This document shows positions 1 through 64,000 of a stretch of 64,000 bases of DNA, piece after piece. Position 1 is the first letter of the stretch; each line of letters opens with the position of its first letter. A program made the translations under genes and the position numbers. Under the pieces are notes generated by a model that ran no database searches, had not been told where the DNA came from, and saw nothing but the letters and a program-made list of their open reading frames with translations. This stretch comes from Jiangella anatolica (GTDB taxonomy: Bacteria > Actinomycetota > Actinomycetes > Jiangellales > Jiangellaceae), in contig NZ_POTW01000001.1 in NCBI RefSeq assembly GCF_003236295.1, positions 124,001 to 188,000 of the forward strand, given 5' to 3'.

Positions 1-1130
1 CAGCGGGTGACGAGGGCGCGGGTCAGCCCGGTGAGGACCCGCCGGTTCAGCCGCCCGTGGCCGAGGCCGAGCTCGACGAGGTCGTCGAAGACCCCCTCGT
101 CCCGGTCCGCGGCGACGATGCCGGCGGTCAGCACCGCGGGCAGCGCGGAGAGGCGGGCCGCGGCGGCGGTGTGGCGCAGGTGCCGGCCGAGGAAGGCGCG
201 CACGGCTCTCCGATGCCGCGCGCCCGCGGTGCCGGGACGCCCGGCCGTGACGGCGGCCGCGGCCGCGCGCCCGGCCAGCGCGCCCGTCGACACGGCGTAG
301 TGGAGGCCCTCGCCGGTCATCGGGTTGACCAGGCCGGCCGCGTCGCCGGCCAGCAGTAGCCGGCCGTCGGGCTGGGACCAGCGCCACGACGACAGCGGCA
401 GGTGGTGGCCGCGCCAGTCGTCGCCATCGGCGGCACCGGGCAGCAGCTCGTCCAGCCGCCGCAGCAGCTCCGACCGGGACAGCCCGTCGGCGCCGAACAC
501 GCCGTAGCCGACGTTGGCCAGCCCGTCCCCGCGGTCGAAGCACCAGGCGTAGGCCTGCGTGCGCGCCGGGTCGAACGCGATGACCTGCCGGCCCGACCAG
601 CGGGGCGGCGTCGCGACGTAGCCGCGCAGCGCGATGGCCCGGCGGCGGACGGCGGGCAGCCCGGCGGCGCGGCGGACGCCGGAGTAGGCGCCGTCCGCCC
701 CGACGACCACCAGCCCAGTGACCTCGTCGTCGACGACCACGCGGCCGGGGAGCGGCCGGACGGTGCGCACCCGGCGCCGTTCGAACCGAGCCCCGGCGGC
801 GACGGCGGCCGCCTGCAGCCGGTGGTCGAGGACGGTCCGCGGCACCACGTGGACCGGCCGCCGCATCGGGCGCGAGACCCGGCGGTCGCCGTGGGTCAGT
901 TCCAGCCGCCGCACCGGCGCCCAGTCGTCCAGCAGGCCGGGCAGGCCGAGCGCGGCCAGCACGTCCGTCACGTCCGGCGCGACGCCGTCGCCACACGCCT
1001 TGTCGCGCGGGAAGTCGGCCCGGTCGAGCAGCAGCACGCGCAGGCCCGGCGCCGCCGTCAGCGCGCCGAGCGCCGCCGCTGCTCCGGCCGGGCCGGCGCC
1101 CACCACCACGAGGTCCCAGGGGTCGTCCAT
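1..1130 (-). CDS. Geranylgeranyl reductase family FAD-dependent oxidoreductase (3' end outside window)
   Basis: The reading frame starts at an ATG (1128-1130) and is still open at base 1, so about 376 residues are seen and the C-terminus is missing. The N-terminus has the Rossmann FAD motif GAGPAGAAAALGAL, followed by the DKACGDG motif of the geranylgeranyl reductase family and, further on, the GDAAGLVNPMTGEG second FAD motif. Family members reduce isoprenoid double bonds or hydroxylate aromatic rings. It lies 9 bp downstream of the UbiA gene on the same strand and opposite the type III PKS operon. It could act on the prenyl chain added by that UbiA protein, or as a second hydroxylase beside the flavoprotein at 3583. 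The family call is firm; the substrate is inferred. Confidence 0.85.
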   Translation of the reverse strand, partial: MDDPWDLVVVGAGPAGAAAALGALTAAPGLRVLLLDRADFPRDKACGDGVAPDVTDVLAALGLPGLLDDWAPVRRLELTHGDRRVSRPMRRPVHVVPRTVLDHRLQAAAVAAGARFERRRVRTVRPLPGRVVVDDEVTGLVVVGADGAYSGVRRAAGLPAVRRRAIALRGYVATPPRWSGRQVIAFDPARTQAYAWCFDRGDGLANVGYGVFGADGLSRSELLRRLDELLPGAADGDDWRGHHLPLSSWRWSQPDGRLLLAGDAAGLVNPMTGEGLHYAVSTGALAGRAAAAAVTAGRPGTAGARHRRAVRAFLGRHLRHTAAAARLSALPAVLTAGIVAADRDEGVFDDLVELGLGHGRLNRRVLTGLTRALVTR

Positions 1131-1139
1131 GTCAACCCA

Positions 1140-1952
1140 CTACCCTCCGCCGCGCAGCACCAGCAGCACGACGTCGGCGAGCGCGATCGCCATGGCGGCG
1201 CGGAACGGCGTCGCGCCGCGGCCGCGCAGCGCCGCCACCACGAGCACGCCGACGACGGCCAGCCCGGCCCACGCCCACCCCGGCGGCCGGCCCGGACCCA
1301 GCACCACCAGCACCGACGCGGCCGCCAGGACCACGACCGCCGTCACCCGGGCGCGCACGGGCCCGAGCCGGTGCGGCAGCCCGCGCACGCCGGTCGCGGC
1401 GTCGTCGTCGAGGTCGGGCAGCACGTTGACCAGATGGGCGCCGACGCCGAGCAGGGCGCCGGCGGCGATCATCCAGGCCGGCGGCCACTCCGGCGGGTCC
1501 AGCGCCAGGCTCACCACCGCCGGCAGCAGCCCGAACGCGATCGCGTAGGGCAGCCACGACAACGCCGTCCGCTTGAGGACCAGGTTGTAGGCGACCCCGC
1601 AGCCGACGAGGAACAGGTGCACGAGGCCGGCCGCTGCGCCCAGCGCCAGCGACAGGACCACGCAGAGCACGGCCGCGACGGCGAGCGCGACCCGCACGGT
1701 CCGGGCCGTCACCCGGCCGGTGGCCAGCGGCTTGTCCGCGCGGCCGACGAGGCGGTCGCGGCCGGCGTCGATCAGGTCGTTGGACCAGCCGACGGTGAGC
1801 TGGCCGGTGAACACGGCCGCCATCACCAGGGCGAGCGTCGCGGGGGAGTGGCCCAGCCGCAGCGCCAGCAGCCCGCTCAGCGCTGTCACCGCCGCCGTCG
1901 GCTCCGGGTGGCAGGCGCGGACCAGACCGCCCGCCGCCACATTCACCGTCAC
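1140..1952 (-). CDS. UbiA family prenyltransferase
   Basis: About 270 residues, mostly hydrophobic, with many membrane segments. The Asp-rich prenyl-diphosphate site reads NDLIDAGRDRLVGRADKP, and a second acidic stretch (NVLPDLDDDAATG) lies in the C-terminal half. This is the UbiA superfamily of integral-membrane enzymes that transfer an isoprenyl chain to an aromatic acceptor. Three in-frame GTG codons lie close together (1952, 1946, 1940). I chose the first, but the start is uncertain and no clear Shine-Dalgarno is visible. It is divergent from the type III PKS gene with only about 40 bp between them, so the two units probably share a control region. The PKS product is a natural candidate acceptor, by inference. 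Confidence 0.85.
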   Translation of the reverse strand: MTVNVAAGGLVRACHPEPTAAVTALSGLLALRLGHSPATLALVMAAVFTGQLTVGWSNDLIDAGRDRLVGRADKPLATGRVTARTVRVALAVAAVLCVVLSLALGAAAGLVHLFLVGCGVAYNLVLKRTALSWLPYAIAFGLLPAVVSLALDPPEWPPAWMIAAGALLGVGAHLVNVLPDLDDDAATGVRGLPHRLGPVRARVTAVVVLAAASVLVVLGPGRPPGWAWAGLAVVGVLVVAALRGRGATPFRAAMAIALADVVLLVLRGGG

Positions 1953-1994
1953 CGTTCGGAGTTTAGGGGCGCGGAATTCGTGTAATACGAGTTC

Positions 1995-3059
1995 ATGACG
2001 CGAATTCTGGCCGTGCGCGGGGCCCTGCCGGACCACAAGTACGCGCAGTCGGAGCTGACCGCGCAGTTCGCCGGCCTGATCGCGCCGGCCGGCCGGTACG
2101 ACCGCGCGCTGCTGGAACGCATCCATGCCAACGCGGGCGTGAGCACCCGGCACCTCGCGCTGCCGATCGAGCGCTACGCCGGGCTCGCCGACTTCGGCGC
2201 CGCCAACGACGCGTTCATCGCCGCCGCCGTCGAGCTGGGCGCCCGGGCGATCACCGACGCGCTGGACGCCGCCGGGCTGGCACCGGGCGACGTCGACCTG
2301 ATCGTCTCGACCACCATCACCGGCATCGCCGTCCCGTCGCTGGACGCCCGCATCGCCGGCCGGATCGGGCTGCGCCCGGACGTGAAGCGGGTGCCGATCG
2401 TCGGCCTCGGCTGCGTCGCCGGCGCCGCGGGGATCGCCCGCGTGCACGACTACCTGCTCGGCCACCCCGGCGAGGTCGCGGTGCTGCTTTCGGTGGAGCT
2501 GTGCTCGCTGACGGTGCAGCGCGACGATTCGTCGATCGCCAACCTCGTCGCCAGCGGGCTGTTCGGCGACGGCGCCGCCGCCGTCGTCCTTGGCGGCGAG
2601 GAGCGTGCCGCCGGGCCGCCGGACCGGCCGGCCGTGCTGGCCAGCCGGAGCCGGCTCTACGAGGACACCGAGCGGACGATGGGCTGGGACATCGGCGCGA
2701 CCGGCCTGCGCATCGTGCTGAGCGCCGACGTGCCCGAGCTGGTGCGCGGCCAGGTCGGCGTCGACGTCGGCGGCTTCCTGTCCGATCAGGGTCTGAGCCG
2801 GGCCGACATCGGGTGGTGGGTGTGCCATCCCGGCGGGCCGAAGGTGCTGGAGGCCATGCAGGACGCGCTCGGCGTTGACCGGGCCGCGCTGGCGCTGACG
2901 TGGGACTCGCTGGACCGCATCGGCAACCTCTCGTCGGCGTCGGTGCTGCACGTCCTCGCCGACACGCTGGAGCTGCGCCCGCCCACACCCGGGTCGTATG
3001 GGATCGTGCTGGCCATGGGCCCCGGCTTCTGCCTCGAACTCGTCCTGCTGCGAGCGTGA
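1995..3059 (+). CDS. Type III polyketide synthase (SrsA-like alkylresorcinol/alkylpyrone synthase)
   Basis: 354 residues, the usual size for the chalcone-synthase fold. The catalytic triad is visible: Cys140 in [10 protein letters not shown], His278 in VCHPGGPK and Asn311 in GNLSSAS. The enzyme extends a fatty acyl-CoA or similar starter with malonyl units and cyclises the product. The next two genes encode an ICMT-type methyltransferase and a flavoprotein oxygenase. This is the gene order of the srsABC phenolic-lipid operon of Streptomyces griseus, so an alkylresorcinol-type product is the best guess. Starter, chain length and ring type cannot be read from the sequence. The ATG at 1995 is kept because the upstream gap to the divergent gene is so short. 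Confidence 0.88.
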
Positions 3060-3064
3060 CGACC

Positions 3065-3586
3065 ATGTCGGAGATCCTCTTCACCGTGCTGGCCGGACTG
3101 GTCGGCCTGGAACGCCTGGCCGAGCTGGTCGTGTCGAAGCGGAACGCAGCCTGGAGCTTCGCCCGCGGCGGCGTCGAGTTCGGCCGCGGCCACTTCCCCT
3201 TCATGGTCGTCCTGCACACGGGCCTGCTGGCCGGCGCCGTCGCCGAGGTGTGGATCCGCCGGCCGGAGTTCGTGCCCGCGCTCGGCTGGACGATGCTGGC
3301 GCTGGTCGTGGCGTCGCAGGCGCTGCGCTGGTGGTGCATCGCGACGCTCGGTCGCCAGTGGAACACCCGGGTCATCGTGGTTCCCGGGTTCTCTCTCGTG
3401 CACGAGGGGCCGTACCGGCTGCTGCGGCACCCGAACTACGTCGCCGTCGTGGTCGAGGGGTTCGCGCTGCCGCTGGTGCACTCGGCCTGGATCACCGCGG
3501 TCGTGTTCACCGCCGTCAACGCCGGCCTGCTCGCCGTCCGCCTCTCGGTCGAGAACCGCGCCCTGGCCGAGCTCGCGCCGAGATGA
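3065..3586 (+). CDS. Isoprenylcysteine carboxyl methyltransferase family protein (SrsB-like)
   Basis: 173 residues with about four to five membrane segments. The C-terminal half has the ICMT/PEMT-type pattern VHEGPYRLLRHPNYVAVV, which binds S-adenosylmethionine. In srs-type clusters the homologous protein O-methylates the alkylresorcinol or quinone product. The gene starts 5 bp after the PKS stop, and its own stop overlaps the next start by 4 bp (ATGA), so it is translationally coupled. A longer open frame runs upstream through the PKS gene, but the ATG at 3065 is the sensible start. Enzyme family is clear; the acceptor hydroxyl is inferred from context. Confidence 0.85.
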   Translation: MSEILFTVLAGLVGLERLAELVVSKRNAAWSFARGGVEFGRGHFPFMVVLHTGLLAGAVAEVWIRRPEFVPALGWTMLALVVASQALRWWCIATLGRQWNTRVIVVPGFSLVHEGPYRLLRHPNYVAVVVEGFALPLVHSAWITAVVFTAVNAGLLAVRLSVENRALAELAPR

Positions 3587-4605
3587 TCGACGTCATCGTC
3601 GCCGGTGGCGGCCCGGCCGGGCTGACGGCGGCGGTGCTCGCCGCGCGCAGCGGCCTGGAGGTGGTGGTGCACGAGCCCCGCTCCGCCCCGATCGACAAGG
3701 CCTGCGGCGAGGGGCTGATGCCCGGCGCCGTCGCCGCGCTGGCCGCCCTGGGCGTCGACCCGGATGGGCAGCCGCTGCGCGGGATCCGGTACGTGTCGGG
3801 CCCTCGGTCGGTCGCGGCGGACTTCCGCGCCGGACCGGGCCGCGGCGTCCGCCGGACCACGCTGCACGCCGCGCTGCGCTCGGCCGCCGACGCCGCCGGC
3901 GTCCCCGTCCTGCCGGACGCCGTCGAGTCCGTGGAGCAGCACCCCGACGGGGTCGTGGTCGACGGCGTCCGCGCCCGGTACCTCGTCGCCGCCGACGGCC
4001 TGCACTCGCCGATCCGCCGCCGGCTCGGCCTGGACCGCCCGGTGGCGCGGGCGCGCCGGTTCGGGCTGCGCCGGCACGTCCGGCTGGCGCCCTGGACGGA
4101 CTATGTGGAGGTGCACTGGGCGCCGGCGGCCGAGGCCTACGTGACGCCGGTCGGGCCGGACCTCGTCGGCATCGCGATGCTGACCAGCACACGAGCGCCG
4201 TTCGACCGGCACCTCGACGCGTTCCCGGCGCTGCGGGAGCGCATCGACGGCTTGCCGCTGACGGCGGTGCGCGGCGCCGGCCCGCTGCGGCAGCGGTCGC
4301 GGCGGCGGGTCGCCGGGCGGACCCTGCTGGTCGGCGACGCCGCCGGCTACGTCGACGCGCTCACCGGCGAGGGCGTGGCGCTGGGCATGGCGCAGGCCCG
4401 TGCCGCCGTCGCGGCCATCGTCGCCGGCGAGCCGGCCCGTTACGAGGTGGCCTGGCGGCGGCTCACCTGGCGCTACGAGCTCCTGACCCGGGCCCTCGTC
4501 GGCGCGACCTCGATCGGCCCGGGCCGGCGGGCCCTCGTCCCGGCCGCGGTCGCCTGGCCGCGGCTGTTCGGCGGCGCGGTGAACGTCCTGGCCGGCCGGG
4601 ACTGA
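3583..4605 (+). CDS. FAD-dependent oxidoreductase (SrsC-like / geranylgeranyl reductase family)
   Basis: 340 residues. It begins with the FAD-binding motif GGGPAGLTAAVLAARSG and carries DKACGEGLMPG, the same family signature as the protein at 1-1130, then GDAAGYVDALTGEG. Family members hydroxylate or oxidise aromatic rings, or reduce prenyl chains. In srsABC the third gene is a flavoprotein hydroxylase that oxidises the methylated alkylresorcinol, and that role fits here. The start overlaps the methyltransferase stop (ATGA). It is the last gene of the operon, followed by a convergent non-coding region with repeats. Confidence 0.82.
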   Translation: MIDVIVAGGGPAGLTAAVLAARSGLEVVVHEPRSAPIDKACGEGLMPGAVAALAALGVDPDGQPLRGIRYVSGPRSVAADFRAGPGRGVRRTTLHAALRSAADAAGVPVLPDAVESVEQHPDGVVVDGVRARYLVAADGLHSPIRRRLGLDRPVARARRFGLRRHVRLAPWTDYVEVHWAPAAEAYVTPVGPDLVGIAMLTSTRAPFDRHLDAFPALRERIDGLPLTAVRGAGPLRQRSRRRVAGRTLLVGDAAGYVDALTGEGVALGMAQARAAVAAIVAGEPARYEVAWRRLTWRYELLTRALVGATSIGPGRRALVPAAVAWPRLFGGAVNVLAGRD

Positions 4606-4635
4606 TCCGGAGCGAGCACCTCGGCGGATGGGTGC

Positions 4636-4725
4636 CTTGGCACGCTCCAGTGTCGTGCTTGGCTCGCTGTAGATGACCTCATGCGCCTGGAATGTCGCGT
4701 TTGTGGAGCGCTTGGGCGTGCCAAG
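4636..4725. repeat. 90-bp repeat with terminal inverted repeats, copy 1
   Basis: The element begins CTTGGCACGC and ends with the exact reverse complement, GCGTGCCAAG. By hand alignment 73 of 90 positions match copy 2 at 4861, and the outer 18 left and 10 right bases are identical between copies. It lies in the gap between two convergent genes. It could be a REP/MITE-type element or a bidirectional terminator module; no flanking target duplication was recognised. Confidence 0.7.
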
Positions 4726-4860
4726 GGCGCGGGCACCTCAGCCGCTGTCGGCGCTCATGCGGTGTCGGCGCGGGTGACGTGCGCACGGCGCGCGTGCCAC
4801 CAGATCGGGACGCCGCGCTGTATCGGGACCACGGCGGCGGGTGCGCCGGGGTGCGCGCGG

Positions 4861-4950
4861 CTTGGCACGCTCCAGTGTTGTGCTTGGCTCGCCGCAGGTG
4901 ACCAGATGTGCCCGAAATGCCGTGATCGTGGAACCCGTGAGCGTGCCAAG
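4861..4950. repeat. 90-bp repeat with terminal inverted repeats, copy 2
   Basis: Same length and orientation as copy 1, about 81 % identical by hand count. Here the terminal inverted repeat extends to 12 bp (CTTGGCACGCTC against GAGCGTGCCAAG). It ends 10 bp before the stop codon of the complementary-strand dehydrogenase gene at 4961. Confidence 0.7.
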
Positions 4951-4960
4951 GCTGCCCGGG

Positions 4961-5953
4961 TCAGCTCCGGTCCGACTCGACGGCGGTCCAGTCGCCGGAC
5001 GCGGCCGAGGCGCGCAGGGCGTCGGCGACGGCGAGGGCGGCCAGGCCGTCGTCGAGCCCGACGAGGGGAGCGGCGGCGCCGGCGGCCACCTCCAGCAGGT
5101 GGTCGAGCTGGCGGCCGAGTGCGGCGGCGGGCGGCTCGGCGAAGCTCTGCAGCCGGTCGGCGTCCTCGCCGGCGCGGCGCAGGGTCAGCGTGCCGCGGCC
5201 CACGTCGGCCAGCAGCGATCCGCCGGTGCCCACGACGTGGATGGTCCGGGTGCCGCGCGGCTCGACGTAGTCGAGGTGGAACGCGCCGGTCACCCCGCCG
5301 ACGTGGGTCAGCAGGCCGTCGACGACGTTGGGCTCCTCGACGTGCGGCACGCCCCGAACCGTCCGGGCGACGGCGAGGCAGCGGGTGACCGGGCCGAAGA
5401 ACCAGCGCAGGTAGTCCCACTCGTGCGAGTAGTCGCGGTAGAGGCGGTCCGGCTCCGGCGTCGCGAACCGCGACACGGCGGCGGTGATCGTCCCGTAGGC
5501 GCCGAGCATGACCTGGAACGACGTGGGCTCGCCGACCAGGCCGTCGGCCAGCGCCGAGCGCACCGCCCGCACGACCGGCCGGTGCCGCAGCACGTAGCCG
5601 ACCAGCACCGGCGTCCCCGTGGCGCGGATCCGCCCGGCCGCGTCGGCCGCGTCGGCCGTGCTGGGCGCCAGCGGCTTCTCCACCAGCGTGGGGATGCCGC
5701 GGCCGGCCGCCGCCTCCAGCTGGGGCAGGTGGAACTGGTCCGGCGCCGCGATCACCAGCGCGTCCGGGCGCAGGTCGAGCAGCGCCCCGAAGTCGTCGAC
5801 GGTCCGCTCGACGCCGCGCTCGTTGGCGCGTTCGCGCAGCTCCGGATCGGGATCGAAGGCGACGACGCGGACGCCGGGGCGCCCCACGAGCACGTCGAGG
5901 TGCTGCCGCCCGATGGATCCCAGCCCGCTGACCGCCACCCGTGTCACCGGCAT
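4961..5953 (-). CDS. Gfo/Idh/MocA family NAD(P)-dependent oxidoreductase (first of three)
   Basis: 330 residues. The N-terminal Rossmann domain has GLGSIGRQHLDVL, and the sugar-dehydrogenase motif appears as LVEKPLAPS. The C-terminal alpha/beta domain is of normal length. Family members oxidise or reduce sugars, inositols or sugar acids. The start is the ATG at 5951-5953, preceded by GGAGG. A longer open frame exists upstream, but it would cross the operator. The gene is divergent from the SDR/Gfo-Idh operon at 6055 and shares its 101-bp control region, which contains the IclR-type operator sites. Substrate unknown. Confidence 0.85.
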   Translation of the reverse strand: MPVTRVAVSGLGSIGRQHLDVLVGRPGVRVVAFDPDPELRERANERGVERTVDDFGALLDLRPDALVIAAPDQFHLPQLEAAAGRGIPTLVEKPLAPSTADAADAAGRIRATGTPVLVGYVLRHRPVVRAVRSALADGLVGEPTSFQVMLGAYGTITAAVSRFATPEPDRLYRDYSHEWDYLRWFFGPVTRCLAVARTVRGVPHVEEPNVVDGLLTHVGGVTGAFHLDYVEPRGTRTIHVVGTGGSLLADVGRGTLTLRRAGEDADRLQSFAEPPAAALGRQLDHLLEVAAGAAAPLVGLDDGLAALAVADALRASAASGDWTAVESDRS

Positions 5954-5966
5954 GTAACGTCCTCCA

Positions 5967-6005
5967 GTTCCATCGAATGAAACAACGAGTACTGACTGTC
6001 GGAAC
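5967..6005. promoter_or_regulatory. Divergent control region with two IclR-type operator sites and a -10 box
   Basis: Site a (5967-5983) is the imperfect palindrome GTTCCATCGAATGAAAC. It recurs at 24152-24168 with two changes. Site b (5989-6005) is GTACTGACTGTCGGAAC. The stretch TGAAACAACG joining the two sites is also found in front of the aldolase gene (11472). A TANNNT box (TACCAT, 6013-6018) lies downstream for the rightward unit. Site a sits just upstream of the leftward gene's SD. IclR regulators at 23217 and 27749 are the candidate binders. Confidence 0.6.
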
Positions 6006-6054
6006 TCACTGCTACCATCCCGCCAATGCCACGTCAACGAGAGGGGGACGGCGG

Positions 6055-6834
6055 ATGAGCGTGCTGGACCGGTTCGGGCTGACCGGCCGGATCGCCGTGG
6101 TGACCGGTGGGACCGGACTCTACGGACAACCGTTCGCCGCCGCGCTGGCCGAGGCCGGGGCGCACGTGGTCGTGACCTCGCGGCGGGCCGAGGCGGCCGA
6201 GCGTGCGGCCGCAGAGCTGCGCGAGCTCGGCGGATCGGCCAGCGGCCTGCCGCTGGACCTGGCCGACCCGGCGTCGATCGAGGCGTTCCACCGAGCCCTC
6301 GTGGACACCCAAGGCCGGGTCGACGTTCTGGTCAACAACGCCGTGCACCGGGCCGGCGGCGACCTGTTCGGCACCACCGCGACCGACTGGGACGACACCT
6401 CCGCGGTCAACTCGCGCGGGCTGTTCCTGCTCACCCAGGCGGTCGCCGCGACGATGGTCGAGCAGCGCTCCGGCTCCATCGTCAACATCGGCTCCATCTA
6501 CGGGCTGGTCGGCCCGGACTTCCCGGTGTACGAGGGCACCGACATCATGTCGCCGCTGTTCTACGCCTACGACAAGGCCGGCATGGTCGGCTTCACCCGC
6601 TACCTCGCCTCGGCGCTGGGCCGGCACGGGGTGCGGGTCAACTGCCTCTGCCCGGGCGGGCTGCTCAGCGGCCAGGAGCAGACCTTCGTCGACGCGTACT
6701 CCGCCCGCGTCCCGCTCGGCCGGATGGCCACCGAGGACGACGTCACCGGCGCGCTGGTGTTCCTCGCGTCCGACGCGTCGGCCTACGTGACCGGCGTGAC
6801 CTTGCCGGTCGACGGCGGCTGGACCGCCAAGTGA
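6055..6834 (+). CDS. SDR family oxidoreductase
   Basis: 259 residues, classical short-chain dehydrogenase length. The cofactor motif is VTGGTGLYGQPFA (the usual TGxxxGxG with Leu-Tyr), with VNNAVH and active-site YAYDK matching YxxxK. It reduces or oxidises a hydroxyl/keto group with NAD(P). The ATG at 6055 follows a strong GAGAGGGGGA ribosome-binding site. It is the first gene of an operon with two Gfo/Idh/MocA enzymes and overlaps the next by GTGA. It probably acts in the same sugar or sugar-acid pathway. Substrate not determinable. Confidence 0.85.
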   Translation: MSVLDRFGLTGRIAVVTGGTGLYGQPFAAALAEAGAHVVVTSRRAEAAERAAAELRELGGSASGLPLDLADPASIEAFHRALVDTQGRVDVLVNNAVHRAGGDLFGTTATDWDDTSAVNSRGLFLLTQAVAATMVEQRSGSIVNIGSIYGLVGPDFPVYEGTDIMSPLFYAYDKAGMVGFTRYLASALGRHGVRVNCLCPGGLLSGQEQTFVDAYSARVPLGRMATEDDVTGALVFLASDASAYVTGVTLPVDGGWTAK

Positions 6835-7838
6835 CGGGGATCGCGGTGCTGGGCTCGGGTGGCATCGCCCGCGCGCACGTCGCCGCGCTCGGCCGGGTGC
6901 CGGGCGTCCGGGTCACGCACGTGCTCGGGTCCGACCCGGGCCGCGCGGCGGCGGTCGCGGCGCTGGCTTCAGGCGCCACCGCGACGGCCGACCTGGACGC
7001 CGTCCTGGCCGACCCGGACACCCACGGCGTGTACGTGTGCGGGCGGACCGCGGACCATCCCGCCCGCACGCTGGCCGCCATCGCGGCCGGCAAGCACGTC
7101 ATCGTCGAGAAGCCGCCGGCCCGCGACCTCGCCGACTTCGACGCGATGGCGGCGGCCGCACGGTCGGCCGGGGTGCGGCTGATGGTCGGGCAGACGGTGC
7201 GGTTCCAGCCGGCCGTCGCGACGCTCGAGGCGGCGTGCCGGTCCGGGCGCGTCGGCGATCCGCGGCTGCTGCACCTGAACTGGTACGTCGGGCACGTGTG
7301 GCCGGGCGCGTGGCGCAGCTGGCAGCTGGACCCGCGGCAGTCCGGCGGGCACCTCGTCCACAACGGCATGCACCCGCTGGACCTGGCGATCTGGCTGCTC
7401 GGCGGCCGGCCGGAACGCGTCTTCACCCGCGGCTGGTGCACGCACGCGCCGGAGATGCCGACGCCGGACAGTTTCCACCTGACCGTCCGGTTCGCCGGCG
7501 GCGCCCTGGCCATGATCGAGGTCTCCTACGGACTGCGGGACCCGGGCGACGTGCTGCGCCGGATGGTGCTCTGCGGCACCGACGGGACACTCGCGCACCA
7601 CACCGCCGACGACACCGCGCCGAGCGACGGCGGGCCGCCGGCGCCGCTCGCCTCGACTGGCGACGCCGTCCAGCGGCAGGCCGAGCACGCCGCCGCCGTC
7701 GTCGCCGGACGGGCCGAGCCGCTCGTCGAGCTGCGGCACTCCCGCTGGGCGCTGGCGGCGGCGATCGCGGCGCAGCGGTCGCTGGAGACCGGCCGGCCGG
7801 TCGACGTCGCGGCCGGGGGAGGAGACCTCGATGGCTGA
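6831..7838 (+). CDS. Gfo/Idh/MocA family oxidoreductase (second of three)
   Basis: 335 residues starting at GTG. GSGGIARAHVAALG marks the Rossmann fold, VEKPPARD the conserved EKP motif, and a GGHLVHNGMHPLDL stretch carries the usual active-site histidines. It overlaps the SDR stop (GTGA) and the next gene by 8 bp, so it is part of a tight operon. With its two paralogues in this island it suggests successive oxidation and reduction of a cyclic polyol or amino-sugar derivative, by inference. Confidence 0.83.
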   Translation: MTGIAVLGSGGIARAHVAALGRVPGVRVTHVLGSDPGRAAAVAALASGATATADLDAVLADPDTHGVYVCGRTADHPARTLAAIAAGKHVIVEKPPARDLADFDAMAAAARSAGVRLMVGQTVRFQPAVATLEAACRSGRVGDPRLLHLNWYVGHVWPGAWRSWQLDPRQSGGHLVHNGMHPLDLAIWLLGGRPERVFTRGWCTHAPEMPTPDSFHLTVRFAGGALAMIEVSYGLRDPGDVLRRMVLCGTDGTLAHHTADDTAPSDGGPPAPLASTGDAVQRQAEHAAAVVAGRAEPLVELRHSRWALAAAIAAQRSLETGRPVDVAAGGGDLDG

Positions 7839-8922
7839 ACCGCTGCGGACGGTGCTCGTGGGCGCGGTCCGGCACGCCACCGGCTACGCCGAGCTGCTGG
7901 CCGCTCACCCCGGCTACGTGCTCGCCGGCGTCGCGGAGAGCGACGACGCCGATGCGCACGCCAGGTCCGACGCCCGGGCCGTCGCCGCCGCGCAGGGGGT
8001 GCCGCTGTGGCGGCCGGAGGACGTCTCGCCGGACCGGGCCGACGTCGCGGTGATCTGCTCCGAGCCCACCCGGCACGCCGTCCTGGCCGAGCGGATGCTC
8101 GGGCTCGGCCTGCACGTGCTGGTCGACAAGCCGCTGGCCACCGACGTCGCGGCGGCCTGCCGCGTGGTCGAGGCGGCCCGCGCCGCGGGGCGGCACTGCG
8201 CCGTTGTGACCCGCGCGCTGGCGCCGCCGATACGCCGGCTGCGCGACTGGGTCGACTCCGGCCGGCTCGGGCTGCCGCGCAGTGTCGACGCCGAGTTCCT
8301 GTCCAGCGGGACGCACTTCGCCGCCTCGGTCGAGCGGCCCGAGCTGCTGACCGACCCGCGGCTGTCCGGCGGCGGCGAGGTGATGAACGTCCTCGGCTAT
8401 CCCGTCGACGACATCCGCGCCGCCACCGGCTGCGAGCCCGTCGAGGTGTTCGCCGAGGCGGGGACGCTGTTCTGGGACGAGCACCGCTCGCACGGCGTCG
8501 AGGACGTCGCCGTCGTCTCGGCGCTGTTCACCCACGGCCTGACGGCGTCGATCGTGGTGGGCCGGGTGCCCGCGGCGCCGGGCCCGGGGCCGGGGACGTA
8601 CACGCTGCGGCTGATCGGCTCGCACGGCCATGTCGAGGTCGACGTGGCCGAGCCGGCCGTGCGGCTGTACTCCGGTGACGGCGCGGAGCGGCTCCCGATC
8701 GACCGGTCGCCGGTCGCGGCGGTCCTGGACGACCTGCACGCCGCCATCCGCACCGGGCGCCGGCCGGCCTACGACTGCGCCGACGCGGCGGTCGCGGTGG
8801 CGACCATCGACGCCGTGTACCGATCGCTGGCCAGCGGGGCCCCAGAACCGGTCGACGCCGGATCCGCCACCGAGCCCGAGGCCGACGTATCGCCACGCAG
8901 CAGTGAGGAACGAGCACCTTGA
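7831..8922 (+). CDS. Gfo/Idh/MocA family oxidoreductase (third, DKP variant)
   Basis: 363 residues, ATG preceded by GGGGGAGGAG. The Rossmann part starts LVGAVRHATGYAELL, lacking the typical GxGxxG. The EKP motif is replaced by VDKPLATDV; a lysine is kept but the acidic residue changes. The C-terminal dimerisation domain is present. It may be a divergent dehydrogenase, or one of the members that lost classical cofactor geometry. It overlaps the gene before it and is followed after 37 bp by the exported sialidase-fold gene. Confidence 0.78.
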   Translation: MAEPLRTVLVGAVRHATGYAELLAAHPGYVLAGVAESDDADAHARSDARAVAAAQGVPLWRPEDVSPDRADVAVICSEPTRHAVLAERMLGLGLHVLVDKPLATDVAAACRVVEAARAAGRHCAVVTRALAPPIRRLRDWVDSGRLGLPRSVDAEFLSSGTHFAASVERPELLTDPRLSGGGEVMNVLGYPVDDIRAATGCEPVEVFAEAGTLFWDEHRSHGVEDVAVVSALFTHGLTASIVVGRVPAAPGPGPGTYTLRLIGSHGHVEVDVAEPAVRLYSGDGAERLPIDRSPVAAVLDDLHAAIRTGRRPAYDCADAAVAVATIDAVYRSLASGAPEPVDAGSATEPEADVSPRSSEERAP

Positions 8923-8959
8923 TCGGTCAGGTTCCGCCGGACTCTCTCTGGAGGTCTCC

Positions 8960-10966
8960 ATGCAACTGCGACGCCATGGTTCGCTGTTCGCCGGCCTGCT
9001 CTTGGCCAGCTCGGCGGCGGTGGTCCTCGACGAGGGCGCCGCGCTGGCGGCAACGACTCCGCTCACCCCGTTGAGCTCGAGCTGGATTCTTCCGGTCGGG
9101 GGCCCGGAAAGCGGAAGCGCGCCGGCGCTGACGCGTGCGCTGAATGGCGACATCGTCATGTCGTATTCCACGGGGCTGGAAGATTCCGACGCGGCTGTCC
9201 GCGTGCGCCGGTCGGCCGACCAAGGTGTGACCTGGACGCCGTACGTCCAGATCTTCACGGGCAGTGCCGGCGTGAACGGGAACGCCGCGGTCGGCATGAC
9301 GACATTGGCGGACGGGACCATTCTGTTGCCGTTCACCGCGGGCCGGGTCTACCAGCGGTACACGAACAGAGAGACAGACACCTACGTCGCCAGGTCCACC
9401 GACAACGGCGTCACATGGACCGGAACCACGACGCCGATCAGCCTGCCGGCGCCTTGGAACGGCGCTGACGTGCTCAACGCGACCTACGGCCGGATCGTCG
9501 ACCTGGGCGGCGGCGTGCTGCTGATGCCTGTGTTCGGAACATCGACGCAGACTCCTCTGAGTGGCCCGACCAATGCGCCGCTCAGCAATCCGGTTCCATA
9601 TCAGGCCGGCGTGTTCAGGTCACTCGACAACGGACTGACGTGGTCCAGCTACGCGCGGATCGGCGTGGACGACAACAGCCAGGTGCTCTACTACAACCTC
9701 AACGGAAAACTTCCGACCGCCGTATCCGAGCCCACCGTCACGAGGCTTCGCGACGGCCGGCTCATGGCGCTCCTGAGATATGAGACCGTCCTCCAGCCGC
9801 ACGCCTACTTCGTCTCCTACTCGTCCGATAGCGGCGTGACCTGGTCCGATCCGGTGAAGACACCGTTGATCGGGCGTACCGGGACGCTCGATCAGGCGCC
9901 GTGCTCGTCGGACCTGCCGAGCGGGCGGTCGAAACTGATCGTCGGATACCTGGATTTCAACGCGTTCCCGAAGCTCGCGATTCGCCAGTCGTTCGACGAC
10001 GGCGCTCAATGGCGGGATCCGGTGTACGTCCAGCGGCCCGCGGGGTCACCGACCACCGGGCACGACTACTATCCCGACTTCCTCGAGCTCCCGGGGAACA
10101 AGCTCCTGGTCGTATACACAGCAAACATTCCAGGCGTGGGGTTGCGGCTCGCGTCGCAAACCTTCCAGGACACGAACGCTGCCGCCTGCAATGCCGATCT
10201 GACCTCGGACGACTCCGCGACCAGCGCGACTCCCGCGTTCTTCGTGAAATCGGGAGACTGGTCCGGCCAGTCGTGGAACTACAGTTCCCGGCACGTCGTG
10301 GGCTCGTCGACCACTGCTCTCAGTGTGTTGATCGCCGCGCATGCGCAGGGAGTCGGGTGTAGTGGCGCAGGTGTCCAGGCCTACGAGGACGGCGTCCAGC
10401 TGAATCCGTCGCTGAGTTTCGCGGCGAACCAGCTCACCGACGGCGACACCATCGAGCTTCGAGGACCGATCTGGTCCGGGTTCACGACGGCGGGCTATGC
10501 GGACGCGGACGGCGGCTGGTTGTCGCCCGGCCCCGTGCTGACGGCCGATCCGTCGGTCCAGCACAAGTTGATGGGATTCCCGAAATACTGCGATTACCGG
10601 GCGGCTCTGGACTACCACGGCAGAAGTATCGGTGCAAGGTTCACCGTGGGCTCGGGGCAGATGGTCACCGGCATTCACTTCCGGGACAGTGACGGCTCCT
10701 GGTCCATTCCGGCCAGCGCGTTCACGGTGTGGAAGAGCCCGGACAACCGGAACTGGTTCCAGGTTCCGTTCAGCCTCTCCACGACGACCGAGGCTGGGTC
10801 CGGACGCAGCATCCTTCACTTCACGGGCATCAATACCGCGGGCCCGTACCTGAAGGTCAACGTGAATTACATGTCCCCATCCGGCTACCAAGTGATCATC
10901 GACAGTATGCGCGCGGATGTATGGGTCACCTGCAACGTTGCGGGCAACGGGTGTGCTGCCACCTAG
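8960..10966 (+). CDS. Exported sialidase-fold (BNR/Asp-box) protein with C-terminal accessory domain
   Basis: 668 residues. The N-terminal signal peptide ends near GAALAATTP. Five Asp-box repeats are visible (RRSADQGVTWT, ARSTDNGVTWTG, FRSLDNGLTWSS, SYSSDSGVTWSD, RQSFDDGAQWRD), the hallmark of a six-bladed sialidase propeller. The last ~250 residues form a separate domain shared with the protein at 13644. ATG 8960 follows TGGAGG. The gene is visibly less GC-rich than its neighbours (about 60 % in a sampled line, against 75 % in the paralogue) and uses more A/T-ending codons, which suggests separate acquisition. Sialidase activity is not proven; the fold also serves other glycan-cleaving enzymes. 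Confidence 0.8.
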   Translation: MQLRRHGSLFAGLLLASSAAVVLDEGAALAATTPLTPLSSSWILPVGGPESGSAPALTRALNGDIVMSYSTGLEDSDAAVRVRRSADQGVTWTPYVQIFTGSAGVNGNAAVGMTTLADGTILLPFTAGRVYQRYTNRETDTYVARSTDNGVTWTGTTTPISLPAPWNGADVLNATYGRIVDLGGGVLLMPVFGTSTQTPLSGPTNAPLSNPVPYQAGVFRSLDNGLTWSSYARIGVDDNSQVLYYNLNGKLPTAVSEPTVTRLRDGRLMALLRYETVLQPHAYFVSYSSDSGVTWSDPVKTPLIGRTGTLDQAPCSSDLPSGRSKLIVGYLDFNAFPKLAIRQSFDDGAQWRDPVYVQRPAGSPTTGHDYYPDFLELPGNKLLVVYTANIPGVGLRLASQTFQDTNAAACNADLTSDDSATSATPAFFVKSGDWSGQSWNYSSRHVVGSSTTALSVLIAAHAQGVGCSGAGVQAYEDGVQLNPSLSFAANQLTDGDTIELRGPIWSGFTTAGYADADGGWLSPGPVLTADPSVQHKLMGFPKYCDYRAALDYHGRSIGARFTVGSGQMVTGIHFRDSDGSWSIPASAFTVWKSPDNRNWFQVPFSLSTTTEAGSGRSILHFTGINTAGPYLKVNVNYMSPSGYQVIIDSMRADVWVTCNVAGNGCAAT

Positions 10967-10975
10967 GTCGAGCCG

Positions 10976-11004
10976 ACGAACTGAAGTTCGTGGCGAACGT
11001 CGCC
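10976..11004. terminator. Two back-to-back hairpins between the sialidase and RidA genes
   Basis: ACGAACTGAAGTTCGT (10976-10991) folds on itself, and GGCGA-ACG-TCGCC (10992-11004) follows directly. There is no T-run, so this is either a weak terminator/attenuator or an mRNA-stability element just downstream of the sialidase stop. Confidence 0.35.
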
Positions 11005-11027
11005 ACACCCAACAGAGAGGAAACACC

Positions 11028-11414
11028 TTGATCGAGCATTTCGCGCCGGATCCGGACGCGCCGTACTCGCCGGCGGTGCGGGCGGGCGGCTGGCTGTTCG
11101 TCTCCGGCCAGGCGTCGACCGACCCGGAGACCGGCGCGTTCATCCCGGGGACCTTCGACGAGGAGTTCGCCCGCAGCGTCGAGAACCTGCGCCGCGTGCT
11201 GCGCGAGGCCGGCGCGCGGGAGGAGCAGATCGTCAAGATCGCCGCCTTCGTCCGCGACGAGGCGAGCCTGCCGCGTTACAACGAGCTGTACCGCGAGACG
11301 TTCAAGCACCCGCGGCCGGCGCGGACGACCTCGTCGATGGGCTTCGACTTCCTGCAGGTCGAGCTGGAGTGCATCGCCTACGTCGGCGACGACGTTCCGA
11401 CAAGCGAAACGTAA
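11028..11414 (+). CDS. RidA/YjgF/YER057c family protein
   Basis: About 128 residues from a TTG at 11028, 7 bp after AGAGAGG. Typical RidA features are LFVSGQASTDPETGAF near the start, the ENLRRVLREAGA segment and VELECIAYVG at the end. RidA-type enzymes hydrolyse reactive enamine/imine intermediates released by PLP enzymes. A PLP lyase (21155) and an aminotransferase (24204) are in the same island, which may explain its presence. The conserved RidA arginine is not clearly visible in the usual C-terminal position, so catalytic deaminase activity is uncertain. Confidence 0.8.
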   Translation: MIEHFAPDPDAPYSPAVRAGGWLFVSGQASTDPETGAFIPGTFDEEFARSVENLRRVLREAGAREEQIVKIAAFVRDEASLPRYNELYRETFKHPRPARTTSSMGFDFLQVELECIAYVGDDVPTSET

Positions 11415-11441
11415 CGGTCCAATTTCGTGCGCCCGGAACTC

Positions 11442-11499
11442 TTGACACCAGAGCCCGGGCAGACAGACTACTGAAACAACGCGTTCTGATTGGTGGAAC
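11442..11499 (+). promoter_or_regulatory. Promoter and IclR-type operator for the ten-gene operon
   Basis: TTGACA (11442-11447) is a perfect -35 hexamer, with AGACTA/GACTAC about 17-18 bp downstream as a weak -10. Immediately after lies TGAAACAACG (11472-11481), then the palindromic site GTTCTGATTGGTGGAAC (11483-11499). The same TGAAACAACG plus 17-bp arrangement occurs at 5978-6005. A site over the start of transcription suggests repression. Confidence 0.55.
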
Positions 11500-11563
11500 G
11501 CAGGTGTCGGTCCGCAAGACCCGAAGTCGTCCCCCATCCGACCGAATTCGTGTGGAGAGATAC

Positions 11564-12490
11564 ATGACCGACCGAGCTCTGCCGACCGGCGTGGTGACTC
11601 CGCTGGTGGTGTTCCTGACCGAGGACGGCGCACCGGACCGCGCCGCGACCAAGGCCCTCGTCGAGCACCAGATCGCGGCCGGCGTCAGCGGCCTGCTCGT
11701 CAACGGCTCGACCGGGGAGCTGGGCCAGCTGACCCCGGCCGAGCGGTCGGCCGTGCTGCGGGCCGTCGTGGAGACGGTGGCCGGCCGGGTGCCGGTCTGG
11801 GCCGGGGTCGCCGGGCACGGCACGGCCGATGCCGTGACGGCCGCCCGCGACGCCGAGGCCGACGGCGCCGACGCCGCGCTGGTGCTGCCGCCGCTGTTCT
11901 TCGACACCAGCGACGCCGAGCTGGCCGTGCACTTCCGCACGGTCGCCGCGGCCATCGGCCTCCCGGTGCTGGCCTACGACGTGCCGGCGCGGACGCCGCG
12001 CAAGCTGCCGCTGCCGCTGGTGCGCGACCTCGCCGAGGAGGGCGTGCTGCGCGGCCTGAAGGACTCGTCCGGGAACCTGACGGCGGGCCGGCAGCTGTGC
12101 GCGGCGACCGAGCACGTGGCCGGCTTCGTCACCTACCTCGGCTCCGAGATCACTCTGGACCTCGCCGCCTACCTCGGCTTCGACGGCGTCGTGCCCGGGC
12201 TGGCGAACATCCTGCCCGCGTCGGCGGTCGAGGTGTTCGACGCCGCGCGGTCCGGCGACCCGGCCCGCGCCGCGGAGGCGCAGCGCACCTACCAGCGGCT
12301 GCTGGACATCCTCGACGTGCCGCTGGACGGCGCCGGGTTCTCGGCCCGGGCGATCGCCGCGATCAAGGTGGCCGCCGCCGTCGTCCTGGACCTGCCCGTG
12401 CCGCGCACGACGGCGCCGTTCACACAGCCCGACGCCGCGTTCGTGGCCGGCGTGACGGAGCTCGTCCAGCAGACGCGGACGCCGCGATGA
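11564..12490 (+). CDS. DHDPS/N-acetylneuraminate lyase family aldolase
   Basis: 308 residues, normal for the class I aldolase barrel. It has the NGSTGEL pyruvate-carboxylate loop, Tyr138 in AYDVPARTP and the Schiff-base Lys166 in LKDSSGN. These match the spacing in NanA (Tyr137, Lys165) and DapA. The ATG at 11564 follows GGAGAGA. It is not likely to be the biosynthetic DapA, because it heads an operon with two sialidase-fold genes and a transporter. A lyase that splits a keto-acid sugar into pyruvate and an aldehyde fits best, perhaps a sialic-acid-like substrate. The exact substrate is open. Confidence 0.82.
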   Translation: MTDRALPTGVVTPLVVFLTEDGAPDRAATKALVEHQIAAGVSGLLVNGSTGELGQLTPAERSAVLRAVVETVAGRVPVWAGVAGHGTADAVTAARDAEADGADAALVLPPLFFDTSDAELAVHFRTVAAAIGLPVLAYDVPARTPRKLPLPLVRDLAEEGVLRGLKDSSGNLTAGRQLCAATEHVAGFVTYLGSEITLDLAAYLGFDGVVPGLANILPASAVEVFDAARSGDPARAAEAQRTYQRLLDILDVPLDGAGFSARAIAAIKVAAAVVLDLPVPRTTAPFTQPDAAFVAGVTELVQQTRTPR

Positions 12491-13647
12491 CGGCCCCGGC
12501 GTCCGAGCTGACGGTCACCGGCAGCGGTGTCGTCCTCGACTCGGTCCCGGCCATGTTCCCCGGCCTCACCTGGGCCGGCGACGAGCTGCTGGCGAGCTAC
12601 TCCACGGTGCCCGACGGCTGGCCGGGCGGCACCGTCGGCGTCGTGCGCTCCGGCGACGGCGGCCGGACCTGGTCGGCGCCGCACACCGTCGCGGAGCCGG
12701 CCGACGGCGTCGACGCCGTGCTGAACGCCGTCGGCATGGTGACCCTGAGCGACGGCACCGTCCTGCTGCCGTACAACGGCGTGCGCTGGACGCCGGGCGC
12801 GGGCGTGGGCGGGCGGGTCATCAGCCTGCACCTGCTGCGCTCGGCCGACGGCGGCCGGACCTGGACCGGCGGCGAGCCGATCGATCCCGGCTTCTATTGG
12901 CCAGGTGTCTACGGACGGCTGCTGGAGCTGCCCGGCGGCCGGCTGCTCTGGCCGATCTGGGGCCAGCGCACCGCCGCCGAGCGGTGGCGGTCGGCGCTGC
13001 TGGAGTCCGCCGACGGCGGCCACACCTGGACCACGGGCGCGACCATCGGCTACGACCCGGACGCCCGGCTGGCCGGCGCCTACGCGACGCCCGAGGTGGG
13101 CGGGCTCGGCGCCGACGGGAACCCGGACGTCGCGCACACGACCGACCCCGACTTCCGCCCGCACAGCCCGATCGACGGCTTCACCGAGACCACCGTCCTG
13201 CCCACCGGCGACGGCCGGCTGCTGGCCGTGGTGCGTCAGCAGGGCGTCGGCGGCGACGACACCATGCAGCTGTTCCGCTCGGAGTCGGCCGACGACGGCG
13301 CCACCTGGACGACGCCGGAGCGGATCGGCTTCGCCGGCATGTCGCCGCTGCTGCACCGCGCGGCGGACGGGGCGGTCCTGCTGGCCACCCGCCGGTTCGC
13401 ACCCGACGGCGGCCCGACGCCGCCCGGCGTGGAGGTGCGGGTCAGCCGCGACGACGGCGGCTCCTGGTCCGCGCCGGCGCCGCTGCGCGACCCGCACGGC
13501 TACCAGTACACCGCGGAGTACCAGTGCGGCTACCCGGCGATGGCGAACCTCGCCGACGGCTCCGTCCTCACCGTCTTCTACAGCTACGCGCCGGGCACGG
13601 GCCGGTTCCTGGCCTGGAACACCGTGCGGACGGAGGCGGCCCGGTGA
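12487..13647 (+). CDS. Cytoplasmic sialidase-fold (BNR/Asp-box) protein
   Basis: 386 residues with no signal peptide. Asp boxes VRSGDGGRTWSA, LRSADGGRTWTG, LESADGGHTWTT, SADDGATWTT and SRDDGGSWSA mark a sialidase propeller without added domains. It shares TLSDGTVLLPYNG and a GRLLELPGG segment with the two exported paralogues. Start ATG overlaps the aldolase stop (ATGA), and its stop overlaps the next GTG. Together with the exported forms it suggests a second hydrolysis step inside the cell after uptake, by inference. Activity unproven. Confidence 0.8.
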   Translation: MTAPASELTVTGSGVVLDSVPAMFPGLTWAGDELLASYSTVPDGWPGGTVGVVRSGDGGRTWSAPHTVAEPADGVDAVLNAVGMVTLSDGTVLLPYNGVRWTPGAGVGGRVISLHLLRSADGGRTWTGGEPIDPGFYWPGVYGRLLELPGGRLLWPIWGQRTAAERWRSALLESADGGHTWTTGATIGYDPDARLAGAYATPEVGGLGADGNPDVAHTTDPDFRPHSPIDGFTETTVLPTGDGRLLAVVRQQGVGGDDTMQLFRSESADDGATWTTPERIGFAGMSPLLHRAADGAVLLATRRFAPDGGPTPPGVEVRVSRDDGGSWSAPAPLRDPHGYQYTAEYQCGYPAMANLADGSVLTVFYSYAPGTGRFLAWNTVRTEAAR

Positions 13648-15623
13648 CGCGCGTCGCGGCGCTCGCCGCCACCGTCGCGCTGGCCCTCGCCACGGCGGCG
13701 CCCGCGCCGGTCGCCGCCGGCGCCGCCGAGGCGCCGGACCCGGCGCTGCGCGTCGTCGACGCCTGGAACGTCACCGGTCCGGAGACGTTTCCCGGCGAGG
13801 CGACGCTGCCGGCCCAGCGTCCGGCGCTCACCCGCGCGCCGAACGGCGACCTGCTGGCCGCGTTCAACACCTCCGGCGACGCGCACCCGGGCGGTCAGCT
13901 GCGGATGATCAGGTCCACCGACGAGGGCCGGACGTGGGGACCGTCGGAGGTCGTGGCCGAGCCGAGACTGTTCGGCGTGCGCGGCAGCATCGCGGCCACC
14001 CGCGGCATGGCCACGCTGTCCGACGGCACCATCCTGCTGCCGTACAACGACGCGGTGAACCACACGAACTACAACAACCGCGAGTCGGTGCTGTTCGTGG
14101 CCCGCTCCGCGGACAGCGGCCGGACCTGGACCGGGCGGGACGAGCCGGTCGCGCTGCCGATCCCGATCCGCGAGGCGCACGTCGGCGGCGGCCGGATCCT
14201 CGAGCTGGCCGACGGCACCCTGCTGCTGCCGATCTGGGGCGCGCTCGAGCTGGTCGACGACTGGCAGACCGACCCGATGCGCTGGCGCTCCGGTGTGCTG
14301 CGCTCCTTCGACGGCGGCCGGACCTGGAGCGACTACCAGACCATCGCCTACGACCCCAACAACCCGCCGCAGTTCCCGCCGTTCCACAGCGCCAACTACA
14401 CCAGCGGCGCGAACGAGCTGGCCCTGCAGGAGCTGCCGGACGGCCGCATCGTCGCGGTGATCCGCTATGCCACCGGGGTCGGGCCCAACCGGGCGCAGGT
14501 GTACCTGTCCTACTCCGCCGACGCCGGCGCGACGTGGACGGCACCGGTGGCCACCGGCCAGCAGGCGGAGGCGCTGTCGCTGACGTACGCGCCCTGCACC
14601 GACCGGCTGGCCGCGGGCCAGGCCAAGCTGCTGATGGGCCACCGTGAACTCGATGCCGCGGGCACCCGGATCGGCCAGGCCGCCCTGCACGTCTCCTTCG
14701 ACGGCGGCGTGACGTGGACCGGCAAGGTGCGGCTGCGCGACCCGTCCGGCGCGGCGAACCTGGGCGCCGCCACCGGCGAACCGGACTTCCTGCGCCTGTC
14801 CGACGATCGGCTGCTCGTGCTGTTCCAGGTGTTCCTGCCGGGGCAGCCGTCGAAGGTCGTCGCCAACGTCGTCGAGGATGCCACTGACACCGCCACCTGC
14901 CAGGCACAGGCCGACGCCGCCGCCGCGACGGCGCAGGCGTCGCCCACGTTCTTCGTCGACCGCGCGGACCGGGACCAGTGGGCCTGGCCGTTCGCCAGCC
15001 GCAAGGTCACCCATCCGGCGACGACGACCGTCGGCGCCGTGATCGACGCGGCCGCCGGGGGCCTGTCGTGCGCCGGTCCCGGCCTCCGGCTGACCCTGGA
15101 CGGCCGGATCCTCGACCGGTCGGACACCCTCGCCGCCGCGGGCGTCGGCAACGGGTCGGTGTTGGAGGTGAGCGGTCCGCCGCCGAGCCATCCGTGGCGG
15201 GTCGGGTTCGCCGAGCTGGACACCGCGCCGCAGACGCGGCACGTCTACGGCTGGGACCGCGCCTGCGCGCCGGCGTCGCTCGCGCTGGACTACCGGGCCC
15301 GCTCGCTCGGCCTGGACGTGCGCATCCCCGCCGCGCACGGCATCAGCGCCGTCGAACTGCGCGACCGGGACGCCGCGACCCGGCTCACCGGCGCGGACTA
15401 CCGGCTGTTCAGCAGCCCGGACAACGAGACCTACACCGAGGTCACCGGCTGGTCGTTCAGCTCCCGCGTGGTGAACGGCCGGGTGGTCCACCGGTTCGAC
15501 GGCCTCGCGGTGACCGACCGCTATCTGAAGATCCATCAGCCGCACACGACCACGTCGTACAGCTTCGTGCTGGGCGACCCGCGCGCTGACGTCAACGTGG
15601 AGTTCGCCAGCCGGCGCCGTTGA
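13644..15623 (+). CDS. Exported sialidase-fold protein with C-terminal accessory domain
   Basis: 659 residues. A GTG start overlaps the previous stop. A signal peptide rich in Ala/Val ends near VAAGAAEAP. Five Asp boxes (IRSTDEGRTWGP, ARSADSGRTWTG, LRSFDGGRTWSD, SYSADAGATWTA, HVSFDGGVTWTG) are followed by a C-terminal domain of about 240 residues homologous to the one at 8960 (shared pattern FFV..., SPDN, YLK at the end). Unlike that paralogue it has normal high GC. Probably an extracellular glycan-trimming enzyme feeding the ABC transporter encoded next. Confidence 0.8.
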   Translation: MTRVAALAATVALALATAAPAPVAAGAAEAPDPALRVVDAWNVTGPETFPGEATLPAQRPALTRAPNGDLLAAFNTSGDAHPGGQLRMIRSTDEGRTWGPSEVVAEPRLFGVRGSIAATRGMATLSDGTILLPYNDAVNHTNYNNRESVLFVARSADSGRTWTGRDEPVALPIPIREAHVGGGRILELADGTLLLPIWGALELVDDWQTDPMRWRSGVLRSFDGGRTWSDYQTIAYDPNNPPQFPPFHSANYTSGANELALQELPDGRIVAVIRYATGVGPNRAQVYLSYSADAGATWTAPVATGQQAEALSLTYAPCTDRLAAGQAKLLMGHRELDAAGTRIGQAALHVSFDGGVTWTGKVRLRDPSGAANLGAATGEPDFLRLSDDRLLVLFQVFLPGQPSKVVANVVEDATDTATCQAQADAAAATAQASPTFFVDRADRDQWAWPFASRKVTHPATTTVGAVIDAAAGGLSCAGPGLRLTLDGRILDRSDTLAAAGVGNGSVLEVSGPPPSHPWRVGFAELDTAPQTRHVYGWDRACAPASLALDYRARSLGLDVRIPAAHGISAVELRDRDAATRLTGADYRLFSSPDNETYTEVTGWSFSSRVVNGRVVHRFDGLAVTDRYLKIHQPHTTTSYSFVLGDPRADVNVEFASRRR

Positions 15624-15655
15624 GGCTCCCGGCTCGACATCGAAGGGGCACTACC

Positions 15656-17287
15656 GTGATTGGACGACGTAATCGGTCGATCGCCGCAGCTCTGGCCGGC
15701 CTGGCCCTGCTGGCGGCGGCCGCCTGCTCCGGTCCCGACGAGGACACCGGCTCGACGGGCGGCGGCTCCGGCGCGCCGGCCGGCGACCGCGAGGTGACGG
15801 TGCAGCTCTACCAGGCGCCGCGCGGCTTCAGCCCGCTGCTGGCGTCGATCGGCCCGGACCACCTGATGGAGCAGCTGCACTGGGACTCCCTGGTGTCGGC
15901 GACCCCCGACGGCGAGTACGGCGCCCGCCTGGCCGAGAGCTGGGAGGTGTCGCCGGGCGGCACGACCTGGACCTTCCAGCTGCGCGACGACGTGGTGTGG
16001 AGCGACGGCGAGCCGTTCACGGCCGACGACGTCGTCTTCACCTACAACCTGTACGCCAACCCGGCCACCGGCAGCGCCTACGCGGGCAAGTTCGGCACCG
16101 TCACCGGCGCGGCCGCGCTGGCCGACGGCACCGCCGACTCCGTCGCCGGCTTCCAGGCGCCGGACGAGCACACCTTCGTCATCCAGCTCGACCAGCCGAA
16201 CGTCGCGCTGCTGGACGAGCTCGTGCAGCCGATCCTGTTCATCCTGCCCGAGCACGTCGTCAGTGAGCTGCCGCTGGAGGGCCTGGCGGAGAACCCGTTC
16301 TTCCGCGAGCCCACCGTGGGCCTCGGGCCGTATGTGTTCCAGCGCTGGGTCACCGACGACCAGGTCGAGTTCGCGGCCAACCCGGAGTACCGCGACGAGC
16401 TGGGCCTGGACCGGATCTTCACCCAGTACGTGACCACCGACGTGGCGTCGGCTCAGCTGGAGACCGGCGAGATCGACTTCGCCCAGGTGGCGGCGCCCGA
16501 CGTCGCCCGGGTCGAGGGTCTGGACGGCGTCACGCTGCACCGGGCCGAGGGCCCGGGCGTGCTGGCGCTGCACACCGCCCATGACTCGGGCAAGCTGGCC
16601 GACCCGCGGGTCCGGCAGGCGATCATGTACGCGATCGACCGCGAGGCGCTGGTCGAGGAGGTCCTGTCCGGTGAGGGCAAGGTCATCGACACGCTGGTGC
16701 ACGGCCCGGAGTGGGCGATGCCCGACGACCTCGTCCACTACGGGTATGACCCGGACAAGGCGCGCGAGCTGCTGGCCGAGGCCGGCTGGGACCCGGCGAC
16801 AGAGGTCCGCCTGGAAATCGTGCCCGGCCAGCGCGACCGGGACACCGCGACGACCATCGTCGCCGCCCAGCTGCAGGAGGTCGGCATCAACGCCCAGGTG
16901 CAGCCGTACGAGGCGGCCCAGCTGTCCGAGTCGATCGGCAAGCGCGACTTCGACCTGCTCATCTCCGGCTATGGTCTGTTCACCATCGACCCCGCGTCGA
17001 TGAACGCCCGGCTGACGTGCGCGCAGGTCGGCGGCGCGAACATCTCCGCGTACTGCAACGAGGAGCTGGACGCGCTGCTCCAGCAGGGCGTCGCCACCAC
17101 CGACCAGGCCGAGCGGGAGGAGATCTACGCGCAGGCGCAGCGCATCGTCAACGAGGAGGTGCCGATCTTCGTGCTCTACGTGCCGAACACGCTCGCGGCC
17201 ACCAGCGACCGGTTGCAGGGCTTCGAGCTGAACCCGTCGACGGTCGACGCCTTCTGGAACGCGGCCGAGTGGACCGTGAGCAGCTGA
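15656..17287 (+). CDS. ABC transporter substrate-binding lipoprotein, family 5 (Dpp/Opp type)
   Basis: 543 residues from GTG 15656, preceded by GAAGGGG. The N-terminus has a lipobox, LALLAAAACSG. The body is a typical peptide/nickel-binding SBP with VVWSDGEPFTADDVVF, the hallmark of SBP_bac_5. It is followed at once by two permease and two ATPase genes, so the importer is complete. Family members bind peptides but also oligosaccharides and other small molecules; sialic-acid importers of this type are known (SatABCD). Ligand here unknown. Confidence 0.87.
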   Translation: MIGRRNRSIAAALAGLALLAAAACSGPDEDTGSTGGGSGAPAGDREVTVQLYQAPRGFSPLLASIGPDHLMEQLHWDSLVSATPDGEYGARLAESWEVSPGGTTWTFQLRDDVVWSDGEPFTADDVVFTYNLYANPATGSAYAGKFGTVTGAAALADGTADSVAGFQAPDEHTFVIQLDQPNVALLDELVQPILFILPEHVVSELPLEGLAENPFFREPTVGLGPYVFQRWVTDDQVEFAANPEYRDELGLDRIFTQYVTTDVASAQLETGEIDFAQVAAPDVARVEGLDGVTLHRAEGPGVLALHTAHDSGKLADPRVRQAIMYAIDREALVEEVLSGEGKVIDTLVHGPEWAMPDDLVHYGYDPDKARELLAEAGWDPATEVRLEIVPGQRDRDTATTIVAAQLQEVGINAQVQPYEAAQLSESIGKRDFDLLISGYGLFTIDPASMNARLTCAQVGGANISAYCNEELDALLQQGVATTDQAEREEIYAQAQRIVNEEVPIFVLYVPNTLAATSDRLQGFELNPSTVDAFWNAAEWTVSS

Positions 17288-17288
17288 C

Positions 17289-18260
17289 GTGCTCTCGTTC
17301 ATCATCCGCCGCCTGGCGATCTCCGTCGTGGTCCTCGCCGGCATCAGCGTTCTGCTGTTCGTGCTGCTGCAGCTGATGCCGGGGGACCCGGCGGAGATGA
17401 TGGTCGACCCGTTCAGCTTCAGCGGCGACCGGGCGGCGGCCGTACAGCAGCGACGCGAGGAGCTGGGCCTGGACCAGTCCCTGTTCGTGCAGTACGTCCG
17501 CTGGATCGGGGAGTTCGTCCAGGGCAACCTCGGCTTCTCCTACAGCACCCAGCGGCCGGTGACCGAGATCATGCTGGAGCGGTTCGGGCCGACCGCCCGG
17601 CTGATGGGGACCGGGCTGGTCATCGCGCTGCTGGTCGGCATCCCGGTCGGCATCCTCGCCGCGATGCGGCGCAACACCGCCGTCGACTACGGCGCGACGG
17701 TGCTCAGCCTGATCGCCATCTCGATCCCGAGCTTCTTCGTCGCGCTCATCGGCATCTACGTGTTCGGCCTGAAGCTGGGCTGGCTGCCGACCGCCGGCAT
17801 CAACAGCGCCGGCGGCGGCGGGCTGGCCGACTCGCTGCGCCACCTGGTGCTGCCCGCGGGCATTCTCGGGTTCGCGCTGGCCGGGCCGTACGTGCGCTAC
17901 GCGCGGGCGGCGATGCTGGAGGTCCTCGGCCAGGACTATCTGACGACGGCCCGCTCCAAGGGCCTGGCGCGACGGCGAGTGATCGGCCGGCACGCGTTGC
18001 ACAACGCGCTGATCCCGCTGGTCACCGTCGTCGCGGTGCAGATACCGACGCTGTTCGCCGGCGCGGTGATCATCGAGCAGATCTTCGCCTGGCCGGGGAT
18101 GGGCCGGATGGCGCTGGACGCCGTCCGCGCCCGCGACTACCCGATCCTGCTCGGGTTCGTGATGGCGGTCGCGGTGCTGGTGCTGCTGTGCAACCTGATC
18201 GCCGACATCGCCTACGCGATCATCGACCCTCGCATCCGACTGTCTGGAGCACGCGCATGA
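17289..18260 (+). CDS. ABC transporter permease, DppB-like
   Basis: 323 residues starting GTG one base after the SBP stop. The N-terminal membrane helix is followed by MPGDPAEMM, typical for DppB/OppB, then a periplasmic stretch and five membrane segments. The cytoplasmic coupling loop EVLGQDYLTTARSKGL (EAA motif) is present. It overlaps the second permease by ATGA. Confidence 0.9.
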   Translation: MLSFIIRRLAISVVVLAGISVLLFVLLQLMPGDPAEMMVDPFSFSGDRAAAVQQRREELGLDQSLFVQYVRWIGEFVQGNLGFSYSTQRPVTEIMLERFGPTARLMGTGLVIALLVGIPVGILAAMRRNTAVDYGATVLSLIAISIPSFFVALIGIYVFGLKLGWLPTAGINSAGGGGLADSLRHLVLPAGILGFALAGPYVRYARAAMLEVLGQDYLTTARSKGLARRRVIGRHALHNALIPLVTVVAVQIPTLFAGAVIIEQIFAWPGMGRMALDAVRARDYPILLGFVMAVAVLVLLCNLIADIAYAIIDPRIRLSGARA

Positions 18261-19144
18261 CCGCACTGGACACCGTGACGCCGCCGGCCGGGCCGGGCTC
18301 GCTGTCGCCGGGGCAGCTGGCCGTGCGGCGGTTCCGGCGGCACAAGGTGGCGGTGGCCGGGCTGGTGCTGCTGGTGCTGTTCGGCCTGGCCGCCGTCGTG
18401 CTGCCGTTCTTCCTGGACGACCCGAACGCGGTGGACCCGACGGCGATCCGGCAGGGCCCGGGCGACGGGCACCTGCTGGGCACCGACTCGGCCGGGCGCG
18501 ACGTGCTGGCCCGGCTGGCCGCCGGCGGCCGGGTGTCGCTGCTGGTCGGGCTCAGCGTCGCCGCCCTGACGACGACCATCGGGCTCGTGCTCGGCGCCGT
18601 CGCCGGGTACTTCCGCGGCTGGGTCGACGCGGTGCTCAGCCGGATCACCGACGTCGTCCTGTCGTTCCCGACGCTGATCATCGTGATCGTCGTGGTGGCC
18701 TTCGTCGGGCCCAGCGTGACGGCGCTGATCCTGGGCATCGGCCTGTTCCACTGGCCGGTCGCGTTCCGGATCGTCCGCGGCCTGACGCTGTCGCTGCGCG
18801 AGCAGGACTCCGTCCAGGCTGTCTCCGGGCTGGGCGCCGGCCCGGGCCGGGTGCTGCGCAAGCACGTCGTGCCCGCCGTCGTCGCGCCGCTCACCGTGGT
18901 GGCGACGCTGGAGGTGGCGCAGGCCATCCTGCTGGAGGCGGCGCTGTCGTTCATCGGTCTCGGCGTCCCGCCGCCGACCGCGAGCTGGGGGAACATGCTC
19001 AACGAGGCACAGTCGCTGACCATCCTGGAGTCGATGCCGTGGCTCTGGCTGCCGCCGGGCATCGCGATCGCGCTGACCGTCCTCGCGGTCAACTTCGTCG
19101 GCGACGGCCTGCGCGACGCCGCCGACCCGAGGGCGGCCCGATGA
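18257..19144 (+). CDS. ABC transporter permease, DppC-like
   Basis: 295 residues. The N-terminal [13 protein letters not shown] helix is characteristic of DppC/OppC, as are [16 protein letters not shown] and the EAA-type loop [19 protein letters not shown] longer frame extends upstream inside dppB, but the ATG overlapping the dppB stop is the clear choice. Partner of the permease at 17289. Confidence 0.9.
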
Positions 19145-20136
19145 CCGAGCCGCTGCTGTCGATCGAGAACCTGGTCACCGAGTTCCGGGTGGAGGGCGGC
19201 GTCGTGCCGGCCGTCAACGGCGCCGGCTACCACGTCATGCCCGGCGAGACGGTCGGGATCGTGGGCGAGTCCGGCTCCGGCAAGAGCGTGACGGTGGCGT
19301 CCGTGCTGGGCCTGCTGCCGTCGTCGGGCCGGGTCGTGTCGGGCACCACCCGGTTCGCCGGGCGGGACCTGCTGGCGCTGCGGGAACGCGAGCTGGAGCA
19401 GATCCGCGGCCGCGACATCGGGCTGGTCTTCCAGGACCCGATGACGGCGCTGAACCCGGTCATGACCATCGGCGAGCAGATCGCCGAAGGACTGCGCCGG
19501 CACCAGGCCGGCCTGTCCCGGCGCGCGGCCGGAGCGCGGGTGGCGGAGCTGCTGGCCGAGGTCGGCATCCCGTCGCCGAAGGAGCGGGCCCGGCAGTACC
19601 CGCACCAGTTCTCCGGCGGGATGCGCCAGCGCGCGATGATCGCGATGGCCATGGCGAACCGGCCCCGGCTGATCATCGCCGACGAGCCGACGACCGCGCT
19701 CGACGTCACCATCCAGGCGCAGATCCTGGACCTGCTGCGCCGGGTGCAGCGCGAGCACGACGCCGCACTGGTGATGATCACCCACGACCTCGGGGTCATC
19801 GCGGAGATGACCGAGCGGGTGGTGGTGATGTACGCCGGCCGGGTGGTCGAGACCGCCGACGTCGACTCGATCTTCCACCGGCCCCGGCACCCCTACACCC
19901 GCGGACTGCTGCGCAGTCTGCCCCGGCTGGGAGAGCGGCGCGACGAGCTGCCCGCCATCGGCGGACAGCCGCCGGACCCGCGCCGGCTGCCGGACGGGTG
20001 CTCCTTCCGGGTGCGCTGCGACCTGTCCGGCGGACGGGCCGAGTGCGGCTTCCAGCCGGCTCTGACGGAGGTCGCCGCCGGCCACGTCAGCGCCTGCCAC
20101 TTCCATGCCGAGCTGGCGGCGGAGGAGGTGGCATGA
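19141..20136 (+). CDS. ABC transporter ATP-binding protein, DppD-like
   Basis: 331 residues. Walker [10 protein letters not shown]-loop [13 protein letters not shown], signature [12 protein letters not shown] and Walker [13 protein letters not shown] are all intact. The C-terminal Cys-containing oligopeptide/dipeptide extension ([12 protein letters not shown]...) is present. ATGA coupling on both sides. It energises the importer with the paralogue at 20133. Confidence 0.9.
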
Positions 20137-21158
20137 GCGGCGCCGATCCACTGCTGTCCGTCGACGGGCTGGTGAAGCACTTCCCGATCCGCGGGGGCGT
20201 CCTGCAGCGCCAGGTCGCCACCGTCCGCGCGGTCGACGGCGTGTCGTTCCGGATCGGACGGGGCGAGACGCTGGCGCTGGTCGGCGAGTCCGGCTGCGGC
20301 AAGTCCACCGTCGGCAAGACGATCATGCGGTTCCACCAGCCCACGGCCGGCACCGTCCGGTTCGATGGCCGCGACCTGGCCGCGATGAAGCCGCGCGAGC
20401 TGCGTGCGGTCCGCCGGGACATCCAGTTCGTCTTCCAGGACCCGTTCGCCTCGCTGCCGGCCCGGATGCCGGTCGGCGACATCCTCGCCGAGCCGCTGGA
20501 GATCCACGGCGTGGGCGACCGGCGGTCGCGCCGGGCCCGCGTCGTCGAGCTACTGGAGCTGGTCGGCCTCGGCGCCGACGCCGTCAACCGGTACCCGCAC
20601 GAGTTCTCCGGCGGGCAGCGGCAGCGGGTCGGCATCGCCCGCGCGCTGGCGCTGGAGCCGCGGCTGCTGATCCTGGACGAGCCGGTGTCCGCGCTGGACG
20701 TGTCCATCCAGGCGCAGGTGGTCAACCTCCTCGCCCGGCTGCAGCGCCAGCTCGGCGTGGCGTACCTGTTCATCGCGCACGACCTGGCCGTGGTCCAGCA
20801 CCTCGCGCACCGGGTGGCGGTGATGTACCTCGGGCACATCGTCGAGTACGGCGACGCCGACACGGTCTTCACCCGGCCGGCTCACCCGTACACGCAGGCG
20901 CTGCTGTCCGCCGTCCCGGTGCCGGACCCCCGGCTGCGCGACCTGGACCGCCGGATCCTGCTCACCGGCGACCTGCCGAGCCCGGCCGACCCACCGGCCG
21001 GCTGCCCGTTCCACACCCGGTGCTGGAAGGCCGAGGAGCGCTGCCGGGCCGAGCGGCCGGCGCTGGAGGTACGCACCCCCGGCGGAGCGGACTCGGCCTG
21101 CCACTTCGCCGCCGAGGCGGAGCTGACCAGCGGACCGGCCGGGAGGACGGCATCGTGA
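20133..21158 (+). CDS. ABC transporter ATP-binding protein, DppF-like
   Basis: 341 residues. Walker [13 protein letters not shown], signature [12 protein letters not shown] and Walker [13 protein letters not shown] are present, with the C-terminal [14 protein letters not shown] motif of oligopeptide ATPases. It begins with the DppF-like extra loop [13 protein letters not shown]. Coupled to the genes on both sides by 4-bp overlaps. Confidence 0.9.
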
Positions 21159-22240
21159 GAGAGGGCATGTGGCGCTACGCGGACCGGCTGCCGGCCGTCG
21201 CCGCCAAGAGCATCGTCAGCCTGGGCGAGGGCGGCACCCCGGTGCTGGACCTCACCGAGCCGTTCGGCCGCCTCCTCGGCGTCGCGTCGGTGCTGGCCAA
21301 GGCCGAGGACCGCAACCCGACCGGCTCGTTCAAGGCGCGCATCGCGTCGGTCGCCTACTCGCTGGTGAACGAGCACGGGCTGGCCGGGACCGTCGGGACG
21401 TCGTCGGGCAACGGCGGCGCGGCGGCGGCCGCGTACGCCGCGGCGGCCGGGTCGCGGGCGATCCTGTTCACGCTCACCGACACGGCGCCGGTGAAGCTGC
21501 GCGAGATCCTGGTGATGGGCGCGACGGTGCACCGGGTGGCCGGCGTCGGGCACGACGCCGCCTCCACCCGCGCCGTCGCCGACGCCATCGCCGAGCAGGC
21601 GGAGCGGCGCGGCTTCGCGCCGATGCTGACCGCGTTCCACTACGCCCCCGAGGCCATGCGGGGCGTGTCGACGATCGCCTACGAGCTGGCCGAGCAGGCG
21701 CCGGAGCTGACGGCGCTGTACCTGCCGGTCGGCGGCGGCGGCCTGCTCACCGGCGTGCACCGCGGCTACCGCGAGCTCGGGCACGGGCCGCGTCTCGTCG
21801 GCGTCCAGCCGTCCGGGTCCGCGGCGCTGCGCCGTGCCCTCGACGGGCACCCCGGCGGCATCGCCGGCACCGTGGAGACGACGGTGTCTGGGCTGCAGAT
21901 GGCCGCGCTGTACGACACCGACGGAGCCGTCGGCGCGGTGCGCGAGTCCGGCGGGCACGCCGTCGAGATCGGCGACGAGGAGATCTGGCGGGCGCAGGAG
22001 CAGCTGGCCCGCTGCGGCGTGCTGGTCGAGCCGGCCGGCGCCACCGCGCTGGCCGGGCTGTTCGCCGACGCCCGGGCCGGCCGGCTGCACCGCGACGACC
22101 GGGTGGCGATCGTGCTCACCGGCGCCGGCTACAAGGACCGCGACGCGCTGGCGCGACTGGCGCCGGACGGCGACGTGCCGGTGATCCCGCCGGACGAGGT
22201 GCCGGCCCGCCTCGACGCGCTGTTGGGGCGGACCCGATGA
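21155..22240 (+). CDS. PLP-dependent beta-family enzyme (threonine-synthase-like lyase)
   Basis: 361 residues from GTG 21155. The PLP lysine is in [11 protein letters not shown], a glycine-rich phosphate loop in [11 protein letters not shown], and GGGGLLTG follows. The opening [12 protein letters not shown] is typical of threonine synthase and its relatives, including amino-acid lyases and diaminopropionate ammonia-lyase. Placed after a peptide-type importer and before a deacylase, a catabolic lyase or deaminase is more likely than threonine biosynthesis. The released imine would fit the RidA gene in the island. Confidence 0.75.
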
Positions 22241-23220
22241 GCGCGGCATGGCGCGAGCACCGGCTGCGGACCGGGCCGCGTGGGCCGGGGCTGGACGTGC
22301 ACGAGCTGGACAGCGGCGTGCCCGGGCCGACCGTCGTGATCCTCGGCGGGGTGCACGGCAACGAGGTCGGCGGGATCGTGGCCGCGGGACGGCTCACCCG
22401 GAAGCCGCTGCCGCTGCGGGCCGGCCGGCTGCGCGTCGTCCCCGTCACGCACGAGGCGGCCTACCAGGCCGACAGCCGCGTCGGTCCGGGCGACGGCCTC
22501 AACTTGGCCCGGGTGTTCCCGGGGCGCGCCGACGGCTCGGACACCGAGCGGCTGGCCCACCTGGTGACCGAGCGGCTGCTGCGCACGGCCGACGTGCTGA
22601 TCGACCTGCACACGTCCAGTCCCGAGACCGAGATGCCGCTGTTCGCCGGGTGCCTCGACGACGGGTCGGAGGCGGCCAGCCGCGCGGTCGGGCTGGCGGT
22701 GGCCTTCGGCGCGCCGGTGGTGTGGACGCACGGCTCGCTCGGCCCCGGCCGCACGCTCACCGTGGCCCGCGACCTGGGCATCCCGGCCATCTACGCGGAG
22801 TCGCCGATGGGCGGCGTCCTCGACGACCGGAACCTCGACGCCTACGTGTCCGGCGTGCGGCGGGTGCTGGCGGATCTCGCGATGCTCCCCGCCCGGCCGG
22901 CGCGGACCGCTACGGTGCCGGTATGGCTGCACGGCGACGGTGACGTCGACATGTTCTCGCAGGCCACCGCCGGCGGGATGTTCCACGCGGAGGTCGCCCT
23001 GATGGACCGGGTCCAGGCCGGCCAGCCGGTCGGCACCGTCGTCGACCCGCAGGCGCGGGTCCTGCAGCACATCCTGGCCACCGCGGCCGGTCACGTCGTC
23101 ACCCTGCGCCGCAGGGCGCACGTCCATCCCGGGACCCCGGTCGCCGGCATCGCCGCCACCCGGCCGGCGTCGCTGGGACTGCCGTCCGACGCGCTCGTCC
23201 CCTCTGGAGCACTCCGATGA
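22237..23220 (+). CDS. Succinylglutamate desuccinylase/aspartoacylase family (M14-like) deacylase
   Basis: 327 residues. Zinc ligands appear as GGVHGNEVGG (His and Glu) and LIDLHTSSPE (His), as in AstE, aspartoacylase and ectoine-degrading DoeB. These cytoplasmic enzymes remove an N-acyl group from an amino acid. The gene sits between the PLP lyase and the IclR regulator with 4-bp overlaps, so an N-acylated amino compound may be an intermediate. The C-terminal small domain is of normal length. Substrate unknown. Confidence 0.8.
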   Translation: MSAAWREHRLRTGPRGPGLDVHELDSGVPGPTVVILGGVHGNEVGGIVAAGRLTRKPLPLRAGRLRVVPVTHEAAYQADSRVGPGDGLNLARVFPGRADGSDTERLAHLVTERLLRTADVLIDLHTSSPETEMPLFAGCLDDGSEAASRAVGLAVAFGAPVVWTHGSLGPGRTLTVARDLGIPAIYAESPMGGVLDDRNLDAYVSGVRRVLADLAMLPARPARTATVPVWLHGDGDVDMFSQATAGGMFHAEVALMDRVQAGQPVGTVVDPQARVLQHILATAAGHVVTLRRRAHVHPGTPVAGIAATRPASLGLPSDALVPSGALR

Positions 23221-23996
23221 GCAACGACGCCACCTACCCGATCCGCGCCGTCGAGCGCGTGTGCGACATCCTCGACCTGATCCAGCAGCGGCCCGAGGGG
23301 CTGACGCTGGTCGACGTCACCCGGGCCGTCAAGCTGCCGAAGAGCTCGGCCTTCCGCTACCTGACCGCGCTCGAGGCGCGCGGCTACGTCGAGCGCGGCG
23401 AGGACGGCCGGTTCCTCGTCGGGCTGGCGCTGAACTCCGAGCGCCTCGACGTCATCACCCAGCGGGTCCGCCCGTACCTGGAGAAGCTGCGCGACGAGTT
23501 CGGCGAGACCGTCAGCCTGGGCATGTTCGACCGCGGCGGCGTCTACTACCTGGCGATCGTCGAGAGCCAGCGCGCCACCCGGACCGTCCAGCAGCCGAAC
23601 ATGCGCTACCCGATCCACGCCTCCGCCTTCGGCAAGGTGTTCACCGCCTGGCGCCCCGACGGTGAGGTGCGCGCGCTGCTGGAGCGCGAGGGCATGCCGC
23701 GCTACACCGAGCACACCATCACCGACCCGGACGCCTACCTGCGCGAGCTGGCCCGGGTCCGGGAGCGCGGCTACGCCATCAACGACCGCGAGGGGGAGCC
23801 GGACAGCCGCTGCGTGGCGGTGCCGGTGCACGGCCTGCGGCTGCCGATCTCGATGAGCCTGTCCGCGCCGCTGTCCCGGCTCGGCATGGACGACGTCCCG
23901 CACGTCGCCGAGGCGCTCACCGAGGCGGCCCGCGAGTTCTCGGCGCTCTCGACCCGGCCGCGGGACGAGCCGGAGGCACGCCCGCCCGGCGACTGA
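23217..23996 (+). CDS. IclR family transcriptional regulator (first)
   Basis: 259 residues. The N-terminal winged helix includes LVDVTRAVKLPKSSAFRYL, followed by the IclR effector domain with ASAFGKVFTAW and the GYAINDREGEPDSRCVAVPV stretch. It is the last gene of the 11564-23996 operon, overlapping the deacylase by ATGA. It would thus be co-expressed with the pathway and could act through the operators at 5967, 11483 and 24152. Probably a repressor released by a pathway intermediate, by inference. Confidence 0.87.
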   Translation: MSNDATYPIRAVERVCDILDLIQQRPEGLTLVDVTRAVKLPKSSAFRYLTALEARGYVERGEDGRFLVGLALNSERLDVITQRVRPYLEKLRDEFGETVSLGMFDRGGVYYLAIVESQRATRTVQQPNMRYPIHASAFGKVFTAWRPDGEVRALLEREGMPRYTEHTITDPDAYLRELARVRERGYAINDREGEPDSRCVAVPVHGLRLPISMSLSAPLSRLGMDDVPHVAEALTEAAREFSALSTRPRDEPEARPPGD

Positions 23997-24108
23997 ACGT
24001 CTCCGTCGCGATGCTCGACCGAGCGGTTCGGCCGGGCCGCCTCGCCCTGCGCGGACACCCGTGGCCTGCGGCGATGCGCGGCGCCGGCCGGTGAGACGCG
24101 GGTAGGCA

Positions 24109-24168
24109 GGACGGATTTCGTCCCGTATGCTTTCGGCAGTTAGAACCAAGTGTTCCGTCTAATGAAAC
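24109..24168 (+). promoter_or_regulatory. Promoter with IclR-type operator before the aminotransferase operon
   Basis: A -10-like TATGCT (24126-24131) is followed by GTTCCGTCTAATGAAAC (24152-24168). This site matches 15 of 17 bases of the one at 5967. A small inverted repeat, GGACG-GATTT-CGTCC (24109-24123), precedes the -10 and could be part of the promoter or a terminator for the IclR gene. Confidence 0.55.
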
Positions 24169-24203
24169 GCCATCGATGTTCCGTCACCGCCTGGGAGGCG
24201 AGG

Positions 24204-25466
24204 TTGTCCACCGTTCTCGAGCGCTCTGCCGCGTTCGCCAGCCGTGCCCGTGAGCTCACGCCGGGCGGTGTGCACTCGAATGTCCGGTTGAGCGCGCCGT
24301 CGATCTTCTTCGAGCGCGGTGAGGGCGCCTGGCTCTACGACGTCGACGGCCGCGACTATGTGGACTATCTGCTCGGTCAGGGGCCGAACTTCCTGGGCCA
24401 CGCGCCGGCGCGGGTGAACGACGCCGTCGCCGCCGAGGCCCGGCGGGGCTCGGTGTTCGGCGCGAACCATGTGCTGGAGAACGAGGCGGGCGAGCTGTTC
24501 CTCGACACCGTGGGCTGGGCCGAGCGGGTGCGCTTCGGCGTCACCGGCACCGAGTCCGACCAGGCGGCGCTGCGGCTGGCCCGGGCGGCCACCGGGCGCA
24601 CCAAGTTCGTCCGGTTCGCCGGGACGTACCACGGCTGGCTGGACAACGTCCTCATGACGATGGTCGACGGCAAGCCGGCGCCGGGCAGTGCCGGGCAGTT
24701 GCCGCACGGGATCGCCGAGTCGTACGTGCTGGCGTTCAACGACGCCGCCGCGCTGGAGGCGACGCTGGCCGAGCACGACGACATCGCCGCGGTGATCGTG
24801 GAGCCGGTGATGTTCAACAACGGCGCCATCCCGCCGGCCGAGGGGTTCCTCGCCGAGGTGCGCCGGCTGTGCGACGCGCACGGGGTGGTGCTCATCTTCG
24901 ACGAGGTCATCACCGGCTTCCGGGTCGCGCTGGGCGGCGCCGCGGAGCGGTTCGGGGTGCGGCCGGACCTCGCCGTCTACGGCAAGGCGATGGCCGGTGG
25001 CTGGCCGGTGTCGGCGCTGGCCGGTTCCGCGGAGTTGATGGACCTGTTCGCCGGCGGCGTCGTCCACGCGGGCACCTTCAACGGCTCGGTGCCGGCCTGC
25101 GCCGCGGTCATCGCCAGCCTGCGGGCGCTGCGGGAGGACCCGCCGTACGAGCGGCTGGAGGCGTACGGCGCCTCGCTGATGCGCTCGATCGTCGAGATCG
25201 GCGGCGACCATGGCCTGCCGCTGCGCGCGCAGGGGCTGCCGATGGCCTTCCACGTGTCCTTCGGCGACCCCGCCCCGGTGCGCGACTACGCCGGTCTGGC
25301 CGGGCTGGACCTGGACCGTTACGCGGCGTTCTCGCACACCCTGGCCGACCACGGTGTGTGGGTCGCCGGCCGCGGCATCTGGTACGTCTCGGCGGCCCAC
25401 GCGGACAAGGAGCTGGCGGCGACGCTGGAGCGGTTCGCCGCCGCCGCGGCGCAGGCGGGCGCCTGA
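24204..25466 (+). CDS. Class III aminotransferase (glutamate-1-semialdehyde aminomutase-like)
   Basis: About 420 residues. I place the start at TTG 24204, because a GGGAGG lies 5 bp upstream and the protein then begins like GSA family members (LERSAAFASRARELTPGG). The longer ATG-initiated frame would run into the operator. The PLP lysine is in YGKAMAGGWP, and LIFDEVITGFR carries the conserved Asp. Context (MlrC, SDR, IclR) argues for a catabolic transaminase and not haem biosynthesis. Its stop overlaps the next ATG by one base. Confidence 0.83.
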   Translation: MSTVLERSAAFASRARELTPGGVHSNVRLSAPSIFFERGEGAWLYDVDGRDYVDYLLGQGPNFLGHAPARVNDAVAAEARRGSVFGANHVLENEAGELFLDTVGWAERVRFGVTGTESDQAALRLARAATGRTKFVRFAGTYHGWLDNVLMTMVDGKPAPGSAGQLPHGIAESYVLAFNDAAALEATLAEHDDIAAVIVEPVMFNNGAIPPAEGFLAEVRRLCDAHGVVLIFDEVITGFRVALGGAAERFGVRPDLAVYGKAMAGGWPVSALAGSAELMDLFAGGVVHAGTFNGSVPACAAVIASLRALREDPPYERLEAYGASLMRSIVEIGGDHGLPLRAQGLPMAFHVSFGDPAPVRDYAGLAGLDLDRYAAFSHTLADHGVWVAGRGIWYVSAAHADKELAATLERFAAAAAQAGA

Positions 25467-26974
25467 TGCGTCTGGCGCTGGTGGGCTTCGGCCACGAGGC
25501 GAACACGTTCGCCCCGTCCGCGGCGACGCTGGCGGCGTGGCGGCTGGCGGGGATCCTGGAGGGCGAGGAGATCCGGGATCGGCACGAACGCTCCGAGTCC
25601 ATCCTCGCCGGCTACTTCGGCTACGCGGCCGAGGACCCCGCCGCCGAGGTCGTCCCGCTGGCGTACAGCTGGATCACGCCCACCGGCGCCAGCACGGCCG
25701 AGGCGTTCGAGCACCTCACCGGCCTCATGCTGGCGCGGCTGCGGGACCAGGGCCCGTGGGACGGCGTCCTGCTGCCGCAGCACGGCGCGGCGGTCGCCGA
25801 CGGGCACCCCGACGCCGACGGCGAGTTCCTGCGCCGGGTGCGCGCCGCCGTCGGACCGGACGTCCCGATCGGCGTCACGCTCGACCTGCACGCCAACATC
25901 TCGCGGCAGCTGGTCGAGCACGCCGACGTCGTCACCGTCTACCAGACCAACCCGCATGTCGACGCGCGCGAGCAGGGCCTGGCCTGTGCCCGGCTGCTGG
26001 CCCGGACGATCCGCGGCGAGATCCGGCCGGTGCTGGCGCTGGCCCAACTGCCGCTGGCGGCCGGCATCCTGCGCATGGGCACCGGGCAGGAGCCGATGCG
26101 CGGGCTGCTCGCCCTGGCCCGCGAGCAGGAACGCCGTCCCGGCGTGCTCTCGGTCAGCCTGGTCGAGGGGTTCCCGTACGCCGACGTCGCCGAGATGGGC
26201 ATGTCGGTGGTCGCCGTCGCCGACGCCGACCCCGCGCTCGCCGCCGACGCCGCGCGCACCGTCGCCGCCGCCACGTGGGAGCGCCGGGCCGAGTTCGTGG
26301 GCACGGCGCCGGGCACCGAGGAGGCGATGCGGCAGGCCGGCGCCGCGGCCGACGGCGCCGACGGCCCGGTGCTCGTGCTGGACATGGGCGACAACGTCGG
26401 CGGCGGCAGCCCCGGCGACTCCACCCACGTGCTGCACGCGGCCCGCCGGCTCGGCGTCAAGGGGGTGGCGCAGTGCGTGTACGACCCCGCGGTCGCGTTG
26501 TCCTGCGCGGCCGCCGGCGTCGGCGCCCGGGTCGACCTCACCGTCGGCGGCAAGGTCGACGACCGGCACGGCGAGCCGTTCCCGATCCGCGGCGAGGTCA
26601 TCGCCGTCACCGACGGCCGGTTCGAGGACACGACGGCCACCCACGCCGGCGCTCGCGTGTTCGACCTGGGCACGTCGGCGGGCGTGCGCACCGACGACGG
26701 GTTCCTGCTGGCGCTGCACTCGCGGCCGGAGGGCACCTGGAGCCGGCTGCAGTTCAGCACGCTCGGCATCGACCCGGCCGCCGTGCCGATCATCGTCGCC
26801 AAGGGCGTGCACGCACCGCGGGCGGCGTTCGAGCCCATCGCCAGCCGCCTGATCTGGGCCGACACACCCGGCTCCACCAGCGCCGACCCGTCGGTGTTCG
26901 AGTTCGGTCACCGCCGCCGGCCGATGTACCCGTTCGAGCCCGCCGCCCGGTTCGACCCGGAGTCGGTCCGATGA
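25466..26974 (+). CDS. M81 family metallopeptidase (MlrC-like)
   Basis: 502 residues, full length for MlrC. The metal-binding stretches GVTLDLHANIS and NPHVDAREQG are present, as is the C-terminal domain with LDMGDNVGGGSPGD. The founding member linearises microcystin peptides, but most relatives in soil bacteria sit in catabolic operons with transporters and have unknown substrates. Here it is coupled to an aminotransferase and an SDR. The call is to family level only. Confidence 0.82.
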   Translation: MRLALVGFGHEANTFAPSAATLAAWRLAGILEGEEIRDRHERSESILAGYFGYAAEDPAAEVVPLAYSWITPTGASTAEAFEHLTGLMLARLRDQGPWDGVLLPQHGAAVADGHPDADGEFLRRVRAAVGPDVPIGVTLDLHANISRQLVEHADVVTVYQTNPHVDAREQGLACARLLARTIRGEIRPVLALAQLPLAAGILRMGTGQEPMRGLLALAREQERRPGVLSVSLVEGFPYADVAEMGMSVVAVADADPALAADAARTVAAATWERRAEFVGTAPGTEEAMRQAGAAADGADGPVLVLDMGDNVGGGSPGDSTHVLHAARRLGVKGVAQCVYDPAVALSCAAAGVGARVDLTVGGKVDDRHGEPFPIRGEVIAVTDGRFEDTTATHAGARVFDLGTSAGVRTDDGFLLALHSRPEGTWSRLQFSTLGIDPAAVPIIVAKGVHAPRAAFEPIASRLIWADTPGSTSADPSVFEFGHRRRPMYPFEPAARFDPESVR

Positions 26975-27738
26975 GCCGGCTGGCCGGGCGGGTCGCGCTC
27001 GTCACCGGCGCCTCGCGCGGCATCGGCGCCGCGGCCGCGCGTGCCTTCGCCGCCGAGGGCGCGGCCGTCGCCCTCGCCCATGAGCCGCGGGTGGCCCGCA
27101 CGGCCGAGGCGGCCCGGCTGGCCGACGAGCTCGCGGCCGGCGGCGCGCGGGTCGTCACCGCGGAGGCCGACCTCGGCGACCCGCACGGACCGGCCGATCT
27201 CGTCGACCAGGCCCGGTCCGCGCTCGGCCCGCTGGACATCGTCGTGGCGAACGCGGCGGCCGGCGGGCAGGCGCACTGGCGCGACATCACCGTCGAGCAG
27301 TGGGACCACGTCCAGGCCGTGAACCTGCGCGCCACCTGGCTGCTGGCCCGGGCCGCGCACCCGGACCTGGCCGCGTCCGGGCACGGCGCCATCGTCACCG
27401 TCACCAGCATCATGGCCGAGACCGGCCAGCCCGGATCGCTGCACTACACCGCGAGCAAGGCGGGCCTGGTCGGGATCACCCGGGCGCTGGCCCGCGAGCT
27501 CGGGGCCGAGGGCATCCGCGTCAACGCCGTCATGCCGGGCGCGATCCGGACCGAACAGGAGACCGAGCTGTTCGACGACGAGCGAGCGCTGTTCGACGAG
27601 GTCGTGGCGCGCCAGTCGCTGCCGCGTCGCGGGTACGCCGCCGACCTCGCGGCCACCTTCGTCTACCTGGCCAGCGACGACAGCGCGTTCGTGACCGGGC
27701 AGGTCGTCACCGTCGACGGCGGCTGGGTGTTCCGATGA
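26971..27738 (+). CDS. SDR family oxidoreductase
   Basis: 255 residues with VTGASRGIGAAAARAF, an ANAAAGG in the NNAG position, catalytic Ser in VTVTSIMAET and YTASK. A classical NAD(P)-dependent dehydrogenase. ATGA overlap with the MlrC gene places it in the operon started at 24204. Together with the aminotransferase it may interconvert keto and hydroxyl groups of one intermediate. Ten bp separate it from the second IclR gene. Confidence 0.85.
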   Translation: MSRLAGRVALVTGASRGIGAAAARAFAAEGAAVALAHEPRVARTAEAARLADELAAGGARVVTAEADLGDPHGPADLVDQARSALGPLDIVVANAAAGGQAHWRDITVEQWDHVQAVNLRATWLLARAAHPDLAASGHGAIVTVTSIMAETGQPGSLHYTASKAGLVGITRALARELGAEGIRVNAVMPGAIRTEQETELFDDERALFDEVVARQSLPRRGYAADLAATFVYLASDDSAFVTGQVVTVDGGWVFR

Positions 27739-27748
27739 GGAGAGAACG

Positions 27749-28609
27749 ATGACCGACGAGATCGACGAGGACGCCCTGGACATCACCGCCGCGCCCGACC
27801 CCGCCACGGCCACGCCCGAGCAGATCAAGAAGTACAACAACCGGTCCGTCGAGCGGGTCGTCTCCATGCTCAACGTGCTGCAGGAGTCGCCGGAGCCGAT
27901 GGCCCTGGTGGAGCTGCACCGCTCCATCCGGATGGCCAAGGCGACGGCGTTCCGGTACCTGTGGACGCTGGAGCGGCACCGCTACGTCGAGCGCGACGGC
28001 GACGGGCGCTACCGGCTCGGGCTCGGCTTCGTCGGCATGCAGTCGCGCGACCTGGACCTGCTCAAGGAGCGGGCCCGGCCGTGGCTGGAGAAGCTGCGCG
28101 ACGAGACCGGCGAGACCGTGAACCTCGGCGTCCTCGACGGCAACACCGTCCGCTACGTCGAGGTCGCCGAGAGCCCGCGCCAGGTGCGGATGGTCAGCCC
28201 GCCCGGCGGCCGCGACCCGCTCTACTGCACGGCGCTGGGCAAGGCCATCGCGGCGCAGCTGCCCGAGGCCAGGGTGCGCGAGCTGCTGGCCGGCGTCGTG
28301 ATGCCGCGGCGCACGCCCCGCAGCATCACGTCCGTCGACCGGTTCGTCGAGGAGCTCGAGAAGGTCCGCCAGAGCGGCCGCGCCGTCGACGACCAGGAGA
28401 ACGAGGCCGACGGCCGCTGCGTCGCCGTCGGCATCGCCGGCACCCGGGTACCGGCCGCGTTGAGCATGAGCGCCCCGGCCAGCCGCTTCCCGCTCAAGGA
28501 CGTCCCGCGGATAGCCCGGACGCTGACGTTCGCGGCCGAGCGGCTGATGAGCGACCCGCGGACCGCCGGCCGTACGACCCGAGGCGTACGCGGCGGCACG
28601 GAGGACTAG
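27749..28609 (+). CDS. IclR family transcriptional regulator (second)
   Basis: 286 residues. An N-terminal acidic extension of about 30 residues precedes the winged helix (LVELHRSIRMAKATAFRYL). The effector domain has CTALGKAIAAQ and DDQENEADGRCVAVGI. ATG preceded by GAGGAGAG. It is the last gene of the 24204 operon. It parallels the IclR protein at 23217, and the two may compete for, or divide, the three operators. Confidence 0.87.
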   Translation: MTDEIDEDALDITAAPDPATATPEQIKKYNNRSVERVVSMLNVLQESPEPMALVELHRSIRMAKATAFRYLWTLERHRYVERDGDGRYRLGLGFVGMQSRDLDLLKERARPWLEKLRDETGETVNLGVLDGNTVRYVEVAESPRQVRMVSPPGGRDPLYCTALGKAIAAQLPEARVRELLAGVVMPRRTPRSITSVDRFVEELEKVRQSGRAVDDQENEADGRCVAVGIAGTRVPAALSMSAPASRFPLKDVPRIARTLTFAAERLMSDPRTAGRTTRGVRGGTED

Positions 28610-28657
28610 CCGCGAGAGGAACGCGGGGACGGAGGCCGGCTCCGTAGCGTCGATCGC

Positions 28658-29578
28658 ATGATCGAGATAGCGGAACTGACCAAACGTTTCGGCCGGACGA
28701 TCGCGGTCGACGGGCTCTCCTTCACCGTCCGTCCCGGCCAGGTGACGGGGTTCCTGGGGCCCAACGGCGCCGGCAAGTCGACCACGATGCGCATGATCGT
28801 CGGGCTGGACCGGCCGACCGGCGGGGCCGCCCTCGTCGGCGGCGTGGCCTATGCCCGGCACCGGGCGCCGCTGTGCGAGGTCGGCGCGCTGCTGGACGCG
28901 AAGGCGGTCCACCGCGGCCGCAGCGCCCGCCGGCACCTGCTGGCGCTGGCGCAGACCCACGGCCTGCCCGCCCGGCGCGTCGACGAGGTGCTCGGCGCGG
29001 TCGGGCTGGAGTCCGTGGCGCACCGCCGGGCCGGCGGGTTCTCCCTCGGGATGAGCCAGCGGCTCGGGATCGCCGCCGCGCTGCTCGGCGACCCCGCCGT
29101 GGTGATCCTGGACGAGCCGGTCAACGGCCTGGACCCGGACGGCGTGTTGTGGGTGCGCACGCTCCTCAAGGAGCTGGCGGCGGAGGGGCGCACCGTCCTC
29201 GTCTCCAGCCACCTGATGAGCGAGATGGCGGTGACGGCGGAGCACCTGGTGATCATCGGCCGGGGCCGGCTGCTGGCCGACACGTCCGTCGACGAGCTGA
29301 TCGCGCGGGTCGTCGTGGACCGGACGGTGGTGCGCTCGCCGCGCGCGGCCGAACTGAGCGACCTGCTGGTGCGGCGGGGCGCCCGGGTGACCAGCGAGGC
29401 GTCGGGGCAGCTGCAGGTCAGCGGCCTCGCCGTGGAGACGATCGGTGAGGTGGCTCGCCGGCACGACCTGACGCTGCACGAGCTGACCCCGGCCCGCGCC
29501 TCGCTGGAGCAGGCCTACATGGAGCTGACCGGCGACTCGGTGGAGTACCGGGACGAGCGGGAGAGGAGCGCGGCATGA
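28658..29578 (+). CDS. ABC-2 type exporter ATP-binding protein
   Basis: 306 residues. Walker A GPNGAGKSTTMR, signature FSLGMSQRLGIA and Walker B VVILDEPVNGLDPDG are present, with the C-terminal extension seen in daunorubicin-resistance-type (DrrA/NatA-like) ATPases. It overlaps the membrane component by ATGA. Followed by a two-component system that may control it, as in many actinobacterial antibiotic/peptide-sensing exporters. No clear promoter was recognised in the 48 bp upstream. Confidence 0.88.
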   Translation: MIEIAELTKRFGRTIAVDGLSFTVRPGQVTGFLGPNGAGKSTTMRMIVGLDRPTGGAALVGGVAYARHRAPLCEVGALLDAKAVHRGRSARRHLLALAQTHGLPARRVDEVLGAVGLESVAHRRAGGFSLGMSQRLGIAAALLGDPAVVILDEPVNGLDPDGVLWVRTLLKELAAEGRTVLVSSHLMSEMAVTAEHLVIIGRGRLLADTSVDELIARVVVDRTVVRSPRAAELSDLLVRRGARVTSEASGQLQVSGLAVETIGEVARRHDLTLHELTPARASLEQAYMELTGDSVEYRDERERSAA

Positions 29579-30360
29579 CTGCGCAGTACCGGCTGAGCTT
29601 CGGGCGAGTGGTCCGGTCGGAGTGGACCAAGCTGTGGTCGTTGCGGTCGACGTGGTGGGTGCTGGGCCTGGCCGGCCTGCTCACCGTCGCCCTCGCCTCG
29701 ATCGTCGGCTGGGCGAGCCGGCAGGACGGCGGCGACGGGTCCGTCCGCGCGGCCGTCGAGAACGCGTTCATCGGGGTCGACGGCCTGTCGCTGATCCTCG
29801 GCGTGTTCGGCGTCGTGCTGATGACCGGCGAGTACGGCTCGGGCCTGATCCGGGCGACGCTGACGGCGGTGCCGCGCCGGCGGCCGGTGCTGCCGGCCAA
29901 GGCGCTCGTGCTGGTCGCGGCGACGCTGCCGTTCTGCGTCGTGGTGTGCTTCGCCTCGTTCCTGGCGCACCAGGCGTTCGCCGGCCCGGCCGGCGACGTG
30001 ACGCTGGCCGACCCCGGCGTCGTCCGGGCGACGTTCGGCGCGGCGGCCGCCCCGGTCGGGCTGGCGCTGCTCGGGCTGGGCATCGGCACGATGCTGCGGC
30101 ACACGGCCGGCGCGCTGGCCGCGTACGTCGGCGCCGTCCTGGTCGTGCCGGCGCTGCTCGGGCCGATGCTCCCGGACCGGGTCGAGGACGACGTGCTGCC
30201 CTACGTGCCGACGTTCTCCGGCCAGGCCATGTACGCGGTCGGGGAGAGCCAGACGTTCCCGTGGCTGCTGTCGCCCGGGTCCGGCGCGCTCGTGCTGGCC
30301 GGCTGGATCCTGGTCTTCCTGGCCGGTGGCGCCACCGTGCTGCAGGCCCGCGACGCCTAG
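29575..30360 (+). CDS. ABC-2 type transporter membrane protein
   Basis: 261 residues with about six membrane segments. It opens RVVRSEWTKLWSLRSTWW, a common signature of actinobacterial ABC-2 permeases, and contains LMTGEYGSGLIRATL. Partner of the ATPase at 28658. Probably exports a lipid, peptide or drug; the substrate is unknown. Confidence 0.87.
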   Translation: MTAQYRLSFGRVVRSEWTKLWSLRSTWWVLGLAGLLTVALASIVGWASRQDGGDGSVRAAVENAFIGVDGLSLILGVFGVVLMTGEYGSGLIRATLTAVPRRRPVLPAKALVLVAATLPFCVVVCFASFLAHQAFAGPAGDVTLADPGVVRATFGAAAAPVGLALLGLGIGTMLRHTAGALAAYVGAVLVVPALLGPMLPDRVEDDVLPYVPTFSGQAMYAVGESQTFPWLLSPGSGALVLAGWILVFLAGGATVLQARDA

Positions 30361-30376
30361 CGTGGACCGTACGCTG

Positions 30377-31555
30377 ATGGCCATGACGGCCCTCAAGGTC
30401 GCGGCCCGGCGGCACCCGCGGGTGGCCGACGCCGTCCTGGCGGGGCTGCTCGCGGTGGTGTCGGCGCAGGCCGCGGCCGAGCTGGGCCAGGTCTCCGGCG
30501 CCGGCTGGGTGTGGTTCGCCGCGTTCCACCTGCCGCTCGTGTGGCGGCGGCGGGCGCCCGTCGTGGTCTTCTGGGCGATCGTGCTGATCGGGCTGCTGTG
30601 GGTCGGCGACGGCGACGCCGACAATGTCAGCGGGTTCTCGCTGCTGGTCGTCCCGATGATCGCCCTGTACACCGTCGCCCGGCACCGGTCGCGGCGGCAC
30701 CTGTGGGCGCCGGCCGCGCTCGTCGTCCCGTTCGCCATCGGCTGGGTGAGCAACGGCGGGCCGTGGTGGGACGTCGTCGCGCTGGCCGGCCTCTTCGGGG
30801 CAGCGGCGCTGCTGGGCGTCACCGTCCAGACCCGTGGCGCCTACCTCGCCGAGGTGGAGGAACGGGCCCACCGGCTGGAGCGGGAACGGGACCAGCAGGC
30901 CCGGCTCGCCGTCGCCGCCGAGCGGGCCCGGATCGCCCGCGAGATGCACGACATCGTCGCGCACAACCTGGCCGTCATGGTGGCCCTGTCCGACGGCGCG
31001 GCCGCCACGACGCCCGTGGCGCCGGAGCGGGCCGTGGGGATGATGGAGAAGGCGTCGGCGACCGGGCGCGAGGCGCTGGGGGAGATCCGGCGGCTGGTCG
31101 GCCTGCTGCGCGACGGCGAGTCCGACCAGGTGCCGGCGGGAGCGCCCGCCCCGCAGCCCGGTTTCGACGACATCGACGAGCTGGTCGGCCAGGTGCGTTC
31201 CGCGGGCGTGGACGTCGCCGTCACCCGTCAGGGCGTGCCGCGCGACTGGGGCCCAGGCGCCGGCCTCACCGTCTACCGCGTCGTCCAGGAGTCGCTCACG
31301 AACACGATGAAGCACGCCGGCCCGCGGGCGAAGGCGCAGGTCCGGCTGCGCTACTCGGCGGCCGGTGTCGACGTGGAGATCGTCGACGACGGCGCGGGAC
31401 GGCGGGCCGGCGCTGCTCCAGCGCCGGGACATGGGCTCACCGGGATGCGCGAGCGGGCGGCGTCGTTCGGCGGGCGGGTCGAGGCCGGTCCCTGCCCGGG
31501 CGCCGGCTGGCGCGTCCACCTGCGGCTGCCACTGACGACGGGCGAGGACACGTGA
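30377..31555 (+). CDS. Sensor histidine kinase (HisKA_3 type)
   Basis: About 392 residues if started at ATG 30377; a GTG at 30362 is an alternative and no strong SD decides. Four to five N-terminal membrane helices lead to the dimerisation helix ERARIAREMHDIVAHNL, with His191 as the phosphorylation site. The HATPase part has VVQESLTNTMKHAG and GLTGMRERAASFGG. It belongs to the NarL/DesK-type kinase class, partner of the regulator that overlaps its end by GTGA. Likely controls the ABC-2 exporter before it. Confidence 0.87.
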   Translation: MAMTALKVAARRHPRVADAVLAGLLAVVSAQAAAELGQVSGAGWVWFAAFHLPLVWRRRAPVVVFWAIVLIGLLWVGDGDADNVSGFSLLVVPMIALYTVARHRSRRHLWAPAALVVPFAIGWVSNGGPWWDVVALAGLFGAAALLGVTVQTRGAYLAEVEERAHRLERERDQQARLAVAAERARIAREMHDIVAHNLAVMVALSDGAAATTPVAPERAVGMMEKASATGREALGEIRRLVGLLRDGESDQVPAGAPAPQPGFDDIDELVGQVRSAGVDVAVTRQGVPRDWGPGAGLTVYRVVQESLTNTMKHAGPRAKAQVRLRYSAAGVDVEIVDDGAGRRAGAAPAPGHGLTGMRERAASFGGRVEAGPCPGAGWRVHLRLPLTTGEDT

Positions 31556-32268
31556 CGATCCGGGTGCTGCTGTCCGACGACCAGGCGCTGCTGCGGCTGG
31601 GGTTCCGCGCCCTGCTCGAGCAGCAGCCGGACCTCGACGTGGTCGGCGAGGCCGGCACCGGCGCCGAGGCCGTCGCCATGACGCGGGCGCTGCGGCCCGA
31701 CGTCGTGCTGATGGACGTGCGGATGCCCACGATGGACGGGATCGAGGCCACCCGGCAGATCGTGGCCGCCGGCTTGGCCACCCGGGTCCTCGTCCTCACC
31801 ACGTTCGACCTCGACGAGTACGTGTTCGCGGCGCTGCGGGCCGGCGCGAGCGGGTTTCTCCTCAAGGACGCGACACCGGCCGACCTGCTCGCCGGCATCC
31901 GCGTGGTCGCGTCCGGCGACGCGGCCGTCGCGCCGGCCATCACCCGCCGGCTGATCGAGGCCTTCGCCCACCACCTCCCGACGCCGACCGGCCGTTCGCC
32001 CATCGACGAGCGGCTGGATCAGCTCACCGAGCGTGAGCGGGAGGTGCTGGACGAGCTGGCCCGCGGCCGCGCCAACGCCGAGATCGCCGCCCGCCTCTTC
32101 GTCTCCGAGGCGACCGTCAAAGTCCACGTCGGGCGGATCCTGGCCAAGCTCGGGCTGCGCGACCGCGTGCAGGTCGTCGTCTTCGCCTACGAGAACGGCA
32201 TCGTCCCCCCGGCCGGTGACGGTCGGGCTGCCGCACGGCCACGCCGGGGAAACCGGTCATACTCGTGA
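31552..32268 (+). CDS. NarL/LuxR-type response regulator
   Basis: 238 residues from GTG 31552. The receiver domain has acidic residues in LSDDQ, Asp55 in LMDVRMPTMDG and Lys in LLKDATPADL. The C-terminal LuxR helix-turn-helix reads LTEREREVLDELARGRANAE. It carries a basic C-terminal tail of about 20 residues. GTGA overlap with the kinase gene indicates a cognate pair. Confidence 0.9.
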   Translation: MTIRVLLSDDQALLRLGFRALLEQQPDLDVVGEAGTGAEAVAMTRALRPDVVLMDVRMPTMDGIEATRQIVAAGLATRVLVLTTFDLDEYVFAALRAGASGFLLKDATPADLLAGIRVVASGDAAVAPAITRRLIEAFAHHLPTPTGRSPIDERLDQLTEREREVLDELARGRANAEIAARLFVSEATVKVHVGRILAKLGLRDRVQVVVFAYENGIVPPAGDGRAAARPRRGNRSYS

Positions 32269-32270
32269 CC

Positions 32271-32462
32271 ATGGCGGAGACGTTGGCACTGGCCGAAGCG
32301 AAGGTGCACCTCGAGGCGCTCGAGGAGACCATCGCGGTTCTCGCCGACACCGACGCGGTGCGTCAGCTCATCGCGTCCGACGCCCAGCTGGCCCGCGGTG
32401 AAGAGGAGACCGAGCAGGAACTGGCCGAAGCGATGCAGTACCGAGCCGCACGCGAGCGGTGA
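32271..32462 (+). pseudogene. Truncated Phd/YefM-type antitoxin remnant
   Basis: A 63-residue frame starting ATG 32271, three bases after the response regulator. The first 13 residues (AETLALAEAKVHL) resemble the start of a Phd antitoxin. They are joined directly to the C-terminal part (EALEETIAVLADTD... to the end), which resembles the toxin-binding tail. About 30 residues of the Phd DNA-binding core seem to be missing in frame. The following RelE-type toxin is also broken, so the module is probably dead. The family assignment rests on recalled consensus, not on a database search. Confidence 0.55.
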
Positions 32463-32688
32463 ACGCTTCGAGCTCACCATCTCACTGACCGCTCGCCGCG
32501 CATGAGTTCATCACCGCCCCGCCGCTCGACAACCCCCACCGGGTGGGAAGCGACTCCGGCCGCCGATGGACGATCGGCACAGCGCACGCCGCGGCACCTA
32601 CCGCGTGATCTATCGCATCGACGACGAGCGCCACCGAGTCACGGTGGTGGCCGTCGTGCACCGCGCCGACGCCTATCGATCATCCTGA
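32461..32688 (+). pseudogene. Broken RelE/ParE-type toxin gene
   Basis: Three pieces of one RelE-type toxin appear in shifted frames. ERFELTISLTARRA runs from 32461 and stops at TGA 32503. EFITAPPLDNPHRVG follows from 32504 in another frame. MDDRHSARRGTYRVIYRI continues to the TGA at 32686 in the first frame again. About 14 residues seem deleted at the first junction, and a single base is missing near 32545. A GTG at 32398 is a possible original start, overlapping the antitoxin. Adjacent to a truncated antitoxin, so the pair is decaying together. Confidence 0.65.
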
Positions 32689-32744
32689 CGCGCACGCGCC
32701 GCGTCAGACGGGACGACCACGGTTCGCGCTCGAGCCGCCGCTGA

Positions 32745-32987
32745 TCAGCCGGTCTGTCGGCGCTCGCGGGGCAGTTTGCGGACCCGGGTCGCGCGGAAGC
32801 GGAAGCTGTCCTGCTGTACCTGCTCGTAGGAGAACTCGACCCGGTCACCGGCGGCCAGCTCGCGGAACCCGTCCATGTCGATGACGCTGAAGTGCACCCA
32901 CGTGTCCGCGCCGTCGGGGACGTCCGGCGAGCTGATGGCGCCCCAGCCCTTGTCCGCCCGGAAGAACTTCACCGTTCCGATTGCCAC
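32745..32987 (-). CDS. Cold-shock domain protein
   Basis: 80 residues. GTVKFFRADKGWGAI corresponds to the CspA RNP1 region and TWVHFSVIDMDG to RNP2, with a basic C-terminal tail. It is longer and more divergent than the main 67-residue CspA of actinomycetes: the canonical KGFGFI is KGWGAI. Probably a single-strand nucleic-acid-binding accessory cold-shock protein. Transcribed alone, towards the broken toxin remnant. Confidence 0.8.
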   Translation of the reverse strand: MAIGTVKFFRADKGWGAISSPDVPDGADTWVHFSVIDMDGFRELAAGDRVEFSYEQVQQDSFRFRATRVRKLPRERRQTG

Positions 32988-33034
32988 CCGTCAAGTCTTT
33001 CAGCACGCCCCGTCGCCGCACATCCGCCGGGGCG

Positions 33035-34222
33035 CTAAGGATCCATCAAGATCGCCACCGCCGACGCGTCCCGCAGTGGCGCGATCCGCTCGGCCTCGTC
33101 CCGCAGCGCCTGCTCCGTCCGCCTCGGCAGCGCGGCGAACGGCGTGACGGTGATGGTCAGCGTCCGGCCGCTCTTGCGCGGCCGCCAGATGCCGGCGATC
33201 GCGCCGTCGGCCAGGATCGTGCCCGGGTCGCCGACCGTCCTCCAGACGTCGCGGTGGAACTTCTTCTCGACGATCGTCTCGCGGTCGCGCAGCTGGGTGT
33301 AGGGGTCGCGCGGCGGGAGCAGCCGTACCCCCGCCGGCAGCGTCGCCGACCGGAGCGCGTCGAGGTCCGCGGTGAGCAGCCACGACCGGCCGGCGTGGTC
33401 GACCTCCGTCAGCTCGTCCGCGACCAGGCGCCACCACGGATCGGCGTGGCCGGCCCGGACCCCGAGCCAGGCGGCGAAGTCGGCGCGGGTGGAGGGGCCG
33501 TAGCAGTGCAGGTAGCGGCGCAGCAGCTCGGCGCGCGCCGTGTCCGGGTCGACGTCCGGGATCGGCCGGCCGAGCCATTCGGAGGCCAGGACGAACGGCG
33601 CCTTGTTGCCGGCCCGCGGCGCGAAGCACACCACGCCCCGCAACGTGAGAATGCGCAGGCAGAAGTGGACGACGGCCTCGCCGAGCGGCTGGCCCGGAGC
33701 GTAAGGTCCTTCCTCCGCCCAGGCGGCTCGTTGTCCGGCCGGCAGCGCGCCGGCCATCCGCCCGGCCAGCTCCGTCCCCAGCTCGTCGATGGCGATCCGG
33801 CGGCCGGACAGCACCGCCTCGATCTCGGCGGCGGTCCGCTCGACCGCCTCGGTCAGGCTCAGGCCGAGCCGGTCCACGGCCGGCCCGACGCCGAGCAGGA
33901 AGTGCTGCATCGCCTCGTCGGTGGGCGGGAGCACGCCGGTGGTGAATAGGGGCGCGTCCTTCGTCGGGACGAAGAACGGCGCCCCGCGCATGGCCCAGGT
34001 CTGCAGCAGCGTCTTGTCCTCGGCGACCACCCGGTCCATCCGCTCCCGCGTGACGTCGCGCACCCGCGCGTGCAGCGCCAGCAGCGCCGACCCGGGCGGG
34101 CTGTTCTGGATCCCGCACCCGCCCGCGGCGTCCACCCACCCGTCGTCGCCCAGCCGCTCGCCGAGATGGTGCGCGGCCAGCCGAAACGCGATGACCTCGG
34201 CGTTCGACACCCGCTCAGCCAT
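33035..34222 (-). CDS. Winged-helix DNA-binding domain protein (HTH_42 / AlkZ-like fold)
   Basis: 395 residues, typical of the HTH_42 family. The N-terminus reads GGCGIQNSPPGSALLALHAR, the place where AlkZ-type crosslink glycosylases carry their QxQ motif. Here it is QNS, so glycosylase activity is doubtful. The middle part has YLHCYGPSTRADFAAWLG, a conserved family stretch. Function in this sub-family is unknown; DNA repair or regulation are both possible. Start ATG 34222 lies 33 bp from a perfect 18-bp palindrome that may control it. Confidence 0.78.
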   Translation of the reverse strand: MAERVSNAEVIAFRLAAHHLGERLGDDGWVDAAGGCGIQNSPPGSALLALHARVRDVTRERMDRVVAEDKTLLQTWAMRGAPFFVPTKDAPLFTTGVLPPTDEAMQHFLLGVGPAVDRLGLSLTEAVERTAAEIEAVLSGRRIAIDELGTELAGRMAGALPAGQRAAWAEEGPYAPGQPLGEAVVHFCLRILTLRGVVCFAPRAGNKAPFVLASEWLGRPIPDVDPDTARAELLRRYLHCYGPSTRADFAAWLGVRAGHADPWWRLVADELTEVDHAGRSWLLTADLDALRSATLPAGVRLLPPRDPYTQLRDRETIVEKKFHRDVWRTVGDPGTILADGAIAGIWRPRKSGRTLTITVTPFAALPRRTEQALRDEAERIAPLRDASAVAILMDP

Positions 34223-34255
34223 GGCGCCAGGCTATCGATGGCTGGAATCGTCCGG

Positions 34256-34273
34256 CGAACGCATATGCGTTCG
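34256..34273. promoter_or_regulatory. Perfect 18-bp palindrome upstream of the winged-helix gene
   Basis: CGAACGCATATGCGTTCG is fully self-complementary, and its half-site ATGCGTTCG recurs at 34277-34285. On the complementary strand TTGACG directly precedes it and could be a -35, putting the palindrome in the spacer of the promoter for the 34222 gene. Likely an operator; the binder is unknown, autoregulation by the adjacent protein being one option. Confidence 0.55.
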
Positions 34274-34332
34274 TCAATGCGTTCGCGTACACTGGGTGGC
34301 GAGCTGGCCCCATGGTTGGGGTCGGAAGTGGG

Positions 34333-34364
34333 CCGAGGACCCCCGGGGTATACCGGGACCTCGG
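34333..34364 (-). terminator. Strong hairpin downstream of the 34388 gene
   Basis: CCGAGG (34333-34338) pairs with CCTCGG (34359-34364), and CCCGG (34342-34346) with CCGGG (34353-34357) around the loop GGTATA. It lies 23 bp beyond the stop of the leftward gene ending at 34388. There is no U-run, as is common in GC-rich actinomycetes. Confidence 0.5.
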
Positions 34365-34387
34365 CTCCGCGCTTCTACGGGGGATCC

Positions 34388-34903
34388 TCAGCTGAGCTGG
34401 ATGCGGTGTTCGGTGAGCATCGGCGCCAGCGGGTCGCGGTAGCTCCGGTCGTCACCTTCGGCCGCGCTGACGGCACCGGCGACGATGTCGGCCAGCCACA
34501 GCAGCGGCTCCTCCGACGGCCGGGCGTGGTCGACCAGCAGGCCGTACTGGATGATCTGCCGGGCACGAGCCGCCCGCACGGCTTCGATGTCGCGCCGGTC
34601 GGCCGCTGCGTTGCGAGTCTCCAGCCACACCCGGCTCACGCCGGCGTCTTGGAGGTGGAACAGCAGCGCTTCCATGCACTGTCGGCGTGCGCGTTCCTGC
34701 CGCCGTGGGTCCAGCGTGACGCCGATCGTCACGAGGTGCAGCGCCGGCAGCTGCGCGACGGTGCGGACCGCCACAAGGCGATCGGCCGGCATCCGGTCGT
34801 GCCAGTGCAGCCGGTGCCCTGGCCGCGGCTCCAGCTCGCGCATCGCGTCGCGCGCCGCCGCTGCGGACCCGTCCTCGAGCGCGCACGCGGCCATCACGTA
34901 CAC
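34388..34903 (-). CDS. Protein of unknown function, DUF3800-like, 5' end possibly frameshifted
   Basis: 171 residues from GTG 34903. The open frame continues 14 codons further upstream to a TAG at 34946-34948 and would add LVAYVDESIRIRDG. A YVDES-type start is typical of DUF3800 proteins, which have an RNase-H-like fold. ATG 34953 is one base out of frame with this extension, so a single-base change may have separated the start from the body. Later segments include WLETRNAAADRRD and LLWLADIVAGAV (acidic residues as in the family). Followed by a hairpin. If the shift is real, the gene is damaged or starts late. Confidence 0.55.
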   Translation of the reverse strand: MYVMAACALEDGSAAAARDAMRELEPRPGHRLHWHDRMPADRLVAVRTVAQLPALHLVTIGVTLDPRRQERARRQCMEALLFHLQDAGVSRVWLETRNAAADRRDIEAVRAARARQIIQYGLLVDHARPSEEPLLWLADIVAGAVSAAEGDDRSYRDPLAPMLTEHRIQLS

Positions 34904-35098
34904 GCCGTCGCGGATCCGGATCGACTCGTCGACGTAGGCGACCAGCTACTCATACCCGTACCGGGCCGGTCGCGCAGGCGCTGGCCAGGCCCTCGCGAGT
35001 GTTGTCCAGCGCAGCGAACACGTGGACGATCCTCCGTCCGTCGGGCCGGTGGTGTCCAATCGTTCGGGCCGGCCACGGCCGGGTCCGTCCGCCTGGTC
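34904..35098. other. Non-coding stretch between the 34903 gene and the LacI promoter
   Basis: The first 50 bp probably belong to the broken start of the leftward gene (14 extra codons to 34945, orphan ATG at 34953). In the remaining ~145 bp I see no gene, hairpin or repeat that I can support. The LacI promoter and operators begin at 35099. Confidence 0.5.
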
Positions 35099-35146
35099 TT
35101 GACGGCGTCAGCGGATGACCCTAACGTGTGCTGCAACGTTCCAGCA
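35099..35146 (+). promoter_or_regulatory. LacI-gene promoter with operator O1
   Basis: TTGACG (35099-35104) and TAACGT (35122-35127) are spaced by exactly 17 bp. Operator O1, TGCTGCAACGTTCCAGCA (35129-35146), is a near-perfect palindrome centred on AACGTT, as expected for LacI-family proteins. It covers the start of transcription, so repression and autoregulation are likely. Confidence 0.7.
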
Positions 35147-35186
35147 GCGTCCCCACCACCCACGAGGTGCGACGTGCTGAAGGCAG

Positions 35187-35204
35187 TGCTGGAACGTTAG
35201 AGCA
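35187..35204 (+). promoter_or_regulatory. LacI operator O2
   Basis: TGCTGGAACGTTAGAGCA, preceded by the G it shares with O3. This is identical over 19 bp to O3, 57 bp downstream. It lies in the leader between the promoter and the LacI start and could act as a roadblock or auxiliary operator. Confidence 0.7.
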
Positions 35205-35243
35205 ACCCCAGCGCACAACGCCGGCAGAACCACTCGGCCGAGG

Positions 35244-35261
35244 TGCTGGAACGTTAGAGCA
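35244..35261 (+). promoter_or_regulatory. LacI operator O3
   Basis: Exact copy of O2. It ends a few bases before the GAAGGGG ribosome-binding site and 16 bp before the GTG start of the LacI gene. O1 and O2 are centred 58 bp apart, and O2 and O3 57 bp apart. Confidence 0.7.
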
Positions 35262-35277
35262 GACGAAGGGGTCCGCG

Positions 35278-36348
35278 GTGACGGAGCGACGCAAGGTGGC
35301 GGCGAACACGACGCTGCGGGACGTGGCGGAGCGGGTCGGCGTGTCGGTGTCCGCCGTCTCCATGGCGCTGCAGGACCACCCGCGCATCGGCGACGACACC
35401 AAGCGCCGCATCCGGGAGGCCGCCGACGAGCTGGGGTATGTGACGAACTCGGCGGCACGGGCGCTGCGGGCCAGCAAGGCCGACGCCATCGCGCTGATCG
35501 TGCCGAACACCAGCCAGCACGTCTTCGGCCACGCGTACTTCATGCACGTGCTGACCGGCGTCACCGCCGTCGCCAACCGCAACGACGCCCAGGTGGTCAT
35601 CTCGACCAGCCCGGACGAGTCGCACGGGAAGGTCGCCTACGACCGGGTGCTGCGCTCGGGCTCGGTCGACGGCGCCATCGTGACGAGCGCGGCGGTCACC
35701 GACGACGGGATCCAGCGGCTGGTCGCCGACGGCCTGCCGGTCGTGCTGCTGGGCCGCTTCCCGTACCTGCCCGACGCCGTGAGCGTGGGCATCGACGACG
35801 TCAGGGCGTCGGAGCTGGCGACCGAGCACCTCATCCAGGCGCACGGCCGCCGCGCGCTGGTCCACCTGACCGGCCCGCTGGACCACCAGAGCGCCATCGA
35901 CCGCCGCGACGGGTTCCTCGCCGCGGCCGCCCGGCACGGTGTCGGCACGTACATCGTCGAGGGGGACTTCAGCGAGGAGTCCGGCGCCGCGGCCGGGCCG
36001 CAGATCGAAGCACTCGGCGACGTCGACGGGCTGGTGGCGGCGAACGACGAGATGGCGTTCGGCGCGATGCGCCACCTGCTCGGCCGCGGCCGCCGGGTCC
36101 CGGAGGACCTCGCGGTGATCGGCTTCGACGACTTCGGGCTGAGCCGGGTCACCACCCCGTCGATCAGCACGATGCACGTGCCCGCGGAGCGGATGGCCAC
36201 CCAGGCCACCGACCGCCTGTTCGACCTCATCGGCGGCGCTCGGGTCGCCGCCGATGAGGCACACACGGTTCAGCCAGTTGAGCTGATCGCCCGGCAGTCC
36301 TGTGGCTGCGAGCCGATGGGCCGGGCCCAAGGAGGGGACAAGCAATGA
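35278..36348 (+). CDS. LacI family transcriptional regulator
   Basis: 356 residues from GTG 35278, after GAAGGGG. The open frame continues upstream through the operators, so the longer start is rejected. The N-terminal HTH is TTLRDVAERVGVSVSAVSMAL with the hinge NSAARALRASKAD, followed by a periplasmic-binding-type sugar domain ending near IARQSCGC. It overlaps the SBP gene by 4 bp, so regulator and importer are one operon. It most likely binds the four TGCTGGAACGTT-type sites and responds to an arabinose- or xylose-containing oligosaccharide. Confidence 0.88.
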   Translation: MTERRKVAANTTLRDVAERVGVSVSAVSMALQDHPRIGDDTKRRIREAADELGYVTNSAARALRASKADAIALIVPNTSQHVFGHAYFMHVLTGVTAVANRNDAQVVISTSPDESHGKVAYDRVLRSGSVDGAIVTSAAVTDDGIQRLVADGLPVVLLGRFPYLPDAVSVGIDDVRASELATEHLIQAHGRRALVHLTGPLDHQSAIDRRDGFLAAAARHGVGTYIVEGDFSEESGAAAGPQIEALGDVDGLVAANDEMAFGAMRHLLGRGRRVPEDLAVIGFDDFGLSRVTTPSISTMHVPAERMATQATDRLFDLIGGARVAADEAHTVQPVELIARQSCGCEPMGRAQGGDKQ

Positions 36349-37607
36349 GAGCAACACGAGCAGCGCTGCTCGCGATCGGCACGGCGGCGGCGGTGACGCT
36401 GGCCGCGTGTGGCGGTTCCGACGACGACGGGGGCTCGGGGGAGGCCGCGGGCCCGGTCGCGCTGACGTTGTGGACCGGCTTCACCGGCGGCGACCGCGCC
36501 GCCTACGAGGAGCTGATCGCCACGTTCAACGAGACCCACGACGACATCCAGGTGACGATGGAGGTGCAGCCGTGGGACACGATCGCCCAGACGCTGCCGT
36601 CGGCCTGGGGCACCGGCCAGGGTCCCGACCTCGCGACGCCCAACTTCGACCCGAACGTCATCGGCCGCTACCTGGAGACGGACTCGCTGCTGGCGCTGGA
36701 CGCGGTCGGCGACGGCGAGGACCAGATCAACGTGGACCAGCTGGCGCCGGCGGCGGTGGAGGCGTTCACGGTGGACGGTGAGCTCTACGCGGTGCCGGCC
36801 AACGTCGCCACGCTGCAGCTCTACTACAACAAGGCGCTGTTCGCCGCGGCCGGCGTCGACGCGCCGCCGGCGACGGTCGACGACTTCCGGGCCGTCGCCC
36901 AGCAGCTCACCGGCGACGGCGTCTACGGCCTGTCGCTGGCCGAGCGCGAGACGATCCAGATGTGGCCGATCCTGCAGTGGCTGGACGGCGGCGACATCGT
37001 CGGCGACGACAACTGCTCGGTCCTGGACAGCCCGGAGAACATCGAGAGCCTGACCACGTGGGCGCAGCTCGTGCAGGACGGCGTCGCGCCGGTCGGGCTG
37101 ACGGGTGCGGAGTCCGACGCGCTGTTCAGCGCCGGCCAGGCGGCCATGCAGCTCAACGGCCCGTGGGCGGCGCCCGGCTACACCGACGCCGGCATCGACC
37201 TCGGCGTGGCGCCGGTGCCGACCGGCGTCGACGGTGACGTGACGCTGGCCTCGACCGTCCCGCTCGCCGTCTCGGCGAACACCGACCACCCGGAGGAGGC
37301 GCAGGAGTTCCTCGCCTGGTGGACCGGAGTGGACGCGCAGAAGCAGTTCGCGCTGGCCAGCGGCTTCCCGCCGGTCCGCACGGACCTGGCCGACGACCCC
37401 GAGCTGGCGGCGAACGACGTGGTCTCGGCGTTCGCGGCGGCGCTGCCGAGCGGGCGGCTCTACCTGCAGGGCGTGCCGAACGCGACCGAGGTCGACGCCG
37501 AGGGGTACGTGCCGCTGATCGGCGAGATCACCCGCGGCGAGGACGTGGCCGGTGCGGCCGCGGCGGCGACGGAGCGGATCGACGCGATCACGGGCTGCCA
37601 GAGCTGA
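36345..37607 (+). CDS. ABC sugar-binding lipoprotein, family 1
   Basis: 420 residues. The lipobox is VTLAACGGS. LTLWTGFTGGDRAAYEELIATFN is the classical SBP_bac_1 start; further on come the ALFAAAGVD and AAMQLNGPW motifs. RBS AAGGAGGGG precedes ATG 36345. It delivers oligosaccharides to the two permeases that follow. No ATPase gene is present in the window, so a shared MsiK-type ATPase elsewhere probably powers it, as is usual in actinomycetes. Confidence 0.88.
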   Translation: MRATRAALLAIGTAAAVTLAACGGSDDDGGSGEAAGPVALTLWTGFTGGDRAAYEELIATFNETHDDIQVTMEVQPWDTIAQTLPSAWGTGQGPDLATPNFDPNVIGRYLETDSLLALDAVGDGEDQINVDQLAPAAVEAFTVDGELYAVPANVATLQLYYNKALFAAAGVDAPPATVDDFRAVAQQLTGDGVYGLSLAERETIQMWPILQWLDGGDIVGDDNCSVLDSPENIESLTTWAQLVQDGVAPVGLTGAESDALFSAGQAAMQLNGPWAAPGYTDAGIDLGVAPVPTGVDGDVTLASTVPLAVSANTDHPEEAQEFLAWWTGVDAQKQFALASGFPPVRTDLADDPELAANDVVSAFAAALPSGRLYLQGVPNATEVDAEGYVPLIGEITRGEDVAGAAAAATERIDAITGCQS

Positions 37608-38566
37608 TGTCGACGACGTCCACCGCCTCGGCGAGCGGCGCGCGAGGCGTCGCCCGCCGGGGCGGCTCGGCCCCGGACACCGGGACGACGCCGCGGCGGC
37701 GCCGGATCCGCTGGCAGCCGGCCTGGCTGTTCATGGCGCCGAGCCTGACGATCATCGCGGTGTTCATCGCGTACCCGATCGTCGAGTCGTTCCGCTACAG
37801 CCTGTACGACTGGAGGGTCGGCGCCGACAGCCAGGAGTGGCTGGGCCTGGGCAACTACACCGAGCTGTTCGGCGACGAGCGGTTCTGGAACGCGCTGCGG
37901 GTCACGGTGATCTTCGCCGTGGCCAGCGTCGCGCTGCAGCTGCTGCTCGGCTACGCCGCGGCGGCCGCGCTGCAGCGCGACGGCTGGTTCAACCGGGTCG
38001 TCCGGTCGGCGTTCTTCTTCCCGACGGTCGTCGCGCTCGCCGTCATCGGCCTGGTCTGGCGGTTCCTGCTGGACCCGCAGATCGGGCTGGTGAGCGGGCT
38101 GATCGAGCGGTTCGGCGGCGACCCGGTGCAGTGGCTGCAGGACCCGGCGCTCGCGCTGCCCACCGTCATCTTCGTCAGCGTGTGGAAGAACGTCGGCTTC
38201 ACCATGATCATCCTGCTGGCCGCCCTCAAGGGCGTGCCCGCCCAGCTCTACGAGGCGGCCCGGCTCGACGGCGCCTCCGGCTGGCGGCTGACCCGGCACG
38301 TGACGCTGCCGTCGATCCGCCCGGCGCTGCTGTTCGCCACCATGATCATGACCATCAACTCGCTGCAGGTGTTCGATCTCGTGTACGTGATGACCAACGG
38401 CGGGCCGCTGTTCGCCACCGACACCCTCGTCACCATGATGTTCCGCGAGGGCTTCGAGAACTTCCGGATCGGCTACGCCTCCGCGATCGCGTGGGTGCTG
38501 TTCGCGCTGATCCTGCTGCTGTCCGCGCTGCAGTTGAAGCTGTTCAGGTACCGCGATGTCGACTGA
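37607..38566 (+). CDS. ABC sugar transporter permease, MalF-like
   Basis: 319 residues. A basic, disordered N-terminus of about 35 residues is followed by WLFMAPSLTIIAVFIAYPIV and six membrane segments. The EAA loop is YEAARLDGASGWRLTRHV. It starts at the stop of the SBP gene (one-base overlap) and overlaps the next permease by 11 bp. Confidence 0.88.
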   Translation: MSTTSTASASGARGVARRGGSAPDTGTTPRRRRIRWQPAWLFMAPSLTIIAVFIAYPIVESFRYSLYDWRVGADSQEWLGLGNYTELFGDERFWNALRVTVIFAVASVALQLLLGYAAAAALQRDGWFNRVVRSAFFFPTVVALAVIGLVWRFLLDPQIGLVSGLIERFGGDPVQWLQDPALALPTVIFVSVWKNVGFTMIILLAALKGVPAQLYEAARLDGASGWRLTRHVTLPSIRPALLFATMIMTINSLQVFDLVYVMTNGGPLFATDTLVTMMFREGFENFRIGYASAIAWVLFALILLLSALQLKLFRYRDVD

Positions 38567-39386
38567 CCTGCGCGCGGGCGCCCAGAGCTCGCTGAAATGG
38601 ATCTTGCTCGGCATCGGGCTGGTGTTCGCGCTGGTGCCGTTCGTCTGGATGGTGACCGGCTCGTTCCGCACCGAGGCCGACCTGTTCGCCGCGCCCGACC
38701 GGCTGTGGCCCGCGACGTGGAGCCTGCACGGCTACCGCGGCATCTGGGCGGAGCTGCCGTTCCTGCGGCTGATCGTCAACAGCTTCGTGTTCGCCGGCGT
38801 CACGACGCTGCTGTGCCTGCTGTTCGACTCGATGTGCGCCTACGCGCTGGCCCGGATCCGGTTCCGCGGGTCGACGCTGTGCTTCTGGCTGGTGATCGCG
38901 ACCCTGATGATCCCGTTCCAGGTGACGCTGATCCCGGTGTTCGTGGAGCTGTTCCACCTCGGCTGGCTCGACACCTACCAGGGCCTGATCCTGCCCCGCG
39001 CCACCAGCGCGTTCGGCATCTTCATGCTCCGGCAGTTCTTCATCTCGATCCCGCGGGAGCTGGACGAGGCGGCGCGCATCGACGGCGCCGGGCACCTGCG
39101 GATCTACTTCCGGATCATCCTGCCGCTGGCCAAGCCGGCGCTGGCGACGCTGGCCGTCCTGCACTTCATGAACCTCTGGAACGACCTGCTCTGGCCGCTG
39201 ATCGTCACCAGCTCGACCGACATGCGCACGCTGCCGGCCGGGCTGACGCTGTTCGGCGGCCAGCACGTCATCGACCACGCGGTGCTGCTGGCCGGCGCGA
39301 CGATCTCGCTGCTGCCCCTGGCCATCGCATTCTTCCTGGCGCAACGGTACTTCGTGGCCGGCGTCGCGACGACGGGACTCAAATGA
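38556..39386 (+). CDS. ABC sugar transporter permease, MalG-like
   Basis: 276 residues with six membrane segments. The EAA-type loop is LDEAARIDGAGHLRIYFRI, and FVWMVTGSFRTEADLF near the start is typical of MalG/CUT1 permeases. ATG 38556 lies inside the end of the first permease gene. Its stop overlaps the GH1-like gene by ATGA. Confidence 0.88.
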   Translation: MSTDLRAGAQSSLKWILLGIGLVFALVPFVWMVTGSFRTEADLFAAPDRLWPATWSLHGYRGIWAELPFLRLIVNSFVFAGVTTLLCLLFDSMCAYALARIRFRGSTLCFWLVIATLMIPFQVTLIPVFVELFHLGWLDTYQGLILPRATSAFGIFMLRQFFISIPRELDEAARIDGAGHLRIYFRIILPLAKPALATLAVLHFMNLWNDLLWPLIVTSSTDMRTLPAGLTLFGGQHVIDHAVLLAGATISLLPLAIAFFLAQRYFVAGVATTGLK

Positions 39387-40717
39387 CCACTCGGCCACCG
39401 TTCGCCCCGGGCTCGCTCACCTGGGCGGTGGGCATCGAGGACACCTGCGTCTATCCGCCGGACGGGGCGCCGCCGCTGGACGAGCACGCGCTGACCGGTC
39501 ACGACGAGCACTGGCGCGACGACCTGGAGCTGGCCGGCAAGCTCGGCGCGACGGTGGTCCGCTACGGCGTCAGCTGGCCGCGGACGCACGTCGCGCCGGG
39601 CACGTTCGACTGGGACCGGCTGGACGAGGTGACGGAGTACGCAGCCGGCGACCTCGGCCTGACGCTCGTCGCCGACCTCGTGCACTACGGCACGCCGCGC
39701 TGGCTGCCGGGCTCGTTCGCCGACCCGGGCTACGTCGACGCCGTCGCCGAGTTCGCCGGCGCGCTGGCCGAGCGCTACGCCGGCCGGATCACCCACTTCA
39801 CCCCGCTCAACGAGCCGGTGACGACGGCGTCGTTCTGCGGGCTGCGCGGCATCTGGCCACCGCGGATGACCGGCTGGGACGGCTGGACGGCGGTCGCGGT
39901 GCCGATCGCCGCCGGCATCGCCCGCGCCGCGCACGCGATCCGGGCCGCGCAGCCGGACGCCCGCATCGTCCACGTCGAGGCGGCCACGCACGTGCGCACG
40001 AGCGAGCCGGGGCTGGAGTCGCAGCGCCGGCTGCTCACCGACATCGGCTGGCTGCCCACCGACCTCGCCCTCGGCCGGGTGTCCGGCGAGCACCCGATGC
40101 GCGACTGGCTGCTGCGCCACGGCGCCGACGCGGACCTGCTCGGCGAGCTGGTGGCGCACCCGGCGCCGGTCGACCTCATCGGGGTGAACTACTACCCGGA
40201 ACTCACGCCGCGGAACCTCACCACCGTCGGCGGCGAGGTCCTGCAGGTCACCTACGACCGCGGCGCCGACGGGCTGCGCGAGGCGCTGCTGGCCTTCCGC
40301 GACCGCTACGGGCTGCCGCTGCTCGTCACCGAGACCAGCGTGGAGGGCGACGACGACCGCCGCGAGGCGTGGCTGACCGACTCCGTCGCCGAGCTGCGCC
40401 GACTGCGCGCCGGCGGCCTGGACGTGCGCGGCTACACCTGGTGGCCGATGCTGGACTTCGTCGACTGGTCCTGGGCCGCCGGCGGCGCCAACGTCGAGGA
40501 GTTCGCCGTCGCCCGCACGGCCGCGGACGGCTCGGTCGACATCGGCCCGGCGCCGTCGCTGGGCGACCCGGCCGCCGGCAAGACGCCGTTCCTGCGCCGG
40601 ATGGGGCTGGTGCGCCTGTACGAGACCGCCGACGGCGACCTCGAACGGCAGCCGACCCGGGTGGCCGACGAGTACGCCGCCCAGGCGCAGCGGCCGGCGG
40701 GGGAGGACGACCGATGA
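39383..40717 (+). CDS. Glycoside hydrolase family 1-like (beta-glycosidase)
   Basis: 444 residues, no signal peptide. The acid/base Glu is in FTPLNEPVTTAS, and the second catalytic Glu in LLVTETSVEGDD, the position of the GH1 (I/V)TENG motif. The start is unusual (LTWAVGIEDTCVYPP). It is somewhat outside the core of GH1, so the linkage it cuts is unclear. Cytoplasmic location after the importer suggests it trims imported oligosaccharides. Coupled by ATGA on both sides. Confidence 0.78.
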   Translation: MTTRPPFAPGSLTWAVGIEDTCVYPPDGAPPLDEHALTGHDEHWRDDLELAGKLGATVVRYGVSWPRTHVAPGTFDWDRLDEVTEYAAGDLGLTLVADLVHYGTPRWLPGSFADPGYVDAVAEFAGALAERYAGRITHFTPLNEPVTTASFCGLRGIWPPRMTGWDGWTAVAVPIAAGIARAAHAIRAAQPDARIVHVEAATHVRTSEPGLESQRRLLTDIGWLPTDLALGRVSGEHPMRDWLLRHGADADLLGELVAHPAPVDLIGVNYYPELTPRNLTTVGGEVLQVTYDRGADGLREALLAFRDRYGLPLLVTETSVEGDDDRREAWLTDSVAELRRLRAGGLDVRGYTWWPMLDFVDWSWAAGGANVEEFAVARTAADGSVDIGPAPSLGDPAAGKTPFLRRMGLVRLYETADGDLERQPTRVADEYAAQAQRPAGEDDR

Positions 40718-41661
40718 CGGAGCCGGCGCACCCCGACTACTTCGCCGACCCGTTCGTCCTCGCGGTCCCCGGCGGCTACGCGGCGTACGGCACCACACCC
40801 GCGCACCCCGGTGACGTCTTCGAGTCGCTCTGGTCGCCGGACCTGCGCGTCTGGGAGCCGCGCGGGCCGGTGCTGCGCCGGCCCGACGGCCTGGGCGACG
40901 AGTTCTGGGCGCCGGAGGTGGCCCACGCCGACGGCGCCTACTGGCTGTACTACTCCGTCGGCCACGGCATCGACGGCCACCACCTGCGGGTGGCTCGCGC
41001 CGACACCCCGTTCGGCCCGTTCGACGACCTCGGCGTCTCGCTCACCCCGGGAGAGCGGTTCGCCATCGACGCGCACCCGTTCCGCGACGTCGACGGCCGC
41101 TGGTACCTGTTCCTCGCCCGCGACGTGCTCGACGCGCAGCGGCCCGGCACGCACCTGGCCGTCGCGCCGCTGGCGAGCATGACCGAGCTCGCGGCGCCGC
41201 CGGCGCACGTGCTGGCGCCGAACGCGGACTGGCAGCTCTACCAGCGCGATCGCGAGATGTACGGCCGCCGGTTCGACTGGCACACCCTGGAGGGGCCGGC
41301 GGTGGTCCGCCGGAACGGCCGGTACTGGCTGACGTACTCCGGCGGCGCCTGGACCGGCCCCGGGTACGCCGTCGCCTGGGCGGTCGCGGATCACCCGCTC
41401 GGCCCGTGGCGGCATGCGCCGGAGGGCACGCCGCCGCTGCTGGCCACCCGGCCCGGTCTCGCCGGTCCCGGCCACAACTCGATCGTCACCGGGCCGGACG
41501 GCGGCGACGTCATCGCCTTCCATGCCTGGGACGCGGCCGGGCGGCTGCGCCGGCTGCACCTCCACCACCTGACCTGGTCCGAGACCGGCCCCCGGGTCGG
41601 CGGACCGCTGATCGACCCGTCGGAGAGGAGGCATGCTCAAACGTTCCAGCACCACGACTGA
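40714..41661 (+). CDS. Glycoside hydrolase family 43 (arabinofuranosidase/xylosidase type)
   Basis: 315 residues, cytoplasmic. The five-bladed propeller signature is clear: YFADPFVL with the general-base Asp, EFWAPEVAHADGAYWLYYS, and IDAHPFRDVDGRWYLF for the pKa-modulating Asp. Activities in GH43 are mainly alpha-L-arabinofuranosidase and beta-xylosidase, which match the GH51-type enzyme that follows. The last codons contain a LacI operator (41634-41651), so the C-terminus (RRHAQTFQHHD) is partly shaped by that site. Confidence 0.84.
   Translation: MTEPAHPDYFADPFVLAVPGGYAAYGTTPAHPGDVFESLWSPDLRVWEPRGPVLRRPDGLGDEFWAPEVAHADGAYWLYYSVGHGIDGHHLRVARADTPFGPFDDLGVSLTPGERFAIDAHPFRDVDGRWYLFLARDVLDAQRPGTHLAVAPLASMTELAAPPAHVLAPNADWQLYQRDREMYGRRFDWHTLEGPAVVRRNGRYWLTYSGGAWTGPGYAVAWAVADHPLGPWRHAPEGTPPLLATRPGLAGPGHNSIVTGPDGGDVIAFHAWDAAGRLRRLHLHHLTWSETGPRVGGPLIDPSERRHAQTFQHHD
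41634..41651 (+). promoter_or_regulatory. LacI operator O4 inside the 3' end of the GH43 gene
   Basis: TGCTCAAACGTTCCAGCA. Its reverse complement differs from O2/O3 at one position only. It lies 23 bp upstream of the ATG of the large arabinofuranosidase gene. This implies separate LacI control of that gene. Confidence 0.7.
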
Positions 41662-41674
41662 ACGAGGAGCCCGC

Positions 41675-44600
41675 ATGAGAAGATCCAGAGCGGCCATCGC
41701 CCAGCTCGCCCTGGCCGCCTCGCTCGCGACCGCGCTGACGGTCACCGACCTCGAACCCGCTCACGCCGCCGACGCCACCATCGCCATCGACGCCACCGCC
41801 TACCAGGGCGTGGTCCAGCCCAGCGTCACCGGGCAGATGGCCGAGTGGGCCTACGACCAGATGAACGGCGCCTGGGCCCAGCGGCTGCGGAACCGGTCGC
41901 TGGAGACGGAGACCGTCGACGCCGGGCGCAGCCCGCTGTACGACGCGTTCTCCGGCAGCCAGCTGGACCGCTCCCGCTGGACGCCGATCAGCCTCGACGG
42001 CGCGCCGGCCGGCACCGCGACGGTGTCCGGCGGCACCATGACCCTCACCTCGGCGGCGCCGGGCCGCTGGGGCCTCATGTCCAACGACCTCGGCGACACC
42101 CGCTACGCCAGCACCGTCGTCGAGACCCGGATCACGTCGCTGACCGGCACGAACGCCATCCTCAGCATGTACGGCGGCAGCGGTGCCGGCGACTTCACCA
42201 AGTTCGTCGAGTTCGCCGTCGAGGGCGGCCAGCTCAAGGTGTTCGCCGACGGCCTGGCGCCGTGGACGGGACCCGCGGCGACCGTCCCCGCCACGCTGCG
42301 CGTCGAGGTCTCGCCGGCCGGCGGGACGGCGCGCGACCTCGCCTTCTTCTACAACGGCACGCAGGTGCACACGATCTCCGGCTACACGCTGCTGCCCGAA
42401 CGCTTCCGCGCGTTCGTCTACACCTTCTCCGGCAGCATCGGCGTCGACCACGTCACCGTGTCCCACGACGACACGTACGACGGCTTCGGCGGCACGGCGC
42501 TGTCGCCGCGGTGGACGCCCACGCTGCTGGAGGGCAGCTCGGCGGGCACCGTCACCGTCGGGTCCGGACGGGTCCAGCTCACCGGCACCGCGAACTCGCG
42601 CTACACGCTGCTGTCCGAGCCGATCCGCAACAGCGCCGTCGACTGGACCACCGTCAGCGCCCGGCTGCAGTCGGTCAGCGGCGTCAACGGGCTGATCAAC
42701 ATCTACGGCGGCTCCGGCGCCGGCGACTTCAGCAAGTTCATGGAGTTCGGCGTCGAGGGCGGCGTCGCCCGGGTGTTCGCGCCCGGCGGCTACACCTGGA
42801 CCGGTGGCGCCGTCAGCCTCCCGGCCACGCTCTCGGTGCAGGTCAGCCCGTACTACGCGAACGGGCGCAGCTTCCGGTTCTACGTCAACGGCACCAAGGT
42901 GCACGAGCTGTGGAACCGCACCGACGTGCCGGCCGGCGACTTCCGCGTCGGCCTCTACGGGTTCGGCACGTCCACCACCCAGTGGGACCGCGTCGGCGTC
43001 GACACCGTGCACATGTGGGACCAGTACGCACCCCACTTCGAGGGCGGGCCGGGCCTGAGCGTGGAGTGGACGCCGGTCTCGCTGGCCGGCGGCTGGGGCA
43101 GCGCCAGCCAAGGCAACAGCCAGCTCACCGTCAACGGCGCCGCGAACAGCCGCTACGGCGTGCTGTCGCAACGGCTGGAGGAGAGCGACCTCTACGACTA
43201 CACGATCGAGGCCAAGCTCGACTCCGTCACCGGCACCAACGCGCTGCTCGACGTCTACGCCGGGTCCGGGCGCGGCGACTTCACGAAGTTCGTCGAGTTC
43301 GGCATCGAGGGCGGCGTGCTGAAGGTGTTCGGCGACGGCGTGCCGACCTGGACCGGGCCGGCGGCCACCACCCCGGCGCTGCTGCGGGTCGAGGTCAGCC
43401 GGTGGAAGCCGGGCGGGCGCGACTTCTCCTTCTTCTACAACGACCGCCTCGTGCACCGGCTGGAAGGGATCACCGCGGTCGGGCAGCAGGAGTACCAGGT
43501 CTTCGCCTACGGCTACGGCACCTCGACCACGAAGTGGGACTACGTCACCTGGTGGCGCAACCCGGGCTGGTCCGAGGACGGGTACGCCGACCGCGCCGCG
43601 TACCGGCACGTGACCGGCGCCTACAACGGCCGGTACGCCCAGCAGGTGGAGGTCACCCAGCACACGTCCGGGCGCAAGGGCATCGCGCAGGGCGACGTGC
43701 AGGTCTCCGCGGGCAAGCCTTACGAGCTGACTGTCTGGCTCAAGCAGACCGGCCTCAGCGCACCGGTCACCGTCTATCTCGGCCCCGGCTCCGGCGACGG
43801 ACCCGGCTACACGCCGTACGCGTCGGCGACGATCGCCGGCGTCACCGGCAGCTGGGCGAAGTACACGGTGACGCTGACGCCGTCGACCACCGATCCACAG
43901 GCGAAGCTGTTCATCGGCACCGCCGGGACCGGAACGCTGACGATCGACATGCCGAGCCTGATGCCGCTGCACCCGTCCGAGGTGGTGCACGGCGGCTGGC
44001 GGCCGGAGTTCGTCGACAAGGTCAGCGCGCTGAAGCCGGACACGATCCGCTGGCCGGGCGGCATCATCGCCGACTCCTACTACTGGGAGCACGGCGTCGG
44101 GCCGCGCGACGACCGCGACCCGATGTACTTCGCCCAGTGGGACGCCCAGTGGATGACGAACGACGTCGGCACCGACGAGATCCTCGGCCTGGCCGAGGCG
44201 CTCGGGCTGAATGTCGTGCTCAACGTCAACTGGGGCCAGGGCACCGCGGCCAGCGCCGCCAACTGGGTCGAGTACGCCAATGGCTCGACCGCCACCCCGC
44301 AGGGCGCCCAGCGGGCGGCCAACGGGCGGACCGCGCCGTGGGACGTCGACCTGTGGGAGATCGGCAACGAGGTCTGGGGCTGGTGGACGCCGGGCAGCAC
44401 GAACGCGGCCACCTACGCGGCCAGCTACAACGCGTTCCGCGACGCGATGGTCGCCAAGGACGCCGGCATCGAGGTGGTCGCCGAGGGCGGTGACGGCAAC
44501 AGCGCCGACCAGGCCTGGAACACCACCATGGTCCAGACGTCCGGGTCGAGGATGGATCACCTCGCGGTGCACTACTACAGCCCGCAGCCGCTGCCGCAGA

Positions 44601-45589
44601 ACTACAACAGCGCCGACGTGTACGCCGCCAGCGTCGGCTCCGCCGCGACGATCGGCGACCGGCTGGCCGCCAGCGGCAACACGATCCTGGCCAACACCCA
44701 GCGCGACATCAAGCTCGCCGTGATGGAGCACGCGGCGATGTACTTCAACGAGGAGCATCGGCGCACCCGCACGCTCGAGGGCGGGCTGGCCGAGGCCGGG
44801 ATCCTCAACCTGCTCATGCGCCGGCCCGACCTCAACGAGGTCAACGCGGCCTCCACCCTGGTGAACTTCTGGGACGGCGGCTCGTTCCGGCTCGGCGCAC
44901 GGGGCGCGATGGTCACACCGGCCTACGAGGTGCAGCGGCTGGTTGGCAACTACCACGGGCCGCTGCTGGTGAAGTCGCAGACGACGTCGGCGACGTACAA
45001 CGCGCCGGCCATGGGCAACCTGCCGGCGCGGGCGAACGTCCCGTATCTGGACGTCACCACCACCCGGTCCGCCGACGGGCAGAAGCTGTACGTGTCCGTG
45101 CTGAACCGGCATCCGTCGCAGGCGATCTCGACCGACGTCACCATCGCCAACGGCGGCACGATCGGCGCGACCGCCACCGCGCGCACCGTCAACTCGGCCA
45201 GCCATCTGGACCAGAACACCTGGCTGAACCCGACGACGGTGCAGGCGACGACCACCACCACCGGCGCCGGGAGCGCGTTCACGTACTCCTTCCCGGCGCA
45301 CAGCTACACGGTCCTCACCATCGACACGACGGCGACGGCGGTGACGCTGCCGGCGGTGACCGGCCGCGTGACGACGACGGCCGGCGCTCCGATCGGCGCC
45401 GCCACCGTCCAGCTAGGCGGCGGCGCGAGCACGACGACCAACGCCGACGGCTACTTCGTCATCCCGAACGTGACGCCGGGCGCCTACTCGGTGACCGTCA
45501 GCAGGAGCGGGTTCACCACCTACACCCGCACCGATGTGGAGGTGAGCCAGACCGGGGCGACCACGCTCCCGATCAGACTGACACCCTGA
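41675..45589 (+). CDS. Secreted multidomain alpha-L-arabinofuranosidase-type (GH51-like) protein with three internal repeats
   Basis: 1304 residues. The signal peptide ends near EPAHAADA. Residues 33-80 look like the start of a GH51 enzyme (GQMAEWAYDQMNGAWAQRLRN). Three homologous beta-rich domains of about 180 residues follow (about 88-265, 267-448, 450-625). Each has RWTP/EWTP, a YGGSGAGDF/YAGSGRGDF motif and K-(F/V)-(M/V)-EFG/A-EGG. A CBM4/9-like domain covers about 626-770, then the barrel with WEIGNEVWG (Glu899, likely acid/base) and VMEHAAMYF (Glu1018, likely nucleophile). The C-terminus (about 1222-1304) is a carboxypeptidase-regulatory-like domain. ATG follows AACGAGGAG. It probably frees arabinose from plant polysaccharide outside the cell. 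Confidence 0.82.
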   Translation: MRRSRAAIAQLALAASLATALTVTDLEPAHAADATIAIDATAYQGVVQPSVTGQMAEWAYDQMNGAWAQRLRNRSLETETVDAGRSPLYDAFSGSQLDRSRWTPISLDGAPAGTATVSGGTMTLTSAAPGRWGLMSNDLGDTRYASTVVETRITSLTGTNAILSMYGGSGAGDFTKFVEFAVEGGQLKVFADGLAPWTGPAATVPATLRVEVSPAGGTARDLAFFYNGTQVHTISGYTLLPERFRAFVYTFSGSIGVDHVTVSHDDTYDGFGGTALSPRWTPTLLEGSSAGTVTVGSGRVQLTGTANSRYTLLSEPIRNSAVDWTTVSARLQSVSGVNGLINIYGGSGAGDFSKFMEFGVEGGVARVFAPGGYTWTGGAVSLPATLSVQVSPYYANGRSFRFYVNGTKVHELWNRTDVPAGDFRVGLYGFGTSTTQWDRVGVDTVHMWDQYAPHFEGGPGLSVEWTPVSLAGGWGSASQGNSQLTVNGAANSRYGVLSQRLEESDLYDYTIEAKLDSVTGTNALLDVYAGSGRGDFTKFVEFGIEGGVLKVFGDGVPTWTGPAATTPALLRVEVSRWKPGGRDFSFFYNDRLVHRLEGITAVGQQEYQVFAYGYGTSTTKWDYVTWWRNPGWSEDGYADRAAYRHVTGAYNGRYAQQVEVTQHTSGRKGIAQGDVQVSAGKPYELTVWLKQTGLSAPVTVYLGPGSGDGPGYTPYASATIAGVTGSWAKYTVTLTPSTTDPQAKLFIGTAGTGTLTIDMPSLMPLHPSEVVHGGWRPEFVDKVSALKPDTIRWPGGIIADSYYWEHGVGPRDDRDPMYFAQWDAQWMTNDVGTDEILGLAEALGLNVVLNVNWGQGTAASAANWVEYANGSTATPQGAQRAANGRTAPWDVDLWEIGNEVWGWWTPGSTNAATYAASYNAFRDAMVAKDAGIEVVAEGGDGNSADQAWNTTMVQTSGSRMDHLAVHYYSPQPLPQNYNSADVYAASVGSAATIGDRLAASGNTILANTQRDIKLAVMEHAAMYFNEEHRRTRTLEGGLAEAGILNLLMRRPDLNEVNAASTLVNFWDGGSFRLGARGAMVTPAYEVQRLVGNYHGPLLVKSQTTSATYNAPAMGNLPARANVPYLDVTTTRSADGQKLYVSVLNRHPSQAISTDVTIANGGTIGATATARTVNSASHLDQNTWLNPTTVQATTTTTGAGSAFTYSFPAHSYTVLTIDTTATAVTLPAVTGRVTTTAGAPIGAATVQLGGGASTTTNADGYFVIPNVTPGAYSVTVSRSGFTTYTRTDVEVSQTGATTLPIRLTP

Positions 45590-45594
45590 CGCTC

Positions 45595-46614
45595 CTACTC
45601 GGCGGCCGCGACGACCTCGCGGCCGCCGAGCAGCGCCGCCGTCGCCGTCCAGCCGATGTTGCCGCCGGAGAGCAGGACCAGCAGCGGACCGTCGCCGGGG
45701 ACACGGCGGGCGAGGGCCGCTGCCACGCCGGTGGCGCCGCCCGGCTCGACGACCTGCTTCAGGCGCTCGGCCAGGAACCGCATCGCGTCCACGATGTGCT
45801 CGTCGGTCACCAGCAGCGAGCCCGCGCCGAGCGCCCGGATCACCTCGAACGGGAGCGCACCGGGCCGGTGTGCCCGCAGCGCGTCCGCGATCGTCGACGG
45901 CTCGGAGCCGGCGACGCGGACGCCGGCGAGCAGGGAGTCGTGCAGGTCGGCGGCGCCGGTGGGCTCCACGGCGTAGACCGGCAGCGGATCGCCGAGCGCG
46001 GCCGCCGCCAGCAGCGTGCCGGCGGCCAGCCCGCCACCACTGGCCGGGACGAGCACCGTCTCCGGCCGGACCGGGACGTCGGCCAGTGCCTCCCGTAGCC
46101 ACGTGCCCTGGCCCGCGATCGTCAACGGGTGGTCGTACGGCGGGATGTCGCGCAGGCCCTGGCTGCCGGCCAGCTCCCGCGCGACGGCGATCCGCTCCTC
46201 GGCGCCGTCGCCGACCGTCACCACGCGTGCGCCGTACCCCACGATCGCCGCGAGCTTGGCCGGCGCGATCGACCGCGGGACGACGATCGTCGCGGGCAGT
46301 CCGGCGCGCCGCGCGGCCCACGCCACCGCCTGGCCGTGGTTGCCGCTCGACGCGGCCACGACACCGCGCGGCCGCGGCCTCGGCTCCAGCATCGCCACCA
46401 CCTGGTTGGTCGCGCCGCGGGCCTTGTACGACCCGGTGCTCTGCAGGTGCTCGGCCTTGAGGAACACGCGCCGGCCGGCCGCCTCGTCCAGCTGCCGGGA
46501 GGTGAGAACCGGCGTGCGGCGCAGCCGGCCGGACAGCCGGATCGAGGCGTGCTCCACGTCGGCCGGGGCCACGCTCAGCCGGCCGTCCTCGGGGTGGGTG
46601 AAGCGCACCGTCAT
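45595..46614 (-). CDS. PLP-dependent serine/threonine dehydratase family protein
   Basis: 339 residues. The PLP lysine is in STGSYKARGATNQV, the Gly-rich loop in AASSGNHGQAVAWAA, and PASGGGLAAGTLLAAA holds the phosphate. It belongs to the fold-type II group with threonine ammonia-lyase, serine racemase and 3-hydroxy-Asp dehydratase; no C-terminal regulatory ACT domain. It is the last gene of a leftward operon with two serine hydrolases. A role in deaminating or racemising amino acids freed from cell-wall peptides is inferred. Convergent with the arabinofuranosidase gene, with only 5 bp between the stop codons. Confidence 0.82.
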   Translation of the reverse strand: MTVRFTHPEDGRLSVAPADVEHASIRLSGRLRRTPVLTSRQLDEAAGRRVFLKAEHLQSTGSYKARGATNQVVAMLEPRPRPRGVVAASSGNHGQAVAWAARRAGLPATIVVPRSIAPAKLAAIVGYGARVVTVGDGAEERIAVARELAGSQGLRDIPPYDHPLTIAGQGTWLREALADVPVRPETVLVPASGGGLAAGTLLAAAALGDPLPVYAVEPTGAADLHDSLLAGVRVAGSEPSTIADALRAHRPGALPFEVIRALGAGSLLVTDEHIVDAMRFLAERLKQVVEPGGATGVAAALARRVPGDGPLLVLLSGGNIGWTATAALLGGREVVAAAE

Positions 46615-47444
46615 GCGAGCACCTCGCGCACCGCGTCGCGGGCGGCCGCGCCGACGGCCCGGTCGACGACGTCGGCGGGGGTGGCCGCCGCCGACTGCCG
46701 GACCACGACCGCGACCGCCACCGCGGCGCCGTCGGCGCGTTCCAGCACGCCGAACTCGCCGCGCCATGGCGACAGCGTGCCGGTCTTCGACGTGACCACC
46801 CAGTCCGGCTTCGGGAAGCCGCGGGTGAACCGCGCCGTCCAGACCTGGCGACGCATGAGGTCGCGGACCAGCCGGCACGCCGCGGGTGACGCGGCCCGGT
46901 CCCGCGCGAGCAGGCCGGCGAGGCGGGCCAGATCGGCGGCCGATCCGCGGGTCGTGCGGTCCAGCCGCAGGTCCGCGTCGTCGGTGCGCGGCGTCCAGTC
47001 GGCCGCGACCGCCGCGTCCTCCGTCGGGTAGCCGAGGTCCTCACCAGCACGGCGCAGCAGCAGCCGGCAGCCGCCGATCACCTGGACGCTGTCCAGGCCC
47101 AGCCGCGCGGCCCGGTCGTTGACCGCATCCAGGCCGACCCGCTCCAGCAGCACGTCGGACGCCGTGTTGTCCGACCACGCCAGCGCCAGATAGAGCAGGT
47201 CGCGCAGCGACACGCTCGCCGGGTGGGCGAACCGGTTGAGGCCGGCGCCGCCCGGCGTGTGCTCGCCGGGTGTGACGACGCAGGGTGCGTCGGGCCGCAG
47301 CCGTCCCCGATCGAACGCCTCGGCGACCTCCAGCGCCAGCAGCACCTTGTACATCGACGCGATCGGCACGACGACGCCGTCGCGCAGCCCGTACGACCCG
47401 GGCCGGTCCAGCCGCTCGGCGGCGACGTGGAACGTCCCGGTCAC
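46611..47444 (-). CDS. Class A beta-lactamase-fold serine hydrolase, no signal peptide
   Basis: 277 residues from GTG 47444. The three penicillin-recognising motifs are SMYK (SxxK), SDN in LAWSDNTASD, and KTGT in VTSKTGTLSP. The omega-loop Glu of true class A beta-lactamases is not evident. No signal peptide is seen, so it would act in the cytoplasm, unlike resistance enzymes. Coupled by 4-bp overlaps to the genes on both sides. Processing of imported muropeptides (carboxypeptidase or amidase) is the favoured guess. Paralogous in fold to 56902. Confidence 0.8.
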   Translation of the reverse strand: MTGTFHVAAERLDRPGSYGLRDGVVVPIASMYKVLLALEVAEAFDRGRLRPDAPCVVTPGEHTPGGAGLNRFAHPASVSLRDLLYLALAWSDNTASDVLLERVGLDAVNDRAARLGLDSVQVIGGCRLLLRRAGEDLGYPTEDAAVAADWTPRTDDADLRLDRTTRGSAADLARLAGLLARDRAASPAACRLVRDLMRRQVWTARFTRGFPKPDWVVTSKTGTLSPWRGEFGVLERADGAAVAVAVVVRQSAAATPADVVDRAVGAAARDAVREVLA

Positions 47445-48508
47445 GGCCGGTACGCGCTGTCGTTCGCCGCGGCGGTCAGCCGCAGGCCCGGCCCGGTCAG
47501 CTCGTCGCCGTCGTCTGTCGAGCGCAGCTCGACCGGCCGGCCGGCCCAGTCCAGGCCGGCCAGCCGCCGGCCCTCGGCTCGGCCCGCGAAGACCGGGTAC
47601 GGCCAGGTCGTCTCGCGCAGCACGAGCTCGACGCGGTCCCCGTGCCGCAGCTCGACCACCTCCTGCGCGTCCCACCACCAGGAGCGCCGCGCGTCGTCGC
47701 GGGACCACCGGCGCACCGCCTCGTCGCGCAGGTCGTCGTGGCTGTAGCCGGCCTCGGCGACGACGACCGAGGCGCCGCGCCGCGGCCAGACGGTGACGCA
47801 CGTGGTCCGGCCCCGGATCGTGCCGCTGCTCACCAGCACGCGGTGGGGATCGACGAAGAACGTGCGCAGCCCCGCGGCCAGTTGGGAACCTTGTCCGTTG
47901 GGCGTCGACGTGCCCAGCAGCAACTCCAGCATGGTGGGGTCGACGACGTCGGGCCGGTGGCCGTCCAGCGCCCGCGCCAGCGTCATCAGGTCGTCGAGGG
48001 TGGACCACAGGTCACCCGCCGGTGCCGCGGCGCCGAGCGCGGGCCGGCCCTCGGCCCGCTCGTCCGGCAGCGACGTCCGGGTCAGGCCCAGCGGGTGGAG
48101 GACGTGCTCGGCCAGCAGCTCCGGATAGCGCCGGCCGGTGGCCCGTTCCAGCAGCGCCGCCGCCAGGCCGTATCCCAGGTTCGAGTAGTGGACGGTCCCC
48201 GGCGGAAGAGCCAGCCGGGGCGGGCTCGCGACCGCCGCCGCCAACTCGTCCTCCGTCAGCCCCGTGCTGGTCCAGTGCGACGGGCGCAGCTCGAACGGGA
48301 CCGCCGCGGTATGGCCGAGCAGGGCACGCAGCGGCTCGGTCCAGCCGACGACGCCGTCGGCGCAGAGGCGGGCGGCCAGCAGCGCGGTCAGCGTCTTGGA
48401 CACCGAGGCGATCGGGAAGCGCTGGTCCGCGGCCAGCGACCCGGACAGCTCCCGGGCCGTCTCGTCGGCGCTCAGGTGGAACCGGGCCAGGATCTCCGGA
48501 GGGGTCAC
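47441..48508 (-). CDS. Class C beta-lactamase-fold serine hydrolase (AmiE-like), no signal peptide
   Basis: 355 residues from GTG 48508. SVSK gives SxxK, and VHYSNLGYGL the YxN motif; the third motif region is less clear. The C-terminal ~100 residues form a lipocalin-like or unknown domain. In Bacillus subtilis the murQ operon encodes a serine amidase of this fold (AmiE, formerly YbbE) that splits MurNAc from its peptide. A similar job is inferred here from the shared neighbourhood with MurQ. Promoter candidate: TTACAT-17 bp-TACCTT on the complementary strand, between 48515 and 48545. Confidence 0.8.
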   Translation of the reverse strand: MTPPEILARFHLSADETARELSGSLAADQRFPIASVSKTLTALLAARLCADGVVGWTEPLRALLGHTAAVPFELRPSHWTSTGLTEDELAAAVASPPRLALPPGTVHYSNLGYGLAAALLERATGRRYPELLAEHVLHPLGLTRTSLPDERAEGRPALGAAAPAGDLWSTLDDLMTLARALDGHRPDVVDPTMLELLLGTSTPNGQGSQLAAGLRTFFVDPHRVLVSSGTIRGRTTCVTVWPRRGASVVVAEAGYSHDDLRDEAVRRWSRDDARRSWWWDAQEVVELRHGDRVELVLRETTWPYPVFAGRAEGRRLAGLDWAGRPVELRSTDDGDELTGPGLRLTAAANDSAYRP

Positions 48509-48554
48509 GGGTAGCTAAGGTACAGGAGGGAGCCCGTATATGTAAGATAATGAC
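48509..48554. promoter_or_regulatory. Divergent promoter with TAATGACG element
   Basis: Leftward: TTACAT and TACCTT separated by 17 bp on the complementary strand, the -10 ending about 8 bp before the GTG. Rightward: TAAGAT (48543-48548) ends 6 bp before the GTG 48555, so both messages may be leaderless. TAATGACG (48548-48555) also occurs at 50368 and 57710 in front of other genes of the island. Confidence 0.5.
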
Positions 48555-49478
48555 GTGAGCACGATGGTCGCGTGGGCCTACGGCGTCGGCGCCGAGGTGT
48601 GCGCCCGGTCCGACGACTCCGCCGGGGGCTACTTCGACCTGGCGTCGCTGACCAAGCCGCTCTTCACCGCGCAGGCGGTGCTGACCCACCTCGCCCTCGA
48701 CGAGCCGGTCGCCCTCGACTGGCTGCCGCCGGCGCCCGGCTGCGTGACGGTGTGGAGCCTGCTCACCCACGCCGCCCGGCTGCCGGCCGAGCTGCCCGCC
48801 GCGGGGGGCCGGTCCGACGTGCACGCGTGGCTGGCCGCCCGGGTGGCCGAGGCCGCGGACCGCCCCGATTGGGTCACCTACAGCGACCCGAGCTACTGGC
48901 TGCTCGGCGAGCTGGTGGCGGCGCGGACCGGGCGGCCGCTGCACGCGCTGTTCGCCGCCACCCCGGCGGCCGAGCGCGGCGGTTTCCGGTTCGGCGCCGC
49001 GCCGGCCGAACCGGCCGTGCCGGCCGGACCGGTCGACGGCGGCCGGCAGCTGCCGCACGACCCGGCCGCCCGCAGGCTCGGGCCGAGCGGTCACGCCGGC
49101 GCGTTCGGCACGCTGGACGGCGTCATCGCCGCGGTTGCGTCGTGGCTCGACCCCCGCTGGCTGCCGGCGCCGCTGGCCGAGCCCGCGCTGACCTGCCTGA
49201 CGCACGCGACGCCTGGCGGGCACCGCAGCCTGGCGTGGACGCTGGCCGGCGACCCGTTCCACGTTGTGGCGCACGACTGGCCGCCCACGACGCTGTGCCA
49301 CACCGGGTTCACCGGCGTGAGCGTGGCGCTGGACCCGGTCTCCGGCTGGTGGGCGGTGCATCTGAGCAACCTCGTCCCGATCGACCGGGACGCGACGCCG
49401 GCCCTGGTCGCGAGGCGGCACTTCTACGCGCGGGCCGCGTCCGGCCTGCGCGAACATGACTCGAGGAGGCACCGGTGA
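48555..49478 (+). CDS. Class C beta-lactamase-fold serine hydrolase, no signal peptide
   Basis: 307 residues from GTG 48555. SLTK in LASLTKPLF is SxxK; the second motif is YSDPSYWL, with Asp in place of the usual Asn (YxD). It is short for the family and starts almost at the SxxK helix, so it lacks the usual N-terminal strand region. No signal peptide. First gene of the rightward part of the island, overlapping the NlpC/P60 gene by GTGA. A cytoplasmic peptidase/amidase on cell-wall peptides is inferred. Confidence 0.75.
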   Translation: MSTMVAWAYGVGAEVCARSDDSAGGYFDLASLTKPLFTAQAVLTHLALDEPVALDWLPPAPGCVTVWSLLTHAARLPAELPAAGGRSDVHAWLAARVAEAADRPDWVTYSDPSYWLLGELVAARTGRPLHALFAATPAAERGGFRFGAAPAEPAVPAGPVDGGRQLPHDPAARRLGPSGHAGAFGTLDGVIAAVASWLDPRWLPAPLAEPALTCLTHATPGGHRSLAWTLAGDPFHVVAHDWPPTTLCHTGFTGVSVALDPVSGWWAVHLSNLVPIDRDATPALVARRHFYARAASGLREHDSRRHR

Positions 49479-50332
49479 CTGGAACCGTCGTCGTCGCGGT
49501 GGCCGCGCCGCTGTGGGTCACGGCCGAGGCGGCCCGAGCGGGCGCGGACTTCGACCCCGCGTCCTTTCCCTCCTACCGCGCGTGGCTGCGTGAGCTCATG
49601 GGCCGGCACCGCACGCTGCGCGGCCGGCTCGACAGCGTCGCGCTCCGTGGCGAGCCGGTCCGGGTGCTCGACCGGCCCGGCGACGGCGTGGTCACCGTCG
49701 AGCTGCCGGAGCAGCCGAACGGCCGGTCCGGGTATGTCGGTCACGTGCGCGCCGCGCACCTCGGCCCGGACCGGCGGCGGGCGGTGACGCACGTCGTCGC
49801 CCCGGCGAACGGCCCCGCCGCCGGGCTGGCCGCGGGCTCGACGGTGCAACTGCTCGGCCCGCCGGTCGGTGGCGCCGCGCCGGTCCTGCTGCCGTCGGGG
49901 GAGCGGACGACCTGCCCGGCCGCCGCGCTGCGCCCGCTCGGCCCGCCGGCGCCGGCGCCGGAGCTGCTCCGGATCGCCACCGGCTTCCTCGGCGTTCCCT
50001 ATGTCTGGGGTGGCACCGACGACGCCGGCATCGACTGCTCCGGGCTCGTGCACCTCGCGGCCAGGATCGGCGGACATCGAGTTCCGCGCGACGCCCACCT
50101 GCAGTGGGCCGACACCCGGATCGACGCGGACTGGGGCGACCTGCGCCCCGGCGACCTGCTCTTCTTCGGCGCCGGCGCCTCGCTCGACGGCATCGACCAC
50201 GTGGGCCTCTACGCCGGCGGTGGGCGGATGCTGCACGCCCCGGAGGAGGGCCGCGCGGTCACGCTGGAGCCGCTGAGCGACCGCGCGCGCCGGCGGGCCG
50301 TGGCGTTCGGCCGGCTGGCGACGGCGGCATGA
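49475..50332 (+). CDS. NlpC/P60 family peptidase (YkfC-like)
   Basis: 285 residues from GTG 49475. The first half holds one or two SH3b-like domains (GVVTVELPEQPNGRSGYVG). The C-terminal NlpC/P60 domain has the catalytic Cys in GIDCSGLVHLA and His in GIDHVGLYAG. This architecture without export signal matches YkfC-type gamma-D-glutamyl-L-diamino-acid endopeptidases, which recycle murein peptides in the cytoplasm. Directly followed by the dipeptide-type ABC transporter. This is one of the strongest signs that the island handles cell-wall peptides. Confidence 0.83.
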   Translation: MTGTVVVAVAAPLWVTAEAARAGADFDPASFPSYRAWLRELMGRHRTLRGRLDSVALRGEPVRVLDRPGDGVVTVELPEQPNGRSGYVGHVRAAHLGPDRRRAVTHVVAPANGPAAGLAAGSTVQLLGPPVGGAAPVLLPSGERTTCPAAALRPLGPPAPAPELLRIATGFLGVPYVWGGTDDAGIDCSGLVHLAARIGGHRVPRDAHLQWADTRIDADWGDLRPGDLLFFGAGASLDGIDHVGLYAGGGRMLHAPEEGRAVTLEPLSDRARRRAVAFGRLATAA

Positions 50333-50387
50333 ATTTTAGCTACGAAACTCATGTACAGATTGGTGCTTAATGACGTAGTGTTCCGGC
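50333..50387 (+). promoter_or_regulatory. Control region before the ABC transporter with TAATGACG element
   Basis: The 55-bp gap is AT-rich compared with its surroundings. TTAATGACGTAG (50367-50378) matches the element at 48548 and 57710. The upstream piece CTACGAAACTC (50340-50350) resembles, on the opposite strand, the GAGTTACGAAG in front of the RpiR gene. It may be an internal promoter or operator of the operon. Confidence 0.45.
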
Positions 50388-51413
50388 ATGCAGCTCACGC
50401 CGCTGTTCACCCTGATCGGCCGCGCGCTGGTGCGCACGGTCCTGATGCTCTGGCTGGTGGCCTCCGTCACGTTCCTCGCCATCCGGGCGCTGCCCGGCAA
50501 CCCGGTCGACGTCTGGGTCCAGGAACTGCAGGGGACCGGCCTCAGTGCCGAGGACGCCCGGGAGCAGGCCACCCGGTTGCTGAAGATCGACGTCGACCAG
50601 CCGCTGTGGACCCAGTACCTGGACTACCTGGGCAACCTGGCCCGTGGCGACCTGGGCGACTCGGTGATCCTGTCGCCGGGCACGCCGGTGACCGACATGC
50701 TGGGCGAGCGGCTGCTGTGGACGCTGTTCAGCATCAGCTTCGCTCTGGTCATCGGGTTCCTCATCGGCCTGTACCTCGGTAGCCTCGCCGCCTACCGGCG
50801 CGGCACCTGGGTGGACCGGCTCATCACCAACGTCAGTGCGCTGATGTCGTCGATCCCGGCCGTGCTGCTCGGGATCGTGCTGACGTTCTGCGTCGGCGTC
50901 GCCTGGGACCTGGTGCCCATCCAGAGCCTGCGCGGCGCCTACTCGCCCGACGTCCAGCCGGGCTTCGACCTCGACTTCATCCTCAGCGCGCTGGCGCACG
51001 TCATCGCGCCCGGCATCGTCTACATCCTGGTGTCGTTCGGCACCTGGGCGCTGGTGATGCGCAGCAACGCGCTCAGCGTCCTCGCCGACGACCACGTCGG
51101 ACAGGCACGGGCCCGCGGGCTGTCAGAACGGACCATCCGGGTCGCCTTCGTGCAGCGCAACGCCCGGCTCCCGCTGATCACCGGCTTCGCGATCAGCATG
51201 GGGTTCGTCGTCTCGGGCTCCGTCCTCGTCGAACGGATCTTCGTCTACCCGGGTGTCGGGCAGCTGCTCGCCGACGCGCTGGCCAGACGGGACTACACCG
51301 TGATGCAGGGCGTGGTGGTCGCCACGACGATCACCGTGCTGCTCGCGACGGCGATCGCGGACGCGCTGTACGGCTGGCTGGACCCGCGCACCCGGATCGA
51401 GCAGCACGCATGA
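50388..51413 (+). CDS. ABC transporter permease, DppB-like (muropeptide island)
   Basis: 341 residues with six membrane segments. RALPGNPVDVWVQEL follows the first helix as in DppB, and the EAA-type loop is QARARGLSERTIRV. Distinct from the importer at 17289. ATG 50388; it overlaps the next permease by ATGA. Uptake of peptides or muropeptides is inferred from context. Confidence 0.88.
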   Translation: MQLTPLFTLIGRALVRTVLMLWLVASVTFLAIRALPGNPVDVWVQELQGTGLSAEDAREQATRLLKIDVDQPLWTQYLDYLGNLARGDLGDSVILSPGTPVTDMLGERLLWTLFSISFALVIGFLIGLYLGSLAAYRRGTWVDRLITNVSALMSSIPAVLLGIVLTFCVGVAWDLVPIQSLRGAYSPDVQPGFDLDFILSALAHVIAPGIVYILVSFGTWALVMRSNALSVLADDHVGQARARGLSERTIRVAFVQRNARLPLITGFAISMGFVVSGSVLVERIFVYPGVGQLLADALARRDYTVMQGVVVATTITVLLATAIADALYGWLDPRTRIEQHA

Positions 51414-52303
51414 GCGCCGTCGAGCAGCTGACCCCGCCGCCGGCCGTCGCCGAGCCCGGCCCGCGGCGGTGGCGACGCGTGACCGGCCGCATGGGCCTGG
51501 GCGGCCTGCTGGGCATCGGCGGGCTGCTGGCCCTCGTCGTCGTGTCCGCGGCCGGCCGCTTCCTCACCGACCCGCCGCAGCCCGACATCGAGGCGATCGC
51601 CCAAGGGCCCAGCGGCGAGCACCCCCTCGGCACCGACTTCACCGGCCGCGACAACCTGCACCTGGTCGTGCGCGGCGGCTGGGACATGCTGGAGCTGGCG
51701 TTCGTCGCGGGCTTCCTGATGTCGGCCATCGCGCTCACCGCGGGGCTGCTCGGCGCCTACGTCGGGGGCGCCGTCGACCGGATCGTCGTGAGCTTCATCG
51801 ACCTCTGGCTGACGGTACCGCGGTTCGTGCTGCTGCTGGTCATCGCCAGCCTGTTCCCGGTCAGCTCGACCGTCGCGCTGGCCGCTCTCATCGCCGTCTT
51901 CGAGTGGCCGTACCTCGCCCGGCAGATCCGGGCGCAGGCGCTGTCGCTGCGCCGCCGCGAGTACGTCGAGGCGGCCCGGCTGCTCCAGCTGCGCGGCGGC
52001 CACATCATGCTGCGCTACCTGATCCCGGCCATCGGGCCGTTCGTGGTGATCTCGACCATCCAGGCCATGAACACCGCCATCTACCAGCAGGTCGGCCTCG
52101 CCTTCTTCGGGCTGGTGCCGCTGGAGGACAACTGGGGCGTGCTGTTCAGCGTCGCCTACAGCCAGAACGCGCTGTACCTGCCGGCCGCGGCCTGGAGCCT
52201 ACTGGTCCCGGTCGCCGCGATCTGCCTGCTCCAGTTCTGCCTGGTGCTGGCGTCCCGCTCGCTCGAGGAGCTCTTCGACCCGCGACTGCGAGGTGCTCGA
52301 TGA
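51410..52303 (+). CDS. ABC transporter permease, DppC-like (muropeptide island)
   Basis: 297 residues. HPLGTDFTGRDNLHLVVRGG is the DppC/OppC signature, and the coupling loop is EYVEAARLLQLRGGHIML. Five to six membrane segments. 4-bp overlaps on both sides. Confidence 0.88.
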   Translation: MSAVEQLTPPPAVAEPGPRRWRRVTGRMGLGGLLGIGGLLALVVVSAAGRFLTDPPQPDIEAIAQGPSGEHPLGTDFTGRDNLHLVVRGGWDMLELAFVAGFLMSAIALTAGLLGAYVGGAVDRIVVSFIDLWLTVPRFVLLLVIASLFPVSSTVALAALIAVFEWPYLARQIRAQALSLRRREYVEAARLLQLRGGHIMLRYLIPAIGPFVVISTIQAMNTAIYQQVGLAFFGLVPLEDNWGVLFSVAYSQNALYLPAAAWSLLVPVAAICLLQFCLVLASRSLEELFDPRLRGAR

Positions 52304-53310
52304 TCGCGCCGTCCGCCGAACCGCTCGTGCTGGACGTGTCCGGCCTCACCGTCGAGTACCGCGACGCGGTGCGCACCGTGCGCGCGGTGACCGGGCTGTC
52401 GCTGTCGGTCGCCCGCGGCCGCACCGTCGCCCTGATCGGCGAGTCCGGCTCCGGGAAGACCACGGCGGCGCTGGCCATCCTCGGCATGCTGCCGGGTTCG
52501 GCGACGGTGCTCTCCGGCAGTGTGGCGGTGACGCCCGCCGGGCGGCGGCTGGACCTGCTGCGGCTGCCCCGACGGGAGCTGCGCGCGTTGCGCTGGCAGC
52601 ACATCGCCTACGTCCCGCAGGGCTCGATCAGCTCGCTCAACCCGATCCAGCGGATCGGCCGGCACTTCCAGCAGACCGCCGAGGCGCACGCGCTGGGCCG
52701 GCGCGCCGCGGAGGCGCGCGCGATGGAGCTGCTGGCGGCGGTGCACCTGGAGCCGCGGCGGATCTGGACCTCCTACCCGCACGAGCTCAGCGGCGGCACC
52801 CGGCAGCGGGTCGCGATCGCGCTGGCGATGCTGCTGGAGCCCGAGGTGATCGTGCTCGACGAGCCCACGACCGCGCTCGACGTGCTCACGCAGGAGGCCG
52901 TGCTGACGACGCTGCTGGAGCTCCAGGCGGCCACCGGGGTCAGCTACCTGGCCATCACCCACGACCTGTCCGTCGCCGGAGCGGTCGCCGACGAGGTGAT
53001 CACGATGTACGCCGGGCGCGCGGTCGAGCGCGGCACCGCCGAGCAGGTGCTGGCCGACCCGCTGCACCCCTACACCGCCGGGCTGCTGCGCTCCACGCCG
53101 TCGGTCGACTCCGACCTGCCGGTCCAGTCCATCGGCGGCCACCCGCCCAGCCTGTCCGACCTGCCGCCCGGCTGCTCCTTCCACCCCCGGTGCGGCCTCG
53201 CTGACGAGCGCTGCCGGTCCGGCGGGCCGCCCGCGCTGCTCCCGGCGGACAGCCGGACGGTGGCGTGTCATCGGGTGTCGGAGCGGGTCGCCGCGGGAGG
53301 TCCCGGGTGA
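52300..53310 (+). CDS. ABC transporter ATP-binding protein, DppD-like
   Basis: 336 residues. Walker A GESGSGKTTAAL, Q-loop YVPQGSISSLNP, signature LSGGTRQRVAIA and Walker [13 protein letters not shown] are present. The C-terminal oligopeptide domain has GCSFHPRCGLADERC. Overlaps neighbours by ATGA/GTGA. Confidence 0.88.
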   Translation: MIAPSAEPLVLDVSGLTVEYRDAVRTVRAVTGLSLSVARGRTVALIGESGSGKTTAALAILGMLPGSATVLSGSVAVTPAGRRLDLLRLPRRELRALRWQHIAYVPQGSISSLNPIQRIGRHFQQTAEAHALGRRAAEARAMELLAAVHLEPRRIWTSYPHELSGGTRQRVAIALAMLLEPEVIVLDEPTTALDVLTQEAVLTTLLELQAATGVSYLAITHDLSVAGAVADEVITMYAGRAVERGTAEQVLADPLHPYTAGLLRSTPSVDSDLPVQSIGGHPPSLSDLPPGCSFHPRCGLADERCRSGGPPALLPADSRTVACHRVSERVAAGGPG

Positions 53311-54203
53311 GCGAGCTGCTGGCGCTGGAGCACGTGTCGAAGACCTACCGGCAGCGCCGGCGGGTCGTCGTCACCGCCGTCGACGACGTCTCCCTCGCGC
53401 TGGGCCCCGGCGAGATCCTCTGCCTGGTCGGCGAGTCCGGCTCCGGCAAGAGCACCATCGGACGCATCGTCACCGGCCTCACGGCGCCCACCGGCGGCGA
53501 GGTCCGTCACGACGGGCGCAGCGTGAGCACGATGACCCGCCGCGAGCTGCGCGCCCACCGGCTGGGCGTCCAGCTGGTGCAGCAGGACCCGTTCGCCTCG
53601 CTCAACCCCGGGCTCACCGTCGCGCAGACCCTGCTGGCGCCGCTGACGCGTCACTTCGGCCTGTCCCGCGCCGCGGCCCGGGAGCGGATGGCGGCGCTGC
53701 TCGCCGACGTCGGGCTCACCCCGCCGGAGCTGTTCGGGGCGAAGTACCCGCACGAGCTGTCCGGCGGGCAGCGCCAGCGGGTGGCGATCGCGCGGTCGCT
53801 CACCGTCGAACCGCGGGTCCTCGTGGCCGACGAGGCCGTGTCGATGCTCGACGTCTCGATCAGGGGCAGCGTGCTCGCGAAGCTGCGGGCGCTGTGCGAG
53901 GAGCGCCAGGTCGCGGTGCTGTTCATCACGCACGACCTCGCGGTCGCGCGGCAGTTCGGCCGCGGCCACTCGATCGCGGTCATGCAACACGGGCGGATCG
54001 TCGAACACCGCCCGACCTCCGACCTCGTCGCTGCCCCGGAGCACGAGTACACCCGCGCGCTGCTCGCCGCGGCCCGGCACGAGGGCCTCCGGCGGCGGGC
54101 GGCGGACCGGACCACACCACGAAGGAGACAAGATGAGCAGGTCGATGCTCAGATCGGCGGCGGTCACCCTGCTGGCACTGGTGACGCTGGCCGCGTGCAG
54201 TGA
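53307..54203 (+). CDS. ABC transporter ATP-binding protein, DppF-like, short
   Basis: 298 residues from GTG 53307. Walker [13 protein letters not shown], signature [12 protein letters not shown] and Walker [13 protein letters not shown] (Glu kept, usual Pro replaced by Ala) are intact. The C-terminal Cys-rich oligopeptide domain seen in the partner ATPase is missing. Instead the frame ends in a polar tail ([14 protein letters not shown]) that overlaps the next gene by 71 bp. Functional partner of 52300. Confidence 0.86.
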
Positions 54204-56001
54204 CGATCCGGCGTCCGACGCCGAGGGCGACCGGGGCGAGGCCGGGACGCTCGAGCTGGTCTCGGCCGAGATCGAGGCCGAGCCGCCGGGCGACGTCGCC
54301 GAGGGCACCCGCTACGTCGTGACGGTGAACCTCACGCCCGGCGTCGAGTGGTCCGACGGCACCCCGTTGACGGCGCAGGACTTCCTCGGCCAGTACGACA
54401 TCCTCTGGGCCCAGCAGGCCGGCCTCTGGGAGTCGCTGACCGACGTCCGGGCCACCTCGGAGACGCAGCTCGTGTTCGAGGCGAGCGAGCTGTCGATGAA
54501 CGTCATGCGGCAGATCCTCCGCTCCAACCAGACGGCGGCGTCGTCGCAGTTCGGCGACATCTACACCCGGCTCAACCAGCTGCGGACGAGCGGAGCGGAC
54601 CCGGCCGGCCCGGAGGTCGCGGCCGTCCTCGAGGAGCTGGACGCGATGGCGCCGACGGACCCGGTCGCCTACGGGCCGTTCGTCATCGACCCGAGCTCGG
54701 TCACCGCGCAGCAGATGCGGATGGTGAAGAACGACGGCGGCTTCAACGCCGACAAGATCGGCTTCGACCGTGTCGACGTCGCCTGGGGCCAGACCCAGCA
54801 GACCGTCCCGCTGATCCTCCAGGACGAGCTGGACTACACCACCGACGCGCTGACGCCGTCCGACGTCCAGGCGGTCGAGGCCAAGCCGAACATCGAGCTG
54901 ATCCGCACCCCGCTCGGCACCGGGACCGGGCTGTGGTTCAACGAGTCCATCAAGCCGTTCGACGACAAGCGCTTCAGGCAGGCCGTCGCGCTCGTCATCG
55001 ACCGGGAGCGCAACGCGAAGGTGTCGCTCGGCGACGCCGGCAAGCCGATCGAGCACATGGCCGGGTTCAGCGACACCTACGTCGGCGACTGGCTGTCCGA
55101 GGACGTGGTGGCCGCACTCAATCCGTACGAGCGGGACGAGGCGGAGGCGACGCGGCTGCTGGAGGAGGCCGGCCTGGTCAAGGACGGCGACACCTGGACC
55201 TACGACGGCGAGCCACTGGCGTTCGAGATCACCGCGCCCACCGACTTCCCGGACTTCCTGGCGTCGGGCAAGGACGTCAGCGCCCAGCTCAACGAGTTCG
55301 GCTTCCAGACCCAGGTGCGCGGCATCCCGGCGGCGAACCGGCCGGACACGATCCTGCAAGGCCGGTACGAGGCGATCCTCGACTTCAGCCTGGTCTCCGC
55401 GCCGGAGCACCCGGCCACCAGCCTGGACTGGAACATGGCCGCCGGCTTCTTCGGCACCAACAACCCCGAGTCCGAGGGCTCCAAGGGGCTGAACTGGCCG
55501 TGGCAGCAGCAGGCGCCGGACGGCACCGAGGTGTACATCCCGGACCTGCTCGCCGAGGCGGTCGCCGGGCTGGACGAGGAGCCGCAGCAGGCCGCCGTCG
55601 AGACGCTGGCGCAGATCTTCAACGACCAGTTGCCGGTGATCCCGATCTTCGAGCGGTGGACCACCGACCCGATCGCACACGGGCCGCGAGTGACCGGCTG
55701 GCTCGCGTCGGACCACCCGGTCTACGAGAACAACCAGGCCAACGACCCGTACGTGGCGATGCAGCTGCTGGGCGGCGTGCTGCGGCCGGCGGAGGGTGCG
55801 GACGGCTCGTTCCACACCAGCGCGGCCTACGCGCAGCCGCCGAACTTCTCCTGGAACTACTACGCGGGGAACAGCATGTACAACACGCTCACCACGCCGT
55901 CGTACCACGCGACGCTGCCGCCGCTCATGTGGTGGTCGAACGCGATCGACGCCTGGGTCGCGTGCGTCGCGGAGTCCTACTCGGTGGCCGAGGTCGGCTG
56001 A
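54133..56001 (+). CDS. ABC transporter substrate-binding lipoprotein, family 5, short first lobe
   Basis: 622 residues. The lipobox is [10 protein letters not shown], with ATG after GAAGGAGA. The SBP_bac_5 core starts with GVEWSDGTPLTAQDF only about 45 residues after the lipid Cys; in the paralogue at 15656 this distance is about 92. The missing part normally contributes to the first lobe of the binding site. The C-terminal half is long and ends in an aromatic segment (NFSWNYYAGNSMYN). Ligand probably a peptide or muropeptide, from the MurQ/NlpC context. Confidence 0.82.
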   Translation: MSRSMLRSAAVTLLALVTLAACSDDPASDAEGDRGEAGTLELVSAEIEAEPPGDVAEGTRYVVTVNLTPGVEWSDGTPLTAQDFLGQYDILWAQQAGLWESLTDVRATSETQLVFEASELSMNVMRQILRSNQTAASSQFGDIYTRLNQLRTSGADPAGPEVAAVLEELDAMAPTDPVAYGPFVIDPSSVTAQQMRMVKNDGGFNADKIGFDRVDVAWGQTQQTVPLILQDELDYTTDALTPSDVQAVEAKPNIELIRTPLGTGTGLWFNESIKPFDDKRFRQAVALVIDRERNAKVSLGDAGKPIEHMAGFSDTYVGDWLSEDVVAALNPYERDEAEATRLLEEAGLVKDGDTWTYDGEPLAFEITAPTDFPDFLASGKDVSAQLNEFGFQTQVRGIPAANRPDTILQGRYEAILDFSLVSAPEHPATSLDWNMAAGFFGTNNPESEGSKGLNWPWQQQAPDGTEVYIPDLLAEAVAGLDEEPQQAAVETLAQIFNDQLPVIPIFERWTTDPIAHGPRVTGWLASDHPVYENNQANDPYVAMQLLGGVLRPAEGADGSFHTSAAYAQPPNFSWNYYAGNSMYNTLTTPSYHATLPPLMWWSNAIDAWVACVAESYSVAEVG

Positions 56002-56005
56002 CACG

Positions 56006-56899
56006 TTGGCTACCGACACCTCTGAACCGGCCCGTCTGGCGACCGAAGCCCGGTCGGAGGCGACACACGACATCGACCTGATCTCCGTCGAGGACGGCCT
56101 GGTGCTGCTCGCCGGCGAGTTCCGCCGCTCGTTCGACGCCTTCCAGGGCGCAGCGGCGGAGCTCGCGCCGGTGGTGTACGCGGTCGTCGGGTCGCTCCGG
56201 CGCGGCAACACCGTCCATCTGTTCGGCGCCGGCACCTCCGGGCGGCTGGCGGCGCTCGACGCGGCGGAGATCCCGCCGACGTTCGGGCTCGCGCCGGAGC
56301 TGTTCACCGTCCACCTCGCCGGCGGCGCCGCAGCGCTCACCACGGCCGTCGAGGACGCCGAGGACGACCGGGACGAGGGCGCGCGTGCGGGAGGGCGGGT
56401 CCGGCCGGGCGATGTGGCGATCGGGGTCACCGCGAGCGGGCGGACACCGTACGTGCTGGCCGCGCTCGACGCCGCCGGCGGGCGGGGCGCGTACACGGCG
56501 CTGATCGCGTGCAACCCGCCGGAGCCGTCCGCCGTCGACTGCGTCGTCACACTGCCGACCGGGCCGGAGCCGATCGCCGGCTCCACCCGGCTCAACGCCG
56601 CGACCGCGCAGAAGCTGGCCCTCAACGCCGTCTCGACGCTGGCGATGGTGCACCTGGGCCGGACCTACTCCAACCTCATGGTGTGCCTGCAGCCGAACAA
56701 CACCAAGGTCCGGCAGCGCCAGTTCCAGCTGCTCAGCGACCTCACCGGCGCGCCGGCCCCGGAGGTGGAGGCGGCGCTGGTCGCTGCGGACGGCGCGGGC
56801 GGGGTTGCGCTGGCCATGCTGCTGCGCGGCTGGGACCGGGACCGGGCGCAGCGCGCGCTCGACCGCGGCACGCCGCTGCGGCCGCTGGTGGGCGAATGA
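56006..56899 (+). CDS. murQ: N-acetylmuramic acid 6-phosphate etherase
   Basis: 297 residues from TTG 56006, the usual length for MurQ; the upstream open frame is inside the SBP gene. The SIS domain carries GAGTSGRLAALDAAEIPPTFG-type residues at about 72-91, the family signature, and ASGRTPYVLAAL further on. MurQ splits the lactyl ether of MurNAc-6-phosphate to GlcNAc-6-phosphate and D-lactate in the cytoplasm. The required kinase (AnmK/MurK) or PTS transporter is not in the window. Convergent with the next gene, with a 2-bp gap between stop codons. The strongest single marker for cell-wall recycling in the island. Confidence 0.9.
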   Translation: MATDTSEPARLATEARSEATHDIDLISVEDGLVLLAGEFRRSFDAFQGAAAELAPVVYAVVGSLRRGNTVHLFGAGTSGRLAALDAAEIPPTFGLAPELFTVHLAGGAAALTTAVEDAEDDRDEGARAGGRVRPGDVAIGVTASGRTPYVLAALDAAGGRGAYTALIACNPPEPSAVDCVVTLPTGPEPIAGSTRLNAATAQKLALNAVSTLAMVHLGRTYSNLMVCLQPNNTKVRQRQFQLLSDLTGAPAPEVEAALVAADGAGGVALAMLLRGWDRDRAQRALDRGTPLRPLVGE

Positions 56900-56901
56900 C
56901 G

Positions 56902-57693
56902 CTACGCGGCGGCCGTCCAGTGCGCCCAGGTGACGGCGCTGAGCCGGGCGATCAGCCGCTCGGCGTCCGCGTCGAGCCCGGTCGACGTGCAGACGGCCAG
57001 CACGTAGGCCGGCGCGCCGCCCGGGCGGACCAGCGCCACGTCGTGGTTGACCGCGCCGGTCCAGCCGCCCTTGCTCGCGCTCCAGACGTGCGGCGGCAGC
57101 CCCGCGGGGATCATCCGGCGGTGCCGCTGGCCGGCCAGCACGGCCAGGGCGGCGTCGGTCGCCGCCCGGGGGAGCAGGGCGCCGGCGGCGAGCGCGGCCA
57201 GCAGCCCGCTGAGGCCGGCCGCCGTCACGGTGTTGGTGATGCCGGCGGCCTCCGCGGCCTGGTCGCCGATCAGCCGGTTCACCGTGACGCCCGGGTGCAC
57301 CGCGCGCACGGGATCCAGGCCGAGCCGCTCCAGGACGAGGTTCGTCGCGAGATTGCCGGAGTCGGCGATCATCCGCTCCAGCAGCGCCGGCGCCGGGACC
57401 ATGGCGCCGAGCCGGCGCCAGGTCGCGTCGTCCTGGTCGTCGGCCTGCCGGATGGTGAACGTGCCGCCGAGCGCGCTCGGGAAGGTGTCGTGGACGTGGA
57501 GCTCCGTGTCCGGGCCGAAGCAGCCCCCGGTGAGCGCGGCGACGAGCACCGCCAGCTTCATCGTGCTGGCCGCGTAGTGCGGCGCGGCCGGGCGCAGGCC
57601 CGCGACCGGGACCCCGTCGGCGGTGCGCAGCTGGATCGACACCTCGCCCGGCACGCCGTCCAGCTCCCGGTCCCACCGCTCGGCCAGCTCCAT
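56902..57693 (-). CDS. Class A beta-lactamase-fold serine hydrolase, no signal peptide
   Basis: 263 residues from ATG 57693. STMK (SxxK) lies at about residue 43, SGN in MIADSGNLATN, and SKGG in VWSASKGGWTGAV, so the KTG motif is KGG. No signal peptide. Same fold as the protein at 46611 but with SGN/KGG variants. Expressed away from the divergent PLP enzyme gene at 57730 through a 36-bp region with the TAATGACG element. Cytoplasmic cell-wall-peptide hydrolysis is inferred; beta-lactam resistance is unlikely. Confidence 0.8.
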   Translation of the reverse strand: MELAERWDRELDGVPGEVSIQLRTADGVPVAGLRPAAPHYAASTMKLAVLVAALTGGCFGPDTELHVHDTFPSALGGTFTIRQADDQDDATWRRLGAMVPAPALLERMIADSGNLATNLVLERLGLDPVRAVHPGVTVNRLIGDQAAEAAGITNTVTAAGLSGLLAALAAGALLPRAATDAALAVLAGQRHRRMIPAGLPPHVWSASKGGWTGAVNHDVALVRPGGAPAYVLAVCTSTGLDADAERLIARLSAVTWAHWTAAA

Positions 57694-57729
57694 GGCCGGA
57701 CCGTAGCATTTAATGACGAAGGGCTCGCG
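57694..57729. promoter_or_regulatory. Divergent control region with TAATGACG element
   Basis: A TANNNT box, TAGCAT (57704-57709), is followed by TTAATGACGAAG (57709-57720). The SD of the rightward gene (GAAGGG, 57718-57723) overlaps the element. Both genes start within 37 bp, so one site could control both. Confidence 0.5.
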
Positions 57730-58809
57730 TTGGACGTCACTAACCTACCAGGTCTGCCGACGCCGTTCCTCGTCGTCGACGTGGCGGCAGCCGAGCGCAA
57801 CATCGACCGGATGGCGCGGCTGGTGGCGGGCACCGAGGTGCGGCTGCGGCCGCACTACAAGGCGCACAAGTGCCCGGAGCTGATGCGGCGCCAGCTCGCT
57901 GCGCCTGGCACGGCCGGCGCCGCCTGCCAGACCGTGGCGGAGGCGGCCGAGCTGGCGGCGCTGGGCTGTGCCGACGTCCTGCTGACGAACCAGCTGGCCG
58001 ACCCGCGCCGGGTCGCCGAGTTGCTGGCGCTGCCACCGGAGGTGGACCTCGGCGTGCTGGTCGACCGGCCCGAGCAGGTGGACCTGCTCGGCGCCGGCGC
58101 GGCCGCCGCGCGCCGCCGCGTGCGGGTCTTCGTGGAGCTCGACGTGGGCCTGCGCCGGGGCGGCTTCGACGCGGCCGACCCGGACGTCGCCGTGGCCGTT
58201 GGCGCCATCGAGGAGCAGCCCTGGCTGGAGCTGGCCGGCGTCCAGGCCTACGAGGGCCACGCGGTGCTCGAACCCGACGTGGAGCTGCGACACCGGCGGG
58301 CGGCTGACGCGCACGCGCTGGCCGGCCGGTTCCGAGACCGGCTCGCCCGGCTGGCCGGCCGGCCGCTCGTCCTCACCGGCGGCGGCACCGGCACCGCCGA
58401 CCTCATCGCGGCGACCGGGGCGCTCGACGAGATCCAGTGCGGGTCGTACGTGCTGATGGACGCCGCCTACGGCCGGCTCGGCCTCCCGTTCGAGGCCGCG
58501 CTGTTCTGCGTCGCCACCGCGCTGTCGGCGCACCCGGACGGGCGGGTCGTGCTCGACGCGGGGATGAAGTCGCTGTCCGGGGACGGCCTGCCCCGTGCGC
58601 TGACGCCGGGCGTGCGGGTGCTCGGGCTCTCCGACGAGCACACTCGGGCCCGGCAGGCGGCGACGGTGCTGCGGACCGGGGACCGGCTGCTGCTGCAGCC
58701 CTGGCACGTCGACCCGACCATGAACCTCCACGACGCGGTCGTCGTGGTGGAGGATGGTCGGACCCACACAGCGCCGATCCGCGGCCGACACGCTGTGCGG
58801 GCCGGGTAG
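57730..58809 (+). CDS. D-threonine aldolase / D-serine deaminase (DSD1) family PLP enzyme
   Basis: 359 residues from TTG 57730, 6 bp after GAAGGG; the open frame upstream is a shadow of convergent genes. RPHYKAHKCPELM carries the PLP lysine in an alanine-racemase-like barrel. PWHVDPTMNLHD near the end matches the metal site of the family (usually HCDP). Members deaminate or cleave D-amino acids such as D-Ser, D-Thr or 3-hydroxy-D-Asp. In a cell-wall-recycling setting a D-amino-acid-consuming enzyme makes sense, but the substrate is not known. Confidence 0.82.
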   Translation: MDVTNLPGLPTPFLVVDVAAAERNIDRMARLVAGTEVRLRPHYKAHKCPELMRRQLAAPGTAGAACQTVAEAAELAALGCADVLLTNQLADPRRVAELLALPPEVDLGVLVDRPEQVDLLGAGAAAARRRVRVFVELDVGLRRGGFDAADPDVAVAVGAIEEQPWLELAGVQAYEGHAVLEPDVELRHRRAADAHALAGRFRDRLARLAGRPLVLTGGGTGTADLIAATGALDEIQCGSYVLMDAAYGRLGLPFEAALFCVATALSAHPDGRVVLDAGMKSLSGDGLPRALTPGVRVLGLSDEHTRARQAATVLRTGDRLLLQPWHVDPTMNLHDAVVVVEDGRTHTAPIRGRHAVRAG

Positions 58810-58834
58810 CAGGGCGGACAGGAGCGTAGGTTGC

Positions 58835-58873
58835 TATCATCCCTGTACCGACTCATTGATGTAACCGAGTTAC
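58835..58873 (+). promoter_or_regulatory. RpiR-gene promoter and GTAAC-CGA-GTTAC inverted repeat
   Basis: TATCAT (58835-58840) is a good -10. GTAACCGAGTTAC (58861-58873) is a perfect 5-3-5 inverted repeat about 14 bp downstream of the expected start of transcription. It is followed by GAAGGA as SD and by GTG 58887. The spacing suggests autorepression. Confidence 0.55.
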
Positions 58874-58886
58874 GAAGGATCGCCGC

Positions 58887-59777
58887 GTGACCAAGATCGC
58901 CACGGACCCCACCGACGGCACCATCCTCGCGACGCTGCGCGGGATCCTGCCGAGCCTGTCGCCGTCGGAGGCGCGGGTCGCTCAGGCCGCCGTCGACGAC
59001 CCGGCGGGCACGGCGGCCTCGACCATCAAGGAGCTGGCCGCGCGCTGCGCGACGTCGGAGACCACGGTGATCCGGCTGTGCCGAACCATCGGCTTCAACG
59101 GCTACCCGGCGTTCCGGCTGGCGCTCGCCGCCGCCGGCGCGATCTCGGGCGACGACCGGGAGTACCTGTCCGGCGAGATCCTGCCCGACGACTCGACCGA
59201 GCAGGTGGTCCGCAAGGTCACCGGCGCCGACGCCCAGGCCATCCTGGACACCGCCGAGCAGGTCAGCACCGAGTCCCTGGCCGCGGCGGCCGACGCGATC
59301 GGCCGGGCCCGCCGGGTCGACATCTTCGGCGCCATCGCGAGCGCGTTCGTCGCGCAGGACCTGCAGTTCAAGCTGCACCGCATCGGGTTGACCTGCCACT
59401 CGTTCCCGGACCCGCACTCGGCCATCAGCTCCGCCGCGCTGCTGGCGCCGGGCGACGTCGCGATCGGGCTGTCGCACACGGGGGAGACCCTCGACACGAT
59501 CCGCTACCTGGAGGTCGCCGCCGAGTCCGGCGCCACCACCATCGCGATCACGAACCATCCTCGTGCGGCGATCGCGCGGCCGGCTCACATCACGCTGACG
59601 ACCGCGGCGCGGGAGACGACCTTCCGCTCCGGCGCCATGGCCAGCCGGATCGCCCAGCTGACCCTCGTCGACGTGCTGTTCGTGCTGGTGGCGCAGCAGC
59701 GGGTCGACACCGCGCTGGACGCGATGCGGCGCACGTACGACGCCGTCCGGCCGCCGCGCCGGTCGCGGCGGTCCTGA
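58887..59777 (+). CDS. MurR/RpiR family transcriptional regulator
   Basis: 296 residues from GTG 58887. The N-terminal HTH_6 (about 1-80) contains LAARCATSETTVIRLCRTIGF. The SIS domain (about 120-260) has DIFGAIASAFVAQDLQFKLHRIG and GLSHTGETLDTI. In MurR the SIS domain binds MurNAc-6-phosphate, the MurQ substrate, and this is the likely ligand here. It probably controls the island through the elements at 48548, 50368, 57710 and its own 58861 repeat. Confidence 0.87.
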   Translation: MTKIATDPTDGTILATLRGILPSLSPSEARVAQAAVDDPAGTAASTIKELAARCATSETTVIRLCRTIGFNGYPAFRLALAAAGAISGDDREYLSGEILPDDSTEQVVRKVTGADAQAILDTAEQVSTESLAAAADAIGRARRVDIFGAIASAFVAQDLQFKLHRIGLTCHSFPDPHSAISSAALLAPGDVAIGLSHTGETLDTIRYLEVAAESGATTIAITNHPRAAIARPAHITLTTAARETTFRSGAMASRIAQLTLVDVLFVLVAQQRVDTALDAMRRTYDAVRPPRRSRRS

Positions 59778-59781
59778 GCCC

Positions 59782-60879
59782 GTGGACGACTACCTCCTGA
59801 TCGACGGGCACAACGACCTGCCCTGGGCGCATCGCCAGGGCTACGGCTACGACCTCGGCCGGGCCGACGTGGCGCGGCCGCAGCCGGCGCTGCACACGGA
59901 CCTGCCCCGGCTGCGCCGCGGCGGCGTGAAGGGCCAGTTCTGGTCGGTCTACGTGCCGTCGACGCTGACCGGACCCGAGGCGGTCGCGGCCGTGCTGGAG
60001 CAGATCGACTTCGTCCACCGCCTGGTCGCGCGCTACGACGACGAGCTGGGCCTGGCCACGTCCGCGGACGAGGTCGAAGCGGTCGTCGCCGGCGGCCGGG
60101 TGGCGTCGCTGCTCGGCGCCGAGGGCGGGCACTGCATCGCCGACTCGCTCGGCGTGCTGCGGATGCTGCACCGGCTCGGCGTGCGGTACCTGACGCTGAC
60201 GCACAACCACAACACGTCCTGGGCGGACTCGGCGACGGACGTGCCGGCGGCCTGCGGGCTGACCGAGTTCGGCCGCGCCGTCGTCGCGGAGATGAACCGG
60301 ATCGGGATGGTCGTCGACCTCTCGCACGTGGCGCCGAGCACGATGCGGGCGGCGCTCGACACCGGCCGGGCGCCGGTGATCTTCAGCCACTCCAACGCCC
60401 GGGCCCTGTGTGACGTGCCGCGCAACGTCCCCGACGACGTCCTGGAGACCATGGCCGCCCGCGGCGGCGTCTGCATGGCGACGTTCGTGCCCGGCTTCGT
60501 GTCGCAGCGGACGGCCGACTGGCACCAGCGGTGCCGCGACATCGCCGCCGAGCGCGGGCTCGACCCGAAGGACCTCGTCGCGCTCGGTCGCGTGGTCGAG
60601 GAGCGCGCCGCCGCCGACCCGCCGCCGCGGTCGACGGTGGAGGACGTGGTGGCGCAGCTCGAGCACCTGCGCGCGGTCGCCGGCGTGGACCACCTCGGCA
60701 TCGGCGGCGACTTCGACGGCACCGACCTGGTGACGTCCGGCCTGGAGGACGTCGCGACGTATCCGCGGCTGTTCGCCGCGCTGCGGGACCGGAGCTGGTC
60801 GGCGGCCGACCTCGACAAGCTCGCCGGCCGCAACGTCCTGCGCGTCCTCCGCGACGTCGAGTCCGTCGCCGCCGCCTAG
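59782..60879 (+). CDS. Membrane dipeptidase family (M19, renal-dipeptidase-like) zinc dipeptidase
   Basis: 365 residues from GTG 59782, 4 bp after the RpiR gene. Zinc ligands appear as IDGHNDLPW (HxD), LGAEGGH (Glu), VVDLSHVA and VIFSHSNARALC (His). IGGDFDGTD completes the site. No signal peptide. Bacterial members cleave dipeptides including L-D and D-D forms, which fits the last step of cell-wall peptide breakdown. The stop codon TAG shares the bases CTAG with the stop of the convergent hutF-like gene. Confidence 0.87.
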   Translation: MDDYLLIDGHNDLPWAHRQGYGYDLGRADVARPQPALHTDLPRLRRGGVKGQFWSVYVPSTLTGPEAVAAVLEQIDFVHRLVARYDDELGLATSADEVEAVVAGGRVASLLGAEGGHCIADSLGVLRMLHRLGVRYLTLTHNHNTSWADSATDVPAACGLTEFGRAVVAEMNRIGMVVDLSHVAPSTMRAALDTGRAPVIFSHSNARALCDVPRNVPDDVLETMAARGGVCMATFVPGFVSQRTADWHQRCRDIAAERGLDPKDLVALGRVVEERAAADPPPRSTVEDVVAQLEHLRAVAGVDHLGIGGDFDGTDLVTSGLEDVATYPRLFAALRDRSWSAADLDKLAGRNVLRVLRDVESVAAA

Positions 60880-62177
60880 CCCAACGCGCGGGTGAGCAGG
60901 TCCGCGACGTCGCCGAGGAGGTGGGCGCCGCCGCTGACGACGGTCCGGCCGCCGACGATGACGGTGTCGACGTCGGCAGCCGTGGCGGCGAGGACGAGCT
61001 GCGCGGGATCGGCGCCGGCCGTGCGGACGGTGTCGGTGCGGACGGCGACGAGGTCGGCGGCGGCGCCGGGGGCGAGCCGGCCGTTGCCGGGCCAGCCCAG
61101 CGCCCGGTGCCCGGCGCCGGTGAGAGCGGCGACGAGGTCGGCGGGGGAGAACGTGCCGCGCTCGCCGGTGCGCAGCCGCTCGTGGTGCTCCAGCAGCCGC
61201 GCCTCCAGCAGCAGGTCGGTGACGGCGTGCTGGTCGCTGCCGACGCACAGCGGCGACCCGGCGTCGGCCAGCGGGCCGGTCGGGGCGAGTCCGTCGGCGA
61301 GGTCCTGCTCGGTGGTCGGGCAGGAGCAGATCGTCGTGCCGGCGGCGCCGAGCAGCGCGATGTCGTCGCCGCTCACGTGGTTGGCGTGCACGGCCGTCGT
61401 CGACGGGGTGAGCGCGCCGTGGTCGGCGAGCAGCCGGGCCGGGGTGGCGCCGTAGGCGGCCAGCGCTGCCTCGTTCTCGGCCGGCTGCTCGGACAGGTGG
61501 ACGTGCAGCGGCGCGCCCCGCGCTCCGGCCCAGGCGGCGACGCTCTCGACGGCGGCCGGCGGGACGGCGCGGACGGAGTGGACGGCGGCGCCGATCCGCG
61601 TGGTCTCGTCGTCGGCGAGGTCGTCGACGCGGGCGGCCCACGCGTCCGCCGTCCCGTCGCCGAACCGCAGTTGCACCCCCTCCAGCGGCCGGCCGGGCGC
61701 GCTCTCCAGGTAGCAGGTGTCCAGCAGCGTGAGCCGGATCCCGGCGTCGCGGGCGGCCTGCCGCAGTGCCGCGGCCATCGCGTTGGGGTCGGCGTACGGG
61801 ACGCCGCCGGGGCCGTGGTGCAGGTAGTGGAACTCGCCGACGACGGTGACGCCGGCCAGCGCCAGCTCCGCGTACGTCGCCAGCGCCAGCCGGTAGTACG
61901 TGTCCGGCGTGAGCCGGCGCGCGACGGCGTACATCGCCTCGCGCCAGGTCCAGAACGTGCCGCGCCCGTCGTGCGTGCGGCCGCGCAGCGCCCGGTGGAA
62001 CGCGTGTGAGTGCGCGTTCGCGAACCCGGGGAGCACGACACCGGGCAGCCGGACCTCCGAGCCCGACGACGCCGACCCGGCCTCGACCGCGACGATCACC
62101 CCGCCGTCCACCGCGATCCGTACATCGGCGGCCAGGCCGGACGGCAGCCAGGCGTGCGCCGCCCAGTACGCCGTCAC
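60876..62177 (-). CDS. hutF: Formimidoylglutamate deiminase
   Basis: 433 residues from GTG 62177; a longer open frame upstream is a shadow of the M20 gene. Amidohydrolase-fold metal ligands: GFANAHSHAFHRALRG, HVHLSEQPAENEAAL and CVGSDQHAVTDLL, plus CSCPTTEQDLADG typical for HutF. It converts N-formimidoyl-L-glutamate to N-formyl-L-glutamate and ammonia in the five-step histidine pathway. GTGA overlap with the M20 gene. Neighbouring urocanase confirms the pathway. Confidence 0.88.
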   Translation of the reverse strand: MTAYWAAHAWLPSGLAADVRIAVDGGVIVAVEAGSASSGSEVRLPGVVLPGFANAHSHAFHRALRGRTHDGRGTFWTWREAMYAVARRLTPDTYYRLALATYAELALAGVTVVGEFHYLHHGPGGVPYADPNAMAAALRQAARDAGIRLTLLDTCYLESAPGRPLEGVQLRFGDGTADAWAARVDDLADDETTRIGAAVHSVRAVPPAAVESVAAWAGARGAPLHVHLSEQPAENEAALAAYGATPARLLADHGALTPSTTAVHANHVSGDDIALLGAAGTTICSCPTTEQDLADGLAPTGPLADAGSPLCVGSDQHAVTDLLLEARLLEHHERLRTGERGTFSPADLVAALTGAGHRALGWPGNGRLAPGAAADLVAVRTDTVRTAGADPAQLVLAATAADVDTVIVGGRTVVSGGAHLLGDVADLLTRALG

Positions 62178-63331
62178 CGGGTCAGCTCCGCGAGCACGTC
62201 CGCCAGTGCCTCGACCCCGGCATGGCAGTCGGCCCGCTCGGCGAACTCGGCCGGCGAGTGCGAGACGCCGGTCGGGTTGCGGACGAACAGCATCGCGGCC
62301 GGTACGCCGGCCGCGGCGAGGATCCCGGCGTCGTGGCCGGCGCCGGTCGGCAGCAGCGGCGCGCCGCCGAGCAGCCCGCTCAGCCGCGCCGCCAGGGCCG
62401 GGTCGAACACCGTCGTGCCGGTCCACGACTCCCGGCGCGGCGCGAACCGGTCGAGGTCGGCAAGGACGGCGGCGACGGCGTCGGGGTCGGCGCCGCGGCA
62501 GTCCAGCCAGGCCCGGACCTGCGACGGGATCGCGTTGACGCCGTTCGGGTCCACCTCGACCTTGCCGACGGTGGCCAGCACGCCGTGCGACGAGGCGGCC
62601 GCCCGGGCGGACGTGACGAGGTCGGCGAGGTCGAGCATCGGGTCGCGGCGAGCGTCCAGCGGGGTGGTGCCGGCATGGTTGGCCTCGCCGTCCAGCGTGA
62701 TCCGCCAGCGGCCGTGCGGCCAGATCTCGGTCGCGACCCCGACCGGCTCGGCCAGCGCCCGGCCCTGCTCGACGTGCAGCTCGACGAACGTGCCGACGCG
62801 GGCCAGCGCCTCGGGGTCGGCGGCCGGCTCCGGTCGCCCGGCCGCGCGCAGCGCCTCGGCCAGGCCGACCCCGTCGGCGTCGGTGAGCGCGAGCGCCCGG
62901 TCCACCGGCAGCGCGCCGGTGAGCAGCCGCGACCCCGCGCACGCGACCCCGAACCGGGCGCCCTCCTCGTCGCCGAAGTTGACCACGCCGATCGGCCGGG
63001 ACGGGACGTGCTCGCGCGAGCGGAGCAGGTCGATGGCCGCGAACGCCGACACCACCCCGAGCGGGCCGTCGAACGCGCCGCCGTTGGGCACCGAGTCCAG
63101 GTGCGACCCGGCGACGACGCCCGGCGCCGCGGCCGAGGGCGAGCCCCACCAGGCCCACTGGTTCCCCGCCCGGTCGACCACGAGGTCCAGCCCGCGACGG
63201 GCCGCCTCGGCCTCGAACCACTCCCGCAGCGTCGCGTCGGCCGAGGTCCAGGCGAACCGCCGGTAGCCGCCGCGCGGATCCCGGCCGACCGGCTCCAGGT
63301 CGGCCCACATCGCGTCGAAGGACACCGTCAT
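62174..63331 (-). CDS. M20 family amidohydrolase (allantoate amidohydrolase/carbamoylase-like) in a hut operon
   Basis: 385 residues. The metal-binding residues are seen in [19 protein letters not shown] and [13 protein letters not shown], and [12 protein letters not shown] is typical of AllC/HyuC proteins. In actinobacterial hut operons a gene of this type stands between urocanase and HutF. It may replace N-formylglutamate deformylase (HutG), by inference from position. ATGA overlap with the urocanase stop. Confidence 0.85.
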
Positions 63332-64000
63332 GCCTCGTGCATCGGGACCCGGACGCCGCGCTCGGTCGCGACCTCGGCGGCGCGGTCGTAGCCGGCGTCG
63401 ACATGCCGGATGACGCCCATCGCGGGGTCGTTGGAGAGGACGCGAGCGATCTTCTCGCCGGCCAGCGCGGTGCCGTCGGCGACGGTGACCTGCCCGGCGT
63501 GGATGGATCGGCCCATGCCGACGCCGCCGCCGTGGTGGATGGACACCCAGGTGGCGCCGGAGGCGGTGTTGACCAGCGCGTTCAGCAGCGGCCAGTCGGC
63601 GATCGCGTCGGAGCCGTCGGCCATCGCCTCGGTCTCGCGGTACGGCGACGCGACCGAGCCGGCGTCGAGGTGATCACGGCCGATGACGACCGGGGCGGAC
63701 AGCTCGCCGGACGCGACCATCTCGTTGAACCGCAGGCCGGCGACGTCGCGCTCGCCGTAGCCGAGCCAGCAGATCCGGGCCGGCAGCCCTTGGTAGTGCA
63801 CCTTCTCGCCGGCCAGCCGGATCCACCGGGCCAGCGGCTCGTTGTCGGGGAACAGGTCGAGGATCGCGCGGTCGGTGGCGGCGATGTCGGCCGGGTCGCC
63901 GGACAGCGCGGCCCACCGGAACGGCCCCTTGCCCTCGCAGAACAGCGGCCGGATGTACGCGGGCACGAACCCCGGGAAGTCGAAGGCCCGGTCGTACCCG
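63328..64000 (-). CDS. hutU: Urocanate hydratase (N-terminus outside window)
   Basis: The C-terminal 223 residues are in the window, and the frame is open to base 64000 ([18 protein letters not shown] at the edge). The urocanase signature is present: [19 protein letters not shown]-type residues at about 140-158 of the visible part, and [21 protein letters not shown]. It hydrates urocanate to imidazolonepropionate with NAD as electrophile. First visible gene of the leftward hut operon. Confidence 0.92.

Follow-up and report, generated by a model that had tools for sequence, protein, structure and literature searches.

A dispersed 90-bp element in Jiangella and its association with genes for predicted AbiEi-nuclease fusion proteins: a possible counterpart of RAYT/REPIN systems

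What is the pair of 90-bp repeats that lies between two converging genes of Jiangella anatolica, and how would it have come to be there? The window analysed here is a stretch of 64,000 nucleotides from contig C111 of the 7.0-Mb draft genome of this organism (256 contigs; named G000 among the twelve genus genomes compared below), in which genes were called, as in the whole analysis, with a codon-usage script. The first copy occupies positions 4636-4725 and the second one positions 4861-4950, both on the + strand. On the left, the 3′ end of a gene for an FAD-binding protein (3583-4605, + strand) is found 30 bp from copy 1, and on the right that of a Gfo/Idh/MocA family gene (4961-5938, - strand) is found 10 bp from copy 2. 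A sequence-only reading had described direct repeats of 90 bp, with terminal inverted repeats of 10-12 bp, in a single convergent gap, and this description holds: 73 of the 90 bases match without gaps (81% identity), copy 1 starts with the outer left box CTTGGCACGC (4636-4645, + strand) and finishes with the right inverted box GCGTGCCAAG (4716-4725, - strand), and copy 2, with its outer left box CTTGGCACGC (4861-4870, + strand) and its right inverted box (4941-4950, - strand), has a perfect terminal repeat of 12 bp. Absent from that reading was an inner left box, CTTGGCTCGC, which in each copy lies 22 bp past the first (4658-4667 and 4883-4892, both on the + strand) and which, in copy 1, marks the beginning of a 68-bp core. 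As the two copies match each other by BLAST with E=4.4e-18 in a genome of 7.0 Mb, the pair is far above chance. The block of the FAD-binding gene is kept in 11 of 11 genus relatives, with a homology that stops at 4593-4609, and the Gfo/Idh/MocA block lies at another place in G004, G009 and G010, so that the pair (window 4597-4960) sits on a gene-order break within the genus.

A lack of further copies in the genome would have favoured a local duplication, but dozens of them exist. Besides copy 2, a BLAST search of the own genome with copy 1 recovers 10 more full-length copies at E<1e-16, and at E<=1 it gives 48 matches, 34 of which span the whole element (31 are 90 bp long and 3 are 91 bp). With a sequence profile made from 34 aligned copies, matches at E<=0.01 number 68, a figure in which some partial and antisense overlaps are counted. 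At least 57 non-overlapping elements, typically of 90 bp and hereafter called A elements, were counted in the 36 loci taken, some places with profile matches lying outside this set. The 10-mer CTTGGCACGC occurs 154 times, against 17 for its reversed control, and among the places listed for these 154 (up to contig C179 of the 256-contig draft), read for a parent transposon with the same ends, only those in C11 and C66 were noted as isolated boxes, both chance-like, and a transposase with matching ends was not seen. On 14 contigs of this genome (C59, C64, C189, C253, C56, C78, C244, C38, C90, C33, C43, C68, C53 and C37) a copy lies at most about 0.7 kb from a contig end; arrays may thus interrupt the contigs, and the counts given here may be too low.

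At E<=0.001, the profile finds a match in 11 of the 12 genus genomes, the own one included. There are 63 matches in G000, 22 in G002, 16 in G001, 10 in G010, 3 each in G006 and G011, 2 each in G005 and G008, 1 each in G003, G004 and G009, and 0 in G007. By BLAST, no A element was found in nine relatives outside the genus. A 26-base pattern taken from the right end was sought in contigs that represent one genome per species, a set from which the records closest to the window's genome may be missing; it occurs in 13 stretches, 12 of them from Jiangella rhizosphaerae and one from Phytoactinopolyspora limicola; a viral origin was discarded, the pattern being absent from viral contigs. At least one element occupies the same place in two species, J. 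rhizosphaerae (L076) and G006 (L112), which indicates that some copies are old. Near two of the ten elements of G010 (L270:2102-2260 and L273:2645-2790) there is, in addition, a long imperfect inverted repeat, CCCGTCCCCCTGATAGGTGCCCGTTCTTAGGCC ... GGCTAAGAGAATGGGCGCCAGGGGGACGG.

In the architecture of the element, two direct CTTGGCACGC boxes stand 22 bp apart, the second starting at position 23, and a third one is inverted at the right end. Across 37 different full-length copies, positions 1-9 (CTTGGCACG) and 81-90 (GCGTGCCAAG) are invariant; these copies were picked for reaching both termini in a gapless alignment, a choice biased towards intact ends, and a copy in which base 3 is changed stands outside the set. 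Their interiors frequently agree at only about 80% of positions. A conserved, non-palindromic stretch, about GCGCCCGAAATGCCGCGTTTGTGGA, lies in the right half of the core. Variants consist of the 68-bp core alone, or carry extra boxes 20-22 or 41-42 bp apart, an example being the five boxes in a row on contig C14. We read the boxes as putative protein binding sites phased on the helix. A protein-coding repeat, conceivable for a unit of 90 bp (30 codons), was rejected, as the variable positions display, by eye, no period of three.

Genes were called on both sides of 27 A clusters, 6 of them in convergent, 19 in tandem and 2 in divergent gaps, against 11, 36 and 23, respectively, among 70 background gaps longer than 100 bp. 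Clusters are rarer in divergent gaps than the background (2/27 against 23/70; Fisher p 0.0098), and the preference for convergent genes that the window pair might suggest is not seen for the family (6/27 clusters against 11/70 gaps). Gene 3′ ends are a median of 30 bp away, 5′ ends a median of 104 bp. Adjacent elements, with a gap below 600 bp, are direct in 18 of 18 pairs, and since identity is 0.89 within doublets and 0.71 between them, the doublets look mostly like local duplications. A doublet built as a unit, with a left and a right type, was considered and dropped: left-left, right-right and left-right identities are equal (0.71), and it is the members of a doublet that resemble each other (0.89). 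A few spacers are common to different loci (L051 and L101, 91% over 90 bp), and some doublets may therefore have dispersed whole; the window spacer (4726-4860, no strand assigned) does not match those of the other 17 doublets at E<=1e-3. As for the claim that the window pair itself has duplicated, it is doubtful: copy 1 is 92% identical to its nearest relative, G000:C220:16022-16111, against 81% to its neighbour, although members of a doublet are, over the whole family, far closer to each other than to other doublets.

Which protein, then, could recognise such boxes? Pfam scans of ten proteins gave an AbiEi_4 or DUF559 match in two genes located between elements. The domains PF13338 and PF04480 were next mapped in six genomes, and each of six Jiangella genomes contains 8 to 18 AbiEi_4 matches. 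One of these genes, of a clade that we call A, lies between kdpE and gatC in the own genome (G000:C14:7824-8804), as do its orthologues in G002 (contig C297) and G010 (from 1054811). In the three genomes with an orthologue (3/3), the gene is flanked on both sides, within about 130 bp, by an A element in the orientation of the gene. A protein search over the 12 genomes found orthologues with 80-100% identity in G000, G002 and G010 only, the next best homologues reaching 48-50%. An AbiEii/DUF1814 toxin gene was not recognised beside the genes of this clade, nor beside those of clade B described below, neighbours being judged by eye from their translations.

For the product of the A gene, prediction points to a fusion of a DNA-binding protein of the AbiEi antitoxin type with a nuclease of the Vsr/EDxHD type. 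AlphaFold2, applied to 24 family members, yields a mean pLDDT of 89.8, and at E<=0.001 Foldseek returns the AbiEi antitoxin 6y8q and nothing else. In the predicted model, residues 1-196 superpose on 6y8q with Z 12.1 (rmsd 4.5 over 175 residues) and on Rv2827c (1zel) with Z 9.3, and the AbiEi models of PADLOC span residues 8-181. In turn, residues 197-312 of the model resemble 3hrl (Z 12.0), I-Bth0305I, a homing endonuclease of the EDxHD type (3r3p; Z 11.9, rmsd 3.1 over 97 residues), and Vsr (1cw0; Z 10.6). Six residues, E200, E204, D236, E247, D249 and K253, are the same in all 24 members. At the sequence level, Pfam assigns AbiEi_4 to 23 and DUF559 to 5 of the 24 members, a sequence search against solved structures gave a best E of only 0.12, and NCBIfam had no family for any of six proteins (6/6). 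Among plasmids, a single weak match was found, in Collinsella (32%).

The same kind of neighbourhood was sought around other homologues by comparing 450 bp upstream with 450 bp downstream of 36 distinct loci. Flanking matches of at least 50 bits occur at 10 of the 36, against 1 of 226 control genes taken from the window and from stretches of G004 (Fisher p 7e-9); the ten positive loci, 2 from A, 6 from B and 2 from C, are related and thus not independent. When gene ends are set exactly, and L134 left out, the count becomes 9/36, because one clade C repeat overlaps the end of its gene, and the A gene of G000 reaches only 42 bits because its elements lie farther out. Among the clades defined from the tree, clade D gave no value above 27 bits in this comparison (0/14 loci).

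Clade B is a second case. Its genes lie between inverted repeats of about 75-80 bp, unrelated to CTTGGCACGC, in 8 of the 8 genomes that have the gene. In seven genomes the gene stands between mshC-like and PAC2-like genes (named by eye), sharing the direction of mshC in five of them and opposing it in the other two; G008 carries the cassette at a different locus, with a B gene that stops early. With 40 candidates scored per genome, the repeats are dispersed, with at least 49 in G002, 45 in G011, 42 in G005, 39 in G001 and 29 in G006; 4 matches were found in G000, where no B-clade gene was recovered, 2 in G008, which are the pair around its own gene, and 0 in G003, G004, G007, G009 and G010. 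The B gene of G003 and G007 is a divergent one, with 57% identity to its G001 counterpart, and so are the repeats that flank it. At the loci examined, close B doublets are inverted in 16 of 16 rows, which correspond to 10 distinct places, with spacers of 34-91 bp, and 45 clusters, some places being counted twice, comprise 31 convergent, 13 tandem and 1 divergent.

Two further observations concern these repeats. Their outer ends (TGATCACG) overlap the stop codons of adjoining called genes, often by 5 bp (L320:1626-1703; L321:1895-1971 and 2888-2961; L326:1950-2026; L327:1860-1920), and this end may supply the stop codon of neighbour genes. Moreover, the cassette appears in both orientations at the same locus across species (L323 and L324 against L320, L325, L326, L327 and L328), as if it inverted between its repeats.

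In clade A2, whose protein is 46-50% identical to that of clade A, a single element is found, upstream of the gene. It is related to the A element, with the left box altered to CTTGGCAAGGC, and compared with the reversed A consensus it scores above 1000 of 1000 shuffles in three of four genomes and above 988 of 1000 in the fourth. Clade C homologues (L161, L162, L164 and L166) have a different palindrome nearby, GATCATGGAGAA...TTCTCCATGATC or similar, which found no match outside clade C loci in the DNA examined. Altogether, the association between AbiEi-Vsr genes and repeats is well supported.

Signs of movement were sought in the flanks of the elements and in close relatives. Among 56 copies, direct duplications of the target of 2-12 bp are not more frequent than in permuted flanks. 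At the A-gene locus, G004 has an unrelated 527 bp in place of element, gene and element, within surroundings that are 97-98% identical to G010; in the alignment with G010, the left limit of the replacement falls no more than 2 bp from the left element, and its right limit coincides with the last base of the right one. Eight G010 loci were compared with G004, four of which have a counterpart in the stretches examined: the gene locus itself; two at which G004 lacks 509 bp and about 640 bp, respectively; and a fourth whose element lies on the junction of an apparent 2.2-kb deletion, by which a TetR-like gene (so named by eye) is cut. None of the four displays a clean empty site of exactly 90 bp. 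The presence of elements thus differs between close relatives through events larger than one element, which in our reading fits break repair better than cut-and-paste. Of the proposal that the window pair represents a small non-autonomous mobile element or a REP-type unit, the part that stands is the short, non-autonomous, REP-type and dispersed character; its mobility stays putative: no target duplication was found, and the indels that separate occupied from vacant sites in relatives about 95-98% identical are larger than the element.

RAYT transposases and REPINs are the standard example of short repeats coupled to a domesticated enzyme in bacterial chromosomes, the transposases being thought to drive the spread of the repeats. 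We favour, with a probability of roughly 0.6, a comparable arrangement with an unrelated enzyme, in which the boxes are the binding sites of the AbiEi-Vsr protein and its nuclease drives the spread of the elements; the binding to the boxes, the cutting, and the cutting as cause of the spread are what we infer. The AbiEi-type part of one chromosomal protein (G000:C14:7824-8804) would bind CTTGGCACGC boxes along with some bases beside them, sites that recur at spacings of about two or four turns of the helix. The C-terminal Vsr/EDxHD-type nuclease would cut or nick the DNA held at the boxes, and repair or recombination would place a copy of it, sometimes together with adjoining sequence, at further intergenic positions; what is copied would be the element held at those boxes. 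New copies would mostly persist beside gene 3′ ends, where insertion is tolerated.

Both boxes are perfect in 46 of 57 copies in G000, in 16 of the 20 taken (out of 22) in G002 and in 7 of 10 in G010, that is, in the genomes with the A gene. For G002 and G010 together this gives 23/30, against 1/13 in seven genomes without the gene, G001 excluded, in a comparison made with a profile built mostly from G000 copies. With G001 included, the contrast is 23/30 against 12/29 (p 0.008). G001 has 16 A copies, 11 of them with perfect boxes, yet no A orthologue (best homologues 35-37%), and this is the main result against the AbiEi-Vsr model; intact copies without the cognate gene oblige one to assume either a recent loss of the gene or another partner. 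Also counting against the model are, for B, the 0 matches to the B query in G003 and G007 despite their divergent B gene and the 4 matches in G000, where no B-clade gene was recovered, and, for A, the lack of target duplications and of clean 90-bp empty sites, the resemblance of the doublets to local duplications, and the single upstream element of A2.

Other explanations must be weighed against this proposal. The elements could be ordinary MITEs moved in trans by an unrecognised transposase, the AbiEi-Vsr gene being a passenger caught between two copies. A short dispersed element with perfect terminal inverted boxes, present in one close relative and missing in another, is what this would predict, but it leaves aside the absence of target duplication in 56 copies, the fact that two unrelated repeat families bracket two clades of one protein family when only 1 of 226 control genes is so flanked, and the joint divergence of element and protein between A and A2; we regard it as unlikely. 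Alternatively, the AbiEi-like protein might be only a regulator, its dispersed operators forming a regulon or having spread by chance recombination. In a previous study (PMC7319586), 23-bp inverted repeats are the sites to which monomers of AbiEi bind, and autoregulation by AbiEi proteins works through multiple inverted repeats; the single upstream element of the A2 genes would equally suit a plain operator. Against this stand the rarity of copies in divergent gaps (2/27 against 23/70), their median position nearer to 3′ than to 5′ ends (30 against 104 bp), the elements downstream of the gene, and the conservation of the nuclease residues, which make a purely regulatory role quite improbable.

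The proximity of the copies to gene 3′ ends also raises the option that they work at the RNA level, as 3′ UTR structures or two-way terminators, and are kept for that function. The perfect pairing of the 10-bp ends would suit it, and RNA folding had been suggested as a check; the z-scores are modest (-1.6 to -2.7), and neither folding, nor RNAalifold, nor Rfam gave support. Double changes are absent from the end stem and affect 2 of 21 predicted pairs in all, Rfam has no match inside the A elements (window 4400-5200), the loop holds conserved bases too, and in many relatives the elements are few and decayed. Such a function appears very improbable to us as the explanation of the family.

A wider proposal follows from the AbiEi-Vsr model, and we advance it tentatively, at slightly less than even odds. 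AbiEi-Vsr fusions would be a new class of genome-resident repeat drivers, with several clades in Jiangella, and perhaps in other Actinobacteria, each having its own box-built repeat, a pair of which is kept around the gene, and dozens to hundreds of non-autonomous copies generated by nuclease-induced copying: an independent RAYT/REPIN counterpart without a transposase of known class. Within the open PMC literature, no paper contains both AbiEi and DUF559, a search on actinobacterial REP and MITE elements gave none, and no report of this pairing stands among the titles and abstract openings listed for related searches.

The comparison with known systems places these elements at the crossing of several of them. 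As in RAYT/REPIN systems (PMC3116915), there are dozens of short extragenic repeats per genome (A and B), repeats bracket the partner gene (A in 3/3 genomes, B in 8/8), and different gene clades have their own repeats; inverted doublets like those of REPINs characterise B (10/10 distinct close doublets), A doublets being instead direct (18/18). Unlike them, the A unit is of 90 bp with 22-bp boxes, and the bracketed protein is a predicted AbiEi plus Vsr-type nuclease and not a Y1 HUH tyrosine transposase, for which reason we do not file the system under RAYT/REPIN. With type IV AbiE antitoxins (6y8q; Rv2827c, 1zel) the protein shares the AbiEi fold predicted for residues 1-196 and the 23-bp inverted repeats bound by AbiEi offer a likeness (PMC7319586), the dispersal of the sites over the genome being different; it departs from them in its extra nuclease domain and in its neighbours, kdpE and gatC for A and mshC-like and PAC2-like genes for B, with no AbiEii recognised by eye. 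With MITEs the elements have in common their short, non-autonomous nature and the terminal inverted boxes; the negative target duplication test separates the A element from that class. Finally, the predicted fold of residues 197-312 and the conserved acidic residues recall the EDxHD homing endonuclease I-Bth0305I and Vsr; unlike the former, the gene is free-standing in the chromosome, between repeats and complete genes, and not in an intron or intein. If the AbiEi-Vsr model is true, the RAYT/REPIN way of life would have arisen with another enzyme, an antitoxin-type DNA-binding protein joined to a homing-type nuclease, proteins annotated only as AbiEi or DUF559 would gain a function, and the line between toxin-antitoxin systems, homing and transposition would be blurred.
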